Assembly: GCA_903823665.1 (NCBI GenBank)
Contig: CAIJTR010000067.1
Span: forward strand, 1 to 64,000
DNA length: 64,000 nt
Origin: an uncultured Rhodospirillales bacterium
Lineage (GTDB): Bacteria; Pseudomonadota; Alphaproteobacteria; Acetobacterales; Acetobacteraceae
Reading direction: 5' to 3'
In this document: one piece after another, positions 1 to 64,000 of the stretch
How positions within the stretch are numbered: position 1 is the stretch's first letter
How the letters are laid out: the number at the start of each line of letters is the position of its first letter
The notes under the pieces: generated by a model
The model's input: the letters and a program-made list of their open reading frames with translations, nothing else
Told to the model about the DNA's origin: nothing
Databases searched by the model: none
Translations under genes and position numbers: made by a program

Positions 1-56
1 CGCCCGATCATATTGAACCGGTTCGGCTCAATATGATCGCGGCTAAGTTGCTCTAG
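1..56. repeat. CTAG-bounded palindromic element, copy 1 (cut by window start)
   Basis: A 16-base inverted repeat (5-20 and 24-39, 3-base loop, one mismatched position) is followed by a tail ending in GCTCTAG at 50-56. The reverse complement matches the element at 28144-28208 at 54 of the 56 positions visible here, so this is a dispersed element and not a chance hairpin. The left end lies outside the window. It resembles the mosaic intergenic palindromes common in alphaproteobacteria. It lies downstream of comF and could form a hairpin in a comF read-through transcript. Confidence 0.85.
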
Positions 57-68
57 AATCATACATTT

Positions 69-121
69 CTAGAGCACGAACTTTAGACCAGATGATTCCA
101 TCTGGTCGAAACGTGCTCTAG
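69..121. repeat. CTAG-bounded palindromic element, second type
   Basis: The element is delimited by CTAGAGCACG at 69-78 and its exact inverse at 112-121. Inside it is a perfect 9-base inverted repeat, GACCAGATG at 86-94 and CATCTGGTC at 99-107, around the loop ATTC. The core differs from copy 1, but the CTAGAGC/GCTCTAG boundaries are the same, so the two look like members of one modular family placed head to head with a 12-base spacer. The right boundary CTAG (118-121) contains the TAG stop codon of comF read on the minus strand. The symmetric hairpin could also end comF transcription. Confidence 0.85.
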
Positions 122-876
122 CGGCGGCGCGGATCACCCACCCGTGTGGCAACGAGCAGATCGACCCGCGTTGCCCCTCCATAAAAAAGCGTCTGCGTGC
201 AGCCACGTGCGGTCGCCCCAGATGTGAGCACGTCATCAATCAGCACAACGCGCTTGCCCGTGAGCGTCACGCGCCGCCCAAGTCTGACGCCGAATGCGCC
301 GTGCAGCACGCGGGCGCGCTGTTCGGCCGACAAATCGCCCAGCGAGGGCGTGGGAGTGATCCGCACAATCGCGTCCTGCGACACTGGAATGCCGGTCACT
401 TTGCTGATCGCATTCGCCAGCAGGCCAGACTGGTTATAACGCCGCGCCCGCAGCCGGGCTGGATGCAGCGGCACCGGCACTAGCAATTCCGCATCCTTCA
501 GCAGATCAGCCCCGGCGCTGGCCATCAATGCGCCCAGGCCGTTCGCCAGTTCTGGCCGGTCGCTATATTTCAGCGCCAGAATAACGCGTTTGCTTTGCCC
601 CTCATACCGAAGTGCCGCCCGCGCCTCACGCCAAGGCGGCGGATAATCCAGGCAATTGTCGCAGGCTTCGGGCGTGCCCCAGGGCTGATCACTCCGCAGC
701 GGCGCGCTGCAATATCGGCAACATGCGGCGGTGATCAGATGAATATGGCTGAAGCAATCCGCGCAAAACTGGCCCTGCACCTGCACCTGCGTCTCGCACG
801 CCATGCAAGTGGGCGGCAGCAGAATGTCCAGCACCGCCAAACCCACACGCCCGAACATCGCTTTGACATGCCCCAT
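118..876 (-). CDS. comF: ComF family phosphoribosyltransferase-like protein
   Basis: The product is 252 residues, usual for ComF, the competence-associated protein thought to assist uptake and handling of transforming single-stranded DNA. The N-terminus has a zinc-ribbon-like set of cysteines (C24, C27, C38, C41, C52, C53, C56, C72, C75). The C-terminus has the phosphoribosyltransferase signature VVLIDDVLTSGATA near 210-223. The start at 876 is chosen because homology begins there; the open frame continues upstream only as antisense to the methyltransferase gene. It is divergent from that gene with 61 bases between. The stop codon TAG is formed by the boundary of a palindromic element. Confidence 0.9.
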   Translation of the reverse strand: MGHVKAMFGRVGLAVLDILLPPTCMACETQVQVQGQFCADCFSHIHLITAACCRYCSAPLRSDQPWGTPEACDNCLDYPPPWREARAALRYEGQSKRVILALKYSDRPELANGLGALMASAGADLLKDAELLVPVPLHPARLRARRYNQSGLLANAISKVTGIPVSQDAIVRITPTPSLGDLSAEQRARVLHGAFGVRLGRRVTLTGKRVVLIDDVLTSGATARGCTQTLFYGGATRVDLLVATRVGDPRRR

Positions 877-937
877 CGGCGCAGTGTGCCGCAGGCAGGC
901 CCTTGGCAACAAACCAATCCGGCGTGACATAGGCGTT

Positions 938-1786
938 ATGACGCCCATCATCTTCGACCGCCCCACCGTCGCCCGCACCCGCAACCGCGCCGCCGCAACG
1001 GTTGAGCGTGTTGCCCCGGTGATCGCAGACGTGGCCGAACGCCTGCTCGACCGCCTTGACGACACCACCCGCCGCTTCACCCAGGCACTCGACATCGGTG
1101 GCCGCGGCGTCACCGCCCCCATGCTGCGGGCGCGCGGGATCGAGGTGATCGCCTGCGATCTGTCGCCTCGCATGGCAGCATTGAACGGCGGCACCTGCGT
1201 GGTGGCGGACGAAGAATGCTTGCCCTTCGCCCCCGCCAGCTTCGACCTCGTGGTGGCAAACCTCTCCCTGCACAGCATCAACGATCTGCCGGGAGCCCTC
1301 ATCCAAATCCGCCACGCGCTGCGACCGGACGGCCTGTTCCTCGCAAGCCTCCCCTGTCTCGGCACCCTCGCCGAACTACGCACCGCACTGACCCAGGCGG
1401 AGGCGGAACTGACCGGAGGTGCCTCCCCCCGCGTCGCCCCCTTCCCAGACCTGCGCGATGGTGCCGCCCTCCTGCAACGCGCCGGGTTCGCGCTGCCGGT
1501 GGCTGACGCCGAGGACATAACCCTGCGCTACGCCACCCCGTTCAACCTGCTCGCCGATCTGCGCAATGCCGGTGAGACCAACGCCACCGCCCAGCGCAGC
1601 CGCCGCCCCCCGCCCCGCGCCCTGTTCGCGCATGCGCTGGCCGGGATGATCGCAGCAGACGGCACCCTCAGCACCCAACTCCGCGTGGCAATGCTGACGG
1701 GATGGGCCCCTGCCCCATCGCAGCCCCAACCGCTCAAACCGGGCTCGGGTCAGGTCTCGTTGGCAAAGCTGCTTGGCGACGAATAA
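938..1786 (+). CDS. Class I SAM-dependent methyltransferase, NDUFAF5-like
   Basis: The product is 282 residues. The N-terminus (IIFDRPTVARTRNRAA, then a helix ending ALDIGGRG) matches the bacterial relatives of mitochondrial NDUFAF5, a complex I assembly factor with a methyltransferase fold that in humans hydroxylates an arginine of NDUFS7. The SAM-binding loop LDIGGRGV is at about 48-55, followed by an acidic residue after the next strand and a motif IV-like FDLVVANLSLHSIND near 105-119. Whether it methylates or hydroxylates cannot be told from sequence. It is divergent from comF and convergent with moaA, whose stop lies 6 bases away. Confidence 0.8.
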   Translation: MTPIIFDRPTVARTRNRAAATVERVAPVIADVAERLLDRLDDTTRRFTQALDIGGRGVTAPMLRARGIEVIACDLSPRMAALNGGTCVVADEECLPFAPASFDLVVANLSLHSINDLPGALIQIRHALRPDGLFLASLPCLGTLAELRTALTQAEAELTGGASPRVAPFPDLRDGAALLQRAGFALPVADAEDITLRYATPFNLLADLRNAGETNATAQRSRRPPPRALFAHALAGMIAADGTLSTQLRVAMLTGWAPAPSQPQPLKPGSGQVSLAKLLGDE

Positions 1787-1792
1787 GCCCTG

Positions 1793-2779
1793 TCAGCCGC
1801 CCGTCACACTCATATGCCGCGACACTGAAGGTGCGTTCTCGCGCCGGTCGATGATGAAATCATGCCCCTTCGGCTTGCGCGCAATCGCGGCATGAATGGC
1901 CGCATCAAGCTCATCATCCGAAGCGCCAGACCGCAGCAGCGGCCGGAAATCAGCCGCGTCATCCTGGCCCAGACACATATAAAGCGTGCCGGTGCAGGTG
2001 AGCCTGACGCGATTGCAGCTCTCGCAGAAATTATGCGTCATCGGCGTGATGAACCCAATGCGCCCGCCGGTCTGCGCCACCGTAAAGTATCGTGCTGGGC
2101 CGCCTGTCCGATACTCCGTCTCCTCCAGCGTCCAGCTACGACGCAGGCGCGCGCGAACCTGTGAGAGCGGCAAATACTGATCAGCGCGATGACCGTCGAT
2201 CTCACCGAGCGGCATCGTCTCGATCAAACACAGATCAAAACCATGCTCGCCGCACCAGGCCACCATGTCGTCCAGCCCGTCCTCATTGACGCCCTTCAAC
2301 GCCACGGCATTGATCTTGATTGCAAGCCCGGCATCCTTGGCGGCGTAAATCCCCTCCAGCGTCTTCTCCATCTTGCCCCACCGAGTGATGGAGGAAAACA
2401 ACGCAGGATCAAGCGTATCCAGGCTCACATTCACACGCCGCACACCTGCCGCGTAAAGGTCCTGCGCATAACGGGTCAGCTGCGTGCCATTGCTGGTCAG
2501 CGTCAACTCGCGCAGCCCATTGCCAATCCGCGAGCCCAGGCCACGAAATAGTGTCATCACATCACGGCGCACCAGCGGTTCGCCACCGGTGATGCGGATT
2601 TTATCCGTGCCGAGCCGAATGAACGCACCGCACAGCCGCTCCAATTCCTCCAGCGTCAGCAACTCCGGCTTCGGCAGAAAGTTCATGTCTTCGGACATGC
2701 AATACACACACCGCAGATCGCACCGATCTGTGACGGACACACGCAGGTAGCTGATGGCTCGGCCGAAGGGATCGATCAT
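1793..2779 (-). CDS. moaA: GTP 3',8-cyclase MoaA
   Basis: This radical-SAM enzyme starts molybdenum cofactor synthesis by rearranging GTP to 3',8-cyclo-7,8-dihydro-GTP, which MoaC converts to cyclic pyranopterin monophosphate. The 328-residue protein carries the N-terminal cluster motif C20-x3-C24-x2-C27 and the second C-terminal [4Fe-4S] site in [19 protein letters not shown]. It ends in the Gly-Gly tail required for activity in this family. Length is standard. No other moa gene lies near; the window's molybdenum hydroxylase (34.9-38.6 kb) is a possible consumer of the cofactor. Confidence 0.96.
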
Positions 2780-2843
2780 AACGGTATGGCTTGCTCCAGG
2801 GCATGCATGTTGTCCATCCGCACCCGCGTTGCAAGCCTGCCCT

Positions 2844-3056
2844 TTAATCGTCGATGACGTCCAGCGTGATCACCCGCGCGTTGATCAACACTTTGCCAGC
2901 ATGCTCGAAATTCACCGTAACCCGGCTGCCGGTTGCGGATTGCACCTGCCCCTCGCCCCAATCCGGCTGCGCGGGATGACGCACGCGCTGGCCCGGCGTG
3001 AGGCCCGCGAAGAACCCATCCGGCTGGACCCCAGTATCATCCCTTGGTTGCGGCAT
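2844..3056 (-). CDS. DUF3553 family small protein
   Basis: The product is 70 residues with [27 protein letters not shown], a G-x-R-V-x-H-P-x-x-P-x-W-G pattern typical of the DUF3553 family of small beta-rich proteins with no established function. The start at 3056 is preferred over an upstream in-frame ATG because AGGAA lies just before it, while the upstream ATG has no ribosome-binding site. It is transcribed toward moaA with a 64-base gap and is divergent from chpT. Confidence 0.75.
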
Positions 3057-3134
3057 CGCGCGTTCCTGTGGTGGACAGAGTGTCATTGAAAGCCGGTATG
3101 CATCATCCGCACCCCCTGAGCAAAAGGCCTGACC

Positions 3135-3812
3135 ATGGCAAAAATGATGACAACGGGTGCGGGTGGCGGGCAGCCGGACACCGCCGGGGGCATGCAGCTC
3201 ACCCTCGCGGAGGTGCTGGCCACGCGCATCAGCCATGATATCGCCGGCGCGCTCGGCACCTTGGCCGGCTCTCTTGAACTCGCCCGCGATGACGCCGTGA
3301 TGCATGACGAGGCCTTGCAACTCGCGCATGAGACAGCAAATGGTTTGAAGAACCGCTTGAGGCTGTTCCGCATGGCATGGGGTGGAGGTGAAGCCACTTC
3401 TGGCGAGGAGCTAAGCGAAATAGTGACCAATATCCCAACGCCGCGCCGCATTCACATTTCGCTCGATGGGATTAAGGACTCGACCGCTTTCAACGCCAGC
3501 CAAACACAGGTTTTACTCAATGTGCTGATGCTCGGCGTGGAGGCGTTGGCGGGCGAAGGAACGGTGCGTGCCGTCCGCCAAGGTGATTGCATGCGGATCA
3601 CGCTTGAGGGTCCAAATGCGTCCTGGCCTGCCGGATTTGAGGCGTTTCTGTCCAGCAAAGACGTCGCTATGCGGGCTGCGATCAGTCAGGGACCCCGGCC
3701 TTTGCTGGGCCCGTTGACCGCACTCATCGCGCATCAAACCGGGATACGTCTGGCGTTGTCCGAAGGCCCTCGCGATCAGGGCGCACCTGTGATGGTGATG
3801 CCGCTGCATTGA
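3135..3812 (+). CDS. chpT: Histidine phosphotransferase ChpT
   Basis: The product is 225 residues. It has the dimeric phosphotransferase helix RISHDIAGALGTLAGSLEL with phosphoacceptor H34, followed by a degenerate kinase-like C-terminal domain with no ATP-binding motifs, as in Caulobacter ChpT. In that system ChpT passes phosphate from CckA to the cell-cycle regulators CtrA and CpdR. Its likely donor, CckA, is encoded at 21084-22697; ctrA and cpdR are not in the window. It lies 141 bases upstream of cheA on the same strand, so shared transcription with the chemotaxis genes is possible but not shown. Confidence 0.87.
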   Translation: MAKMMTTGAGGGQPDTAGGMQLTLAEVLATRISHDIAGALGTLAGSLELARDDAVMHDEALQLAHETANGLKNRLRLFRMAWGGGEATSGEELSEIVTNIPTPRRIHISLDGIKDSTAFNASQTQVLLNVLMLGVEALAGEGTVRAVRQGDCMRITLEGPNASWPAGFEAFLSSKDVAMRAAISQGPRPLLGPLTALIAHQTGIRLALSEGPRDQGAPVMVMPLH

Positions 3813-3953
3813 GACGGCATTCGTGGTTTCGCTGCTAAAGAGCTGCACGTTTACTGTTTGTTTGTTTCTGACGGGCACACTGCACCCATCGAACCTCACC
3901 TCCGCCTGGGCAGCGCGCTCAGATTTGCGGGCAACCGGGGCCGGGATGCAAAG

Positions 3954-6650
<2,697 letters not shown>

Positions 6651-6679
6651 CACCTGCATCCAACGATCAAAGGACCGAC

Positions 6680-7177
6680 ATGACAGACCAAACCATGCTA
6701 GCGGCCCGCTCCGGGGCCAGCCCAGACGTGCCGGCGTCCGGTGGGCAGGACGTCTTCGTCACGCTTTCGGTGGACAACCAACTATGCGGCATACCTGTGC
6801 TGGCGGTGCGTGATGTGCTCGGCCCGCAAATCATCACGCGCATTCCACTGGCACCACCCGAAGTTGCCGGCAGCCTCAATTTGCGTGGCCGCATCGTCAC
6901 CGCCATCGACCTGCGACGTCGGCTCGGTCTGCAGCCGCAACCCCACGGTGCCATCCAAATGTCAGTGGTGGCCGAGCAGGGCGGTGAACTTTACGCGCTG
7001 CTCGTCGATCAGGTTTCTGAGGTGATGAGCCTGCCAAGGGGGCAATTCGAGCGCAACCCGCCCACCCTGTCCGCCGAATGGGGACGCTACAGCTCCGGCA
7101 TTTACCGCCTGCAGGGCAGGCTGCTGGCAGTGCTCGACATTTCCCGCCTACTCGCCCTGTCACACGCACCTGTTTGA
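6680..7177 (+). CDS. cheW: Chemotaxis coupling protein CheW
   Basis: The product is 165 residues with a CheW SH3-like domain, including CGIPVLAVRDVLGPQ, RIPLAPPEVAGSLNLRGRIVTAIDLR and a terminal VLDISRLL, the usual landmarks of the adaptor that links chemoreceptors to CheA. The first 30 residues are a polar, poorly conserved leader. The start is supported by AAAGGA eight bases ahead of the ATG. It sits 29 bases after cheA and 11 before cheY in the same operon. Confidence 0.94.
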   Translation: MTDQTMLAARSGASPDVPASGGQDVFVTLSVDNQLCGIPVLAVRDVLGPQIITRIPLAPPEVAGSLNLRGRIVTAIDLRRRLGLQPQPHGAIQMSVVAEQGGELYALLVDQVSEVMSLPRGQFERNPPTLSAEWGRYSSGIYRLQGRLLAVLDISRLLALSHAPV

Positions 7178-7188
7178 GGACCCATTCA

Positions 7189-7566
7189 ATGCAAACGCCC
7201 CCACGAAGCTGCCTGGTTGTCGATGACAGCCGCGTGGTGCGAAAAGTCGCCCGCCGCATCCTGGAGGGCCAGGGGTTCGCGGTCCGTGAAGCTGAGGACG
7301 GTCAGGTCGCACTTGACGCCTGCCGTGATCGCATGCCGGACAGCGTGCTGCTGGACTGGAATATGCCGGTGATGAACGGCATCGAATTCCTCAAGGCGCT
7401 GCGCAGCGAATTCGGTCCGAACCAGCCGCCGGTGATGTTCTGCACCACCGAGAACGACATCTCGTTCATCGAACAGGCCATTGAGCACGGCGCGCAGGAA
7501 TTCATCATGAAGCCGTTTGATGAGGATATTCTGGTCAGCAAATTCACCCAAGTCGGCCTGCTGTGA
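7189..7566 (+). CDS. cheY: Chemotaxis response regulator CheY
   Basis: This is a single-domain receiver of 125 residues. Acidic pocket residues are in VVDDSR (D12, D13), the phosphoacceptor is D56 in LLDWNMPVMNG, the conserved Thr is in MFCTTEND and the Lys is in FIMKPFD. Position in the che operon implies it is the kinase output to the flagellar switch. The stop codon overlaps the GTG start of cheB in the sequence GTGA, indicating translational coupling. Confidence 0.93.
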   Translation: MQTPPRSCLVVDDSRVVRKVARRILEGQGFAVREAEDGQVALDACRDRMPDSVLLDWNMPVMNGIEFLKALRSEFGPNQPPVMFCTTENDISFIEQAIEHGAQEFIMKPFDEDILVSKFTQVGLL

Positions 7567-8630
7567 CACTGCCCCAGGCCCGCGTGATGATCTGCGATGA
7601 CAGCATCTTCATCCGCAGCGCCATCAGTCGCATGCTGGAGACCGACCCCGGCATCCGTGTCGTCGCGCGCGTGGCCAACGGTGAAGCGGCCATTGCCGAA
7701 CTCAGCCGCCAATCCGTGGATGTGCTGGTGCTCGACATTGAAATGCCGGTGATGGACGGCCTGACCGCACTGCCATTGTTGCTGCGTGCCGATCCCACTT
7801 TGCGCATCATTATGGCGAGCACGCTGACCACGCGCGGGGCAGATGTGGCGTTGCGCGCATTGCATCTGGGGGCCGCAGATTATCTGCCCAAGCCGTCCAG
7901 CGCCGCCATTCAGGATGAGAGTTTCAAACGCGAACTGCTTGCCAAGGTGCGCGGTCTCGCAAGGCTTCGCCAGACATCAAAGGCGCTACCAGGTGCCGCG
8001 CCGACAACCCGCACCGCCTTGCCCGCGCTGCGCCCGGCATCACGCCAGCGCGCGCAATTGCTGGCCATCGGCAGTTCCACCGGTGGGCCACAGGCGCTGT
8101 TCACGTTCATCCAGGGTCTTGGCAAAGCTCTGCCAGTGCCGGTGGTGCTGACCCAGCATATGCCGAAAACCTTCACCCCCATTCTCGCCGATCATCTCAA
8201 CAAGCTTGGTGCCATGCCATGTGCTGAGGCCATCCACGGCGAGAAGCTGGCACCAGGGTGCATCTATCTCGCCCCCGGCGATCAGCATTTGATGGTGGAC
8301 CAAATTCCAGGCGGGCTTGCGGTGCGGCTCACGTCCGACGCCCCCGAGAATTTCTGCAGGCCCTCGGTCGATCCAATGCTGCGCAGCGCCAACCTCGCCT
8401 GCAGCGGCCGCGTGCTCGTAGCCATGCTGACGGGCATGGGCCATGACGGGCTGGACGGAACGCGCGGGATCATCAACGCGGGCGGTACCGCGATCGCCCA
8501 GGACGAAGCAACCAGTGTCGTCTGGGGAATGCCGGGTGCCATCGCCCAGGCCGGGCTATGTCATGCCGTGCTGCCACTGAACCGTCTTGCGGCCAAGGTG
8601 CGAGATCTGTTGGAAATGAAAACCTTATGA
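7563..8630 (+). CDS. cheB: Protein-glutamate methylesterase CheB
   Basis: The product is 355 residues. The N-terminal receiver has D58 in LVLDIEMPVMDG and the lysine motif YLPKPS. The C-terminal methylesterase domain has the nucleophile serine in AIGSSTGGPQ (about 171), the histidine in LTQHMP and the aspartate in MLTGMGHDG, so the catalytic triad is complete. It removes methyl groups from, or deamidates, chemoreceptor glutamyl sites during adaptation. It starts with GTG overlapping the cheY stop, and its stop overlaps the cheR ATG. Confidence 0.95.
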   Translation: MTLPQARVMICDDSIFIRSAISRMLETDPGIRVVARVANGEAAIAELSRQSVDVLVLDIEMPVMDGLTALPLLLRADPTLRIIMASTLTTRGADVALRALHLGAADYLPKPSSAAIQDESFKRELLAKVRGLARLRQTSKALPGAAPTTRTALPALRPASRQRAQLLAIGSSTGGPQALFTFIQGLGKALPVPVVLTQHMPKTFTPILADHLNKLGAMPCAEAIHGEKLAPGCIYLAPGDQHLMVDQIPGGLAVRLTSDAPENFCRPSVDPMLRSANLACSGRVLVAMLTGMGHDGLDGTRGIINAGGTAIAQDEATSVVWGMPGAIAQAGLCHAVLPLNRLAAKVRDLLEMKTL

Positions 8631-9493
8631 AGCCCACCAGTTTCGACGCCGTCGCCAGCCTGCTTTACCAAGGCTCCGGCCTCGTGATCGGGCCAGACAA
8701 GCTCTACCTGCTGGAAAACCGGCTTGGCCCCATCATGAAGCGGCACAGCCTCGCAAGCCTTGATCTGCTGGCGGAAAAAATACGCGTCGCACCGCCAGGT
8801 GCTCCGCAGGGGCGGCTTGAGCTTGAAATCATCGAGGCGATGACAACAAATGAAAGCTTCTTTTTCCGTGACGAGAAGCCATTCACCCATTTCCGAACCC
8901 ATGCGCTGCCGAGGTTGCTGTCCCAGCGTAGTGCTGCAACATCACTGCGCATCTGGTCAGCAGCCGCCAGCACCGGCCAGGAGGCCTATTCGCTGGCAAT
9001 GATCCTTTCGGAATGCAAGGCACAGCTTGCGACGCGAACTGTGGAGATCATCGGGACAGACATCGCCCGCGAACCCCTCGCCCGCGCTCAGGAGGGGCTT
9101 TACACCCAGTTCGAGGTGCAGCGCGGCCTGCCGATGCAAAATCTTGTTCGGTATTTCCGCAAGGACGGCACCAACTGGCGCCTGGCGGATGCGCTGCGTG
9201 CGATGGTGCAGTTCAAAGTGTGGAACCTGCTGGCGGACCTGCGCGGGTTGGGGCAGTTCGACGTGGTGTTCTGCCGCAACGTGCTGATTTATTTCGATCA
9301 GGCCACCAAAACCCGCGTACTTGAAGCCATCGCCCGGCAAATGCCTGCAGATGGCGTGCTTTATCTCGGCGGTGCGGAAACCGTGCTTGGCCTGACCGAT
9401 GCTTTCCAGGCGCAGCCAGGTGAGCGCGGCGTATATCAGCGCAGCGTGACGCCTGCCAACGTCGCGGGCCGCCCTCTCCAAGCGGCCCGTTAA
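8627..9493 (+). CDS. cheR: Chemoreceptor methyltransferase CheR
   Basis: The product is 288 residues, standard for CheR. It has the N-terminal helical domain, then IEAMTTNESFFFRDEKPF, the SAM-binding strand RIWSAAASTGQEAYSLAM and the late motif FDVVFCRNVLIYFD. It methylates chemoreceptor glutamates and opposes CheB. The ATG lies inside the cheB stop (ATGA), so the two adaptation enzymes are translationally coupled. It is the last gene of the operon and is convergent with the next gene, with a 13-base gap. Confidence 0.95.
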   Translation: MKPTSFDAVASLLYQGSGLVIGPDKLYLLENRLGPIMKRHSLASLDLLAEKIRVAPPGAPQGRLELEIIEAMTTNESFFFRDEKPFTHFRTHALPRLLSQRSAATSLRIWSAAASTGQEAYSLAMILSECKAQLATRTVEIIGTDIAREPLARAQEGLYTQFEVQRGLPMQNLVRYFRKDGTNWRLADALRAMVQFKVWNLLADLRGLGQFDVVFCRNVLIYFDQATKTRVLEAIARQMPADGVLYLGGAETVLGLTDAFQAQPGERGVYQRSVTPANVAGRPLQAAR

Positions 9494-9506
9494 GCCAATG
9501 CCAAAT

Positions 9507-10631
9507 TCAGCGCAGTGCGCCGCGCGCCGCCACTGGCCACAGGCATTCCACGCGTCCGCCTCGCACGCCCACATACCAGTCAAAACGGTCCACCGTGGGG
9601 TCGCAATGGCCGGGCACGAGGCGCAGCTTTTCGCCCAGGGCGGGGGAGGCTGCGGCCTCCGCCACACGCAACGTGCCGTGCTCGTCAGATGCACCGACGT
9701 AACGCAACTCCGACCGCTGCCACACCACCGGATAGCCGCTATCAACCGCCACCGCCTTGTGCCCCGCATCGAGCACGGCCACACCCGGCTGTGCGGCACT
9801 CATCACCGTGGAGAGCACGAACAGGCTATGGCCAAATCGGCTAACGGGCTTGCCGGTGGCATCAAGATTGGCAGCGTAATCGGCATCCATGAAACAATAG
9901 CTGCCAGCCTGAATTTCAGTGAACACGCCCGAGGCCGCCTCCAACTCGAACGTGCCAGTGCCAGCACCACCGACGATGTCACATTCCAGCCCAACCTGAC
10001 GAAGCTGCTCCACCGTGCGTCGCGTGTTGTCAGAAACCGCCGTGATGGCCGCCGTGCGCTCGGTCAAGGTGCGAAGATGCTGGGCGCTGCCGTGATAGGC
10101 CTGCAGGCCACCGAAGCGCAGATGCGGATGCGCCTCAATCTGCTGCGCCAACTCCACAGCCGCTCCTCCGGGCTTCACGCCGCAGCGCCCGGCCCCCACG
10201 TCAATCTCCACCAGCACGCGCAACAAAACGCCCGCATGCGCCGCAGCCTCTCCCAACGCGGCAACCTGCTTCGCATCGTCGGCGCAAACGGCAATCCGGG
10301 TGATGCGCGCCAGCGCTGCGAGCCGCGCCAGCTTGTCCGCCCCCACCACCTCGTTGCTGACAAGAATGTCCGAAACACCACCCCAGGCGAGAATTTCCGC
10401 CTCACCCACCTTCTGCACACATTGCCCAACAGCGCCGCGCGCCATTTGCAGATGCGCGATCACCGGGGATTTATGCGTTTTGGCATGCGCCCGCAGCTTC
10501 ACGCCGCAATCACGCATCAACCCCGCCATGATGTCGAGATTGGCCTCGAACGCATCTAGGTCGATCAACAGGGCCGGCGTGTCGATCTCGTGCTCGGCCA
10601 TGCCGATCCGGGCGGGGGGTGTTTGCAGCAT
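9507..10631 (-). CDS. D-threonine aldolase / D-serine deaminase-like PLP enzyme
   Basis: The product is 374 residues with the fold-type III (alanine-racemase-like) pattern of the DSD1/D-threonine aldolase family. The PLP lysine lies in LRAHAKTHKSP (about 46-56), AYHG and GAGTGTF form phosphate-binding segments, and PGHCDPT near the C-terminus matches the metal-binding His/Cys pair. Family reactions include retro-aldol cleavage of D-threonine and dehydration of D-serine or D-3-hydroxyaspartate; the substrate here is unknown. AAAGGAG precedes the start. It is divergent from the peptide-binding protein gene at 10768. Confidence 0.83.
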   Translation of the reverse strand: MLQTPPARIGMAEHEIDTPALLIDLDAFEANLDIMAGLMRDCGVKLRAHAKTHKSPVIAHLQMARGAVGQCVQKVGEAEILAWGGVSDILVSNEVVGADKLARLAALARITRIAVCADDAKQVAALGEAAAHAGVLLRVLVEIDVGAGRCGVKPGGAAVELAQQIEAHPHLRFGGLQAYHGSAQHLRTLTERTAAITAVSDNTRRTVEQLRQVGLECDIVGGAGTGTFELEAASGVFTEIQAGSYCFMDADYAANLDATGKPVSRFGHSLFVLSTVMSAAQPGVAVLDAGHKAVAVDSGYPVVWQRSELRYVGASDEHGTLRVAEAAASPALGEKLRLVPGHCDPTVDRFDWYVGVRGGRVECLWPVAARGALR

Positions 10632-10767
10632 CTCGGTTCTCCTTTAGCCGCACTCTCACAGCCCTGGGCGCGAAACGCCAGACCCCGGCAAAACAGCATT
10701 GCGCGGCGCCGAAATTGCTCGATAGTCGGGGGCTGCACATGCTGCCCTCACCGGATAGGAGCCAAAG

Positions 10768-12360
10768 ATGAAGCGCCGCCAGTTCCTCGCCACCGCCGCC
10801 GCAGGCTTTGCCGCCCCGTTGGCCGCCCCCAGCATTGCCCAGGCCCAGGGCTCGCGCGTGCTGAAATTCATCCCGCAATCCGATCTCGCCATCCTCGACC
10901 CGATCTGGACGACCGCCTACGTCACCCGCAACCATGGCTACATGGTGTTCGACACGCTGTTCAGCACGAACGGGAAGTTTGAGGCCTCGCCACAGATGGC
11001 GGAGGGGCTGACGACGGAGAATGATGGCAAGCTGGTGCGCATCATTCTGCGCGATGGGCTGAAATGGCATGATGGTGAGCGTGTGTTGGCGCGGGATTGC
11101 GTGGCCAGCATCCAGCGCTGGGCCAAGCGGGACCCGTTTGGCATCACCATCATGGGCCTGACGGACGAGCTTTCGGCTCCGGACGACAAGACGATCCAGT
11201 TCAAACTCAAGAAAAAATTCGGCCTCATTCCGGATGCACTGGGCAAGTCCGGCACCAATCTGCCGGTGATGATGCCCGAGCGTCTGGCGAAAACCGATGC
11301 CTTCACGCAAGTAACCGAAATGATCGGTTCGGGCCCATTCAAGTTCGTGGCTTCCGAACGGGTTCCAGGATCTCAGATGGTCTATGCCAAGAACGAGGCC
11401 TACGTGCCGCGGCCCAATGGTGACCCCGATTGGAACGCTGGACCAAAGATCGTCAATTTCGACCGTGTCGAGTGGCATGTCATTCCGGATTCCGCCACGG
11501 CTGCTGGTGCCATGCAAAGTGGGGAGATCGATTGGTGGGAAAACCCGCCGGCCGACTTGTTGCCGCTACTGAAGGGCAGCAAAGGCCTGAAAATCGAAAT
11601 CCCGGACCCGACCGGGAGCATGGCCTGCATGCGGCTGAACCATTTGCTGCCGCCATTCGACAATCCAGCGATCCGCCGCGCGCTGCTGGGCGCCATTGAT
11701 CAGAACGATTTCGTCACCGCGGTGGTGGGAGACGATCCGAGCTTGAAATACATGCCCACCGGCCTGTTCTGCCCCGGAACGCCGATGGCCAACACTGCGG
11801 GCCTGGACGCGCTGACCTCCGCCCGTGATTACGACAAGGTCAAGCGTGACCTGATCGCCGCAGGATACAAGGGTGAGCGCGTGGTGCTGCTGGCCCCCAC
11901 CGATTTCCCAATTTTGAAAGCGCTCGCCGATGTGAACGCTGATGTGTTCAAGCGCATCGGCATCAACGTTGATTATCAGGCGATGGATTGGGGCACAGTG
12001 GTGCAGCGCCGCGCCAAGAAAGACCCGATCGATAAGGGTGGCTGGAACGTCTTCAACACGTTCTGGGGCGGTCTGGACCAATTCAACCCGGTGGCGCATT
12101 CATTCCTGCGTGGACTAGGCCCTGATGGCGGCATCATCGGCTGGCCGAGCAGCGCCAAAATCGAGGAATTGCGCGGTCAGTGGCTCGATGCGCCAGACCT
12201 GGCGGCACAGAAGAAAATCGCCGAGCAACTGCAGGTGCAGGCGTTCACCGATGTGCCTTACATCCCACTCGGTCAGGTTCTCCAGCCGACCGTCTACAAA
12301 ACAAACCTCAGCGGCGTGCTGGGTGGCTCAGTGTTATTTTGGAACATTAAGCGGGGATAG
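10768..12360 (+). CDS. ABC transporter solute-binding protein, SBP_bac_5 (peptide/nickel) family
   Basis: The product is 530 residues. It begins KRRQFLATAAAGFAAPLAAP, a twin-arginine-like export signal, and has family 5 features such as LKWHDGERVLARDCVASIQRW and IRRALLGAIDQNDFVTAVVG. Such proteins bind oligopeptides or other ligands in the periplasm for a DPP/OPP-type importer. No permease or ATPase gene is adjacent, so this is an orphan binding protein here. GGAG precedes the ATG. It is convergent with the next gene. Confidence 0.88.
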   Translation: MKRRQFLATAAAGFAAPLAAPSIAQAQGSRVLKFIPQSDLAILDPIWTTAYVTRNHGYMVFDTLFSTNGKFEASPQMAEGLTTENDGKLVRIILRDGLKWHDGERVLARDCVASIQRWAKRDPFGITIMGLTDELSAPDDKTIQFKLKKKFGLIPDALGKSGTNLPVMMPERLAKTDAFTQVTEMIGSGPFKFVASERVPGSQMVYAKNEAYVPRPNGDPDWNAGPKIVNFDRVEWHVIPDSATAAGAMQSGEIDWWENPPADLLPLLKGSKGLKIEIPDPTGSMACMRLNHLLPPFDNPAIRRALLGAIDQNDFVTAVVGDDPSLKYMPTGLFCPGTPMANTAGLDALTSARDYDKVKRDLIAAGYKGERVVLLAPTDFPILKALADVNADVFKRIGINVDYQAMDWGTVVQRRAKKDPIDKGGWNVFNTFWGGLDQFNPVAHSFLRGLGPDGGIIGWPSSAKIEELRGQWLDAPDLAAQKKIAEQLQVQAFTDVPYIPLGQVLQPTVYKTNLSGVLGGSVLFWNIKRG

Positions 12361-12368
12361 ACGCGGCT

Positions 12369-12905
12369 TCAAACTTCCATGCGAGACGGCAACAGGGTGA
12401 TGGTGCGGAAGCTGAAGGCGAGCCTTCGCATATCCTCGCCATCACCAATCTCACGCGGGCACACAGCCTGCGGCATATGCATAACCAAACGCAAAACTGC
12501 GCGTTCATGCACCTCACGCCACCAGCCGGGGTCGATCCATGCATTGACGCGAACAACCTCCCGCCGGTCGAACTGCCAGTATCCAGCGCGTGCCCCGTTG
12601 GCATAAAGCGTCATCTCCTGCATTGGGTTCTGCCGGGTGACGTAAGGTTCCAGCCCGATTTCCAGTTCGGCTGGGCCGGGCCTTTGCCGCGTGGCGACGA
12701 GCAGCGTGGCGTCGATGCCGTTGTGCCAGGCGTGGCCCGCTTCAACATCAGACCAGCCGGCAAGCATCCCGGTTTCGGCAATGTCCTCAGCGCCAAAAAG
12801 CCGGGCCACCGATGGCTGGAGAGACAGCATGGCAGGTCGGCCAATTGGCACCGGCTCGGCAACCGTCGTCTGGCGAAACACATCGGGCGACAGCACTGCG
12901 CTCAT
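12369..12905 (-). CDS. Uncharacterised protein, possible beta-sandwich domain
   Basis: The product is 178 residues from the ATG at 12905, which has GAGGG upstream; two in-frame starts a little further up are possible. No catalytic motif is recognised. Alternating hydrophobic/polar runs (LEIGLEPYVTR, MQEMTLYANG, AVLRLVMHMP) and a closing segment DMRRLAFSFRTITLLP recall the jelly-roll accessory domains attached to glycosyltransferases in Acetobacteraceae, but here the domain stands alone. It has no signal peptide. It lies 107 bases downstream of alaS on the same strand and may be read from its transcript. Confidence 0.55.
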   Translation of the reverse strand: MSAVLSPDVFRQTTVAEPVPIGRPAMLSLQPSVARLFGAEDIAETGMLAGWSDVEAGHAWHNGIDATLLVATRQRPGPAELEIGLEPYVTRQNPMQEMTLYANGARAGYWQFDRREVVRVNAWIDPGWWREVHERAVLRLVMHMPQAVCPREIGDGEDMRRLAFSFRTITLLPSRMEV

Positions 12906-12961
12906 GAAACCCTCGCTCATTCTGCAGAAGCAAGGGTCCACCATTGGGTGTGAGGCGACCG

Positions 12962-12987
12962 TGACGGGACCATTGGCAGGCCCGTCA
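12962..12987 (-). terminator. Possible hairpin after alaS
   Basis: TGACGGG at 12962-12968 is matched by CCCGTCA at 12981-12987, with an extra C/G pair inside. It lies 26 bases past the alaS stop on the minus strand. No T-run follows on that strand, so intrinsic termination is uncertain and read-through into the small gene at 12905 is possible. Confidence 0.3.
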
Positions 12988-13012
12988 GTGGATCGACAAT
13001 CTTTACATATTG

Positions 13013-15655
<2,643 letters not shown>

Positions 15656-15834
15656 GGCGAAGGCTGCGATCCCCAAACGACGGACGCCTTGCGTAGCCCA
15701 GCCCGCCGCTTGTGTCACCACGTGCGTGCGCGCGGCGGGTATGGCCGACCACTCCCATTGCTCAACACCAAGGAGTTGCTTCGCAGCGGCGGGCCGATCC
15801 GGTATGGTGGTATCCAATTGAGGAGCAACGATTT

Positions 15835-16605
15835 ATGCGCGCCATTCTTGCCACAGGTTCGATGCTGCTGCTGCTCGCCGGATGTGCAACCCCGCCGCCG
15901 CCGCCCCCCGTGTTGACGCCGCCGGAGGCTGATGCGCGTGGAGATGATGCCCTTAAGGCCGGCCACGCGCAGGAAGCGCTGGACGACTACTTGATTGCCG
16001 CCAAACAGGGCGACATGCGCGGCCGCGTTGGCATTGGCCAGATGTATTTCACCGGCATCGGCGTGGTGAAAGATTTTGCGGAGGCCAGCGTCTGGCTCAC
16101 ACCGCCTGCCGAGGCGGGCGACAAGAAGGCGCAGTATATTCTCGGCCAGATGAATGACACCGGCGGCAGCGGCGTGGTGCAGAACCGCAAGGCGGCGTTC
16201 GCCTGGTACACCAAGGCTGCAGCACAGGGTGAGAGCGGTGCCGCTTATGCCCTAGGCCGCGCCTATAATTTCGGCATGGGCGTCACAACTGATTATCGCG
16301 AGGCGCTGCGCTGGTACACAACCGCAGCCAATGCCGGGAACTCAGACGCCATCACAGCCATTGGTGTTTTGTATGCCGAAGGGCGTGGCGTTTCGCAGAG
16401 CTTCAAACTGGCATTGGGCCAATTCCAGAAGGCCGCCGACATGGGCAATGGCGAGGCGATGCGCCGGATCGGCAATCTGTATTTCGACGGTGACGGCGTG
16501 CCGCACAACGACACCATCGCCTATGATTGGATGCGCAAGGCGGCAGCAGCCGGAAATCAGGACGCCGCACGCAGGCTCGCCACCCGCGCGCTGCCGGAGA
16601 ACTAA
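15835..16605 (+). CDS. Sel1-repeat lipoprotein
   Basis: The product is 256 residues. The N-terminus ends in a lipobox, LLLLAGC, so the mature protein should be lipidated at C17 or C18 and membrane anchored. The rest is a solenoid of about six Sel1-like repeats with recurring G-x-G-V and A-A-x-x-G-x-x-A patterns (VGIGQMYFTGIGV, YALGRAYNFGMGV, TAIGVLYAEGRGV, RRIGNLYFDGDGV). Such solenoids mediate protein-protein contacts; the partner is unknown. GAGGAG precedes the start. Its last four bases overlap the end of the convergent MFS gene. Confidence 0.85.
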   Translation: MRAILATGSMLLLLAGCATPPPPPPVLTPPEADARGDDALKAGHAQEALDDYLIAAKQGDMRGRVGIGQMYFTGIGVVKDFAEASVWLTPPAEAGDKKAQYILGQMNDTGGSGVVQNRKAAFAWYTKAAAQGESGAAYALGRAYNFGMGVTTDYREALRWYTTAANAGNSDAITAIGVLYAEGRGVSQSFKLALGQFQKAADMGNGEAMRRIGNLYFDGDGVPHNDTIAYDWMRKAAAAGNQDAARRLATRALPEN

Positions 16606-17831
16606 GCGACCACCGGAACCTTCGCCCGCAGCATTCCGGTTGAAACCAAAGCGATCACAGCCAAAGCCAGCGGCGGGAAGGCCACCCAGCACACCACGTC
16701 CCAGCCATAGCTGGTCAGCAATCCGCCCGATGCGAACGAGCCGACCACCATGGTGCCGAACACCAGAAAGTCGTTGAACGCCTGCACCCGCGTCCGCTCC
16801 TCCGGCCTGTGGCATTCGAGCACCAGTGCCGACGCTCCCACGAAGCCGAAATTCCAGCCAAGGCCGAGCAGGATCAGTGCCGCCCAGAAATGCGCGACAT
16901 CAATCCCGGCAATCCCGGTCAGCGCCGCAGCAGCGGTCAGCGCCAGCCCCACCAGCACAATACGCGGCGCACCGAAGCGGGTGATCAGCCGGCCCGTGAA
17001 CAGGCTCGGCGCATACATCGCCACCACATGCCATTGCAGGCCAAGGTTGGACGATTCCTGCGACAATCCACACAGCCGCATCGCCAGCGGGGCAGATGTC
17101 ATGATGAAGTTCATCAGCAAATACGTCACAACACCGCAGGCCACCGCGGCGATGAAGCGCGGCTGACGGGCGATTTCAGCCATCGGCCTGCCGCTGCCAC
17201 GCTCACTGACCGACGGCTTCGGCAGCACGACGCCAGCGAGCACCAAAGCGGACAGCAGGGCGACACCAGCCTGCGCCAGATAGCTCACGGCAAACAGGTA
17301 AGGCGGCCAAAGCTGCATGGTGTAGGTGACAATCTGCGGGCCGATCACACCTGCGAAGATGCCTCCAACCATAACGGTCGACAGCGCCCTCGCCCGCTTC
17401 GCCGGTTCGACGCAATCCGCCGCCGCAAAGCGGAATGACAGCACCACCGCCGCGTAAGCACCGCCAAAGAACGTGCCAAGGCAAAACAGCCAGAACGAGC
17501 CGAGCACAATCGCTGCCGCCGCAATCAGGCCGCACAGCATGCCGCAGAACGTGCCAAGCATGAACGCGGCGCGTCTGCCATAGCGCTGCGCCACCATTCC
17601 GGCGGGCAACGTGCCGCAGGTCATGCCGATCACAAAGATGGTGATCGGCAAAGTGGCCAGCGCCTTGCTGGGAGCCAAAACATTGCCGATGACGGCCCCG
17701 GTTGCATAGACGACGGTGGCATTCGCCCCCGCGAGCGCCTGCGCGATGGCAAGGCGCAGCACATTGCGGCGGCCGGCGGTTTGATCCACGTCTGGTGCTC
17801 CCTTGTCACCCAGCACCGTTACTTGGGCCAA
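16602..17831 (-). CDS. Major facilitator superfamily transporter
   Basis: The product is 409 residues, rich in long hydrophobic segments consistent with a 12-helix MFS carrier. The loop after helix 2 has GMVAQRYGRRAAFMLG, matching the MFS signature G-x3-D/R-R-x-G-R-R, and a second-half copy is GRLITRFGAPRIVL. The substrate cannot be inferred. It is alone between a convergent lipoprotein gene and a divergent DUF3034 gene. Confidence 0.85.
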   Translation of the reverse strand: MAQVTVLGDKGAPDVDQTAGRRNVLRLAIAQALAGANATVVYATGAVIGNVLAPSKALATLPITIFVIGMTCGTLPAGMVAQRYGRRAAFMLGTFCGMLCGLIAAAAIVLGSFWLFCLGTFFGGAYAAVVLSFRFAAADCVEPAKRARALSTVMVGGIFAGVIGPQIVTYTMQLWPPYLFAVSYLAQAGVALLSALVLAGVVLPKPSVSERGSGRPMAEIARQPRFIAAVACGVVTYLLMNFIMTSAPLAMRLCGLSQESSNLGLQWHVVAMYAPSLFTGRLITRFGAPRIVLVGLALTAAAALTGIAGIDVAHFWAALILLGLGWNFGFVGASALVLECHRPEERTRVQAFNDFLVFGTMVVGSFASGGLLTSYGWDVVCWVAFPPLALAVIALVSTGMLRAKVPVVA

Positions 17832-18028
17832 GTTGCTGACGCATAGTGAACGTTTGCGCGTTGCGTGTCGTGGGTCTGGCTGAGTCGATCAGGCATGTCC
17901 ATAGCGCGGACCAAATGTCAGCAGCGACAAAAAACAAACTGGCAACCCTGCATCCATCAATTTCAATCGTCCGTAACGCCCCATGAAGCCGGTGCCCTGC
18001 CGGCTTGGCCGTGCGAGGGAGAGTGTGG

Positions 18029-18928
18029 ATGCGAAAATTGATATGGGGCGCGACCCTGCTGGCGGCGATGGCCGGTGCCTCCGGCGCAGCTTGGGCGCAG
18101 GACGCGCCAATGTTCATCAATCCAGACATCGGCAGCGGAAAACTGCTGGCCACCAGCGGCGTGTCGAACATCGAAGGTGCCGGCGGCGGCGGTATTTCCA
18201 CCTGGGCGCTGATCACCGGCTACGCCACGCGCGACCAGATTGGCGGCAATGTTCACGTCACCTACGCGCCGCTGTCGAATTTCGAAGTCTACAACACCGG
18301 TGCCGCCATCGGCCTCCATAACCGGGTCGAGGTTTCCTACAACCGGCTGGTTTTTGACACCGGCCCGACCGGCGGCAAGCTCGGCCTTGGCCATAATTTC
18401 GCGTTCAACCAGGATGTCGTCGGCGTGAAAATCCGCCTGTTCGGTGACGCCGTTTATGATCAGGACAGTTTCCTGCCGCAGGTCTCCGTCGGTGCCCAAT
18501 ACAAGACCACCGACCGCTCCAACATCCTCAAAGCCATTGGTGCCAAGAACCATGACGGCACCGATTTCTACGTGGCAGCCACCAAGCTCTTCCTCAACGA
18601 AAGCGTGCTGGCCAACGCCACGCTGCGGCTGACCAAGGCCAACCAGATCGGCATTCTCGGTTTCGGCGGACCGAAGGGGAACGATTACCAGCCCGAATTT
18701 GAAGGCTCGCTCGCCTATCTGTTCACCCGCAAACTCGCCGTGGGCGGCGAGTACCGGACGATGCCGAGCAATCTCGGCTTCAGCAAATCCGACGACTGGA
18801 AGACGCTATATGCCGCGTATTTCATCAACAAACACGCCTCGATCACGCTGGCCTATGTGAGCCTCGGCACCATCGCCACGCAAAAGAACCAGCAGGGTGC
18901 CTATCTCTCCGCCCAGATTGGATTTTGA
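18029..18928 (+). CDS. DUF3034 family exported protein
   Basis: The product is 299 residues. A clear Sec signal peptide (RKLIWGATLLAAMAGASGAAWAQ) is followed by repeated amphipathic strand-like segments ending in SAQIGF, an aromatic C-terminus as in outer-membrane beta-barrels. The pattern fits DUF3034, whose function is not established. GAGGGAGAG precedes the ATG. The next gene, 22 bases downstream on the same strand, encodes an exported truncated haemoglobin, suggesting a two-gene envelope operon. Confidence 0.8.
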   Translation: MRKLIWGATLLAAMAGASGAAWAQDAPMFINPDIGSGKLLATSGVSNIEGAGGGGISTWALITGYATRDQIGGNVHVTYAPLSNFEVYNTGAAIGLHNRVEVSYNRLVFDTGPTGGKLGLGHNFAFNQDVVGVKIRLFGDAVYDQDSFLPQVSVGAQYKTTDRSNILKAIGAKNHDGTDFYVAATKLFLNESVLANATLRLTKANQIGILGFGGPKGNDYQPEFEGSLAYLFTRKLAVGGEYRTMPSNLGFSKSDDWKTLYAAYFINKHASITLAYVSLGTIATQKNQQGAYLSAQIGF

Positions 18929-18950
18929 AATCTCCTTGAAGGATGAAGCC

Positions 18951-19394
18951 ATGTTGACCAACACACTGCGCATCGCCGGCGCTGCTGTTCTCGCAGTCGG
19001 ACTGCTCTCCCTCAACACCGCCCGGGCGGACGAGCCTGATCTAGACGCCTTCAACGCCTTTGGCGGCAAGCCAGGGCTTGAGAAAGTGGCCGATCTTGGC
19101 GTCGAAAAGCTGCGGGCAGATCCACGCATCAAGGCGCGCTTCGCGGGCGCAAACATCCCGCATCTCAAGATGGAACTGGCCGAGCAATTCTGCGCCCTGC
19201 TCAACGGCCCCTGCCAATACACCGGCAAGGACATGTCATCCGCCCATGCCGGAATGGGCCTGCACGATGCGGACTTCAACGCGCTCGCCGAAGACTTCCA
19301 GATCGCCATGACAGAACTGGACGTCCCCTTCCGCTACCAAAACGTGCTGGTCGCCAAGCTGGCACCAATGGAAAAGCAGATGGTGGGGAAGTAG
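18951..19394 (+). CDS. Exported group 1 truncated haemoglobin
   Basis: The product is 147 residues. The first 25 form a Sec signal ending LNTARA-D. The remainder is a group 1 truncated globin: FGGKPGLEKVAD opens helix B, CQYTGKDMSSAHAGMGL carries the proximal haem histidine (H in AHAGMG), and the helix FRYQNVLVAKLAPM closes the fold. Group 1 globins bind O2 or NO; most are cytoplasmic, so the signal peptide is notable. GAAGGA lies upstream. It is likely co-transcribed with the DUF3034 gene. Confidence 0.88.
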   Translation: MLTNTLRIAGAAVLAVGLLSLNTARADEPDLDAFNAFGGKPGLEKVADLGVEKLRADPRIKARFAGANIPHLKMELAEQFCALLNGPCQYTGKDMSSAHAGMGLHDADFNALAEDFQIAMTELDVPFRYQNVLVAKLAPMEKQMVGK

Positions 19395-19452
19395 GCGATT
19401 CTGCCGACGACATGGCCTGGTCGTGGCACCAAGCCGCGATCAGGCGGTTTTG

Positions 19453-19869
19453 TCAGCGTCGATACGGCAACGGCAGCAGCGCCGCCGCTGGCACCTTCAT
19501 GTCGCCGGGGACAATCACCACACAATCCGGCGCGTAGTCGACCAGCAATTCGCGGCACGCCCCGCAGGGTGTGACGACCGCGATCTCCTGATCCGCCTCC
19601 TCCGGCTTCGGATGCCGAACAGCCACAGCGGTAATGATGTGCGAGCCGCCATCAAGAATGGCGCGGCCAAGCGCAATTGGCTCGGCGCAAATAGACAACC
19701 GCCCGACCGTGGTTCCAAGATGCAGCCCGGTCCAGATGCGACCATCCGCATCCCGCAACGCCGCCGCCACGGTATGCCAAAACGGGCGGTGATGCTCGCC
19801 TATCACCGCCCGCGCCGCCTCAATCAGTTCCAGATCGGCGGCATCAAGTGGTGCCGCCGGATGGATCAA
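19453..19869 (-). CDS. Cytidine deaminase-like zinc hydrolase
   Basis: The product is 138 residues with the two zinc motifs of the deaminase family: LSICAEPIALGRAI (C-A-E, catalytic Glu) and VVTPCGACRELLVDY (P-C-x2-C). The cysteine in place of histidine in the first motif is typical of the small tetrameric cytidine deaminases and of blasticidin-S deaminases. It could salvage cytidine or act on a related base. It starts 7 bases after the recA stop on the same strand, so it is probably transcribed with recA from the SOS-type promoter. Confidence 0.82.
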   Translation of the reverse strand: MIHPAAPLDAADLELIEAARAVIGEHHRPFWHTVAAALRDADGRIWTGLHLGTTVGRLSICAEPIALGRAILDGGSHIITAVAVRHPKPEEADQEIAVVTPCGACRELLVDYAPDCVVIVPGDMKVPAAALLPLPYRR

Positions 19870-19876
19870 GCCCGTC

Positions 19877-20917
<1,041 letters not shown>

Positions 20918-21025
20918 GGATACCGGCTCCCGAGGATTGCTTTTCATGTGCCCGATTCTGTGAATGCTGCGAGCGGGAGTCTGTCACAGACAGGAACAGA
21001 ACCGCAATCGCACGCCGTGACGTTA

Positions 21026-21033
21026 TTAACCAT
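21026..21033 (+). promoter_or_regulatory. CtrA half-site-like octamer
   Basis: TTAACCAT matches the 8-base CtrA half-motif described in Caulobacter. It lies three bases from the recA LexA box and just downstream of the predicted -10. A single 8-mer can occur by chance; the presence of cckA and chpT in the window makes it worth noting. Confidence 0.35.
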
Positions 21034-21035
21034 TT

Positions 21036-21050
21036 GTTCGTTATATGTTC
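21036..21050 (-). promoter_or_regulatory. LexA (SOS) box upstream of recA
   Basis: The sequence is exactly GTTC-N7-GTTC, read GAAC-N7-GAAC on the recA strand. This is the known alphaproteobacterial LexA operator. It overlaps the predicted recA -10 element, so bound LexA would block RNA polymerase until RecA-stimulated cleavage. lexA itself is not in the window. Confidence 0.9.
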
Positions 21051-21070
21051 GGTAATTCGCCTTCGCACAA
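21042..21070 (-). promoter_or_regulatory. Predicted sigma-70-type promoter of recA
   Basis: On the minus strand TTGTGC (21065-21070) and CATATA (21042-21047) are separated by 17 bases, a good fit to -35 and -10 hexamers. The LexA box covers the -10. The start codon of recA lies about 125 bases downstream, leaving a long leader. Confidence 0.55.
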
Positions 21071-21083
21071 GAACAAATAGCGA

Positions 21084-22697
21084 TCACATCGCCAAATCAG
21101 TCACTTTCCGCAGCGCGGCGACGAGTTCCGCCAGGGTGTACGGCTTGGCGAGAAACACCGTGGCATGCTTCTGCACGGCACCATGGAGTGGCTTTTCAGC
21201 ATAGCCTGACGCTAAAATCACAGGCAAATCCTGGGTTGCATGCTCCATGCGCACACGTTGCGCCAGGGCTGTCCCGTCAATGCCGGGCATCACCATGTCA
21301 GAAATCAATGCGGTCAACGCCGGGGCATCACATGGCCGGTTTTCGAGCAATTCGAGCGCCGATTCGCCCGAATCGGCCATCAGCACCTCCCAACCGGCCC
21401 GCTGCAGCGCCCTGCCCGCAAGTTTACGCACTGCGTCCTCGTCATCAACGAGAAGCACCAGGCCACCGGATACGGCGCGCGCGGGGGCCGGCGTCGGAAT
21501 TGCTGCCAAAGCTTTGGGAGTTTCCACCCCCTCCCCCTCATCCCAGCGCGGCAGGTAGATGCGCATGCAGGTGCCGCGGCCAAGCGTGCTTTCCACCCCG
21601 AGAAACCCATCCGACTGACGGACGATGCCGTGCACCGTGGAAAGGCCGAGCCCGCTGCCACCGGCTTCACGCTTGGTCGTGAAGAACGGATCGAAGATGC
21701 GCGGCAGCACATCTGGCGGGATGCCCCCCCCGGTGTCCTGCACGTCTATCGTCACGTAGCGGCCGGGCGGAACAGCCTCCGCCCCATGAATGATCGTGCG
21801 AAGTGTCGTGATGTGGCCGCTGCGCAAGGTGAGTTCGCCGCCGTTGGGCATGGCATCGCGCGCATTGACGGCAAGGTTGACCAGCACTTGGTCAAGTTGC
21901 GTCGGGTCAGCGCGGACCTTGCGTCCCGGCTGTTCAAGATCGAGCACGAGGCGCACCTGGCTGCCGATCAGCCGGTGCAGCAGCGAGGATATGCCCTCAA
22001 TCACATCATTCATCGCGAGCGCCCTGGGCTGCAGCGTTTGTTGCCGTCCGAACGCAAGAAGTTGTCGCACGAGCGCTGCACCGCGTTGCGCGCTGCCTTG
22101 GATAACGCGTGTATCCTCCGCCGTTTCACCCGCGGGCTCGCGCTCGGCGATGCATTCGGCGGCGCCCAGAATGGCCGTCAGCAGATTGTTGAAATCATGC
22201 GCAATGCCGCCCGCGAGTTGCCCGGTGGCCTGGAGTTTCTGGCTGTGCGCGAGTTGTGCCTCCAACTGCCGCTGTGGCGTGAGATCAGTCAAGCGCAGCA
22301 CGGCACCAGAAATGATCCCGCCGCCCTCATCAATCGGGTGTACAGCCACACGGATTTCCTGGCGGTTGTCTCCCACGAGCGTGGCGATGAAGCCCCTGCC
22401 CTCAGGGGCGCGGCCGTTCAGCACGCGCCCGATCTCGTTGGTCACGGCCCCTCGTGAAGTGTGGTGGAACAGCGGGGCGACCGGTGCGCCGTGTTTCAGC
22501 AAGACAACACCCGCGAGCATCTGCGACAGCGCGACGTTGAATTGAACCAGCTTGAAAGCGGCGTCGACGACCGATGCAGGCCCGGCCGCGTCATGCAGCA
22601 TCATCGCCGTGAGCGGGTCGCCCAGGTCTGCCAGCCGTGCCAACAAAACCGGCGCTGGCTTGCTATGGCGCAATTGCTGCCACGATCGGGTGATCAT
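21084..22697 (-). CDS. cckA: Hybrid histidine kinase CckA, without membrane segments
   Basis: The product is 537 residues: a PAS-like N-terminal half (to about 145); a HisKA domain with H167 in GQLAGGIAHDFNNLLTAILG; a HATPase domain with NLAVNARDAMPNGG, DTGGGIPP and GGSGLGLSTVHGI; and a C-terminal receiver with LVDDEDAVR and SDMVMPGIDG. The GIAHDFNNLL motif and receiver match CckA, the kinase/phosphatase atop the ChpT-CtrA relay. No transmembrane helix is seen, unlike the two in Caulobacter CckA. Its ATG overlaps the flhB stop (ATGA), coupling it to the flagellar export operon. ChpT is encoded at 3135-3812. Confidence 0.87.
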   Translation of the reverse strand: MITRSWQQLRHSKPAPVLLARLADLGDPLTAMMLHDAAGPASVVDAAFKLVQFNVALSQMLAGVVLLKHGAPVAPLFHHTSRGAVTNEIGRVLNGRAPEGRGFIATLVGDNRQEIRVAVHPIDEGGGIISGAVLRLTDLTPQRQLEAQLAHSQKLQATGQLAGGIAHDFNNLLTAILGAAECIAEREPAGETAEDTRVIQGSAQRGAALVRQLLAFGRQQTLQPRALAMNDVIEGISSLLHRLIGSQVRLVLDLEQPGRKVRADPTQLDQVLVNLAVNARDAMPNGGELTLRSGHITTLRTIIHGAEAVPPGRYVTIDVQDTGGGIPPDVLPRIFDPFFTTKREAGGSGLGLSTVHGIVRQSDGFLGVESTLGRGTCMRIYLPRWDEGEGVETPKALAAIPTPAPARAVSGGLVLLVDDEDAVRKLAGRALQRAGWEVLMADSGESALELLENRPCDAPALTALISDMVMPGIDGTALAQRVRMEHATQDLPVILASGYAEKPLHGAVQKHATVFLAKPYTLAELVAALRKVTDLAM

Positions 22698-23761
22698 GGC
22701 CCCACGCTTCGACCGACGGGGGTTTGGAGCCGCCAGACATAGGCGATCAGTTCCGCCACCGCGCGGAAATATTCTGCAGGCACCTCTGATTCTAGCGCCA
22801 GCGGATAAAGCGCCCTGGCAAGCGGCGGGTTGGCGATCAGCGGTACCCCGGCTTTTTCTCCTACCTCGCGAATGCGCGCCGCCACTTCGTCCATGCCTTT
22901 CGCAATGATGCGAGGGGCACCGCCAGAACCACGCTCATAGGCCAGCGCCACAGCATAGTGGGTGGGGTTAGTGACGATGACGGTGGCGCGCGGAACCGCC
23001 TGCATCATGCGTTTGCGCGAACGCTGCTGCCGGATTTGCTTCAGCTTCTGCTTGACGTGCGGATCACCATCGCCCTCCCGCTGCTCGTCTCGCTGCTCCT
23101 GCTTTGTCATGCGCATGGAGGCGTTGAAGCTGCTCTGACTGCGCAACACATCCGCTGCCGCGATAGCGCCCTGCACGGCGAGAATGGGGATAAGCGTTGC
23201 CGTGAGATGCGCACCGAGCTTGCCTGCCACCAACTCAATCGGCCAGCTGATCGACTGGTGCATGTCCGGCAGGGCGGCGGCGATACCGTGCCAGGCCAAC
23301 GCCCCCATCGCGCCGATTTTGAGCAGCGACTTGCCGGTTTCCATCAAGTTGTGCGGACCGAGCAACCGGGCGATCCCGGCCATCGGGTTCAGTTTGCCAA
23401 AATCCGGTTGCAGAGCCGAGGTTTTGATCAAAAAGCGGGTCTGCACCAGCACGCTGAGCGAGCCCACGAGGGCTGCGGCAAGGCTGAACGGCCAAACCAG
23501 TGACAGCACCGCATGCCCCGCCAAGCGTAGCGCCTGGCTGGGTTCGAGCGTGGCGAACTCGCCGAGCAGTCGCGTCATCGGGCCGACGCTGCTCTGCATT
23601 GCTCCGGGCAAATACTGGCCGATGATGGCCGCAGCAGCACCGAGAACCGCCACGCCCGCCACCTCGCGTGACATTGGCGCATTTCCGGCCTCACGCGCCT
23701 GCTGCTGCCGTTTTGGGGACGCGGCTTCTGTTTTGTCTTCGTTGTCCGCACCCTCGGACAT
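22694..23761 (-). CDS. flhB: Flagellar export protein FlhB
   Basis: The product is 355 residues. The N-terminus EGADNEDKTEAASPKRQQQAREAG is the typical FlhB cytoplasmic lead, followed by four hydrophobic segments and a cytoplasmic domain with the self-cleavage motif VTNPTHYAVAL (cut between N and P). It switches the flagellar type III secretion substrate from rod/hook to filament type. It lies between fliR (3-base gap) and cckA (4-base overlap). Confidence 0.95.
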   Translation of the reverse strand: MSEGADNEDKTEAASPKRQQQAREAGNAPMSREVAGVAVLGAAAAIIGQYLPGAMQSSVGPMTRLLGEFATLEPSQALRLAGHAVLSLVWPFSLAAALVGSLSVLVQTRFLIKTSALQPDFGKLNPMAGIARLLGPHNLMETGKSLLKIGAMGALAWHGIAAALPDMHQSISWPIELVAGKLGAHLTATLIPILAVQGAIAAADVLRSQSSFNASMRMTKQEQRDEQREGDGDPHVKQKLKQIRQQRSRKRMMQAVPRATVIVTNPTHYAVALAYERGSGGAPRIIAKGMDEVAARIREVGEKAGVPLIANPPLARALYPLALESEVPAEYFRAVAELIAYVWRLQTPVGRSVGP

Positions 23762-23764
23762 CGA

Positions 23765-24553
23765 TTATTGGCCAGGCAGCGCGACGAAACTGTCATGCGC
23801 CGCCTCTGTCCATACCGAAACCATGCTGCCGGCTATGACCAAAAGCAGCAGCAAACCACCGATAATCTGGCCAGGCACTGACGCAAAATGGGTTTGCAGA
23901 TGCGGCACCAATCGGCCGATCAACCCGATAACAGAATGAAACAACAAAGCCGCCATCAGGAACGGCACCGCCAACTGAAACCCCAAGCGGAAGGCGCTGG
24001 TGAAGGCTGACACGAAGCTGTCCACTGTAAGGCCCGTCGGCAGAAACTGACCGGCGGGCACCAGATGATAGCTGCCGATGAGGGCAGCCAGCGGATAGAC
24101 GTGCAGCCCGGCCGCAAGCACTATAACCGGTGCCGCGAGCCCCAGCAGGCGCGACAGCGCCGCCGTGCTTGGCCCCAAAGTCGGGTCCGGCTGAATGACG
24201 TTGGACATGCCGATGGCACCGGCGATGATCTGCCCCGCCATAGCCGGTGCCAGCACAATCAGCCGCGTCAGCCAGCCGAGCCAGAGCCCAGCAATAACCT
24301 CTGCCAGCAGCATCACCAGCAGATGCGGCACATCGGGCGGCATGGCGGGCATATCGGGCTGCAATACCGGCAGAACGAGGGCCACGAAGGCGAACACGAA
24401 GCCCGCACGCACCGTGCCGGGAACCTCACTTTCGCCAATACCGGGCAGCAGCATGCAGGCCGAGCCGATACGCGCCACCAGCAGCACGGCCGCGAACGCC
24501 CATCCCGGCAGTTCCGCCAGCAGCGCCATTTGCGGCATCAACGCCGGGTTCAT
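23765..24553 (-). CDS. fliR: Flagellar export protein FliR
   Basis: The product is 262 residues, mostly membrane helices, with the family landmarks FVFAFVALVLP, WLGWLTRLIVLAPAMAGQIIAGAIG and SFVSAFTSAFRLGFQLAVPFLMAALLFHSVIGLIGRL (segments about 50-205). It forms part of the export gate with FliP and FliQ in the flagellar basal body. The start overlaps the fliQ stop by four bases. fliP is not in this cluster. Confidence 0.94.
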   Translation of the reverse strand: MNPALMPQMALLAELPGWAFAAVLLVARIGSACMLLPGIGESEVPGTVRAGFVFAFVALVLPVLQPDMPAMPPDVPHLLVMLLAEVIAGLWLGWLTRLIVLAPAMAGQIIAGAIGMSNVIQPDPTLGPSTAALSRLLGLAAPVIVLAAGLHVYPLAALIGSYHLVPAGQFLPTGLTVDSFVSAFTSAFRLGFQLAVPFLMAALLFHSVIGLIGRLVPHLQTHFASVPGQIIGGLLLLLVIAGSMVSVWTEAAHDSFVALPGQ

Positions 24554-24822
24554 CCGGTGCCGACGGCGATCATGCGGTCAAACATCGAGCGCGTGTAGTC
24601 GTTCAGCGTGGCCAGCATGAACGGTCCGGCCAGGAACAGCATGCCGCAGATAACAACGATTTTCGGCACCAGAGCCAGGGTTTGCTCATTGATCTGCGTC
24701 ACTGCCTGAACGAGCGACATCACCACGCCCACCACCAATGCCAGCGCCAGCACCGGGCCGCCGAGTTTGAGAGTGACCAGCATCGTCTCCCGCAGCAGGC
24801 CCGCCACATCGCCGTCATTCAT
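24550..24822 (-). CDS. fliQ: Flagellar export protein FliQ
   Basis: The product is 90 residues with two hydrophobic helices, LKLGGPVLALALVVGVVMSLVQAVTQINEQTL and VVICGMLFLAGPFMLATL (about 16-47 and 53-70), and the conserved QINEQTL turn. It is a small component of the flagellar export gate. It lies between fliE (42-base gap) and fliR (overlapping). Confidence 0.95.
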   Translation of the reverse strand: MNDGDVAGLLRETMLVTLKLGGPVLALALVVGVVMSLVQAVTQINEQTLALVPKIVVICGMLFLAGPFMLATLNDYTRSMFDRMIAVGTG

Positions 24823-24864
24823 TCGGTGCTGGCTTCCATTTTGGATCGTGCATTTCCGGAACGG

Positions 24865-25188
24865 TCAGATCGGCATGCGCATAATGTCCTGGTACGCCTG
24901 AACCACGCGGTCTCGTACGGCGAGGGTCGTTTGCAACGACAGCTCCGCTTTCGAAACGGCCGAAACCACGTCAAGCAAATTGCCGTGCCCTGAGATGGCG
25001 GCGGTGGATTGCGTCTCCGCAGCGTGGCCCTGACTGACGACACCTTTCAGAGCCTGCTGCACCATGCTGCCGAAATCCCCACCACCGGGCTCCACCGCCG
25101 CCGCCATGCCAGGCGCACCGCTGGACTGTGCAGTGCGGTATGCCTGCAACGCCTGGGCAGCGGGGCCGGTGAGGGCTGCGATTGCCAT
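24865..25188 (-). CDS. fliE: Flagellar hook-basal body protein FliE
   Basis: The product is 107 residues. The C-terminal SKAELSLQTTLAVRDRVVQAYQDIMRMPI is the FliE signature; the N-terminus is low in conservation. FliE joins the MS ring to the rod and is an early export substrate. The start lies 4 bases after flgC. Confidence 0.94.
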   Translation of the reverse strand: MAIAALTGPAAQALQAYRTAQSSGAPGMAAAVEPGGGDFGSMVQQALKGVVSQGHAAETQSTAAISGHGNLLDVVSAVSKAELSLQTTLAVRDRVVQAYQDIMRMPI

Positions 25189-25192
25189 GCGT

Positions 25193-25600
25193 TTACTTCA
25201 AAATCTCAATGGCGCGGGTCAGCAGGCTGCGCGTCACCTGCATCACCTGCAAATTGGCGCTATAGGATCGCTGCGCCTCTCGCATGTCCATCACTTCAAC
25301 AAAGCTGTTCACGTTCGGCGTGCTCACGTAGCCGTCGGCATTCGCGGCTGGATGCGATGGATCGTAACGCTGGGGGAACGCGCTTTTGTCGGTGTCGATC
25401 CGCTTGGCAACCACCTGCGGGCCACCGGTACTGCGGTCGATCTGATCGGCAAAGGTCACGGTTTTGCGCCGGTATGGATCAGCCCCCGGCTTGCCGCCGG
25501 TGGTGTCCTGATTGGCCAGGTTCTCTGCAATAACGCGCAGGCGGGTGGATTGCGCCTGCATGCCGCTGGCGGAGATGGCCAGTGCCTTATCAAGATCCAT
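25193..25600 (-). CDS. flgC: Flagellar basal-body rod protein FlgC
   Basis: The product is 135 residues. It has the N-terminal rod motif LAISASGMQAQSTRLRVIAENLANQDTTG and the C-terminal coiled-coil segment EVMDMREAQRSYSANLQVMQVTRSLLTRAIEILK that pack into the proximal rod. Order flgB-flgC-fliE is standard. It starts 27 bases after the flgB stop. Confidence 0.95.
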   Translation of the reverse strand: MDLDKALAISASGMQAQSTRLRVIAENLANQDTTGGKPGADPYRRKTVTFADQIDRSTGGPQVVAKRIDTDKSAFPQRYDPSHPAANADGYVSTPNVNSFVEVMDMREAQRSYSANLQVMQVTRSLLTRAIEILK

Positions 25601-25627
25601 TACCGCACTCCCAATGCAACGCTATGC

Positions 25628-26032
25628 TCATCTTCCCAAAGCCTCTTTGAACATGCCGATATATTTGTGATAAATGGCTGTGACTGTCTCGTGATCGGTG
25701 TCAGTCTGCGCGATTTTTTCGAGTTCTTTGTCCAGCGACACCTCGTTCCCATCCGGAGCGCGCTCATCACGCAACTGCTGCGCGCCATTCTCACCAGACA
25801 GCGTGCCAGCCATGTGCATCGTATTGGTCTGCGTGGGAACGCTGGCGAGATCGAGCCTTTGGCCAGACATTGATTGCGCAAGCACCGCCGAAAACGGCTT
25901 GAGATCGCGTGATTTCCAGCCCGGCGTGTCCGCATTGGCGACGTTTTCGGCAAGCACGCCTTGCCGCGCGCCAAGCCATTGCAGGCGCTTGTCGGCCAGC
26001 GCGAACAACCCAATCGATGATGTCTCTACCAC
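25628..26032 (-). CDS. flgB: Flagellar basal-body rod protein FlgB
   Basis: The product is about 134 residues with LFALADKRLQWLGARQGVLAENVANADTPGWKSRDL, the rod-protein N-terminal motif, and the C-terminal EKIAQTDTDHETVTAIYHKYIGMFKEALGR. The start is set at a GTG (26030-26032) with AGGAG five bases upstream; an in-frame GTG two codons earlier is also possible. Longer open extensions run into the divergent lactonase gene and are unlikely. It is the first gene of the flagellar unit that ends with cckA. Confidence 0.88.
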   Translation of the reverse strand: MVETSSIGLFALADKRLQWLGARQGVLAENVANADTPGWKSRDLKPFSAVLAQSMSGQRLDLASVPTQTNTMHMAGTLSGENGAQQLRDERAPDGNEVSLDKELEKIAQTDTDHETVTAIYHKYIGMFKEALGR

Positions 26033-26111
26033 AGCCACTCCTGTCCAGCCTCGTCTGGCCGTGTCAGAGTGGCGGCAATGAGCTAACGAAACGTAAACGC
26101 CAGGAAGTGCC

Positions 26112-26984
26112 ATGCAAATCATCACCCCCAATGTCCGAACGCACGCCGTCCCACCGCTGGAACTCGGCGAAGGCCCATTCTGGCATCGGGCGGAACAAGC
26201 ACTCTATTTCGTCGATATCCGCGGCCAACGCCTCTACCGGCTGAACCCGGCGACGGATGCGTTCCAGTTCTGGGCAATGCCCTCCGCCATCGGCAGCTTC
26301 GGCATCTGCAAGGACGGCCGTGCCATCGTGGCGCTGCGCGACGGCATCTACTTCTTTGATTTCAGAGACGAAAAATTAACCTTCATCGTCAATCCTGAGG
26401 CCGGGATAACCACCAATCGCTTCAATGACGGCAAAGTCGGCCCCGATGGCCGGTTCTGGGTCGGCAGCATGGACGATAGAGAGGAGAAAGAGCCGATTGC
26501 CGGGCTCTATCGCATCGACCATGACGGCAGCTGCACAACCCAGGTCACCGGCCTGCTCGTCTCCAACGGCCTGGCCTGGAGCCAGGATGGCAACACGATG
26601 TACCACTCCGACAGCCGCCACCGCTTTCTGCATGCCTACGCCTATGATCTCGCCACCGGCAACATCAGCCACAAGCGCGAGGTTCGCACATTCACCGACG
26701 CACAGGGGCGACCGGATGGTGCCGCGATGGATGTGGAAGGCTGCTACTGGAGCGCCGGGCCATCCGCCGGCGTCGTCAACCGCATCGCTCCAGACGGCAC
26801 GATTTTACGCCGCTATGAGCTGCCACTTGCCGCCCCCACCATGCCGTGCTTTGGCGGGCCGGACATGAAAACCCTGTTCGTCACCTCGCTGAAATCCAGT
26901 AGGCTTGGGCCGGAACAAATGGGCGCACTCATCTCGTTCGAGGTCGATGTCGCAGGCACCGACGTGGCGATGTTCGGCGCATGA
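26112..26984 (+). CDS. SMP-30/gluconolactonase family protein
   Basis: The product is 290 residues, a six-bladed beta-propeller of the SMP-30 family. The metal ligands are visible as E in LGEGPFW, N in TNRFNDGKVGPDGRFWVGSMD and D in YHSDSRH. Relatives open sugar lactones such as xylono-, arabino- or glucono-lactone. GGAAG precedes the ATG. Its stop overlaps the epoxide hydrolase start (ATGA). A xylose-dehydrogenase-like SDR gene lies close by on the opposite strand and could supply a lactone. Confidence 0.88.
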   Translation: MQIITPNVRTHAVPPLELGEGPFWHRAEQALYFVDIRGQRLYRLNPATDAFQFWAMPSAIGSFGICKDGRAIVALRDGIYFFDFRDEKLTFIVNPEAGITTNRFNDGKVGPDGRFWVGSMDDREEKEPIAGLYRIDHDGSCTTQVTGLLVSNGLAWSQDGNTMYHSDSRHRFLHAYAYDLATGNISHKREVRTFTDAQGRPDGAAMDVEGCYWSAGPSAGVVNRIAPDGTILRRYELPLAAPTMPCFGGPDMKTLFVTSLKSSRLGPEQMGALISFEVDVAGTDVAMFGA

Positions 26985-28147
26985 CCAAGCCCACGCAGCA
27001 CCCATTCACGCTGCATGTGCCAGACGCCGAGATCGCGGACCTGAAGGCGCGCTTAGCACGAACACGGCTGCCGGATCAGGCCCCGGATGCGCCTTGGGCT
27101 TACGGCACGGATGTGAACTACCTCGCCCGTCTTCTGGCCTATTGGCGCGATGGGTTTGACTGGCGTGCGCAGGAGGCTCGGCTCAACGCCTTCCCACAGA
27201 TAATGGTGGAAATCGACGGAATTGGCGTCCACGCGCTGCATGTCCCAGGCGTCGGGCCCGCGCCGGTGCCGTTGCTCCTTCTCCATGGCTGGCCGGGCTC
27301 GGTGTTCGAGTTCCTCGACATCATCCCCCGTCTGACCGACCCCGCACGTTTTGGCGGTGACCCAGCGGATGCTTTCACCGTGGTGGCCCCTTCCCTGCCC
27401 GGCTATGGCCTATCTTTCCGCCCCGGCCAGAAACGCTTCGGCGTGGGGGCCATGGCCGATGTGATGGCAAAGCTTATGACCGTCCTCGGCTACGACCGCT
27501 TTGCCGCACAAGGCGGCGATTGGGGGGCTACAATCTCCACCAAGCTGGCGCTGGATCATGCCGAGCGGCTGATCGGCGTGCATCTGAACTTCCTCAGCGC
27601 CGTGCGTCGTGACCCAGCTCTGCTGACCGATCCGTCTCCTGATGTGCAGAGCTTCAAGGCAGAGCTTGCGCATTTCTCAAGGGAGGAGACCGGATATCAA
27701 ATCATCCAGGGCACCCGTCCACAAACACTGGCCGTGGGCCTGCATGATTCACCCGCAGGCCTCGCCGCCTGGTTCGTGGAGAAGTTCTACGCCTGGACCG
27801 ATTGCCACGGCGATCCGGAACGCGCGCTTACCCGTGATCAAATGCTGGCGGATATCTCGCTCTACTGGTTCACAGGCTGCATCGGCGCGTCATTCTGGCC
27901 CTATTACGAGCGCCTGCACTCAGACTGGATTGTGCCGCAGGGGCGAACTGTGGACGTGCCGGTCGGCTACGCCCAATTCCCCCGCGAAATCCTGCGCCCA
28001 CCACGCTCCGTGGCATCCGGCACGTTCTCTGACATCAGGCGCTGGACGGTGATGCCAAATGGCGGGCATTTCGCGGCAATGGAGCAGCCGGAAGCACTGG
28101 CGGCTGAGATCATCGCATTCTTCCGGATGCTGCGCGCCACAAGCTAG
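26981..28147 (+). CDS. Epoxide hydrolase (EHN-type alpha/beta-hydrolase)
   Basis: The product is 388 residues. The N-terminal EHN domain (PFTLHVPDAEIADLKARLARTRLPD) is followed by an alpha/beta hydrolase fold with the oxyanion loop LLLHGWPGSVFEF, the nucleophile elbow AQGGDWGA (Asp in G-G-D-W-G) and the terminal His in MPNGGHFAAMEQPE. This matches microsomal-type epoxide hydrolases, which add water to epoxides. The physiological substrate is unknown. It is translationally coupled to the SMP-30 gene. Its TAG stop is formed by the CTAG boundary of a palindromic element. Confidence 0.9.
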   Translation: MTKPTQHPFTLHVPDAEIADLKARLARTRLPDQAPDAPWAYGTDVNYLARLLAYWRDGFDWRAQEARLNAFPQIMVEIDGIGVHALHVPGVGPAPVPLLLLHGWPGSVFEFLDIIPRLTDPARFGGDPADAFTVVAPSLPGYGLSFRPGQKRFGVGAMADVMAKLMTVLGYDRFAAQGGDWGATISTKLALDHAERLIGVHLNFLSAVRRDPALLTDPSPDVQSFKAELAHFSREETGYQIIQGTRPQTLAVGLHDSPAGLAAWFVEKFYAWTDCHGDPERALTRDQMLADISLYWFTGCIGASFWPYYERLHSDWIVPQGRTVDVPVGYAQFPREILRPPRSVASGTFSDIRRWTVMPNGGHFAAMEQPEALAAEIIAFFRMLRATS

Positions 28148-28208
28148 AGCAACTTAGCCTCGATCATATTGAACCGAACCGGTTCAATATGATCGGGCGT
28201 CGCTCTAG
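28144..28208. repeat. CTAG-bounded palindromic element, complete copy
   Basis: The element is 65 bases, bounded by CTAGAGC (28144-28150) and GCTCTAG (28202-28208). The core is a perfect 16-base inverted repeat (28161-28176 and 28180-28195) with a 3-base loop AAC. It matches the reverse complement of the copy at the window start at 54 of 56 shared positions. It sits between two convergent genes, where its symmetry could end transcription from both sides. The first CTAG supplies the epoxide hydrolase stop codon. There is no transposase, so any mobility would depend on other genes. Confidence 0.88.
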
Positions 28209-28214
28209 CGCGAG

Positions 28215-28982
28215 TTAGGTCCAGCCGCCATCGACCACATAATGCTGGTTGGTGCAGGCTGAGGCTTCTTCCGATGCCAGGAACACCGTGAAGCGGGCGA
28301 TATCCATCGGCATCAGCTGGCGCTTCAGGCATTGGCGCTGCAGCAGCTCAGCCTCCCCCTCCGGCGTCAGCCACAACGTCTTCTGCCGCTCGGTCATAAT
28401 CCAGCCGGGGGCGATGGCGTTCACGCGAATATTGTCCGCGCCAAAATCGCGTGCCAATGACCGTGTGAGGCCAAGCACAGCAGATTTCGCAGCCGTGTAA
28501 GCCGCCATGCCGCCTTGACCGATCATCCACGACACGGAGCCGAAATTGACAATGGCACCGGCCTTCTTCGCCTGCATATCCGGAATCACCGCCTGCGCTG
28601 CAAAGAACTGGTGGCGCAAATTGACGGCAATGCGATCGTCCCAATACTCCGGCGTCACATCCAGCGTGGCGTGCCGCTCGTCATGCGCTGCGTTGTTGAT
28701 GAGTACATCCACCGGACCCAACGCCGCCCGAATCTCCGCCACCGCCCCGCGCAGAGCCCCGACGTCGCGCAGGTCACATGCCACGAAATGATGCAGCTTG
28801 CTGCCCAACGCTGCCGACACCTTGGCACCGGCCTCAGCGTTGATGTCGAGAATGCCCACCTTCGATCCCTGGCGCGCGAAACCATGCACAATGGCCTCGC
28901 CTATACCGCTGGCCCCACCGGTGACGATGACCACCTTGCCGGAAAGATCGGGATAAATCGCACCGGTTGTTTTGGTTTCCAT
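28215..28982 (-). CDS. SDR oxidoreductase, D-xylose 1-dehydrogenase-like
   Basis: The product is 255 residues with cofactor motif TGGASGIGEA, NNAAHDERH, catalytic Ser in NFGSVSW, YTAAK and a C-terminal VVDGGWT. Segments such as YWDDRIAVNLRHQFF, WLTPEGEAELLQRQCLKRQ and FLASEEASACT closely follow the pattern of Caulobacter D-xylose 1-dehydrogenase XylB, so oxidation of a pentose to its lactone is likely. The start at 28982 matches that family's N-terminus (IYPDLSGKVVIVTGG). It is convergent with the lactonase/epoxide hydrolase pair and divergent from the FAD monooxygenase. Confidence 0.85.
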   Translation of the reverse strand: METKTTGAIYPDLSGKVVIVTGGASGIGEAIVHGFARQGSKVGILDINAEAGAKVSAALGSKLHHFVACDLRDVGALRGAVAEIRAALGPVDVLINNAAHDERHATLDVTPEYWDDRIAVNLRHQFFAAQAVIPDMQAKKAGAIVNFGSVSWMIGQGGMAAYTAAKSAVLGLTRSLARDFGADNIRVNAIAPGWIMTERQKTLWLTPEGEAELLQRQCLKRQLMPMDIARFTVFLASEEASACTNQHYVVDGGWT

Positions 28983-29071
28983 CGACGCCAGATCCTTCGA
29001 TAATAAGATGCCAGCAGAACATGGCACGCGGCGGTGACGCGTCAACACACCATTGAAGGAGCGACCACGGA

Positions 29072-30292
29072 GTGCCCAATCGCATTGCATCACCGAGCGC
29101 CATCATTGCCGGCGGCTCGATCGCCGGACTTGCAATGGGCATGATGCTGCGGCGTCGCGGCTGGAACGTTGTCATTGCGGAACGCAGCGCGCAGGAACTG
29201 TCCGGCCGCGGGGCTGGCATCGTCACGCACCGGCAATTATGGAACGCGCTGGCGCAATGCGGCGTCGACACTGATGGCAAAGATGGCGTGGCGTTGCTGG
29301 AGCGCGTGACCTGGCGCCCCGATGGCAGCGTGGCGCTGCGCATGTCGCACCCGCAGGTGATGGCGCTGTGGGACCGGCTGTTCAGTCTCCTGCGCAATTT
29401 ATGGGGCGGCGAGGGCTACCGGCTCGGCTGTGAACTGAGTGGTGTCCGGCAATCGCCCGGCTCGGTGATAGCCGAGTTTGCCGATGGCAGCGAGATCGAA
29501 GCTGATGTGCTCATCGGCGCCGATGGCATTCGCTCCGCCGTGCGCGCCCAGGCAATGGGCAACGCGAAACCACTTTACGCCGGCTATGTCGGCTGGCGCG
29601 GGATGGTGGAGGAGGCCGATCTGCCACCCGCCGTGCATGCTGAATTGTTCGAGTATTTCTGCTTCTGCCTGCCACCCAGCGAGCAGATTATCGGCTATCC
29701 GGTCGCAGGCGACGGAAATGATCTGCGTCCCGGACATCGGCGGTATAATTTCGTGTGGTATCGCCCGGCCGATGCGGCAACAACGCTGGTTGATCTGCTG
29801 ACCGATGAGGAAGGCGTTTCGCACAACCTCGCCATTCCACCAGGAAAAATCCGGGCTGCGCATATCGCGGCATTACGGGAAGCGGCGGGCAATATTCTCT
29901 CCCCACAATTCGCAGCCGTCGTGCGTGCCGCGAAGGCTCCGTTCCTGCAGCCGATCTTCGATCTGGATTCAGACATCATCGCGCAGGGCCGCGTGGCGCT
30001 GATCGGCGACGCGGCGTTTGTCGCCCGTCCGCATATCGGTGCCGGCGTAACAAAAGCGTGCGAGGACGCGGTGGCACTGGCGAATGCACTTGCTGGGAAC
30101 AGCAACGTTCCCGAAGCCCTGCAGGCCTATCAACGCGTCCGGCTACCGGAAGGCAAACGCATCGTGCAACGCGCGCGTGATCTCGGCCGGTCGCTACAGG
30201 CACAAATGGTGAGCGACGAGGAGCGAGAAGCAGCCATCCTGCATCACACGGCAGAAGCAGTGATGATCGAAAATGCGTCTATGGATTTCTAA
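29072..30292 (+). CDS. FAD-dependent monooxygenase, 2,6-dihydroxypyridine 3-monooxygenase-like
   Basis: The product is 406 residues, starting with GTG preceded by AAGGAG. It has the Rossmann motif AGGSIAGLAMGMMLRRRGW, the DG motif VLIGADGIRSAVR, YAGYVGWRGMV and the second FAD motif ALIGDAAFVARPHIGAG. The last two, with FVARPH and KACEDA, follow dihydroxypyridine hydroxylase of nicotine catabolism more than general aromatic hydroxylases. The substrate is not proven. A molybdenum hydroxylase and a Liv-type importer are encoded nearby on the other strand, consistent with N-heteroaromatic use. Confidence 0.8.
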   Translation: MPNRIASPSAIIAGGSIAGLAMGMMLRRRGWNVVIAERSAQELSGRGAGIVTHRQLWNALAQCGVDTDGKDGVALLERVTWRPDGSVALRMSHPQVMALWDRLFSLLRNLWGGEGYRLGCELSGVRQSPGSVIAEFADGSEIEADVLIGADGIRSAVRAQAMGNAKPLYAGYVGWRGMVEEADLPPAVHAELFEYFCFCLPPSEQIIGYPVAGDGNDLRPGHRRYNFVWYRPADAATTLVDLLTDEEGVSHNLAIPPGKIRAAHIAALREAAGNILSPQFAAVVRAAKAPFLQPIFDLDSDIIAQGRVALIGDAAFVARPHIGAGVTKACEDAVALANALAGNSNVPEALQAYQRVRLPEGKRIVQRARDLGRSLQAQMVSDEEREAAILHHTAEAVMIENASMDF

Positions 30293-30308
30293 CGTAGCCC
30301 GTCTCGCG

Positions 30309-31013
30309 CTAAACCGAGCAATAACGCTCTTTGATTTCCTCATCGGCCAGCAGCGCGCTCGCACTCGATGAATGCACGATCAAGCCCTGGTCCATGATGT
30401 AGGCGCGATCGGCAATGCCCAGCGCCAGTTCCACGTTCTGCTCCACCAACAAAATCGTCGTCCCCTGATCGCGCAGCTTGGCAAACAACGCGAACATCTC
30501 ATCCACCAGCACCGGCATGATGCCCTCGCTCGGCTCATCGAGCATGATCAGCTTGGGTTGCGAAACCATCGCCCGCGCAATGGCCAGCATCTGCTGCTCA
30601 CCGCCAGACATGGTGATAGCGTCTTGATCCAGCCGCTCCGCCAAGCGCGGGAAAATCTCGGCAATCTCACTGATCACGTCGCTCTCACGGCGCTTATGCG
30701 TGGCCGCGAGCAGGCCAAGGCGAAGATTGTCGCGCACGGTAAGGCCCTGCACAATCCGCCGCTCCTCCGGCACGTAGCCCAGGCCCAAGCCGTTGCGGCG
30801 GTGCGTGGGCAGCGGGAGAAGGTCGTTATCCTCGAACAACACCCGCCCGCTCGCACGACCAGCGAGGCCCATGACGGTGCGCAACGTGGTGGTTTTACCG
30901 GCCCCGTTGCGGCCGATGAGGCAGACAATCTCACCCTTGTTCACCTGCATCTCGATGCCCTGCAGGATATGCGAAGGGCCATACCAGGCCTGGAGATTTT
31001 CGATCTTGAGCAT
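30309..31013 (-). CDS. livF: Branched-chain amino acid-type ABC importer ATPase LivF (first system)
   Basis: The product is 234 residues with Walker A GRNGAGKTT, the signature MSGGEQQML, Walker B LIMLDEPSEG and a switch His replaced by a Q-rich loop LLVEQNVELAL as usual for LivF. It is one of two ATPases powering the importer encoded by the livG, livM, livH and binding-protein genes upstream. The start overlaps the livG stop in TGATG. Last gene of the unit; convergent with the monooxygenase. Confidence 0.92.
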   Translation of the reverse strand: MLKIENLQAWYGPSHILQGIEMQVNKGEIVCLIGRNGAGKTTTLRTVMGLAGRASGRVLFEDNDLLPLPTHRRNGLGLGYVPEERRIVQGLTVRDNLRLGLLAATHKRRESDVISEIAEIFPRLAERLDQDAITMSGGEQQMLAIARAMVSQPKLIMLDEPSEGIMPVLVDEMFALFAKLRDQGTTILLVEQNVELALGIADRAYIMDQGLIVHSSSASALLADEEIKERYCSV

Positions 31014-31762
31014 CAGTGTTCCCGCTGCCCCAGATAGACCCGTTTGACGGTTTCATTGCGGCGAATATCGTCCGGCGTGCCTTCCGCCAGCAATTCACCG
31101 TGATGCAGCACCAAAAGCCTGTCACTTATGCCCATGACGAGTTTCATTTTGTGCTCAACAAGGATCACCGTGCGCTCGCTGGCGAGCTTGACGATGAGGT
31201 CCATCATCGACCGCGTCTCCTCCGGGCTCATCCCAGCGGTTGGCTCGTCGAGCAAGAGCAGGCGCGGATTGCTGGCCAGCGCCATGGCGATTTCAAGCGC
31301 CCGCTGCTCGCCATGTGCCAGGCTTCCGGCCAGCCGCTCGCGGTGCTGGGAAATGCCGACCACGTTGAGCAAATCAGCAGCCTTCTCGGCGAGGCCAGCG
31401 AGATCGCCGCGCGGCATCCAGATGTTGAAACGCGACACCAGCGCCTGCAACGCCACACGCACATTCTCCAGCACCGTCACCTGCGGGAACACCGTCGTGA
31501 TCTGGAACGACTTGGCGATCCCAAGTGCGGCGTAGCGATGCTGCGCCGTGCCGGTGATATCGCGCCCCTCGAACACGATGCGCCCCGCACTGGGCGGAAA
31601 CGCGCCGGAGATCAGGTTGAAATACGTGCTCTTGCCCGCCCCATTCGGCCCGATGATCGCCGTGAGCTTGCCGCGCGGGAAGCTCGCGGTGATGCCGCTA
31701 AGTGCGCGGAACTTGCCGAAGGATTTCGCCACGCCCTCGGTGGTGAGAATGATGTCGCTCAT
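31013..31762 (-). CDS. livG: Branched-chain amino acid-type ABC importer ATPase LivG (first system)
   Basis: The product is 249 residues with Walker [10 protein letters not shown], the LivG-typical [16 protein letters not shown], signature [12 protein letters not shown], Walker [11 protein letters not shown] and the H-loop [10 protein letters not shown]. The start at 31762 overlaps the livM stop (ATGA); the longer frame upstream is antisense-free but lies within livM coding sequence. It pairs with LivF. Confidence 0.93.
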
Positions 31763-32709
31763 TTCGCCCGCCCGAGCAGAATGGTGCCCCAGATGCCACG
31801 CGGGAAGAACAGCACGCAGGCCACGAACGCAGCCCCCACCACAAGCTGCCAATGAACCGTCCAGAGTGAGACAAGGTTCTCTAGCAGCAAAAACACACCG
31901 GCACCGATGAACGGGCCAAAAAAAGTACCCATGCCGCCCAACAGCGCCATCATCACCACGAGGCCGGAGGTCTGGTAATACAGCGTCTCGATCGGCACGA
32001 TGGAGAGATGCAACGCCTGCAGCGCCCCGGCAAGGCCGCAGAAGCCGCCGGAGATAACAAACGCCACAAAGCGCGTCGCGCGAACATCGTAACCGCACGC
32101 CCGTGCCCGTGCCTCATTCTCCCGCACCGCCTCCAGCACCGCGCCGAACGGTGAGGCAAGGATGCGCGAAAGCACGAACAGCGCGGCGGCCACGAACGCG
32201 GCCACAACGTAATACCGGTTGAGCGGATCAACAAAGTTGATGTGCAGGCCAAACAGATTGATGTCTCGCACATCAATGCCGCGCAGCCCATTCTCACCGC
32301 CGGTGAAATCACTTGCCTGATACGCCACGAAATACACGCATTGCGCCAAAGCCAGCGTCACCATGGCGAAATAGATGCCACGCGTGCGAATGGCCAGCGC
32401 CCCGATGATGGCCGCAATCAGCATTCCGCCAAGCAGGCCAGCAAATATGCCAAGCCACCAGGGTGCGCCGTAATGCACAATCGCAATACCACACGCATAG
32501 GCTCCGCCGCCGAACAACGCCGCATGGCCGAATGACAAAAGCCCAAGCGTGCCAAACAACAAATTAAAGCCCAGCGCGAACAGCCCGTAGATCAGGATGT
32601 TCACCGCAATCGCCTTGAACGGCATCACCAGCGGGAAGATCAACAAGAATACCACAGACAACACCACGCGGTGCCGCTTGCAGCGAGCAACAAACTCTGC
32701 CGGCAACAT
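31759..32709 (-). CDS. livM: Branched-chain amino acid-type ABC permease LivM (first system)
   Basis: The product is 316 residues with many membrane segments and LivM landmarks [60 protein letters not shown] and [18 protein letters not shown]. It forms the membrane channel with LivH. It shares one base with the livH stop and overlaps livG by four, so the unit is tightly coupled. Confidence 0.92.
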
Positions 32710-33593
32710 CAGCTCATCAATCCGGCACGGCCGAAGAAGCCTTGGGGGCGGATCAGCAGCACCACGGCCATTAGGGCAAATATTGAAACCTGCGCCATCT
32801 CCGGCTGGAACAGCGATGTCATCGAAACGACGACGCCAACCAGCAGACCGGCAATGACGGCTCCCACTAACGACCCCATTCCGCCTACGACGGTGACAAC
32901 GAAAGCCTCAGCCAGAATGGAATTGCCCATTTCAGGGCTGGCTCCTTGCAGAGGGGCCGCAAGCAATCCGGCCAGCGCCGCAAGCCCGGTCCCAATGCCG
33001 AACACCACCAGCCAAACCCGCCCCACATCAATGCCGAGAATACGCACAATCTGCGGGTCACGTGCCCCTGCCCGGATGATGAGGCCATAGGGTGTCCGTT
33101 CAAGGAACAGCCACAGCAGCACAAGCACCATTGCCGCCACACCAATCACAAACAGGCGGTAGGTGGGAAAGTAGCCAATGCCGATATCGGACGCACCTTG
33201 CAGCAACTCCGGCGTATCAAACGGCAAACCTTGTGTGCCAAACACAATGCGCACGCATTCCACCATCATGTAGGAAAGGCCGAAGGTGAGCAGCAGCGGA
33301 TAGTCGATGCCGCGTCCATAAAGGGGGCGGATCAGGAACCGTTCCGCAAGCAGGCCAAGTGATCCCACCACCAGCGGCACAAACAGCAGGCACATCCAGA
33401 AATTCAGCCCAATGCCGAGCAGCACGATGCCGATATACGCCCCCAGCATATAAAACGCGCCATGGGCGAAATTCACCACCGTGAGCATGCCGAACAGCAG
33501 CGACATGCCCAGCGCCAGGAGCACATAGATCGCCCCCAGCGCCAGACCGGTAAACAGTTGCAGGATGATGAGATCAGGCGTGATACCGTCCAT
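32709..33593 (-). CDS. livH: Branched-chain amino acid-type ABC permease LivH (first system)
   Basis: The product is 294 residues, a polytopic membrane protein with the LivH pattern GLALGAIYVLLALGMSLLFGMLTVVNFAHGAFYMLGAY at about 15-52 and VTVVGGMGSLVGAVIAGLLVGV near the end. It is the partner permease of LivM. It begins 14 bases after the solute-binding protein gene. Confidence 0.92.
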   Translation of the reverse strand: MDGITPDLIILQLFTGLALGAIYVLLALGMSLLFGMLTVVNFAHGAFYMLGAYIGIVLLGIGLNFWMCLLFVPLVVGSLGLLAERFLIRPLYGRGIDYPLLLTFGLSYMMVECVRIVFGTQGLPFDTPELLQGASDIGIGYFPTYRLFVIGVAAMVLVLLWLFLERTPYGLIIRAGARDPQIVRILGIDVGRVWLVVFGIGTGLAALAGLLAAPLQGASPEMGNSILAEAFVVTVVGGMGSLVGAVIAGLLVGVVVSMTSLFQPEMAQVSIFALMAVVLLIRPQGFFGRAGLMS

Positions 33594-33607
33594 GTTTATG
33601 GCCCGGC

Positions 33608-34822
33608 TCAGGCGTGCCCTTCATCCTTGCAGCTGCGCAGATTGTCGGCGTTGGCGGCGTCGGTCGCCAGCACGTTGAACACGTCGTATTCGTTGATCAT
33701 GTCCTTCGATTTGCTCTCAATGATGAACACCGATTGCACCGATTGATGATCGCAGCTGCGCATTTCCTGACCACCCTTATAGCTGTCATATTTCGCCCCT
33801 TCGAGGGCCGTCACGACCTTGGCGGTTTCAACTGAACCAGCGCGCAGGCAGGCATCAAGGATGGAGCGCACACCGGCATAGCCCAACGCGCCATAATCCG
33901 AAGGCAGCTTGTTGCCATTGGCCTTGCGATACTTGTCGTTGAAAATCTTGGCCGAAGGCGTGTTCGCCTCAATGCCCCAATAATACGACGTGCCGCCGAT
34001 CACACCCTCGAACGCCGCCGGGCCCACCGCCACGCGTGACGTATAAAGCAGGATCGGGGCCACGATCTTGGTGGTCTTCTTCAGACCGAAATCGGTCGCC
34101 TGCTTGATCGAGATTTGCTGATCACGACCGAAATTGCACAGCACCAGCATGTCCGGCTTCAGCGACTGAATGCGCGGCAGCAAGGTGGAGAAATCGGTCA
34201 TGCCGAGCGGATGCTTCAGGTCGGCCAACACCTCAATGCCCATCGAAGCGCCAGTGGCCTTGAACCCATCGACCATCTCATCGCCATAAGCATAATCGGC
34301 GCGCAGGAACACCACCTTTTTGCCAAACTTGCTGAAGGCATAACGGCCCACGGCACCGGCGGTGAGGTGCGGTGTCATCGCTTCGTGGAACGTGGTCTTG
34401 CTCCAATCCGGCAATGCGGTGATCTGGTCGGACTGGCTGATCGAGTTGAAGATCACGCCGCGCTGTTTGGCCACGTTGTTGACCGCAAGCTGAACGGCAG
34501 CCGAAAGCGAGCCTGCAATGAAGTTCACCTGATCCTTCTCGATCAGTTCCAACGTGCGGGTGGCGGCTTCGCCAGGGTTCAGCTTGTCGTCACGCACCAG
34601 CAGCTCAGCCTTGCGGCCAGCAAGGCCACCGGCGGCGTTGAAATCATCAATGGCGATCTGCGCACACGCCACCTGATCCTTCGCTTCCGTGCCATATGGG
34701 CCGGTCAGCGGGACGGGGAAGCCGATTTTGATGGTGGCATCCTGCGCGCGCAGCACGGCGGGCATGGCGAGGATGGAGGTGGCCGCGAGGACGCTGCGAC
34801 GGGTGAGCTTGGACGTTGCCAT
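33608..34822 (-). CDS. Liv-type solute-binding protein (first system)
   Basis: The product is 404 residues. TRRSVLAATSILAMPAVLRAQ is a twin-arginine-like export signal. The mature part is a Peripla_BP_6 fold opening IKIGFPVPLTGPYGTEAKDQVACAQIAIDDFNAAGG. This family binds branched-chain amino acids but also amides, urea and aromatic acids, so the ligand is open. Position directly after a molybdenum hydroxylase operon (69-base gap) suggests the ligand may be that enzyme's substrate. A promoter in that gap is possible but not clear. Confidence 0.88.
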   Translation of the reverse strand: MATSKLTRRSVLAATSILAMPAVLRAQDATIKIGFPVPLTGPYGTEAKDQVACAQIAIDDFNAAGGLAGRKAELLVRDDKLNPGEAATRTLELIEKDQVNFIAGSLSAAVQLAVNNVAKQRGVIFNSISQSDQITALPDWSKTTFHEAMTPHLTAGAVGRYAFSKFGKKVVFLRADYAYGDEMVDGFKATGASMGIEVLADLKHPLGMTDFSTLLPRIQSLKPDMLVLCNFGRDQQISIKQATDFGLKKTTKIVAPILLYTSRVAVGPAAFEGVIGGTSYYWGIEANTPSAKIFNDKYRKANGNKLPSDYGALGYAGVRSILDACLRAGSVETAKVVTALEGAKYDSYKGGQEMRSCDHQSVQSVFIIESKSKDMINEYDVFNVLATDAANADNLRSCKDEGHA

Positions 34823-34891
34823 GGCACGGTTTCCCCTATTTTTCTTGTTATCAAACGATAGCAAAACCGCAGCGTCGCGCAATGGGTCGTT

Positions 34892-37261
34892 TCAACCCCG
34901 CCCAAGCGCCCGCAGAATAAGGGCAGGCGTCATCGGAATTTCGCTGATCACCACCCAAAACGGCGAAAGCGCGTCGTTCACCGCATTGACCACGCACGCG
35001 GCAGCCCCAGCCGTCCCAGCCTCACCGGCCCCCTTCGCCCCAATCACGGATTCCAGCGTGGGCGAGACAACATGCGCCACATCGATATCCGGCATCTCGC
35101 CCGCCATCGGCACCAGATAATCGGCCATATTGGCATTGATCATCTGTCCCTGCGCGTCGTACTGGCAATGCTCGAACAGCGCCGCCCCCAGCCCCTGAAC
35201 AACGCCGCCACGGATTTGCTCGTCCACCAGTTGCGGGTTGATCACGGTCCCACAATCCTCCACCACCCAGTGCCGCAGCAGACGGGTGAAGCCGGTATCG
35301 GTGTCCACCTCCAGATACGAGGCCTGAATGCCGTTGGTGAACGCGAACGGATACTCGCGCGGCACGAAATGCCGTGTCGCCATCAGCTCCGATTGAAAAT
35401 CGCACGGCAGCGTATCCGGCCGGAAATAGGCGATGCGCGCGAGTTCAGACAAAGGCAGGCGCTCGCGCCCATCCTCGGCATCGACCACCACACCGGCGCG
35501 AATATCAAGCGTCTCTGGTCGCGCCTGCAAAATGGTGCCGGCAAGCGTCAGGATGTTCGACCGCAGCGCCCGGCCCGCCTGCCACGCCGCCTCGCCGCCA
35601 ATGCCAGCCCCGCGTGAAGCCCAGGTGCCGCCGCCATAGGGCGTGTTGTCTGTGTCGCCGAGGATCACCCGCACCCGGTCCAGCGGAACCCCCATGGCAG
35701 TGGCCGTCACCTGCGCAATCACCGCCTCGCTGCCCTGGCCCTGCTCGGTGATCGAGCTTTGCACAATCACCGCCCCGGTAGCGTCCAGCCTGACAGCGGC
35801 ACCGTCCTGCGCCGAAATTCGCGCCCCGCCCACACCGTAGAACGCAGGGCCGGGATTGGTGATCTCAATGAAGGAGGCAAAGCCGATGCCACGATAAATC
35901 CCCTTCGCGCGCAACGCCGCCTGCTCCGTGCGAAGGCCCGCATAATCCATCATGCCCAGCAGCTTGTTCAGGCTCGCGTGATGCGACATCGCCTCGAACC
36001 GCAGCCCAGAGGCCGAAGCGCAGGGATAGGCATCATCTGCCACCAGATTGCGCCTGCGAATCTCCAGCGGGTCCATCCCGATGCGCGCCGCCGCCAGATC
36101 AACCAGGCCTTCGGTAACAGACGTGGCGATGGGGTGCCCCACCCCGCGATATTGCGACATCATTGCCTTGTTCTGAAACACCACGCGCGCGCGGGCGCGG
36201 TAATTTGGGCAGGCATATTGGCCACCCACGAGGTTGACGATCTGGTTCGCCTCCACCGCCGAGGTGCGCGGATACATCGAATACGGGCCAATGCCGGTGA
36301 GGTCGTCGATCTCAAAGGCTGTGATTTCACCGCTGTTCTTCACCGCGATGCGGCCATGCACCACATGATCGCGGGCATGAATGTCGGCCACAAAACTCTC
36401 TAAGCGATCCGCCACGTATTTCACCGGTCGGCCTGCCATCCGTGCGAGAGCTGCCACCGCCATGTCATCGGCATAGACATGCACCTTGATGCCAAAGCTG
36501 CCGCCCACATCATGGCAAAGAATGCGCACCTGCGGCTCCTCCAGCCCCAAATGCATCGCAATGATATTCTGCATCATATGCGGCGCTTGCGTGCCCAGAT
36601 GCACCGTCAGCCGCGCCTCCGCCTTGTTCCAGTCGGCGACAATCGAGCGTGCTTCGAGGGTCACGCCGGTGTGCCTGCCAAAGGTGAAGCTCTGCTCGAT
36701 CACATGATCGGCCTCAGCAAACGCCGCATCCACATGCCCCGCATCCAGCCTACGCTCGAAGGCCAGATTGTCACCCAGGCCATCGTGGATCACCGGCTTG
36801 CTCGGGTCGAGTGCGGCCAACACATCCACCACGGCGGGGAGCTCGCTGTAATCAACGAGAATATGCTCGGCCGCATCCTCTGCCAGAGCGCGAGACGTGG
36901 CGAGCACGGCCACCACCGGCTCGCCCTGCCAGCGCACGCGCCCCACCGCCATCGGGTGCTGCGGTGCCGATTTCAGGCCCTTCAGATGCGCCAGCACACC
37001 CACCCAAGGCGTGCAGAATGCCTGCATCTGCTCACCGGTCACGATACGGACCACACCGGGCATGTTCTCGGCCGCCGAGGTGTCGATGCTGCGGATCTCC
37101 GCATGCGCGTAAGGCGAGCGCAGGAACGCCACATGCACCATGCGCGGCAGCGTGAGGTCGCTGACATAAAGTCCGCGCCCTTCCGTCAGACGCGCGAGGT
37201 TGGGGCGCGGCACGGTGCGGCCGATATAGGAGTTCGGCAGATCGGTGGGGGACAGGCTCAT
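34892..37261 (-). CDS. Molybdenum hydroxylase large subunit (xanthine dehydrogenase/CoxL family)
   Basis: The product is 789 residues with the molybdopterin-binding pattern of the family: GVTLEARSIV, HDVGGSFGIK, the active-site loop MSQYRGVGHP, GQGSEAVIAQV and the catalytic glutamate in IGAKGAGEAG. The loop is unlike the AYXCSFR motif of aerobic CO dehydrogenase (form I), so this is not CoxL proper; it is nearer the form II group of unknown or N-heterocyclic substrates. Its ATG overlaps the small-subunit stop (ATGA). It needs the cofactor begun by MoaA. Confidence 0.9.
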   Translation of the reverse strand: MSLSPTDLPNSYIGRTVPRPNLARLTEGRGLYVSDLTLPRMVHVAFLRSPYAHAEIRSIDTSAAENMPGVVRIVTGEQMQAFCTPWVGVLAHLKGLKSAPQHPMAVGRVRWQGEPVVAVLATSRALAEDAAEHILVDYSELPAVVDVLAALDPSKPVIHDGLGDNLAFERRLDAGHVDAAFAEADHVIEQSFTFGRHTGVTLEARSIVADWNKAEARLTVHLGTQAPHMMQNIIAMHLGLEEPQVRILCHDVGGSFGIKVHVYADDMAVAALARMAGRPVKYVADRLESFVADIHARDHVVHGRIAVKNSGEITAFEIDDLTGIGPYSMYPRTSAVEANQIVNLVGGQYACPNYRARARVVFQNKAMMSQYRGVGHPIATSVTEGLVDLAAARIGMDPLEIRRRNLVADDAYPCASASGLRFEAMSHHASLNKLLGMMDYAGLRTEQAALRAKGIYRGIGFASFIEITNPGPAFYGVGGARISAQDGAAVRLDATGAVIVQSSITEQGQGSEAVIAQVTATAMGVPLDRVRVILGDTDNTPYGGGTWASRGAGIGGEAAWQAGRALRSNILTLAGTILQARPETLDIRAGVVVDAEDGRERLPLSELARIAYFRPDTLPCDFQSELMATRHFVPREYPFAFTNGIQASYLEVDTDTGFTRLLRHWVVEDCGTVINPQLVDEQIRGGVVQGLGAALFEHCQYDAQGQMINANMADYLVPMAGEMPDIDVAHVVSPTLESVIGAKGAGEAGTAGAAACVVNAVNDALSPFWVVISEIPMTPALILRALGRG

Positions 37262-37728
37262 TGCGCGCGTGCTCGCTGCTTGGCGGTGGTTTCAACGGCA
37301 TCCACAATCGCCTGATAGCCGGTGCAGCGACAGTAATTGCCGGAGATATGCTCGCGGATCTCCTCGCGCGTGGGGGTGGCGTTGTGCAGCAGCAAATCCT
37401 GCGCCGCCATCAACATCCCCGGCGTGCAAAAGCCGCATTGCAGCGCGTTGCGGGCGATGAAAGCGGCCTGCAGATCCGCGATCTCACCGCTGTCAGACAA
37501 TCCCTCAATCGTCTCCACCACCCCGCCATCGGCCTGCACAGCGAGCACCAGGCAACCGCGCACAATCGCCCCATCAAGCCTGATGGTGCAGGCCCCGCAC
37601 ACGCCATGCTCACAACCGAGATGGCTGCCGGTGAGTTCCAGATGCTCGCGCAGGAAATCAACCAAATGGGTGCGCGGCAGCACGTCGGCGGTGACGGTCT
37701 CGCCGTTGACAGTGAGCGTGATGTTCAT
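37258..37728 (-). CDS. Molybdenum hydroxylase [2Fe-2S] subunit
   Basis: The product is 156 residues. The plant-type cluster is bound by C39, C44, C47 and C59, and the second by QCGFCTPGM and NYCRCTGYQ, the classical two-cluster small subunit of CoxS/xanthine dehydrogenase-type enzymes. It passes electrons from molybdenum to FAD. It is coupled by four-base overlaps to the FAD subunit upstream and the large subunit downstream. Confidence 0.95.
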   Translation of the reverse strand: MNITLTVNGETVTADVLPRTHLVDFLREHLELTGSHLGCEHGVCGACTIRLDGAIVRGCLVLAVQADGGVVETIEGLSDSGEIADLQAAFIARNALQCGFCTPGMLMAAQDLLLHNATPTREEIREHISGNYCRCTGYQAIVDAVETTAKQRARAQ

Positions 37729-38585
37729 GCGGCGGCTTTCAGAGAGGGCATCATGCCGGAGATAACGCGGCGCAGCAGCACGCGCGCCAGATGCAGACGC
37801 GTGGCAGCATCGGCCTGGAGATCGTCATGCGGCTCCAGATCATCGGCCAGCGCCGCGGCCGCAGCCTCGATGCCGCCACCGGCCGTGAGGATGGCGGCCG
37901 CCTTAGTGGCCAGTGTCGCCTTGGTGCCGATGGAGAAATAGCCGAGCCGCAGCGCCGCCAGCTTCCCGTTCTGCACCCTCCCCTGCGCCGCAAGGCCCAC
38001 AATCGCGTAGTCCCCACTGCGTCGGGCGAGTTCCCCGAAGCCGTGAACGTCGCCTGGCTGTGCGAGATTGATTTCAACAGCAGTGAGTATTTCGTCAGGT
38101 AGCAGGGCCGTCGCAAACAATCCGGTGAAGAAATCATCCGCGGCGATCACCCGCTCCCCACGCGGCGACTGCATAACGATGCGCGCGTGCAACGCCAGCG
38201 CGCAGGCGGGCAGTTCGGCCGCCGGATCGGCATTGGCGAGCGAGCCCCCAATCGTGCCCCGGCTGCGGATGGCCGCGTGTGCAACATGGCCAATCGCCTG
38301 CGTCAGCACCGGCGCGTGCTCGGCCACCAGGGCTGCGTTCTGCAACTCCACATGCCGTGTCAGCGCCCCGATGCGCAGCGATGTGGCCGTGGTGGAAATA
38401 CCGCGCAATTCTGGCAAATGACTGATATCGATAAGGATTTCGGGTGCCGACAGCCGCAAATTCAGCGCCGGCAGCAAGCTCTGGCCACCCGCGAGCAGCT
38501 TCGCCGCCTCACCGTGCCGGGCCAACAGATCAAGCGCTTCGGGCAGGCTTTTAGCCCGCACATAGTCGAATGCTGAAGCCTTCAT
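37725..38585 (-). CDS. Molybdenum hydroxylase FAD-binding subunit
   Basis: The product is 286 residues with FAD motifs LLAGGQSLLPALNLRL (about 31-46) and RGTIGGSLANADPAAELPA, as in CoxM-type medium subunits. It passes electrons from the iron-sulphur subunit to the final acceptor. GGGAGGGG precedes the ATG. It is the first gene of the medium-small-large operon and is divergent from the VOC gene. Confidence 0.93.
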   Translation of the reverse strand: MKASAFDYVRAKSLPEALDLLARHGEAAKLLAGGQSLLPALNLRLSAPEILIDISHLPELRGISTTATSLRIGALTRHVELQNAALVAEHAPVLTQAIGHVAHAAIRSRGTIGGSLANADPAAELPACALALHARIVMQSPRGERVIAADDFFTGLFATALLPDEILTAVEINLAQPGDVHGFGELARRSGDYAIVGLAAQGRVQNGKLAALRLGYFSIGTKATLATKAAAILTAGGGIEAAAAALADDLEPHDDLQADAATRLHLARVLLRRVISGMMPSLKAAA

Positions 38586-38676
38586 ACAGCCCCTCCCGGC
38601 TTCTTATTTATCATCCTATATGGTTGGCATAAGCTGTCAGCCGTCAAGCCAGCGCACCACACCGAGGGAGAACGCC

Positions 38677-39087
38677 ATGCCGATCACCAAGCTCGAACAT
38701 TATTCCATCCGCACCACGGACATTGAGGCGACCCGCAAATTCTATGTCGATGCGCTGGGCTTCGAGGTTGGGCCGCGTCCGAATTTCCCATTCCCCGGCA
38801 TCTGGCTCTACCAGGAAGGCATCGCGGTGGTTCATGTCATCGGGATCGACCCGAACGACAGTTCAGGCCTTGCCGACTACATGGGCGATGCCGACATGGG
38901 CACGCCCGGCAGCGGCATGATCGACCATGTGGCCTTCGCCGGGAGCGACATCGACGCGGTGCGGGCGCGCATTGCCTCCTGCGGCTGCGAAATGCGCGAG
39001 CGCAAGGTGCCCAACATGGACCTGCGGCAGATCTTCGTGAACGACCCGAGCGGCATCACCGTCGAGCTGAATTTCGCCGGGGCATAA
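38677..39087 (+). CDS. VOC (glyoxalase/dioxygenase) family protein
   Basis: The product is 136 residues, one VOC module pair. The N-terminus KLEHYSIRTTDIEATRKFYVDALGF and the C-terminal MIDHVAFAGSD and FVNDPSGITVELNF hold candidate metal ligands (H, H, E). The family includes glyoxalases, dioxygenases and epimerases; which applies cannot be told. GAGGGAG precedes the ATG. It is divergent from the molybdenum hydroxylase operon by 91 bases, so both may share regulation. Confidence 0.83.
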   Translation: MPITKLEHYSIRTTDIEATRKFYVDALGFEVGPRPNFPFPGIWLYQEGIAVVHVIGIDPNDSSGLADYMGDADMGTPGSGMIDHVAFAGSDIDAVRARIASCGCEMRERKVPNMDLRQIFVNDPSGITVELNFAGA

Positions 39088-39097
39088 CCCCCGGCGT

Positions 39098-40168
39098 TCA
39101 CTCGCGCGAAAGCGGCATCACCCGGGGTGCCGCGGCCTCCCACCAGGCGATGAGCTTGTGGCCTGGCTTAAACCCCTCCGCGTGCTCGCTCGGAACGTCC
39201 GCCCAAAGGCTGTGATTGTCTGGGCCTTCCAATGTCAGGCGCATACGGGTCAAGCCGCCCAGGAACACGCTCTCGCTCAGCGTTCCAGCCACCGTGCCGT
39301 CCGGCAATTCGCCGTCATGCGCCTGGATTTGCACGCTCTCCGGGCGGATGAACATCTCCACCTCGCTGCCATCGGCATGGGTGGCGCTCGCGTCGGCGCG
39401 TAACAACATGGAGCCGACGCGCACATGCCCACGCTCCACCCGGCCTGCGAACACCGCACCGGAGCCGATGAAGCGGGCCACGAAGCCATCCGCCGGCCTG
39501 CGATAAATTTCCGCAGGTGTCGCCACCTGCAACAGCTTGCCGCCCTGCATCACCGCCACCCGGTCCGAGATCGACAGCGCCTCCTCCTGGTCATGCGTCA
39601 CAAGTATCGTCGTCACGCCGGCATCGCGCTGAATGCGGCGGATTTCCTCACGCAGCTGTAGGCGGACCTTGGCGTCGAGCGCTGATAGCGGCTCGTCCAA
39701 GAGCAACACCTGCGGCTGCACCGCCAACGCTCGCGCCAACGCCACGCGCTGCTGCTGGCCGCCGGAAAGTTGGTGCGGAAACTTCGCCTCATGTGACGAC
39801 AGCCCCACGAGATCGAGCAGCTCACGGGCACGCTTGACCTGCTCCGCCTTCGGTGCCCCCGCCACGCGAGGCCCAAAGCGCACATTGTCCAGCGCCGTCA
39901 TGTTGGGGAACAGGCTATAGGACTGAAACACCATGCCCATTTGCCGCTTGCTGGCGGCGAGCTTTGTCACATCGCGCCCGCCCACCAGCACTTGCCCGGC
40001 ATCAGGAATGATGAATCCGGCCACAATGCGCAGCAATGTGCTTTTGCCGCATCCGGATGGGCCGAGCAGGCAAATCAGCTCACCGTCCCCCATTGCAAGC
40101 TCGATGCCTGAGAGCACATCCCGGCCGCCATAGAATTTGCGCAAGCCGTGCAGTTCAACGATGGCCAT
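39098..40168 (-). CDS. PotA-like ABC importer ATPase
   Basis: The product is 356 residues: Walker [10 protein letters not shown], signature [15 protein letters not shown], Walker [18 protein letters not shown]-loop VTHDQEEAL, and a C-terminal TOBE domain with VGSMLLRAD and [10 protein letters not shown]. This fits the polyamine/iron/2-aminoethylphosphonate ATPase group. It closes a four-gene importer (binding protein, two permeases, ATPase). It is convergent with the VOC gene. Confidence 0.9.
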
Positions 40169-40171
40169 AGG

Positions 40172-40942
40172 TCAGCGCACTCCAGAAGGGCCAGTTTTGC
40201 CGCCACCAGCGATCAGCACGCCGAGCATGGCGATCCATGTGAGCAGGAAGCTCGCCGCCGAAAGGGCCGCGGCGGCCGTCACTTCATGCTGGCCGATTTC
40301 GTTGATGTAGACGGAATAAGTGTGAAACAGCAGCACGTTGGCAAACGTGAACTCCCCGAACACCACCGCCAGCGTCAGCAATGCGCTGCCCACCAGAGCG
40401 GATCGCAGGCTCGGCAGCACCACCATCAGGATGATCTGCCCCAGATTGGCCCCCAGCGATTGCCCGGCCTCCGTCAACGTCGCCAGATCAATCGATCGCA
40501 GGCCCACATCGATGGAGCGATAGGCATAGGGCAGCGCGATGAAGAAATACGGAATGACGAGATAGAACGGCGTGCCGATCAGCCATTCCGGCCCGGTGAT
40601 CAGCGCCGATAAGCCCGCCACAAGTGCGATCGCCGGGACCACGAACGGCAGCGTGGCAATGAACTCGAACAACGGCCGCAGCTTCGGCGCGAACAGGTTC
40701 ATGCAGATGACCGCCGGGACCATCAGCACGATCAGGGCTGCCACCGTTGCAATCGAGAGTTCCACAGAAAGTGCCATCGCCTCGAACAGCTTGGGTGAGT
40801 TCCACAGCAGTCCATAGACCTCAAAGCCATAGCGATCCCCGCCTTCCCAGAAGCTGAAGGCAGCGGTCAGCACCAGCGGTGTGCCGAAAAAGAGAGCAGC
40901 CACGACAAGAATGGCCCAGCCGCCAACACCCAAACGGTTCAT
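40172..40942 (-). CDS. ABC permease, PotC-like
   Basis: The product is 256 residues, polytopic. The cytoplasmic EAA loop reads LATLTEAGQSLGANLGQIILMVVLPSLRSALVGS, as in BPD_transp_1 permeases. It is the second membrane subunit of the importer. Its start overlaps the preceding permease stop by four bases, and the ATPase follows after 3 bases. Confidence 0.9.
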   Translation of the reverse strand: MNRLGVGGWAILVVAALFFGTPLVLTAAFSFWEGGDRYGFEVYGLLWNSPKLFEAMALSVELSIATVAALIVLMVPAVICMNLFAPKLRPLFEFIATLPFVVPAIALVAGLSALITGPEWLIGTPFYLVIPYFFIALPYAYRSIDVGLRSIDLATLTEAGQSLGANLGQIILMVVLPSLRSALVGSALLTLAVVFGEFTFANVLLFHTYSVYINEIGQHEVTAAAALSAASFLLTWIAMLGVLIAGGGKTGPSGVR

Positions 40943-41784
40943 TGCTTCACCGTCCAGCGTGATGCACGCCGGGCCAGCATTTGGCTTGCGGCAAGCACCA
41001 GCACCATCACCACGATCATGCCCACCGAAAGGGCCGCACCGACCTGCGGTTCAGAACTGACGTTGCCAGACAACACGGCGGAGATTTCCGTCGTCACCAG
41101 CGAGATATTGCCCGATGTCAGCGCATAAGCGGTCGCGTAGGCGGAAAACGCACTGCCGAACAGCAAGATCCAGCCGGAGAGCAACGACGGTGCCAGAACC
41201 GGCAGCCCCACCATGCGCCAGTATTGGCCACCGGTTGCGCCGAGGTTCTCCGCCGCCTCCCGCCACGCCGGCTGCATCGCCTCGAAGGCAGGAATGATGA
41301 TGATGACCATAAGCGGGATCTGGAAATACGAATAAACCAGAGTCAGGCCAGGGATGGAGAACAGGCTGAAGCCCATCGCGTAAAGATCAACACCGATGTG
41401 TTTCAGCATTGAGGTCAGCAGGCCAAGCGTGCCCACGGTGGAGATGAACGCGAATGCCAGCGGCACACCGGCGAAGTTGGCGGCCACTGCGGCAAAACTG
41501 GTCACGACAGAACGCAGCCAGCGCGGCGCACCCGGCTTCAGCATGGCGAACGCAATCAACGCACCGGCGATCACGCCCACGGTGGCTGAGAGCACAGAGA
41601 GATAAAGGGAGTGCTCAAACGCCTTGACGTAGCGGTAGCTGCCCAAGGTTTGAACATATTCAAGCGTCAGGCCGTCATCACCGATCACGGCCTGAACCGC
41701 CAGCATCGCGGTGGGTGCGACCAGGAAGATCGCACTCACCAGAAGAAAGGCGCCGATGAATAGCCACGCTATCGGCGCCTTCAT
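40939..41784 (-). CDS. ABC permease, PotB-like
   Basis: The product is 281 residues with about six hydrophobic segments and the EAA loop MQPAWREAAENLGATGGQYWRMVGLPVLAPSLLSG. It pairs with the next permease. It begins 6 bases after the binding-protein stop. Confidence 0.9.
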   Translation of the reverse strand: MKAPIAWLFIGAFLLVSAIFLVAPTAMLAVQAVIGDDGLTLEYVQTLGSYRYVKAFEHSLYLSVLSATVGVIAGALIAFAMLKPGAPRWLRSVVTSFAAVAANFAGVPLAFAFISTVGTLGLLTSMLKHIGVDLYAMGFSLFSIPGLTLVYSYFQIPLMVIIIIPAFEAMQPAWREAAENLGATGGQYWRMVGLPVLAPSLLSGWILLFGSAFSAYATAYALTSGNISLVTTEISAVLSGNVSSEPQVGAALSVGMIVVMVLVLAASQMLARRASRWTVKQ

Positions 41785-41790
41785 GTCAGA

Positions 41791-42903
41791 TCAGCCCACC
41801 TTCACAAGGCGCGGCCAAGCGTCGGCGATCACCTTTTTTGCCTTGTCGGCCTGCTCCAGCGTCGCGAACTTGATGCCCTTATAGGCAGAAGCCGGCGGCA
41901 GCGTCTTCAGGATCGAGTCAGGCACCTTGCCGGCAGCGACAAGGCTGTCGAAGCGGATCGGATGCGCGAAGCCGCCGAGGAATGCTAGCTGGCCTTCGTC
42001 GGAGTAGACGTATTCCATCCACAAACGGGCGGTCTTGGGGTTCGGAGCGAACGCGCTGATCGCCTGGCAATAGTAGTTGCCAAAGGGCTTTGCTTCCTTC
42101 GGCACGACCACTTCGATCTCAACCTTCGAAGCATTGGCCTGCTTGTAGCCGAGGCTCAAATAGTCCCAGTCGATCGTGATCGGGGTCTGGCCGGCGACGA
42201 GGCTGGCGGCACCGGCCTTGGACGGTGAGAAGTTGCCGATGTCGTTCAGCTTGCCGAAGAACTCAACGCCTGGCAGCACGTTGTCGTAGCTGCCGCCGTT
42301 GGCAAGGGCTGCTGCGAACACCGCACCGATGGCGGCACCGGCGGAAAGCGGGCTGCCGTTCAGCGCGATCATGCCCTTATACTCAGGCTTCATCAGATCG
42401 GCCCAGGTCTGCGGCATGTTCTTGACAACCGACTTGTTGGCCGCAAAGCACGTCACGCCGTAATAGTCGCCGTAATAGTGACCCTCGGCGTCCTTCACGT
42501 CAGCCGGAATTTCGGCCCAGGTGGCGACCTTGTAAGGGGCGAACAGCTTCTCCTTCTTGCCCTGCACAGCGAAGGCCGGGCCCACATCCACCACGTCGGG
42601 GGCGCGCTTCTGGCTCTTCAGCGTGCGGATGGCCTGGAGTTCCTCAGCCGAGCTGCCATCGGGGTTGTCGTCGGTCAGCTTCACACCGTACAGCTCCTGG
42701 AAGCGGTCCATCGTCACGCCCCAGTTGGCCCAGTCACGCGGCAGGGTGATGACGTTGATCGCACCCTCTTTCTTGGCGGCGGCGATGAGCGCGGCCGGAA
42801 CGTTCGGACCAGGGGCTGCGGCGAACGCGCGCCCGGTTCCGAACAGGCTGGTGCTGGCAACAGCCAGACCGGACTGCAGCATGAAGCGACGATTGAATGA
42901 CAT
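41791..42903 (-). CDS. Extracellular solute-binding protein, PotD/AfuA-like
   Basis: The product is 370 residues with a signal segment RRFMLQSGLAVASTSLFGTGRAFAA and a family 1 binding fold starting LIAAAKKEGAINVITLPRDWANWG, with later MKPEYKGMIALNGSPL. Ligands in the group include polyamines, ferric iron, thiamine and phosphonates; none can be assigned. GGGAGAG precedes the ATG. It leads the importer operon that ends at 39098. The 219 bases upstream, shared with a divergent PEP-CTERM gene, hold no recognised site. Confidence 0.88.
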   Translation of the reverse strand: MSFNRRFMLQSGLAVASTSLFGTGRAFAAAPGPNVPAALIAAAKKEGAINVITLPRDWANWGVTMDRFQELYGVKLTDDNPDGSSAEELQAIRTLKSQKRAPDVVDVGPAFAVQGKKEKLFAPYKVATWAEIPADVKDAEGHYYGDYYGVTCFAANKSVVKNMPQTWADLMKPEYKGMIALNGSPLSAGAAIGAVFAAALANGGSYDNVLPGVEFFGKLNDIGNFSPSKAGAASLVAGQTPITIDWDYLSLGYKQANASKVEIEVVVPKEAKPFGNYYCQAISAFAPNPKTARLWMEYVYSDEGQLAFLGGFAHPIRFDSLVAAGKVPDSILKTLPPASAYKGIKFATLEQADKAKKVIADAWPRLVKVG

Positions 42904-43122
42904 GGTGCTCTCCCAAGCGTTTTTGGAGTACCGGCTCTAACGCCGGGCTGTGACATTGGGATGACAGAACCATGAAGCTTTGACGCGGCGGGATTGGCAC
43001 GCCCGCTGGCCACAGAGCGATATGTGAACCCGCCGCATAGGGGTGCTCTGAGTATTTTCCGACGCTTATGGCTGCGCAAGTGTTTCCGTCATTTAACCTA
43101 AGTTTACAGGGGAACATATCAA

Positions 43123-43815
43123 ATGACCTATGCCAAGCAGACACTTATGGCTTTCAGCGCACTTGCTGCACTCACACTGGCCTCGGTACCGGCGAACGCT
43201 GCGCTCAACACGCTTGTTCTGGGCAGCGAGATTGATTTCAACGGTGGCGTCAATCCGATCGGCGGCGCTGATACCTACAATGCAACCGGCTTGGATTTCC
43301 GCACCAACGGCAACGCCAGCATCGGCACACCAGGTTCGCTGGGCCTGACCAACAGTGCTTCTGGCAACTTCACGGCGTTTTCTGCCGCTGCGTGCGCAAG
43401 TTCTGCGCTCGGCGGTTGCGGCACCATTGCGGATCTGACGAGCTTCGTTGTGGCCAGCAACACATTGGTGACACCGGCGCTGCCGATCGCGAACTTCATC
43501 ACGTTCACGCAAGGCGCGCAGAGCGTATCGTTCACGCTCGACAGCTTCACGATCGCCAACGTGGCCCCAAGCGGCACTTCGCTCGGAACCACGACCATCT
43601 CAGGCCTGGGTGAACTGAACTACGTCGGCTTCACGCCGACAGCCGCTATTTTCACCGTCACCTCGCAGGGTACTGGCAACACCAGCTTCTCGGGCAGCCT
43701 GGTCTCCCAGGGCGTGCCGGTGCCGGAGCCTTCCTCGATGCTGATGCTGCTGGGCGGAGTTGCGAGCTTGGGCTTCGTTGTGCGCTCGCGCAAGCCTGCT
43801 TCGTTCAAGGCTTGA
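43123..43815 (+). CDS. PEP-CTERM sorting-domain protein
   Basis: The product is 230 residues: an N-terminal signal peptide (KQTLMAFSALAALTLASVPANA), a Gly/Ser/Thr/Asn-rich low-complexity body, and a C-terminal PEP-CTERM anchor VPVPEPSSMLMLLGGVASLGFVVRSRK made of the PEP motif, one membrane helix and basic residues. Such proteins are cleaved by exosortase and sent to the surface or extracellular polymer. No exosortase gene is in the window. ACAGGGGAAC precedes the ATG. It stands alone between a divergent importer and the iol genes. Confidence 0.9.
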   Translation: MTYAKQTLMAFSALAALTLASVPANAALNTLVLGSEIDFNGGVNPIGGADTYNATGLDFRTNGNASIGTPGSLGLTNSASGNFTAFSAAACASSALGGCGTIADLTSFVVASNTLVTPALPIANFITFTQGAQSVSFTLDSFTIANVAPSGTSLGTTTISGLGELNYVGFTPTAAIFTVTSQGTGNTSFSGSLVSQGVPVPEPSSMLMLLGGVASLGFVVRSRKPASFKA

Positions 43816-43896
43816 ACTAAATGCGGCGTGAGCGGTGGCTCCTCTAGCAGGGGGCGGCACTCACGCCCGGACCTGAGTTGATTGACCCGCATCGGA

Positions 43897-43933
43897 CCCC
43901 GGCATAGCGTTCGCTCAAAGAACAATGCCGGGG
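43897..43933 (+). promoter_or_regulatory. Inverted repeat overlapping the iolD ribosome-binding region
   Basis: CCCCGGCAT at 43897-43905 pairs exactly with ATGCCGGGG at 43925-43933, leaving a 19-base loop. The right arm covers the G-rich stretch 10 to 15 bases ahead of the iolD ATG at 43944, so folding could hide the ribosome-binding site. It might instead be an operator or a terminator; no T-run follows. Confidence 0.45.
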
Positions 43934-43943
43934 GACGCGCGGG

Positions 43944-45791
43944 ATGACGACCATTCGCCTGACGATGGCGCAGGCTTTGGCGCGGGCGATGGCGGCGCAA
44001 TTATGTGTCGAAAATGGTCAGACAGTGCCGGTTTTTGCCGGTGTGTGGGCAATTTTTGGACATGGCAATGTGGCAGGGTTTGGCGAAGCGCTGCACAGTG
44101 TGCGCGACCGCCTGCCCACTTTTCGTGGACATAACGAGCAGGCGATGGCGCACGCGGCGATTGCCTACGCCAAAGCGAAACGATGCCAGCGGATGATGGC
44201 AGTCACCACCTCCATCGGCCCCGGTGCCACCAATCTCGTCACGGCAGCAGCATTGGCGCATGTGAACCGCCTGCCAGTGCTCCTTCTGCCGGGCGACGTG
44301 TTCGCCACTCGTAGGCCCGATCCGGTGCTGCAACAGATCGAAAACGAATCGGACGCAACCGTGAGTGCGAATGACTGCCTGCGCCCGGTCAGCCGGTATT
44401 TCGACCGGATCACCCGGCCTGAACAGCTAATCCCGGCCTTCGCCCGCGCCGTGCAGGTGCTGATGGACCCAGGAGCGCGTGGCCCGGTCACGCTCGCGCT
44501 GTGCCAGGATGTGCAGACCGAGGCATATGAGTATCCCAGCCATATGTTCGAGCCGCGGATCTGGACACAACGCCGCCCGCCGCCGGATGCGGGGGAGCTT
44601 GGGGAGTCAGTTCGCCTGCTGCGTGAGGCCAAGCGTCCGCTGGTGATTGCGGGCGGTGGCGTTCTCTACAGCCGTGCCGAGGCGGCGCTGCTGGCATTCT
44701 GCCGCGCGCATGGGGTTCCGATGTGCGAGACACAGGCGGGCAAATCCTCGCTGCCTTGGTCCGAAGACCTCAACATGGGTGCTATCGGCGTCACCGGCAC
44801 GCAGGCAGCTAATGCGCTGGCGGCCGAAGCAGACGTGATTTTGGCCGTCGGCACGCGTCTGGCCGATTTCACCACCGGATCCTGGGCGCTGTTCGGCGAT
44901 CCCACGCGGCATCTGATCGGTCTGAACGTGACGGCGTTCGACGCGGGCAAGCACCGGGCGCAGCCGCTGGCGGCGGATGCGTTGGTGGGGCTTGAGAGCC
45001 TCGGCGCAGCACTTGCGCAGTGGCGCGCGCCGTCAGATTGGACGGCACGGGCGGTGGCCAGCCGCACGGCGTGGCTCTCGGTGGCGGCAGCCTACACAGC
45101 CGCGTCCGACACGGCATTGCCAACCGATGCACAGGTGCTGGGCGCGGTGCAGCGTCAGGCCCAGCCCAACGATATCGTCATGTCGGCAGCAGGCGGCCTT
45201 CCCGGAGAGATGCACAAGCTCTGGCTGGCGGAGGAGCCGGGCGGCTATCATATGGAATACGGCTTCTCCACCATGGGCTACGAAATCGCCGGAGGCCTCG
45301 GCGTGAAGCTGGCGGAACCGGGGCGCGAGGTGTTCGTGCTGCTCGGCGATGGCTCGTATCTGATGATGAACTCCGAGATCGCGACATCGGTGATGATGGG
45401 ACTGAAGCTCACGATCGTGGTGCTCGACAATGGCGGGTTCGGCTGCATCAACCGGTTGCAGAAGGCGACAGGCGGCGCTGCGTTCAACAACCTGCTCGCT
45501 GATGCCGTGCATGAGGTGCTGCCGGAGATTGACATCGCCGGGCACGCGCGGGCGCTGGGCGCGTTGGCCGAGAAAGTCGCCGGGCTGGCGGCGCTTGAGG
45601 CAGCGCTCGTCCGGGCACGCGCGCAAACAAGAACATGCGTGCTCGTCATCGACACCGATCCACAAACCGGCACCGATGCGGGTGGCGCCTGGTGGGACGT
45701 GGCGGTGCCGGAAGTGTCGGACCGGGACGGCATGGAACTGATTCGCGCCCGCTATCTGGCGGCTCGGGCGGCACAGCGCATTGGCAACTAA
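43944..45791 (+). CDS. iolD: 3D-(3,5/4)-trihydroxycyclohexane-1,2-dione hydrolase IolD
   Basis: The product is 615 residues, a thiamine diphosphate enzyme. The catalytic glutamate is E65 in FRGHNEQAM, and the cofactor motif GDGSYLMMNSEIATSV with LDNGGFG lies near 470-500. Length and the segments RKPDPVLQQIE-like (RRPDPVLQQIENESD) and GGYHMEYGFSTMGYEIAGGLG fit IolD, which opens the ring of the diketone made by IolE in myo-inositol breakdown. It is followed after 12 bases by iolE. An inverted repeat covers its leader. Confidence 0.93.
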   Translation: MTTIRLTMAQALARAMAAQLCVENGQTVPVFAGVWAIFGHGNVAGFGEALHSVRDRLPTFRGHNEQAMAHAAIAYAKAKRCQRMMAVTTSIGPGATNLVTAAALAHVNRLPVLLLPGDVFATRRPDPVLQQIENESDATVSANDCLRPVSRYFDRITRPEQLIPAFARAVQVLMDPGARGPVTLALCQDVQTEAYEYPSHMFEPRIWTQRRPPPDAGELGESVRLLREAKRPLVIAGGGVLYSRAEAALLAFCRAHGVPMCETQAGKSSLPWSEDLNMGAIGVTGTQAANALAAEADVILAVGTRLADFTTGSWALFGDPTRHLIGLNVTAFDAGKHRAQPLAADALVGLESLGAALAQWRAPSDWTARAVASRTAWLSVAAAYTAASDTALPTDAQVLGAVQRQAQPNDIVMSAAGGLPGEMHKLWLAEEPGGYHMEYGFSTMGYEIAGGLGVKLAEPGREVFVLLGDGSYLMMNSEIATSVMMGLKLTIVVLDNGGFGCINRLQKATGGAAFNNLLADAVHEVLPEIDIAGHARALGALAEKVAGLAALEAALVRARAQTRTCVLVIDTDPQTGTDAGGAWWDVAVPEVSDRDGMELIRARYLAARAAQRIGN

Positions 45792-45803
45792 AAGGAAAAA
45801 TGG

Positions 45804-46685
45804 ATGATCCGCATTGGGGCCAATCCGATTGGCTGGTCAAACGACGATCTGCGCAGCCTCGGGGGAGAAACGCCGCTAGAGGTGTGTCTGGCGGAGGCGC
45901 GCGAGGTTGGCTTCGAGGGCATGGAACTCGGCCACAAATTCCCGCGTGAGGCTGCGGCCCTGCGTGCGGCCCTCGCCCCATTCGGGATGGCATGCGTCTC
46001 CGGCTGGTATTCCGCCGCATTGCTGTTGCGCGACGCAGAAGCTGAGATGGTCGCAATGCGCCCGCATCTCGATCTGCTGAAGGCGATGGGATGCAAAGTG
46101 CTGGTGTTCGCCGAAACCTCAAACGCCATTCACGGTGACATCGCCGCACCACTCTCTCGCCGCCCGGTGATGCCCGCCTCAGCCTGGGCAGAGTTTGGTG
46201 CCCGCGTGACGGCGGTGGCCAATGCCACTCTCAGCGAGGGAGTGCGGCTGGTCTATCACCATCACATGGGCACGATTGTGCAGAGCGGCGTGGATATCGA
46301 CGCGTTCATGGCGGCCACCGGCCCGTCCGTGCATCTCCTGCTCGACACCGGGCATGCGACCTTGGGCGGTGCTGACCCGGCGGCGCTGGCTGAGAGGTAT
46401 CGCCACCGGATCAGCCATGTTCACACCAAGGACGTGCGGGCGGCGGTGCTGGCCGAAGCAGCGGCTGGCGATTGGAGCTTTCTGAAAAGCGTGGTGGAGG
46501 GCGTCTACACCGTGCCAGGTGACGGCATGGTCGATTACGCCACGGTGTTCCGAGCCCTGCCCTCCTATTCCGGCTGGGTGGTGATCGAGGCGGAGCAGGA
46601 CCCGGCGAAGGCCAATCCGTTGAAATATGCGAAACTCGGCTTCGCCAATCTGACCCGGATGCTGGCGGAGGCGGGTTTGCGGTAA
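45804..46685 (+). CDS. iolE: Myo-inosose-2 dehydratase IolE
   Basis: The product is 293 residues with the TIM-barrel sugar isomerase fold of IolE: IRIGANPIGWSNDDL at the start, ELGHKFPRE, VYHHHMGT-like YHHHMGTIVQS, LLLDTGHATLGG and ISHVHTKDVR with metal-binding His, Asp and Glu residues. It dehydrates 2-keto-myo-inositol to the substrate of IolD. It is the second gene of a short iol unit; iolB, iolC, iolG and iolA are not present here. Confidence 0.93.
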   Translation: MIRIGANPIGWSNDDLRSLGGETPLEVCLAEAREVGFEGMELGHKFPREAAALRAALAPFGMACVSGWYSAALLLRDAEAEMVAMRPHLDLLKAMGCKVLVFAETSNAIHGDIAAPLSRRPVMPASAWAEFGARVTAVANATLSEGVRLVYHHHMGTIVQSGVDIDAFMAATGPSVHLLLDTGHATLGGADPAALAERYRHRISHVHTKDVRAAVLAEAAAGDWSFLKSVVEGVYTVPGDGMVDYATVFRALPSYSGWVVIEAEQDPAKANPLKYAKLGFANLTRMLAEAGLR

Positions 46686-46687
46686 CA

Positions 46688-46732
46688 AGTTTCGGAGAGC
46701 GGTTACATCTCACCTTGCAACCGTTCGAAACT
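46688..46732 (+). other. Imperfect hairpin between iolE and the importer genes
   Basis: AGTTTCG (46688-46694) and CGGTT (46700-46704) can pair with AACCG (46719-46723) and CGAAACT (46726-46732), giving a two-part stem. It starts three bases after the iolE stop. It may slow or end transcription, or protect the upstream message, and so set the ratio of enzymes to importer. No T-run is present. Confidence 0.4.
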
Positions 46733-46792
46733 CGTCCAGAGTATCGCCATTGAGGGCCAAGCCGCAAAGGCGCGCCCCGTATGGAGGATACG

Positions 46793-47761
46793 ATGAAAAC
46801 ACGCCTGACCCTGCTTGCCGCCACGATTGTGTTCGGTGCCTTCAGCCTGCCGGTGCCTGCCCGCGCCGCAGACCCGGTAATCCCCGTCATCGTCAAGGAC
46901 ACCACCAGCTTTTACTGGCAAATAGTACTCGCCGGGGCACGCAAAGCCGGCCAGGACCTGCACGTAAAGGTGCCGGAGCTGGGTGCCACCAGTGAGGCCG
47001 ACATCAACGGCCAGATCTCCATTCTGGAGAACTCAGTCGCCGACAAGCCCGCCGCCATCGTCATCTCCCCAACGCAGTTCGCAGCCCTCGGCAAGCCGAT
47101 CGACGCGGCGGCAAAATCCGTGAAGATCATCGGCATCGACAGTGGTGCCGACAGCAAAGCCTTCACCAGCTTCCTCACCACCGACAACGTGCAGGGCGGC
47201 CGCGCTGCGGCGGACGCTCTGGCGAAGGGCATTGGCGAGAAGAATGGCGGCAAGGTTGAAGGCGACGTGGTGCTGCTGACCAATCTGCCCGGCGTGGGCT
47301 CGCTCGATCAACGCGCCAAAGGGTTCAAGGAAGAACTCGCAAAGTTCCCCGGCCTCAAACTGGTCGCGGAGCGCATTGGTGACGGTCAGGCCACCAGCGG
47401 CCTGAATGCCACGACCGATCTGCTCACCGCCAATCCGAACCTGAAAGGCGTGTTCGCCTCGAACCTCATTCAGGCGCAGGGTGCGAGCCAGGCGATTGCT
47501 GAGAATAAGGCACAGAAAACCGTCACGCTCGTCGGCTTCGACAATGACGACAAGCTGGTCAAGCTGCTCGGCGACGGCGTGATCTACGCGCTGATCGTGC
47601 AAGACCCATATCGCATGGGATATGACGGCGTGAAGACGGCGCTGGCTGCCAGCAAGGGTGAGGCGGTTCAGGCGTTTGTCGATACCGGTGTGAACACCAT
47701 CACCAATGCGAACATGGGCGATGCGCGCAGTCAGGCGTTGCTCAATCCGAAAGTGAAGTGA
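46793..47761 (+). CDS. Sugar/inositol ABC importer binding protein
   Basis: The product is 322 residues with signal peptide KTRLTLLAATIVFGAFSLPVPARAA and a Peripla_BP_4 fold: VIVKDTTSFYWQIVLAGARKAGQDL, ENSVADKPAAIVISPTQFAAL and FASNLIQAQGASQAIAE. Placement after iolDE suggests myo-inositol or a related polyol as ligand, by context only. The start at 46793 is chosen as the beginning of the signal peptide; an in-frame ATG four codons earlier is possible. The stop overlaps the possible GTG start of the ATPase. Confidence 0.88.
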   Translation: MKTRLTLLAATIVFGAFSLPVPARAADPVIPVIVKDTTSFYWQIVLAGARKAGQDLHVKVPELGATSEADINGQISILENSVADKPAAIVISPTQFAALGKPIDAAAKSVKIIGIDSGADSKAFTSFLTTDNVQGGRAAADALAKGIGEKNGGKVEGDVVLLTNLPGVGSLDQRAKGFKEELAKFPGLKLVAERIGDGQATSGLNATTDLLTANPNLKGVFASNLIQAQGASQAIAENKAQKTVTLVGFDNDDKLVKLLGDGVIYALIVQDPYRMGYDGVKTALAASKGEAVQAFVDTGVNTITNANMGDARSQALLNPKVK

Positions 47762-47763
47762 GC

Positions 47764-49275
47764 ATGGCGCTGGCGGGCCACTCCGATGCGGGTGGCCCCT
47801 CCGTGCTGTTGGAATTGCGGGGCCTCGATAAGCGTTATCCAGGCACGCATGCGCTGAAATCCGTAGACCTTGCCTTCATCGAAGGCGAGGTTCACGCGAT
47901 CGTCGGTGAGAATGGTGCGGGCAAATCCACGCTGATCAAGTTGCTGACCGGTGCTGTCAGGCGAAGCGGCGGGGCGATTGTGTGGCGTGGCGCTGAGGCT
48001 GCGATTGAGACGCCGCAGGATGCGATTGAGCTTGGCATCAACGCCGTGCATCAGGAGGTGGTGCTCTGCCGCCATCTGACCGTGGCCGCCAATCTGTTCC
48101 TCGGCGATGAACGCGAGCGAGCCGGGCTGTTGCGGCATAGCCAGATGACTGCAGAGGCGCAGCACATTTTGGATGATATGGGCTTTGCAATTCGCGCCGA
48201 TGCACTGCTTTCGTCGTTGACGATTGGCCAGCAGCAATTGGTGGCAACCGCGCGGGCGGCGCAGCGTGGCACAAGGTTTTTGATTTTCGACGAGCCAACC
48301 GCCTACCTCACGCGGCAGGAGGCTGCGGCGCTGTTCACCCTGATCCGGCGGCTTTCGGCTGATGGCGTCACGATCATCTACATCAGCCACCGGCTGGAGG
48401 AGGTGTTCGACCTGTCCGACCGCGTGTCTATTTTGCGCGATGGGCAGTTGGTGCTGACGGCCGTCACGGCGGAGACCGATGAGGCCAGTCTGATCCGTGG
48501 CATGATCAATCGCTCAATCGATCAGGTGTTCCATAAAGAGCAAATGGTGCGCGGTGCCGTGATGCTGGAGACCCGCAAACTGTGCGGACGCGGCTTTTCG
48601 GACGTCTCCATGGCCGTGCATGCAGGTGAGATTATCGGTCTGTATGGCCTCATCGGTGCTGGGCGGAGTGAGTTCGCCAGCGCGCTGTTCGGCCGTGATC
48701 CCGCGACCTCAGGCGAGATTTTGTGGGATAATTCCCCTGTGCGGATCAGGCGGGAACGCGATGCGCTGCGGTTGGGGATCGCTCTCGCGCCCGAAAGCAG
48801 GCGCGATCAGGGTTTGGCATTGAGCCTGCCGGTGGGGTTCAACATCAATCTGCCGATTTTCCATCGGCTGACACGCGGGCCACTGCTGGATGGCAGGCGG
48901 GAGACGACGTGTGCGGAGCGCCAGATTGCCGATCTGAGCATCAAGGCCCCTTCGCGCCATGTGGCGGCGGCAAGCCTCTCCGGCGGCAATCAGCAGAAGA
49001 TCGTGATCGGCAAATGGCTCAACCACGGGGCGCGGCTGTTCATCTTTGACGAACCGACGGTGGGCGTGGACGTGGCGACCAAGGCCGAGATTTACCGGCT
49101 GATGGGCAAGCTGTTGCGGGAGGGGACGGCGATCATCCTGATCTCGTCCTATCTGCCGGAGGTTTATGAACTGGCCGATACTCTGCACGTGTTTGCGCGC
49201 GGCCGGTTGGTCGCCAGCCACGCGCACAAGGCCGCAAGCCACGAGACGATTTTGGCGCAGGCGATTGGTGGTTGA
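47764..49275 (+). CDS. Sugar-type ABC importer ATPase (two-domain)
   Basis: The product is 503 residues with two fused ABC domains, as in RbsA/MglA. The first has Walker A GENGAGKST, signature-like LTIGQQQLVATARA and Walker B FLIFDEPTAYLT. The second has a degenerate P-loop GLIGAGRSE, signature LSGGNQQKIVIGKW and FIFDEPTVGVDVATKAEIY. The ATG at 47764 is used; a GTG two codons earlier overlaps the previous stop. It powers the importer with the binding protein upstream and permease downstream. Confidence 0.9.
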   Translation: MALAGHSDAGGPSVLLELRGLDKRYPGTHALKSVDLAFIEGEVHAIVGENGAGKSTLIKLLTGAVRRSGGAIVWRGAEAAIETPQDAIELGINAVHQEVVLCRHLTVAANLFLGDERERAGLLRHSQMTAEAQHILDDMGFAIRADALLSSLTIGQQQLVATARAAQRGTRFLIFDEPTAYLTRQEAAALFTLIRRLSADGVTIIYISHRLEEVFDLSDRVSILRDGQLVLTAVTAETDEASLIRGMINRSIDQVFHKEQMVRGAVMLETRKLCGRGFSDVSMAVHAGEIIGLYGLIGAGRSEFASALFGRDPATSGEILWDNSPVRIRRERDALRLGIALAPESRRDQGLALSLPVGFNINLPIFHRLTRGPLLDGRRETTCAERQIADLSIKAPSRHVAAASLSGGNQQKIVIGKWLNHGARLFIFDEPTVGVDVATKAEIYRLMGKLLREGTAIILISSYLPEVYELADTLHVFARGRLVASHAHKAASHETILAQAIGG

Positions 49276-49299
49276 TTTGATCTGCAAGGAATTCAAACG

Positions 49300-50259
49300 A
49301 TGAGTGCTTCGCAGACCCCTCCCCGCAAACGTTTCGCGGTGCCGTTCGGTCTCACCCTCGTGCTGTTGCTGGCCTTGCTATGGGTGCTGCTCAGCTTCGC
49401 CACGCACAACTTCATGACCGAGCGGAATATCTCCAACCTCGCTCGTCAAGGCTCCATGATTGCCATTCTGGCATTGGGCGAAACGTTCGTGATTATCACG
49501 GCAGGCATCGATCTTTCGGTGGGCGCGATCGCCGGGTTTATCACAGTGGTGGTGGCTGGGTTGCTGACGCAGGGGCTGCCGATTTGGGCGTCAGTCCTGG
49601 CGAGCCTGGGCATTGGTTTGGGGATCGGCGCGTTTCATGCGTTTGGCATCGTCAGCATGGGGTTGCCGCCGTTCATCATCACCCTGGCGACGCTGACATC
49701 GCTGCGCGGCATTGGGCTGTTGCTCACCAACGGTGCCACCATCTCGATCACCAATGATGCGTTCACTGAGTTCTCGCTGGGTGACGTGTTCGGCGTGGTG
49801 CCGAATTTGTTCGCCGTGGTGCTGGCGGTGGCGCTGCCCGCTTGGCTATTTCTGGGCCATACACGGTGGGGGCGATATCTGTTCGCCATCGGCTCCAACA
49901 GCGAGGCGGCGCGGCTTTCGGGCGTAAGTGTCGTCCGCACGACATATTTGGCCTACATCCTCTCGGCGATGTGCGCAGCTCTGGTGGGATTGCTGCTGGC
50001 CTCACGCATCGGCATCGGCAACGCAACACAGGCCGAGGGGTGGGAGTTGCAGGCAATTGCAGCGGCAGTGATCGGCGGCACCAGCCTGTTCGGTGCCGTC
50101 GGGTCCTGGCACGGACCGTTACTTGGCGCGTTCATTCTGGCAACAATCAACAACGGTGCGAATCTGATGAACGTCAATTCGTTTTGGCAGCGGATAATCA
50201 CCGGTGGGCTGATTATTGTGATCGTTTATTCTGATCAATTACGCCGCCGGAAGCGTTAA
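49300..50259 (+). CDS. Sugar-type ABC importer permease (RbsC-like)
   Basis: The product is 319 residues with multiple membrane segments and the family pattern ALGETFVIITAGIDLSVGAIAGFITVVV, GLPPFIITLATLTSLRGIGLLLTNG, AIGSNSEAARLSGVSVVRTTYLAYILSA and VIGGTSLFGAVGSWHGPLLGAFIL. It completes the three-gene importer linked to iolDE. A 77-base gap without a recognised site separates it from the Liv genes. Confidence 0.91.
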   Translation: MSASQTPPRKRFAVPFGLTLVLLLALLWVLLSFATHNFMTERNISNLARQGSMIAILALGETFVIITAGIDLSVGAIAGFITVVVAGLLTQGLPIWASVLASLGIGLGIGAFHAFGIVSMGLPPFIITLATLTSLRGIGLLLTNGATISITNDAFTEFSLGDVFGVVPNLFAVVLAVALPAWLFLGHTRWGRYLFAIGSNSEAARLSGVSVVRTTYLAYILSAMCAALVGLLLASRIGIGNATQAEGWELQAIAAAVIGGTSLFGAVGSWHGPLLGAFILATINNGANLMNVNSFWQRIITGGLIIVIVYSDQLRRRKR

Positions 50260-50336
50260 CCAATGCTGGCCCCGCGCCTTGCGCATAGCTCCTATCCATG
50301 CTTGTAAGCACTCAACAATGACAGTTTGGTGATCCT

Positions 50337-51251
50337 TTGGCCTACGCACTGCAACAGCTGATCAATGGCATCACGCTCGGAATGATCTACGGCCTGATCG
50401 CGGTGGGCTACACCATGGTCTACGGCATCATCGGCATGATCAATTTCGCCCATGGCGACGTTTTTATGATCGGATCGTTTCTGTCACTGATTGCGATCAC
50501 GGCACTGACGGCGATGGGCATTTCCTCGGTGCCGCTGATGCTGGCGCTGACCTTGGTGTTCGCAGCCGTCGTGGCCGGTATTTACGGCTGGTCGATCGAG
50601 CGGATTGCGTATCGCCCGCTGCGTGGGTCGTTCCGTCTGGCACCGTTGATTTCGGCCATCGGCATGTCAATCGCGTTGCAGAACTTCGTGCAGGTGAGCC
50701 AGGGGGCGCGTAACAAATCGATGCCGAGCCTGATCCCCGGTGCGCTGAAGATATTCGAGCAGGACGGCTTCGTGGTTCAGCTGACCTGGATGCAGATCGT
50801 TATTTTCGTGGTCACGCTGACCTTGCTCGTCATCTTCACGTGGCTGGTGACGAAAACCTCACTCGGCCGAGCCATGCGCGCCTGTGAGCAGGACATGAAA
50901 ATGGCCTCCCTGCTCGGCATCGACACCAACTTCACCATCAGCGTCACCTTCGTGATCGGTGCCGCGTTGGCTGCCGTCGCGGGCATGATGTTCCTGCTCT
51001 ATTACGGCTCAATCGACTTCTACATCGGCTTCGTCGCCGGTGTGAAAGCCTTCACCGCTGCCGTTTTGGGCGGCGTTGGCAGCTTGCCGGGTGCGGTGAT
51101 AGGCGGTCTGCTGATTGGGCTGATCGAAGCGTTCTGGTCTGGTTATGCCTCCGCGCAATACAAAGACGTTGCGGCGTTTTCGGTGTTGATCATCGTGCTG
51201 ATCGTCATGCCAACCGGCCTGCTCGGCCGTGCTGATGTGGAGAAGGTATGA
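50337..51251 (+). CDS. livH: Branched-chain amino acid ABC permease LivH (second system)
   Basis: The product is 304 residues with LivH landmarks QLINGITLGMIYGLIAVGYTMVYGIIGMINFAHGDVFMIGSF and FTAAVLGGVGSLPGAVIGGLLIGL. The start appears to be TTG at 50337 with GGTGA upstream; no in-frame ATG precedes it before a stop, and the first internal ATG would remove most of helix 1. It leads livH-livM-livG-livF-livJ; all starts in the four transporter genes overlap the previous stop. Confidence 0.91.
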   Translation: MAYALQQLINGITLGMIYGLIAVGYTMVYGIIGMINFAHGDVFMIGSFLSLIAITALTAMGISSVPLMLALTLVFAAVVAGIYGWSIERIAYRPLRGSFRLAPLISAIGMSIALQNFVQVSQGARNKSMPSLIPGALKIFEQDGFVVQLTWMQIVIFVVTLTLLVIFTWLVTKTSLGRAMRACEQDMKMASLLGIDTNFTISVTFVIGAALAAVAGMMFLLYYGSIDFYIGFVAGVKAFTAAVLGGVGSLPGAVIGGLLIGLIEAFWSGYASAQYKDVAAFSVLIIVLIVMPTGLLGRADVEKV

Positions 51252-52516
51252 TTGCCGCTCTCAAAGACGCCGGATTTTCGGCGCTCATCGCCTTTGGTTT
51301 ATTCTTCGCCATGGTGGGCCTGCAGACCAACGTGGCCTCCAACGGCTCGATGGAACTGGTCCAGCATTGGGATGCGGTGGCCATGCTCGTGGGTGCCACT
51401 TTTGTGGGCCGACTGGCGCTGGTGTTGTGGAAGGCCCGGCGCGCCTCGACTGCCATCGTTGCGCAAGTGAAGCCGTCACGGTTTGCTGGAGCGGGCAAGT
51501 TTCTCGCTCCTGTCCTGCTGATTCTGGCGTTTCTATTGCCCATCTTCGGCAGCCGCTACGCAATCGACACCGGCATTCTGGTGATGACCTACGTGATGCT
51601 GGGTTGGGGCCTGAACATCGTGGTCGGCCTCGCTGGCCTGCTCGATCTCGGCTACGTCGCATTCTATGCGGTTGGGGCGTACTCCTACGCGCTGCTGGCA
51701 CAGAATTTCGGTCTGGGCTTCTGGACGTGTCTGCCACTTGCCGGATTGCTCGCGGCATTCTGGGGGATGTTGCTGGGCTTCCCGGTGCTGCGCCTGCGCG
51801 GTGACTATCTGGCGATTGTGACGCTGGCTTTCGGGGAAATCATCCGTGTGGTGCTGATCAACTGGACGGAGCTCACCGGCGGCCCGAACGGCATTTCCGG
51901 CATTCCGCGCCCCACTCTGTTTGGCCTCACCTTCACGGCCGGCGGCGGCGAAGGCAGCTTTTCCGATTTCTTCGGTCTGGAGCCAAGCCTCACCTACCGC
52001 GTGGCGTTTCTGTATTACGTGATCTTCGGCCTCGCCTTGCTGACCAACTGGGTCTCCGTCCGGCTGCGCCGCCTGCCGCTGGGCCGCGCGTGGGAAGCAC
52101 TGCGGGAGGACGAGATTGCCTGCCGGGCGCTGGGTATCAACGTCACCGTGACGAAGCTCACCGCATTCGCCATCGGCGCTGCGTTCGCGGGCTTTGCCGG
52201 CGCGTTCTTCGCCACCCGCTCCGCGTTCATCAGCCCAGAAAGCTTCACCTTCATCGAGTCGGCGATCGTGCTGGCCATCGTCGTCCTGGGCGGCCTCGGC
52301 AGCCAGATTGGCACGGCATTGGCGGCCATCGTGATGATCGGCGGCGGTGAGTTGTTCCGTGACTTCGCCGAATATCGCATGTTGATTTTCGGCGTCGCAC
52401 TCGTGGTGGTGATGGTCACCCGTCCGCGCGGATTGGTATCAGGACGCACACCGTCCGTATCGCTCGGCAAGGCGCAGCTTATCGGCAGCGACATGATCAG
52501 CCAGGGGCACGGCTGA
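51248..52516 (+). CDS. livM: Branched-chain amino acid ABC permease LivM (second system)
   Basis: The product is 422 residues, longer than the 316-residue LivM of the first system because of an extra N-terminal membrane region of about 120 residues, typical of BraE/LivM. The core has GLNIVVGLAGLLDLGYVAFYAVGAYSYALL and WEALREDEIACRALGINVTVTKLTAFAIGAAFAGFAGAFFA. It overlaps livH by four bases and livG by one. Confidence 0.93.
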   Translation: MIAALKDAGFSALIAFGLFFAMVGLQTNVASNGSMELVQHWDAVAMLVGATFVGRLALVLWKARRASTAIVAQVKPSRFAGAGKFLAPVLLILAFLLPIFGSRYAIDTGILVMTYVMLGWGLNIVVGLAGLLDLGYVAFYAVGAYSYALLAQNFGLGFWTCLPLAGLLAAFWGMLLGFPVLRLRGDYLAIVTLAFGEIIRVVLINWTELTGGPNGISGIPRPTLFGLTFTAGGGEGSFSDFFGLEPSLTYRVAFLYYVIFGLALLTNWVSVRLRRLPLGRAWEALREDEIACRALGINVTVTKLTAFAIGAAFAGFAGAFFATRSAFISPESFTFIESAIVLAIVVLGGLGSQIGTALAAIVMIGGGELFRDFAEYRMLIFGVALVVVMVTRPRGLVSGRTPSVSLGKAQLIGSDMISQGHG

Positions 52517-53322
52517 TGGGCGCCCCTTTGCTGACGGTTGCCGATCTCACCATGAAGTTCGGCGGCCTCACCGCCGTGGACAGTCTGTCCTTCGTCGCCA
52601 ATGCCGGTGAGATCACGGCGGTCATCGGCCCGAACGGGGCCGGCAAAACCACCGTGTTCAATTGCATCACCGGGTTTTACAAAGCGAGCTCGGGCACCAT
52701 CTCGCTGAGCAGCGCTGCGGGCGATTTTGCGCTGGCCACCATGCAGGGCCACAACATCACGCGGCAGGCGAAGGTGGCGCGAACGTTCCAGAACATCCGG
52801 CTGTTCTCTGGCATGACCGTGCTGGAGAATTTGCTGGTTGCACAGCACAACATGGTGATGCCTGACGTGGTTCACGGTGTGCTCGCCGTGTTCGGCCTCG
52901 GCGGCTACCGCTCACTGGAACGTCAGGCGCTCGACAAGGCGAAGTATTGGCTGGATCAGGTCAAGTTGCTCAGCCGTGCGGACGTTCCCGCCGGCTCCCT
53001 GCCCTATGGCGATCAGCGCCGCCTGGAGATTGCGCGTGCCATGTGCACCGGCCCTTCGTTGCTATGCCTTGATGAGCCGGCCGCAGGTTTGAATCCGCGT
53101 GAGTCAGACGAGTTGGCGGTCCTTCTTACCTCGATCCGTGACAGTGGCTGCGCCATCATGCTGATCGAGCACGACATGGGCGTGGTGATGAAAATTTCCG
53201 ATCACGTCGTGGTGCTGGAATATGGCCGCAAGATCAGTGACGGAACGCCGGAGCATATCCGTGCCGATCCCAAGGTCATCGCAGCCTACCTGGGTGAAGA
53301 CGAAGACGAGGTGGCAGCATGA
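52516..53322 (+). CDS. livG: Branched-chain amino acid ABC ATPase LivG (second system)
   Basis: The product is 268 residues with Walker A GPNGAGKTT, FQNIRLFSGMTVLENLLVAQHN typical of LivG/BraF, signature LPYGDQRRLEIARAM, Walker B LLCLDEPAAGLNP and H-loop LIEHDMGVVM. It pairs with LivF, whose start overlaps its stop (ATGA). Confidence 0.94.
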   Translation: MGAPLLTVADLTMKFGGLTAVDSLSFVANAGEITAVIGPNGAGKTTVFNCITGFYKASSGTISLSSAAGDFALATMQGHNITRQAKVARTFQNIRLFSGMTVLENLLVAQHNMVMPDVVHGVLAVFGLGGYRSLERQALDKAKYWLDQVKLLSRADVPAGSLPYGDQRRLEIARAMCTGPSLLCLDEPAAGLNPRESDELAVLLTSIRDSGCAIMLIEHDMGVVMKISDHVVVLEYGRKISDGTPEHIRADPKVIAAYLGEDEDEVAA

Positions 53323-54038
53323 CTGCGATGCTGCAACTCGAAGGTGTGACCGCCTATTACGGGGCCATTCAGGCGCTGAAGGGCGTTGATGTGACCGTCA
53401 ATTCCGGTGAGATCGTAACGCTCATCGGTGCCAACGGTGCCGGAAAGTCCACGCTGATGATGACGATCTGCGGCAACCCGCGCGCCCGCGATGGTCGCAT
53501 CACCTATGAGGGTGACGACATCACCCAAATGCCAACGCATCTGATCATGCGCCGAGACATTGCACAGTCCCCCGAGGGTCGGCGCGTATTTCCGCGCATG
53601 ACGGTCTACGAGAACCTGCTGATGGGCGGCCATGGCAGGCCCGCCGCCGAAGTCTCGCAGACAATGGAACAGATTTTCCATCTGTTCCCGCGGCTCAAGG
53701 AGCGGCTTGAACAGCGCGGCGGCACATTGTCCGGCGGGGAGCAGCAAATGCTCGCCATCGGCCGGGCGCTGATGAGCCGTCCGAAGCTGCTGCTGCTCGA
53801 TGAGCCGAGCCTGGGGCTCGCCCCGCTGATCGTGAAGATGATCTTCTCGGCCATCCGCGAACTCAATCGCACCACGGGGCTCACTGTCCTGCTGGTGGAA
53901 CAAAATGCGTTCCAGGCGCTGAGGCTGGCGCATCGTGGATACGTGCTGGTGAACGGCGCAATCACGATGTCCGGCACCGGCGAGGAATTGCTGACCCGGC
54001 CTGAAATTCGTGCCGCTTATCTTGAAGGTGGGCACTGA
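53319..54038 (+). CDS. livF: Branched-chain amino acid ABC ATPase LivF (second system)
   Basis: The product is 239 residues with Walker A GANGAGKST, signature LSGGEQQMLAIGRAL, Walker B LLLLDEPSLGLAP and LLVEQNAFQAL. It is the second ATPase of this importer. A 126-base gap separates it from the binding-protein gene, which may have an extra promoter for higher output. Confidence 0.94.
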   Translation: MTAMLQLEGVTAYYGAIQALKGVDVTVNSGEIVTLIGANGAGKSTLMMTICGNPRARDGRITYEGDDITQMPTHLIMRRDIAQSPEGRRVFPRMTVYENLLMGGHGRPAAEVSQTMEQIFHLFPRLKERLEQRGGTLSGGEQQMLAIGRALMSRPKLLLLDEPSLGLAPLIVKMIFSAIRELNRTTGLTVLLVEQNAFQALRLAHRGYVLVNGAITMSGTGEELLTRPEIRAAYLEGGH

Positions 54039-54164
54039 TTGGAAGGCCGGTTTGTCTCGCATCTGCGAAGGTGTGGCGGGCTTTCCACCACACTTGCGTT
54101 GTGCCTAAGCTGCGACCTAGTTCCGGGGAAAACGGAACGTTTAATTCAGACAGGGATCAACAAT

Positions 54165-55271
54165 ATGTTCAAACGGACCCTCATTGCCGGTGTGGCTGCA
54201 CTGGCCCTTGCAGGCGTGGTGGCGGCAGCCCCCGCTTCGGCTCAGATCAAAATTGGCACCGCTGGCCCAATGACCGGCTCCAATGCCAGCTTCGGCGTGC
54301 AGCTGAAGCAGGGTGCCGAGCAGGCAGTTGCCGACATCAACGCCAAGGGCGGCGTTCTCGGCAAGCAGCTGGTGCTTTCGATCGGCGACGACGCTTGCGA
54401 CCCGAAGCAGGCCGTTTCGGTTGCCAACAAATTCGCCGCTGAAAAGCTGGTGTTCGTGGCAGGCCATTTCTGCTCGTCAAGCTCGATCCCGGCCAGCAAG
54501 GTCTACACCGAAGAGGGCATCCTGCAGATGACCCCGGCCTCGACCAACCCGAAATTCACCGATGAGGGCAGCTGGAACACGTTCCGCGACGTCGGTCGTG
54601 ACGACCAGCAGGGTGCCGTCGCCGGCGCTTACCTCGCCAAGGAATTCAAGGGCCGCAAGATCGCGATCCTGCATGACAACTCCGCCTACGGCAAAGGCCT
54701 GGCCGACGAGACCAAGAAGAACCTGAACAAGGCCGGTGTGACTGAAGCCCTCTACTCGGCCTATGTCCCCGGTGAGAAGGACTACTCGGCCATCGTTTCG
54801 CGCTTGAAGCAGGCCGGTATCGACGTGATCTACATCGGTGGCTACCACACCGAAACCGCGCTGATCATCAAGCAGGCCAAAGAGCAGGGGATGAATGCCA
54901 CGTTCATGGGTGGCGACGCTCTGGTGACCACCGAGTTCTGGCAGGCAACCGGCCCGGCCGGCGAAGGCACGATCATGACCTTCCCATCTGACCCGCGCGC
55001 CCGTGCGACTGCGAAGGCGGTTGTCGCCGAGTTCAAGGCGAAGAACTTCGACCCAGAGGGCTACACCCTCTACGCCTACGCTGCGATCCAGATCTGGGCT
55101 GAGGCTGCCACCAAGGCTGGCACCACCGATCCGCATAAGGTGGCTGACGCTCTGAAGGCTGGCACCTGGGACAGCGTCCTCGGCAAGATCAGCTACGACA
55201 AGAAGGGCGACGTGACCGTGTCTGACTACGTGTTCTACATCTGGCACAACGGCAACTACGCTCAGATGTAA
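54165..55271 (+). CDS. livJ: Branched-chain amino acid binding protein LivJ/BraC-like
   Basis: The product is 368 residues. It has a Sec signal (FKRTLIAGVAALALAGVVAAAPASAQ), then IKIGTAGPMTGSNASFGVQLKQGAEQAVADINAKGG and DDACDPKQAVSVANKF, with the Cys pair and VAGHFCSSSSIPASKVYTEEGILQMTPASTNP of true Leu/Ile/Val-binding proteins. It supplies the livHMGF importer upstream. A strong terminator follows 25 bases after the stop. Confidence 0.93.
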   Translation: MFKRTLIAGVAALALAGVVAAAPASAQIKIGTAGPMTGSNASFGVQLKQGAEQAVADINAKGGVLGKQLVLSIGDDACDPKQAVSVANKFAAEKLVFVAGHFCSSSSIPASKVYTEEGILQMTPASTNPKFTDEGSWNTFRDVGRDDQQGAVAGAYLAKEFKGRKIAILHDNSAYGKGLADETKKNLNKAGVTEALYSAYVPGEKDYSAIVSRLKQAGIDVIYIGGYHTETALIIKQAKEQGMNATFMGGDALVTTEFWQATGPAGEGTIMTFPSDPRARATAKAVVAEFKAKNFDPEGYTLYAYAAIQIWAEAATKAGTTDPHKVADALKAGTWDSVLGKISYDKKGDVTVSDYVFYIWHNGNYAQM

Positions 55272-55296
55272 TATCGGCTTACATTGAAAGCTGATG

Positions 55297-55328
55297 TCGC
55301 GGCCCGGGAGCTTGCTTCCGGGCCGCGA
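55297..55328 (+). terminator. Intrinsic-type terminator of the second Liv operon
   Basis: Two 15-base arms (55297-55311 and 55314-55328) pair along their length with one G-T wobble, forming a very GC-rich stem with a tight loop. TGCGTTTTG follows. This is the strongest hairpin seen in the window and lies between the binding-protein gene and the peptidase gene, so it marks the operon end. Confidence 0.85.
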
Positions 55329-55363
55329 TGCGTTTTGACTGGCGCAATGTTGTGGAGGTGCTG

Positions 55364-56770
55364 ATGTCCGACGCCGTGATCGCCCATCTGGCCATCGAGC
55401 GGGATGCCATTCTGCAACGACTGCTCGCGCTCATCCGCATTCCCAGCGTCTCCACCGACCCTGCCTATGCGCCGCATATGAATGCCGCACGCGAGATGCT
55501 GATGCAGCGGCTGCGGGATCTCGGCTTGGACGATGTCCAATTGCTCGACAGCGGCGAGAGCTTTGGCCAACCCGCCATTTACGCCAGCTGGATGGGCTCT
55601 CCCGGCAAGCCAACAATCATCGTCTATGGCCATTACGACGTGCAGCCGCCCGATCCGCTGGAACTTTGGCACACCCCGCCCTTCGAGCCGACCATCCGCG
55701 ATGGCCGCATTTATGGCCGAGGTGCGTCAGACGTGAAGGGCTCGACCACCATCGCCATCGAGGTGATCGGCGCGTTTCTGGCGGTGGAGGGCAAGTGCCC
55801 CGTCAACATCAAATTCTTCCTGGAAGGTGAGGAGGAGATCGGCAGTCCCAGCCTGCGCTCCATCGTGGCGCGGCACCGGGACAAGCTGGATGCCGATGCC
55901 ATGCTGTCGGCTGACGGCGGCAAGGCCAGCACCGTTGTGCCGACGGTGGGGATTGGCGGGCGTGGCATCACCGGCCTGCAGATCACACTGCGCACCGGCA
56001 CCAAGGATGGCCACTCTGGTCGCTACGGCGGTGCCGCGCGCAATGCTCTGCGCGAGATGGCGGCGCTGATCGCAGGCCTTCATGACGATCAGGGCCGCAT
56101 TCTCGTCGCCGGCTTCGGCGATGACGCCATGCCGATCAGCAATGCAGCGCGCGTGGCCGCGGCCGCGGTGCCGTTCGATGAGCCTGAATTCTTCGCCAAT
56201 ATCGGTGGCACCCGCTGGGGTGATCCTTCCTATACCGTCAAGGAACTCACGACGCTGCGCCCGACCATCGAGCTAAACGGCATGTGGGGCGGCTACACCG
56301 GCGAGGGCAGCAAGACCGTGCTTCCGGCGGAGGCCCACGCCAAAATCACCATGCGGCTGTCACCCGGCATGTCTCCTGCCAAGGCCACCGAGGCGCTGGT
56401 GGCACATTTGCGTTCGCATGTGCCAAAAGGCGTTGAGCTGGAAATCAAGGGCGAAATGGGCGGTACTCCGGCCAATAGCCTGCCGGAAGATCACCCTATG
56501 CTGGCAGCCGCACTCGGCGTTCTCCAGCGCGTGCACGGCCAGCAGGCCTACCCCGCCCGCGCTGGCGGCAGCATCCCGATCACGGCGATCTTCAAGGAAC
56601 TGCTCGGCCTCGACACCATGACGTTCGGCCTCGCCATGCCCGACGAGGACGTGCACGCGCCCAACGAGTTCTTCCGTCTGGCTTCGTTCGATGAAGGCTT
56701 GCGGACGTGGCCGATGCTATTGAGCGAGTTGGGCGCACTGAAGAAGGCAGATTTTCCAACCACTTCATAA
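55364..56770 (+). CDS. M20 family dipeptidase / metallopeptidase
   Basis: The product is 468 residues. It has the two-zinc site with IIVYGHYDVQPPDPLELW (His and Asp), YGRGASDVKGS (Asp), the catalytic and metal Glu residues in EGEEEIGSPS, and a dimerisation domain with GHSGRYGGAARN. It most resembles the carnosinase-like dipeptidases. Release of amino acids taken up by the neighbouring Liv importer is a plausible role, but the terminator upstream shows separate transcription. GTGGAGGTGCTG precedes the ATG. Confidence 0.9.
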   Translation: MSDAVIAHLAIERDAILQRLLALIRIPSVSTDPAYAPHMNAAREMLMQRLRDLGLDDVQLLDSGESFGQPAIYASWMGSPGKPTIIVYGHYDVQPPDPLELWHTPPFEPTIRDGRIYGRGASDVKGSTTIAIEVIGAFLAVEGKCPVNIKFFLEGEEEIGSPSLRSIVARHRDKLDADAMLSADGGKASTVVPTVGIGGRGITGLQITLRTGTKDGHSGRYGGAARNALREMAALIAGLHDDQGRILVAGFGDDAMPISNAARVAAAAVPFDEPEFFANIGGTRWGDPSYTVKELTTLRPTIELNGMWGGYTGEGSKTVLPAEAHAKITMRLSPGMSPAKATEALVAHLRSHVPKGVELEIKGEMGGTPANSLPEDHPMLAAALGVLQRVHGQQAYPARAGGSIPITAIFKELLGLDTMTFGLAMPDEDVHAPNEFFRLASFDEGLRTWPMLLSELGALKKADFPTTS

Positions 56771-56794
56771 CAGCGCGCGCTTCGATATCGAGTA

Positions 56795-57916
56795 TCACGG
56801 CAGTGGCTGGGCAAGCTTATGGCCCGCAGCCAAGCCGAAATATGTGGCGAACACCCTCTGCAAATATCGCTGCGCCGGTCGCTCGATGACCGCAAATGAG
56901 ACCGCCGATACGGCGAGCACGACAACCATCAGCAGAATGTGCGCAACAAGCCATGGCTGCCAGATGTCCAGCCGCTCCATCAACGCTGTGATGCCCGGTG
57001 CCAACTGAAGCATCGGGATATGCCACAAGTATAACGAGAACGAGATCATCCCAAGCCAGCGCGGCACAGGCGATGCAAACCCGGCGGCCACAATCGAACG
57101 CTCATAGGAGAAGCCGACAACAAGGCCGCAACTCAGCAACAGAAAACACATGTCCCACCTTTGGGAGAGCGTAATGGCTGACATCAGTAAAACTGCTGGG
57201 AGCAACACGCGGTCTGATCCCAGCCATGCCGAACCGGGCACATCGCGGCGCACCCGCCAGCAGAACATGCCGAACATGAACTCACTGGTGCAGCGCACGA
57301 TCGAGCCGGGATAGGAATACCAGGTCAACGCGCCAAACATCGGCGGATCATCCGGTGCGTCGCCGTTGTGCAAGGCCGCGAAAAGCAACAAGCAAGCCAC
57401 AGTCACTGACACCGCCACCACGCTGCGCCGCATCGGGCCACGAATGAACAGCGCGGCGAAGACCGGGAACAGCAGATTGGCCGCCCATTCCGTGCTGATC
57501 GACCAGCTGACCGCATTCAGTCCGTCATACGGCCCACCCCAGGACTGCGCCATAAACGCGTTGGTCAGCAGCATCGGGGCGGAGATCACGGGCGATCCCC
57601 AGACGTCGATCCCAGTCACCACCAACAGCAGGCAGACGAGCGAACTGATAAAATAGATGGGGTATATCCGCGCCAGTCGTCGCCATAAAAACCGTGCAAC
57701 CTCGCGCACTCCGAACGTCTGGCGGAAATCAGCATCATGGCTGCGTGCCAGCACGAAGCCGCTGAGCACCATGAAGATATCAACTGCGAGATACATGTGC
57801 TCGACCACGTCGCGCACAGTCTGACTGGCCGGGCCATCGCCAATGTAATGGCCGATCATCACCCAAATCGCGGCAAGCCCTCGCAGGCCCGTCAGCGAAC
57901 GAATTTCAGATCGCAT
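56795..57916 (-). CDS. Acyltransferase 3 family membrane protein
   Basis: The product is 373 residues. The N-terminus LTGLRGLAAIWVMIGHYIGDG has the conserved R and catalytic His of the OafA/NodX-type acyltransferases, and VDIFMVLSGFVLARS and SWSISTEWAANLLFPVF are further family marks. About ten hydrophobic segments follow. Members add acetyl or other groups to surface sugars. It begins 6 bases after the gene at 57923 on the same strand and is convergent with the peptidase gene. Confidence 0.9.
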   Translation of the reverse strand: MRSEIRSLTGLRGLAAIWVMIGHYIGDGPASQTVRDVVEHMYLAVDIFMVLSGFVLARSHDADFRQTFGVREVARFLWRRLARIYPIYFISSLVCLLLVVTGIDVWGSPVISAPMLLTNAFMAQSWGGPYDGLNAVSWSISTEWAANLLFPVFAALFIRGPMRRSVVAVSVTVACLLLFAALHNGDAPDDPPMFGALTWYSYPGSIVRCTSEFMFGMFCWRVRRDVPGSAWLGSDRVLLPAVLLMSAITLSQRWDMCFLLLSCGLVVGFSYERSIVAAGFASPVPRWLGMISFSLYLWHIPMLQLAPGITALMERLDIWQPWLVAHILLMVVVLAVSAVSFAVIERPAQRYLQRVFATYFGLAAGHKLAQPLP

Positions 57917-57922
57917 ACGCTA

Positions 57923-59203
57923 TCAAAGGGCCAAGTTGAACTTCAGCATGGTCAGGCGGGGATTATCGGGCGACATGCCAAGTGAGAGCGCCTTCTCCAC
58001 AACATGCGCTGCGCACTCCTTGTTGATGCAGAACGCCACCGCGCGCAACGGGTCATAGGAGGTGTTCACCGGCAGCTTGCCGGTTTCGAGTTCCCTGAGC
58101 ACCGATTCTTCAACGGCCTGATAACTGAGCATCTCTCGCATCTGGGCCGCATCGAGTGTGCCTCTATCAGGCCCTAGAAATTCTGCCACGCTGTGCCAGT
58201 AATGCGACTTAAACTGTGCCTGCAATGCGCGATCCCGCAGCGCAGGGGACAAGCCGTTGAACAAAGCCAACGAAATGTTGGACGGATCAACATGCTCCAG
58301 CAGGCGGTTCGCAAGGATGGATCGCACCTCTACACTTGCGGTCATCGTCGCCAGCTGTAGCAGCTGCGATCCGGCGGGGTTCGTGATCTCAATACGATCC
58401 GCCAGTGCCTCCGGGCTCAGGCCCAGTGCCGCAGCCATGGCATCATAATTGGTGCAGCTCCAATTCGCCCAGAACGGAAATGTATGCGGCTCTGGCGGAT
58501 GGAGGTATGCAACGCTGCTGTCCGTGACCGTGATATGTTTTGCAAGTTCCGCGGCATGGGCTTCCTCGGTCTCCAACCCATGCATCTCGTCGAGTTGCTT
58601 GCGCGCGGCGGCTCTAACCTCGGCTGACCGGTCGTCCAGAAAAAACTTCACGAGGGGCACCTGCTTCGGATAGGTGCCGTTAAAGGACGGCTGCGAATTG
58701 ATCTGCGACAACAACGCCAGCCGGGTGGAGGCGCGCCGAGACGGTCCCACCTGCTTCAGCAATTCAAACGCCGCATGCTGATCGCTGCGCACAAGTTTAC
58801 GGAACGCCCGCACCCGCGTCGCGGGCAGCCAGCGGTTCCAGTTTTCCTCCGTCAGCGTGTTCCCCTCGTGGAAAGGGGTCAGCTCCTGTTCCGACAACCA
58901 ATCCACCCAAGGCTGATAAAGCGGCAAATGCTGGCCCGGCATCTTGAAATGCGGAACCCAATCAGCGGGATGCGCTGAAAATCCGCGCGCCTCCGACAAT
59001 TCGAGGAAATCCTCCACCGCCCCGTTGCCGGGCGGCGTTTCATAGTCCAGCACCGCCCGAAATGCAGCACGCGCGGCGTCGTTCATGGGCGGAAGCTTCA
59101 GCGGCGGAAGCTCGTGTTGCAGCGCCGCATCCGCTCGATAGATCTCGCAGTTGCCGTATTCCTGGTGCCAGAACTTGGTCTCTATGATCGTCCCTTGGGG
59201 CAT
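57923..59203 (-). CDS. Uncharacterised protein with HEAT-like helical repeats
   Basis: The product is about 426 residues from the ATG at 59203; an upstream in-frame extension is basic and unlikely. No enzyme motif is recognised. The middle part has helical repeat character: VPLVKFFLDDRSAEVRAAARKQLDEMHG and TASVEVRSILANRLLEHVDPSNISLALF are HEAT-like hairpins. The N-terminus is rich in aromatic and polar residues (KFWHQEYGNCEIYRAD). No signal peptide. It is probably co-transcribed with the acyltransferase gene. The 160 bases upstream, up to tRNA-Arg, hold nothing recognised. Confidence 0.65.
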   Translation of the reverse strand: MPQGTIIETKFWHQEYGNCEIYRADAALQHELPPLKLPPMNDAARAAFRAVLDYETPPGNGAVEDFLELSEARGFSAHPADWVPHFKMPGQHLPLYQPWVDWLSEQELTPFHEGNTLTEENWNRWLPATRVRAFRKLVRSDQHAAFELLKQVGPSRRASTRLALLSQINSQPSFNGTYPKQVPLVKFFLDDRSAEVRAAARKQLDEMHGLETEEAHAAELAKHITVTDSSVAYLHPPEPHTFPFWANWSCTNYDAMAAALGLSPEALADRIEITNPAGSQLLQLATMTASVEVRSILANRLLEHVDPSNISLALFNGLSPALRDRALQAQFKSHYWHSVAEFLGPDRGTLDAAQMREMLSYQAVEESVLRELETGKLPVNTSYDPLRAVAFCINKECAAHVVEKALSLGMSPDNPRLTMLKFNLAL

Positions 59204-59363
59204 CCGTTTAAATCCTATCTGCTTCAGCCGAATTTGAAGCCGACGGATCAAAGAGGATATCAGCAATGCACCACACCCCGCTGGACGGCTTGCGAAACGT
59301 CGCCGAACCATCAGAGTCAGTCAATACGGCTGCGTTCAGATTGCCAAGGTTCTGCGATGCGTC

Positions 59364-59440
59364 TGGCGCGCCCTACAGGATTCGAACCTGTGACCCACAG
59401 CTTAGAAGGCTGTTGCTCTATCCAACTGAGCTAAGGGCGC
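59364..59440 (-). tRNA. tRNA-Arg (anticodon TCT)
   Basis: A complete 77-base cloverleaf on the minus strand: acceptor GCGCCCT pairing with AGGGCGC, D stem GCTC/GAGC, anticodon stem ACAGC/GCTGT around loop CTTCTAA (anticodon TCT), and T arm ACAGG-TTCGAAT-CCTGT. The CCA end is encoded (TGG at 59364-59366 on the plus strand). It reads AGA codons. Confidence 0.97.
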
Positions 59441-59458
59441 TCCGTTCCCAACTATAAG

Positions 59459-59767
59459 TCAATGCGTCCAGTTTTCCGACCGGCCGAATTTGAAATTGTC
59501 AGAATAGGATTTCGGCTTGATGCGGCGGGTGTGGGGCAGCTCGACGTCATACGCGATGCCCTCGCGTTCGGCATACGCGATAGCCTCCTCGCGCGAGTCG
59601 AAATGCAGGCGCACCTGGGCCTGGGTGTCAGCGCTGCCGATCCAGCCCATCAGCGGGTCCGCCACGCGCTTTTCGGCCGGCGCATAATCGAGCACCCAGT
59701 CCTGACCGGCCTGACCTGATTGCATGGCGGTTTTGGGTTTGCGGTAGATGCGTGCGCGTGACGGCAT
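59459..59767 (-). CDS. NDUFS4-like complex I accessory subunit
   Basis: The product is 102 residues: ARIYRKPKTAMQSGQAGQDWVLDYAP at the start, then DPLMGWIGSADTQAQVRLHFDSREEAIAYAEREGIAYDVELP and a C-terminal FGRSENWTH. This is the ETC complex I (NDUFS4/AQDQ subunit) family that docks on the peripheral arm of NADH dehydrogenase in alphaproteobacteria and mitochondria. The start at 59767 is set by homology; the frame stays open into tRNA-Pro, which is not coding. It lies between two tRNA genes on the same strand. Confidence 0.9.
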   Translation of the reverse strand: MPSRARIYRKPKTAMQSGQAGQDWVLDYAPAEKRVADPLMGWIGSADTQAQVRLHFDSREEAIAYAEREGIAYDVELPHTRRIKPKSYSDNFKFGRSENWTH

Positions 59768-59795
59768 GAACCGGAGTCCTCGGCTGTAAAGAGAG

Positions 59796-59872
<77 letters not shown>

Positions 59873-59913
59873 ACACCGGGCGGAACCTAGAAGTGCTCGG
59901 CGGGAAGCGCAAG

Positions 59914-60402
59914 CTATGATGCGTTGTTGAAAATGCGGTTCTGCACCTTGTCGCCAACACGGATGTCGAGCTTCTCAGCCGTGCCGGCCGCAATCTCCAA
60001 GGTGGCACGGACAACACCGGCGCTTGAGACAACCGCCAGGCTCTGCGGAACGGTGTGCTCAGCGATGTGGTGAATGCTGCCGTCGGCGTTGATGAACAGC
60101 ATATCAAGCGGGGCCAGCGTGTTCTTCATCCACATATCGCTGGTCCGCGCCGCCCCCCAGTCGAACAGCATTCCGGTGCCCTCGGCGACGGTGGGGCGGA
60201 ACATCAGCCCCTGCTCCTGCTGCGCGGGCGTGATTGCCATCTCGACGGTGAATTCGTGCTTTACGTTGTCATGCGTGGTGATGACGAGCTTCTCAGTTGG
60301 CAGCGTCGGCTGCGGGCCGGTCGGGTTGATCAGCTGCGCCCAGGCTTGAGGCAGAATGGCGGTGGCGGCAATGCCGGCGAGCAGGAAGCGGCGGGTGATC
60401 AT
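59914..60402 (-). CDS. DUF192 family exported protein
   Basis: The product is 162 residues. [21 protein letters not shown] is a twin-arginine-like export signal. The mature part has the DUF192 core [29 protein letters not shown] and [21 protein letters not shown], a small beta-barrel of unknown activity. The start overlaps the stop of the histone-deacetylase-like gene by four bases, so the two form an operon. Confidence 0.87.
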
Positions 60403-61541
60403 GGCAAAACCTCGCGGGAATGAAGCAGTACCAGCTCGTCAATCTCCACCCGGACTGGCCCCTCACGCGGCGCATCGCGCAACGTGGTGAACCAATGCTC
60501 CGGCGGATTGCGGCCAGCAGCGCGGTTATAGACCAGGGCGCGCAGCGTTGTCTCGGCAGCAGGCGTGGTGCGGGCGGGAATGGGAATGTCGTTCAACGTG
60601 GCCCAAATCCCCGCCCAGCAACGCGCCACCGTATAGGGATTATATCCACCACCGCCGACAACCACGAGACGGGGCGCGAGTGGGCGGATGGCGGTCACCA
60701 CCTCCCAATAGGCGTTGTTCGAAAGGCTGAGTTTGGCGAGCGGGTCCTCCTCCAGCGCATCAGCCCCGGATTGCAGCAGGATGGCTTGCGGGGCGAACCC
60801 CTCGATCAACGGCAGAACCGCGCGCTGCATGAGGTGCCGCATCTCGCTGTCATTGAACCCGACGGGCACCGGAAAATTCCGCGCCATCCCCCCTGCCCGG
60901 TCCTCCGCCTGCCCGGTTCCCGGCCAACGCCCCGATTCGTGGATGCTTATCGTCAGCACCCGTGGCTCGCACGCAAACGCATCCTGCACGCCATCGCCGT
61001 GATGAGCGTCAATGTCGAGATAGACGATCCGCTCCACCCCCTGATCAAGCCATTGCATGATGCCAAGCACCGGGTCGTTGAGGTAGCAAAACCCGCTGGC
61101 CCGGTCCGGCCTGCCATGATGTGTGCCGCCACCGGGGCAATGCACGACGCCGCCCTCCGCCGTCAGCCGAGCAGCCAGCATCACCCCGCCCGCAGAAGTG
61201 GCAGGCCTGCTGAACACCTCGCGGTAAACCGGGTTGCCCTCCGCCCCAATTTTGAAGCGAGCACGCACCTCATCACTCACCGTCTGCTCACGCTCGGCGG
61301 CCTGAAGTGCCGCGAGGTAATCCACCGTGTGAAAACGCAGCAGCTCATTGATCCCGGCCATGGGGGCTGTGCGAAGCTGTGCCTCGTCCAGCCAGCCCAT
61401 GGCGCGGATCAGATCGGTGCAGCTCGAAACCCGCGGAATCGCCAGCGGGTGTTTCGGGCCGTAGGTGGAGCCGCGATAAATCTCGCTGCCGATATAGACC
61501 GGCCGCGAAACCCCATCAGCCACGCGACATATAGCCGCCAT
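60399..61541 (-). CDS. Histone deacetylase/AcuC family protein
   Basis: The product is about 380 residues. The zinc site is complete: Asp and His in YLDIDAHHGDGVQDAF and Asp in QSGADALEEDPLAKL; the active-site pair is in HCPGGGTHHGRPDRASGFCYLND, and GGGGYNPYTVARCW closes the pocket. Bacterial members deacylate polyamines, acetoin-pathway proteins or small amides; substrate unknown. The ATG at 61541 overlaps the SDR end by 26 bases; a GTG at 61523 would give an 8-base overlap and is an alternative. Confidence 0.87.
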   Translation of the reverse strand: MAAICRVADGVSRPVYIGSEIYRGSTYGPKHPLAIPRVSSCTDLIRAMGWLDEAQLRTAPMAGINELLRFHTVDYLAALQAAEREQTVSDEVRARFKIGAEGNPVYREVFSRPATSAGGVMLAARLTAEGGVVHCPGGGTHHGRPDRASGFCYLNDPVLGIMQWLDQGVERIVYLDIDAHHGDGVQDAFACEPRVLTISIHESGRWPGTGQAEDRAGGMARNFPVPVGFNDSEMRHLMQRAVLPLIEGFAPQAILLQSGADALEEDPLAKLSLSNNAYWEVVTAIRPLAPRLVVVGGGGYNPYTVARCWAGIWATLNDIPIPARTTPAAETTLRALVYNRAAGRNPPEHWFTTLRDAPREGPVRVEIDELVLLHSREVLP

Positions 61542-62271
61542 CAACCGGAATCGCGGCACCGTTGACGAAGTCCGACGCTTTCGACGCCAGGAACACGGCG
61601 GTGCCAGCGAGATCCGCGGGAACGCCCCAGCGGGCAATCGGGGTGCGGGCCATCACAATCTCGTTCAGCCCGGGAACCTGTGCGCGCGCCCCATCCGTCA
61701 TCTCCGTGGTGATCCAGCCCGGCAGGATGGAATTCACCTGAATGTTGTCCACCGCCCAGGCAGTCGCCAGCGCCTTGGAGAGGTTCATGATGGCGGCCTT
61801 GCTGGCGGCATAGGGGGCTGCGTAAGGCGAGCCAAAATTCGACATCACCGAACCGATATTGATGATCTTGCCATACCCAAGCGCCTTCATGCCGGGATAG
61901 ACCGCCTGGCAGGCAAAGAACGCCGCGTTCACATTGGTGTCCATCACCATGTTCCACTCGGCTTCCGTCAGATCCTGCGGCGGCTTGCGCACGGTGGTGC
62001 CGGCGTTGTTGATGAGAATGCCGACAGGGCCGAGCTTCGCCGTCACATCCGCCACCAATTTGGCGCAGGTGGCCTTCGTGGACAGATCAGCCTCGACAAA
62101 GATCGCATCCGGCCCGAGCGCTTCCAATGCGGCCTTTGCCTTGTTGGCATTGCGCCCGGCAATGGCGATTCGGGCCCCTGCATCACGCAGCCCGATGGCC
62201 ATGCCAAGGCCAATGCCCCCGTTGCCGCCGGTGATAAGGGCCACGCGGCCGGTGAGATCGAAGGGGGACAT
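61516..62271 (-). CDS. SDR family oxidoreductase, gluconate/2-deoxygluconate dehydrogenase-like
   Basis: The product is 251 residues with cofactor motif TGGNGGIGLGMA, NNAGTT, Ser in INIGSVMS, YAASK and C-terminal IPVDGGYMSRG. FDLTGRVALITGG and WNMVMDTNVNAAFFACQAVYPGM place it near gluconate 5-dehydrogenase/KduD-type enzymes, though the family is broad. It starts 69 bases from the divergent hybrid kinase gene and is followed by an overlapping deacetylase-like gene. Confidence 0.85.
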   Translation of the reverse strand: MSPFDLTGRVALITGGNGGIGLGMAIGLRDAGARIAIAGRNANKAKAALEALGPDAIFVEADLSTKATCAKLVADVTAKLGPVGILINNAGTTVRKPPQDLTEAEWNMVMDTNVNAAFFACQAVYPGMKALGYGKIINIGSVMSNFGSPYAAPYAASKAAIMNLSKALATAWAVDNIQVNSILPGWITTEMTDGARAQVPGLNEIVMARTPIARWGVPADLAGTAVFLASKASDFVNGAAIPVDGGYMSRG

Positions 62272-62340
62272 AGCATAGGCTCCAAAGTTGACGGATGACA
62301 GGCGTGCGGGGAGTTTAGGCACAGACAGCGGGGCGCACCA

Positions 62341-64000
62341 ATGCGCCGACCGGGACGGGAGAATGCGTGCGTGCAATCCGCTTACAAGAGACGGGATACC
62401 CTCATCTCATTGCGCCGCAAGCTGCATCGCGCGGAGGCCAAGTGGCAGGAGGCTGAGGCGGAGCTGAAAACGGCGCGTGAGGCGGCAGATTTGGCCGGGC
62501 TGGCACAGACAAAGTTCCTTGCCATGATGAGCCACGAAATCCGCACGCCACTGAACGGCATCATCGGCATGGCAGCACTCATGCTCGACTCGACGGAGGA
62601 GCAAAAGCAGGCGGGGGAAGACCGTCATTCCCTCGGCGTCATCATGCAAAGCGGCGAGCATCTGCTGCAGCTGCTGAACGACATTCTCGACGTAACGCGC
62701 CTCGAATCCGGCCAGTTCCGGCTGGAGGAGACGGCGTTTGACGTGCGCACCACCATCTCCTCGGCGGTGTCGCTGATGCAGCCGCAGGTGCAGCGCAAGG
62801 GCCTGAAACTATCGCTCTCCTTCACCGATGACGTGCCTCTGCGCGCCGGGGGCGATGCCGGGCGGCTGCGTCAGATCTTGCTCAACCTGATTGGCAACGC
62901 GGCGAAGTTCACCGAGACAGGGTCTGTGAGCGTGGCCGTCAGCAGGCTGGGATATACCGATGGCACTGTCCGCCTTGAATGCCGCGTAAGCGACACCGGC
63001 ATCGGCATCGCACCCGAATCGCTCTCTCGTATCTTCGAGGAGTTCACCCAGGCAGACACATCGATCGCGCGCAGGTTTGGGGGAAGCGGATTGGGCCTCG
63101 CCATCTCGCGCCGGCTTGTGGCCGAAATGGGCGGCACGCTCACCGCCGAGAGCGTGCAGGGCCAGGGCAGCGTGTTCCGCTTCGACATCCAACTCCGCGC
63201 GCGTCGCGCCAGCGATCTGGCGGTGACCAACCTGTCCGGTTCCGAGCCCGCCAGCATTGTCAGCACCGTTGCCGTCAAACTGACACCGAAGCGCGTACTG
63301 GTTGCAGAAGACAACGCCACAAACCGGCTTGTGGTCACACGCATGCTGGAGCGCCTGGGCCACAGCGTCGAGACGGTGACGAACGGACGTGAGGCCGTGG
63401 AAGCTGTGCAAACAGGCACTTACGACGTCGTGTTGATGGACGTGATGATGCCGGAGATGGACGGTCTGCAGGCCACCATGGCAATCCGCGCCCTGCTGTC
63501 CGCCAAGGCGCATTTGCCGATCATCGGCCTCACCGCCAATGCCGAGCCGTCAGACGCACTGGCGTGCCGGCAAGCGGGCATGAACGGCTTTGCGACAAAA
63601 CCGATCTCCTCAGAGCGGCTGTCGCAGGCGATGCACGCGGCGTTGGCCCCGATGCAAGCTCCGGAGCCCGCCATCGATCCACAGCAACCTTTGCCTTACG
63701 CAGGTGAGAACCGCTTGTTCGATCCAGCCGTGCTCGATCAGCTGGTGATGCGCAGCGGCAAGGCCGAGGCATCCTCCGCCATTGCAGATTTCATCGAGCA
63801 CAGCACAGCCGCCATATCGAGGCAGCATCTCGGTGCCACAGTGCCGGACGCGCGTGCCATTGCCGCCACCGCCGCATCGTTTGGGTTGATGCGAGCGGCC
63901 CGAATGGGGCTCGACCTCACCGATTGCGCCAGCGCAGATGCACTTGCCGTGTTCACACAGGTCCTGTCGCAAAGTGTCGAGGAACTGCGCTCCTGGCGCC
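62341..64000 (+). CDS. Hybrid sensor histidine kinase/response regulator (3' end outside window)
   Basis: At least 553 residues are visible and the frame is still open at the window end. Order: an N-terminal coiled coil (RRKLHRAEAKWQEAEAELKTAREAADLAG); HisKA with FLAMMSHEIRTPLNG; HATPase with NLIGNAAKFTETG, SDTGIGIAP and GGSGLGLAISRRL; a receiver with VAEDNATNRLV, LMDVMMPEMDG and ATKPIS; and a C-terminal HPt-like helical domain in which the expected His is Arg (CGT at 63853-63855). No membrane segment. A GTG at 62371 is an alternative start. Divergent from the SDR gene. Confidence 0.85.
   Translation, partial: MRRPGRENACVQSAYKRRDTLISLRRKLHRAEAKWQEAEAELKTAREAADLAGLAQTKFLAMMSHEIRTPLNGIIGMAALMLDSTEEQKQAGEDRHSLGVIMQSGEHLLQLLNDILDVTRLESGQFRLEETAFDVRTTISSAVSLMQPQVQRKGLKLSLSFTDDVPLRAGGDAGRLRQILLNLIGNAAKFTETGSVSVAVSRLGYTDGTVRLECRVSDTGIGIAPESLSRIFEEFTQADTSIARRFGGSGLGLAISRRLVAEMGGTLTAESVQGQGSVFRFDIQLRARRASDLAVTNLSGSEPASIVSTVAVKLTPKRVLVAEDNATNRLVVTRMLERLGHSVETVTNGREAVEAVQTGTYDVVLMDVMMPEMDGLQATMAIRALLSAKAHLPIIGLTANAEPSDALACRQAGMNGFATKPISSERLSQAMHAALAPMQAPEPAIDPQQPLPYAGENRLFDPAVLDQLVMRSGKAEASSAIADFIEHSTAAISRQHLGATVPDARAIAATAASFGLMRAARMGLDLTDCASADALAVFTQVLSQSVEELRSWR

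Follow-up and report, generated by a model that had tools for sequence, protein, structure and literature searches.

Closest described systems

Cytoplasmic haem-based sensing of NO through c-di-GMP takes place with H-NOX or NosP partners. The gene module described here is similar in that a putative haem-type gas sensor is tied to a GGDEF/EAL or kinase output, but its haem-type protein would be extracytoplasmic and is accompanied by a barrel and a copper protein.

In layout, the best analogue is YfiBNR, which consists of the outer-membrane lipoprotein YfiB, the periplasmic YfiR with its disulfides and the inner-membrane diguanylate cyclase YfiN (PMC3375315, PMC4655355, PMC4992967), and in which the lipoprotein and the periplasmic protein control the inner-membrane c-di-GMP enzyme and respond to reducing conditions (PMC4992967). 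YfiBNR is an envelope-spanning operon, as the module would be, in which a c-di-GMP enzyme with HAMP receives a redox-linked cue from the periplasm, with one partner in the outer membrane and a disulfide-bearing partner in the periplasm. The module is not a member of that system, however. Its haem-type globin and blue-copper protein stand where YfiBNR has YfiR, a barrel replaces the OmpA-like lipoprotein, and the output is phosphodiesterase-type in most genomes. The Pfam matches of the module proteins (DUF3034, Bac_globin, CarboxypepD_reg/Copper-bind and dCache_3-HAMP-GGDEF-EAL) do not include the YfiR or YfiB families, and no protein family is held in common with YfiBNR.

The individual proteins also have described relatives. 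The globin resembles HbN (Mycobacterium tuberculosis, PDB 1idr; Tetrahymena, 3aq5) in its fold, in the CD1 Phe and proximal His and in the YTG and Met motifs, but it belongs to a type that is exported or lipidated, carries a cysteine pair (Cys81/Cys88), adjoins a barrel gene and has neither Tyr B10 nor Gln E11. The DUF3034 model is closest among solved folds to the 12-strand outer-membrane amyloid secretion channel FapF, but the identity is 7-10% and no amyloid genes were recognised in the clusters.

A search of the open-access literature on DUF3034, on exported or periplasmic truncated haemoglobins and on truncated haemoglobin with GGDEF/EAL or c-di-GMP gave no account of the DUF3034-globin pair or of the module. 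Two papers mentioning DUF3034 do not concern its function. A preliminary description of the locus knew of no such established envelope system for DUF3034. The module provides a function hypothesis for this family, which has no recorded function, and for a subfamily of globins that would act outside the cytoplasm, a location seldom considered for globins.

The DUF3034-globin locus

The window is a stretch of 64,000 nucleotides from an uncultured Rhodospirillales bacterium, an alphaproteobacterium of the Acetobacteraceae. On its forward strand, a DUF3034 gene (18029..18928, 299 aa) encoding a predicted 12-strand outer-membrane beta-barrel is followed after 22 bases by a gene for a signal-bearing group 1 truncated globin (18951..19394, 147 aa), identified by its PF01152 match and AlphaFold2 fold. 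A Shine-Dalgarno-like AAGGA, read from the sequence, is found on the same strand at 18939..18943, 7 bases 5' of the globin ATG. The terminator-like hairpin 3' of the globin (19415..19445, forward strand) is a weak candidate because one was found where 2.3 are expected in shuffles, and such matches at the locus are no commoner than in shuffled sequence. The upstream neighbour is an MFS-like transporter gene (16602-17831) and the downstream neighbour a cytidine-deaminase-like gene (19453-19869). Both are on the reverse strand, in opposite orientation to the pair, so that DUF3034 and globin form a two-gene unit. NCBIfam has no model that matches either protein of the window. A few kb downstream there is an ordinary flagellar run of flhB, fliR, fliQ, fliE, flgC and flgB-like genes (22694-26131, reverse strand).

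The DUF3034 protein matches PF11231 with 331 bits (E 5e-99) over profile positions 1-255 of 255. Its translation begins with a putative signal peptide, MRKLIWGATLLAAMAGASGAAWA (18029..18097, forward strand), cut before QD. The most conserved part in 57 homologues is a glycine-rich N-terminal segment, TSGVSNIEGAGGGGISTWA, at residues 42-60 (18152..18208, forward strand), where G44, G50, G53 and G55 are invariant and T42, E49, G54, W59 and A60 nearly so; this segment is perhaps a plug inside the barrel. The AlphaFold2 model (pLDDT 88) places 12 strands in the region of residues 71-298, and the C-terminal residue is Phe. An even strand number, a signal peptide and a C-terminal aromatic residue are all features of outer-membrane beta-barrels. 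A Foldseek comparison gave FapF and OmpG as the nearest solved folds, a similarity at fold level only. The designed proteins Ika8 and Ika4 were also considered as PDB relatives, and these low-scoring matches were set aside as probably composition-driven.

The globin matches PF01152 (Bac_globin) with 39.6 bits against a cut-off of 21. A signal peptide of 26 aa, cut after TARA (MLTNTLRIAGAAVLAVGLLSLNTARA|DE), is predicted from the sequence at 18951..19028 (forward strand). By a simple heuristic, about 110 of 116 globin homologues have an N-terminal export signal, and in roughly 25 of these, mainly apparent gammaproteobacterial sequences, the signal is a lipobox. The occurrence of Sec signals in some globins and lipoboxes in others suggests that export is kept via two different routes. 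The AlphaFold2 model, built from a 70-row alignment (pLDDT 90), has an HbN-like 2-on-2 fold matching PDB entries 3aq8 and 1idr with rmsd 1.1-1.3 A, and its TM-scores to trHbN structures are 0.85-0.93 by target length. The proximal histidine His99 (F8; 19245..19247, forward strand) and the CD1 Phe64 are invariant in 70 homologues.

The distal pocket is different from that of HbN. By alignment to the Mycobacterium protein, B10 is Val51 and E11 is Leu76, and the Tyr B10/Gln E11 pair of HbN is absent from the window globin. Nearly all homologues have an aliphatic residue or Phe at these positions. Aliphatic residues in place of the Tyr/Gln pair do not naturally suggest a NO dioxygenase like HbN, and such an apolar pocket would suit NO binding or redox cycling better than NO dioxygenation of the HbN type.

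Two cysteines, Cys81 (19191..19193) and Cys88 (19212..19214), both on the forward strand, form a conserved pair. Cys81 is invariant in the 70-row alignment, and the conservation of Cys88 is seen both there and in a count of 128 distinct globin homologues, where 118 have both cysteines, nine have neither and a single one has only one of them. This all-or-none pattern fits a disulfide. The nine globins without the pair are mostly from Caulobacteraceae, which points to few independent losses.

The preliminary description of the two genes is thus borne out. Both open reading frames and their 22-base spacing were recovered when the sequence was re-read and matched to Pfam, the proposed signal peptide is visible in the translation as a clear Sec-type signal, and the proximal-His motif is intact. 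The suggestion that the DUF3034 product is an outer-membrane barrel gains support from the predicted 12 strands, the nearest folds and the C-terminal Phe.

Linkage across genomes and the larger module

A survey of co-occurrence had been proposed as a check on the pair, and the linkage came out almost without exception. In an evenly sampled set of 398 genomes from the phylum, DUF3034 occurs in 39, each time with the globin directly downstream; among 240 genomes from the class, this holds for nine of the ten with DUF3034. The pairing is far beyond chance. A globin profile scored at least 132 bits at 42 places in the 398 genomes and at most 98 bits at the next best, a gap that is partly by construction because the profile was built partly from surveyed genomes. 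Forty of these 42 globins adjoin DUF3034. The other two (G582 and G414), which were not among the sequences used for the profile, are both lipoproteins.

Among 80 further DUF3034 loci from named genomes, the globin is intact in 76, frameshifted in one (L058) and missing in three; in L061 it is present at a contig end. The few DUF3034 genes without a globin are those of L014, L067, L076 and L119, the first three of which were confirmed to have none downstream. The first aligned globin codon lies a median of 42 bases after the DUF3034 stop. One genome has, besides an intact copy on another contig, a second DUF3034-globin copy that is decaying, both of its genes being interrupted by stops (G341:C3:72191-73313, L193). 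More distant truncated globins occur as tandem pairs or triplets, often with N-terminal extensions, in one family that is without DUF3034 (G322:C44:10899-11768, G336:C15, G361:C14 and many genomes of family f172).

In annotated records of Caballeronia and Novosphingobium, two extra genes adjoin the pair. The first is annotated as a methylamine utilization protein or a carboxypeptidase regulatory-like protein and the second as an EAL protein. The first is a cupredoxin in which His75, Cys111, His114 and Met117, a type-1 copper ligand set, are invariant, and models of Copper-bind or of amicyanin/pseudoazurin match its relatives. The second combines dCache_3, HAMP, GGDEF and EAL domains, with two transmembrane segments flanking a periplasmic region of about 235 aa. 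When the window genome is excluded from the phylum sample, the cupredoxin is clustered with the pair in 32 of 38 DUF3034 genomes and the dCache-HAMP-GGDEF-EAL gene in 30 of 38. At a threshold of 100 bits or more, the cupredoxin family is found anywhere in the genome in 37 of these 38 genomes versus 15 of 359 others. The exported globin paired with a barrel of the preliminary description is supported, but the pair is not the whole system.

Three gene orders recur: cupredoxin, GGDEF-EAL, DUF3034 and globin in one direction (>CUP>GGDEF-EAL>DUF>GLB); the same with DUF3034 and globin first (>DUF>GLB>CUP>GGDEF-EAL); and a divergent arrangement (<GGDEF-EAL<CUP >DUF>GLB). The order depends on the group, which indicates that the gene set stays together through rearrangement. 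Some Alphaproteobacteria have a HAMP histidine kinase (G178, G251) or an MCP (G013) as transducer instead. One histidine kinase has a C-terminal cupredoxin after its third transmembrane segment (G049; L143:4826-6955, reverse strand), and this fusion gene is divergent to a DUF3034-globin pair. Alignment of 69 transducers of the module sensor family shows that the EAL motif is intact in all 69 and that GGDEF is degenerate in 42, which suggests phosphodiesterase activity as the common output.

The two halves of the module are separable. The cupredoxin-GGDEF-EAL pair is located elsewhere in the genome in five genomes where DUF3034 and globin stand alone, and it occurs without DUF3034-globin at 13 of 20 stand-alone cupredoxin loci. 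In four loci (L200, L201, L202 and L211, around 4900-7100) the cupredoxin family adjoins a different exported outer-membrane-like protein of about 410 aa, and in L194 an outer-membrane-like protein of 417 aa is divergent to the cupredoxin. The outer-membrane partner of the module cupredoxin may therefore not always be the same. In L174 and L175 two GGDEF-EAL genes of the same sensor family flank the cupredoxin upstream, possibly after duplication of the transducer.

A putative envelope sensor and its alternatives

The most probable explanation, held with moderate confidence, is that DUF3034 and the globin together make up the outer part of a module in the envelope that senses gas or redox state and has exchangeable transducers. 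DUF3034 would be a small barrel in the outer membrane, and the globin would be free in the periplasm or, in many relatives, anchored as a lipoprotein, with a predicted haem in its apolar distal pocket and an expected Cys81-Cys88 disulfide. The blue-copper protein of the cluster would contact the globin or exchange electrons with it. The gas-bound or redox state of the globin would then be read by a HAMP-containing transducer in the inner membrane through its periplasmic sensor region, often with a change in c-di-GMP breakdown. This transducer is of GGDEF-EAL type in most genomes; in some it is a histidine kinase or a chemoreceptor. NO, O2 or a redox cue could be the ligand. The strongest arguments for sensing are that the output domain is swapped while the input genes stay constant, and that a kinase-cupredoxin fusion exists. 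Weighing against this explanation, the window's locus has neither cupredoxin nor transducer, the two gene pairs of the module are separable, and DUF3034 and globins of this subfamily occasionally occur without each other. It is a more tentative proposal, slightly on the doubtful side, that barrel, disulfide-bearing globin and blue-copper protein are one input unit with varied transducers in a widespread and undescribed class of proteobacterial sensors. Were this so, bacteria would use a haem-copper pair to follow gases or redox state in their envelope and would pass the information on as c-di-GMP, phosphorelay or chemotaxis signals, with consequences for how biofilms form and disperse in many Proteobacteria of soil, freshwater and the sea.

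The preliminary description suggested handling of NO, O2 or haem in the periplasm, but sensing is favoured over simple handling because in most genomes the pair lies in a module together with a blue-copper protein and a membrane transducer. One form of handling would be a periplasmic redox enzyme pair: the globin, once reduced by the cupredoxin, would clear NO (or deal with O2 or peroxide), and the signalling protein would do no more than share its regulation. The neighbourhood of globin and cupredoxin in 32 of 38 genomes agrees with this, as does the small cupredoxin right after the globin in Acetobacteraceae and others. It is nevertheless unlikely, as Val51 and Leu76 replace the HbN residues, the window has no cupredoxin, and what recurs beside the pair is a signal transducer that varies in output type while the input genes are constant. 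An electron conduit across the outer membrane, similar to porin-cytochrome conduits with the globin replacing the cytochrome, would explain the co-location of barrel, haem-type protein and blue-copper protein. However, the CXXCH motif of the periplasmic partner in such conduits does not occur in the window globin sequence, a single haem is predicted, the barrel is small with a conserved glycine-rich segment, and the partners are GGDEF-EAL, kinase or MCP proteins, which makes this reading improbable. Haem or iron acquisition, with the globin as haem carrier and DUF3034 as outer-membrane port, is suggested by an exported haem-type fold adjoining an outer-membrane barrel, but is very doubtful: 12 strands are predicted for DUF3034 versus a 22-strand barrel with a TonB plug in TonB-dependent haem receptors, no TonB-dependent receptor fold is among the PDB matches listed, no haem-uptake genes were recognised in the clusters, and the conserved linkage is to signalling genes.

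Of the proposed sensory module, the window lineage has a reduced version that keeps only the DUF3034-globin pair. No cupredoxin or transducer was found in the fetched flanks of the window and of three same-genus loci, two of them on short contigs, and a search for the module cupredoxin family gave no match in the window's genome. A small cupredoxin of that genome (G000:C165) was rejected as partner on account of its weak similarity and different neighbourhood. The GGDEF-EAL proteins of the genome match the module transducers in their PAS-GGDEF-EAL parts only, and the module sensor region is absent from them. The missing neighbours could mean that the pair is a relic losing its function in this lineage, but this is very doubtful, since both frames are open, key residues are conserved and each gene has a dN/dS of about 0.2-0.4, although dS is close to saturation. 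Judged from these sequence comparisons, the window pair is under purifying selection. Its partner would be encoded elsewhere, or its role would be reduced. Culturable strains with the complete or nearly complete set exist, for example among Caballeronia, Caulobacter, Sphingomonas or Novosphingobium species.
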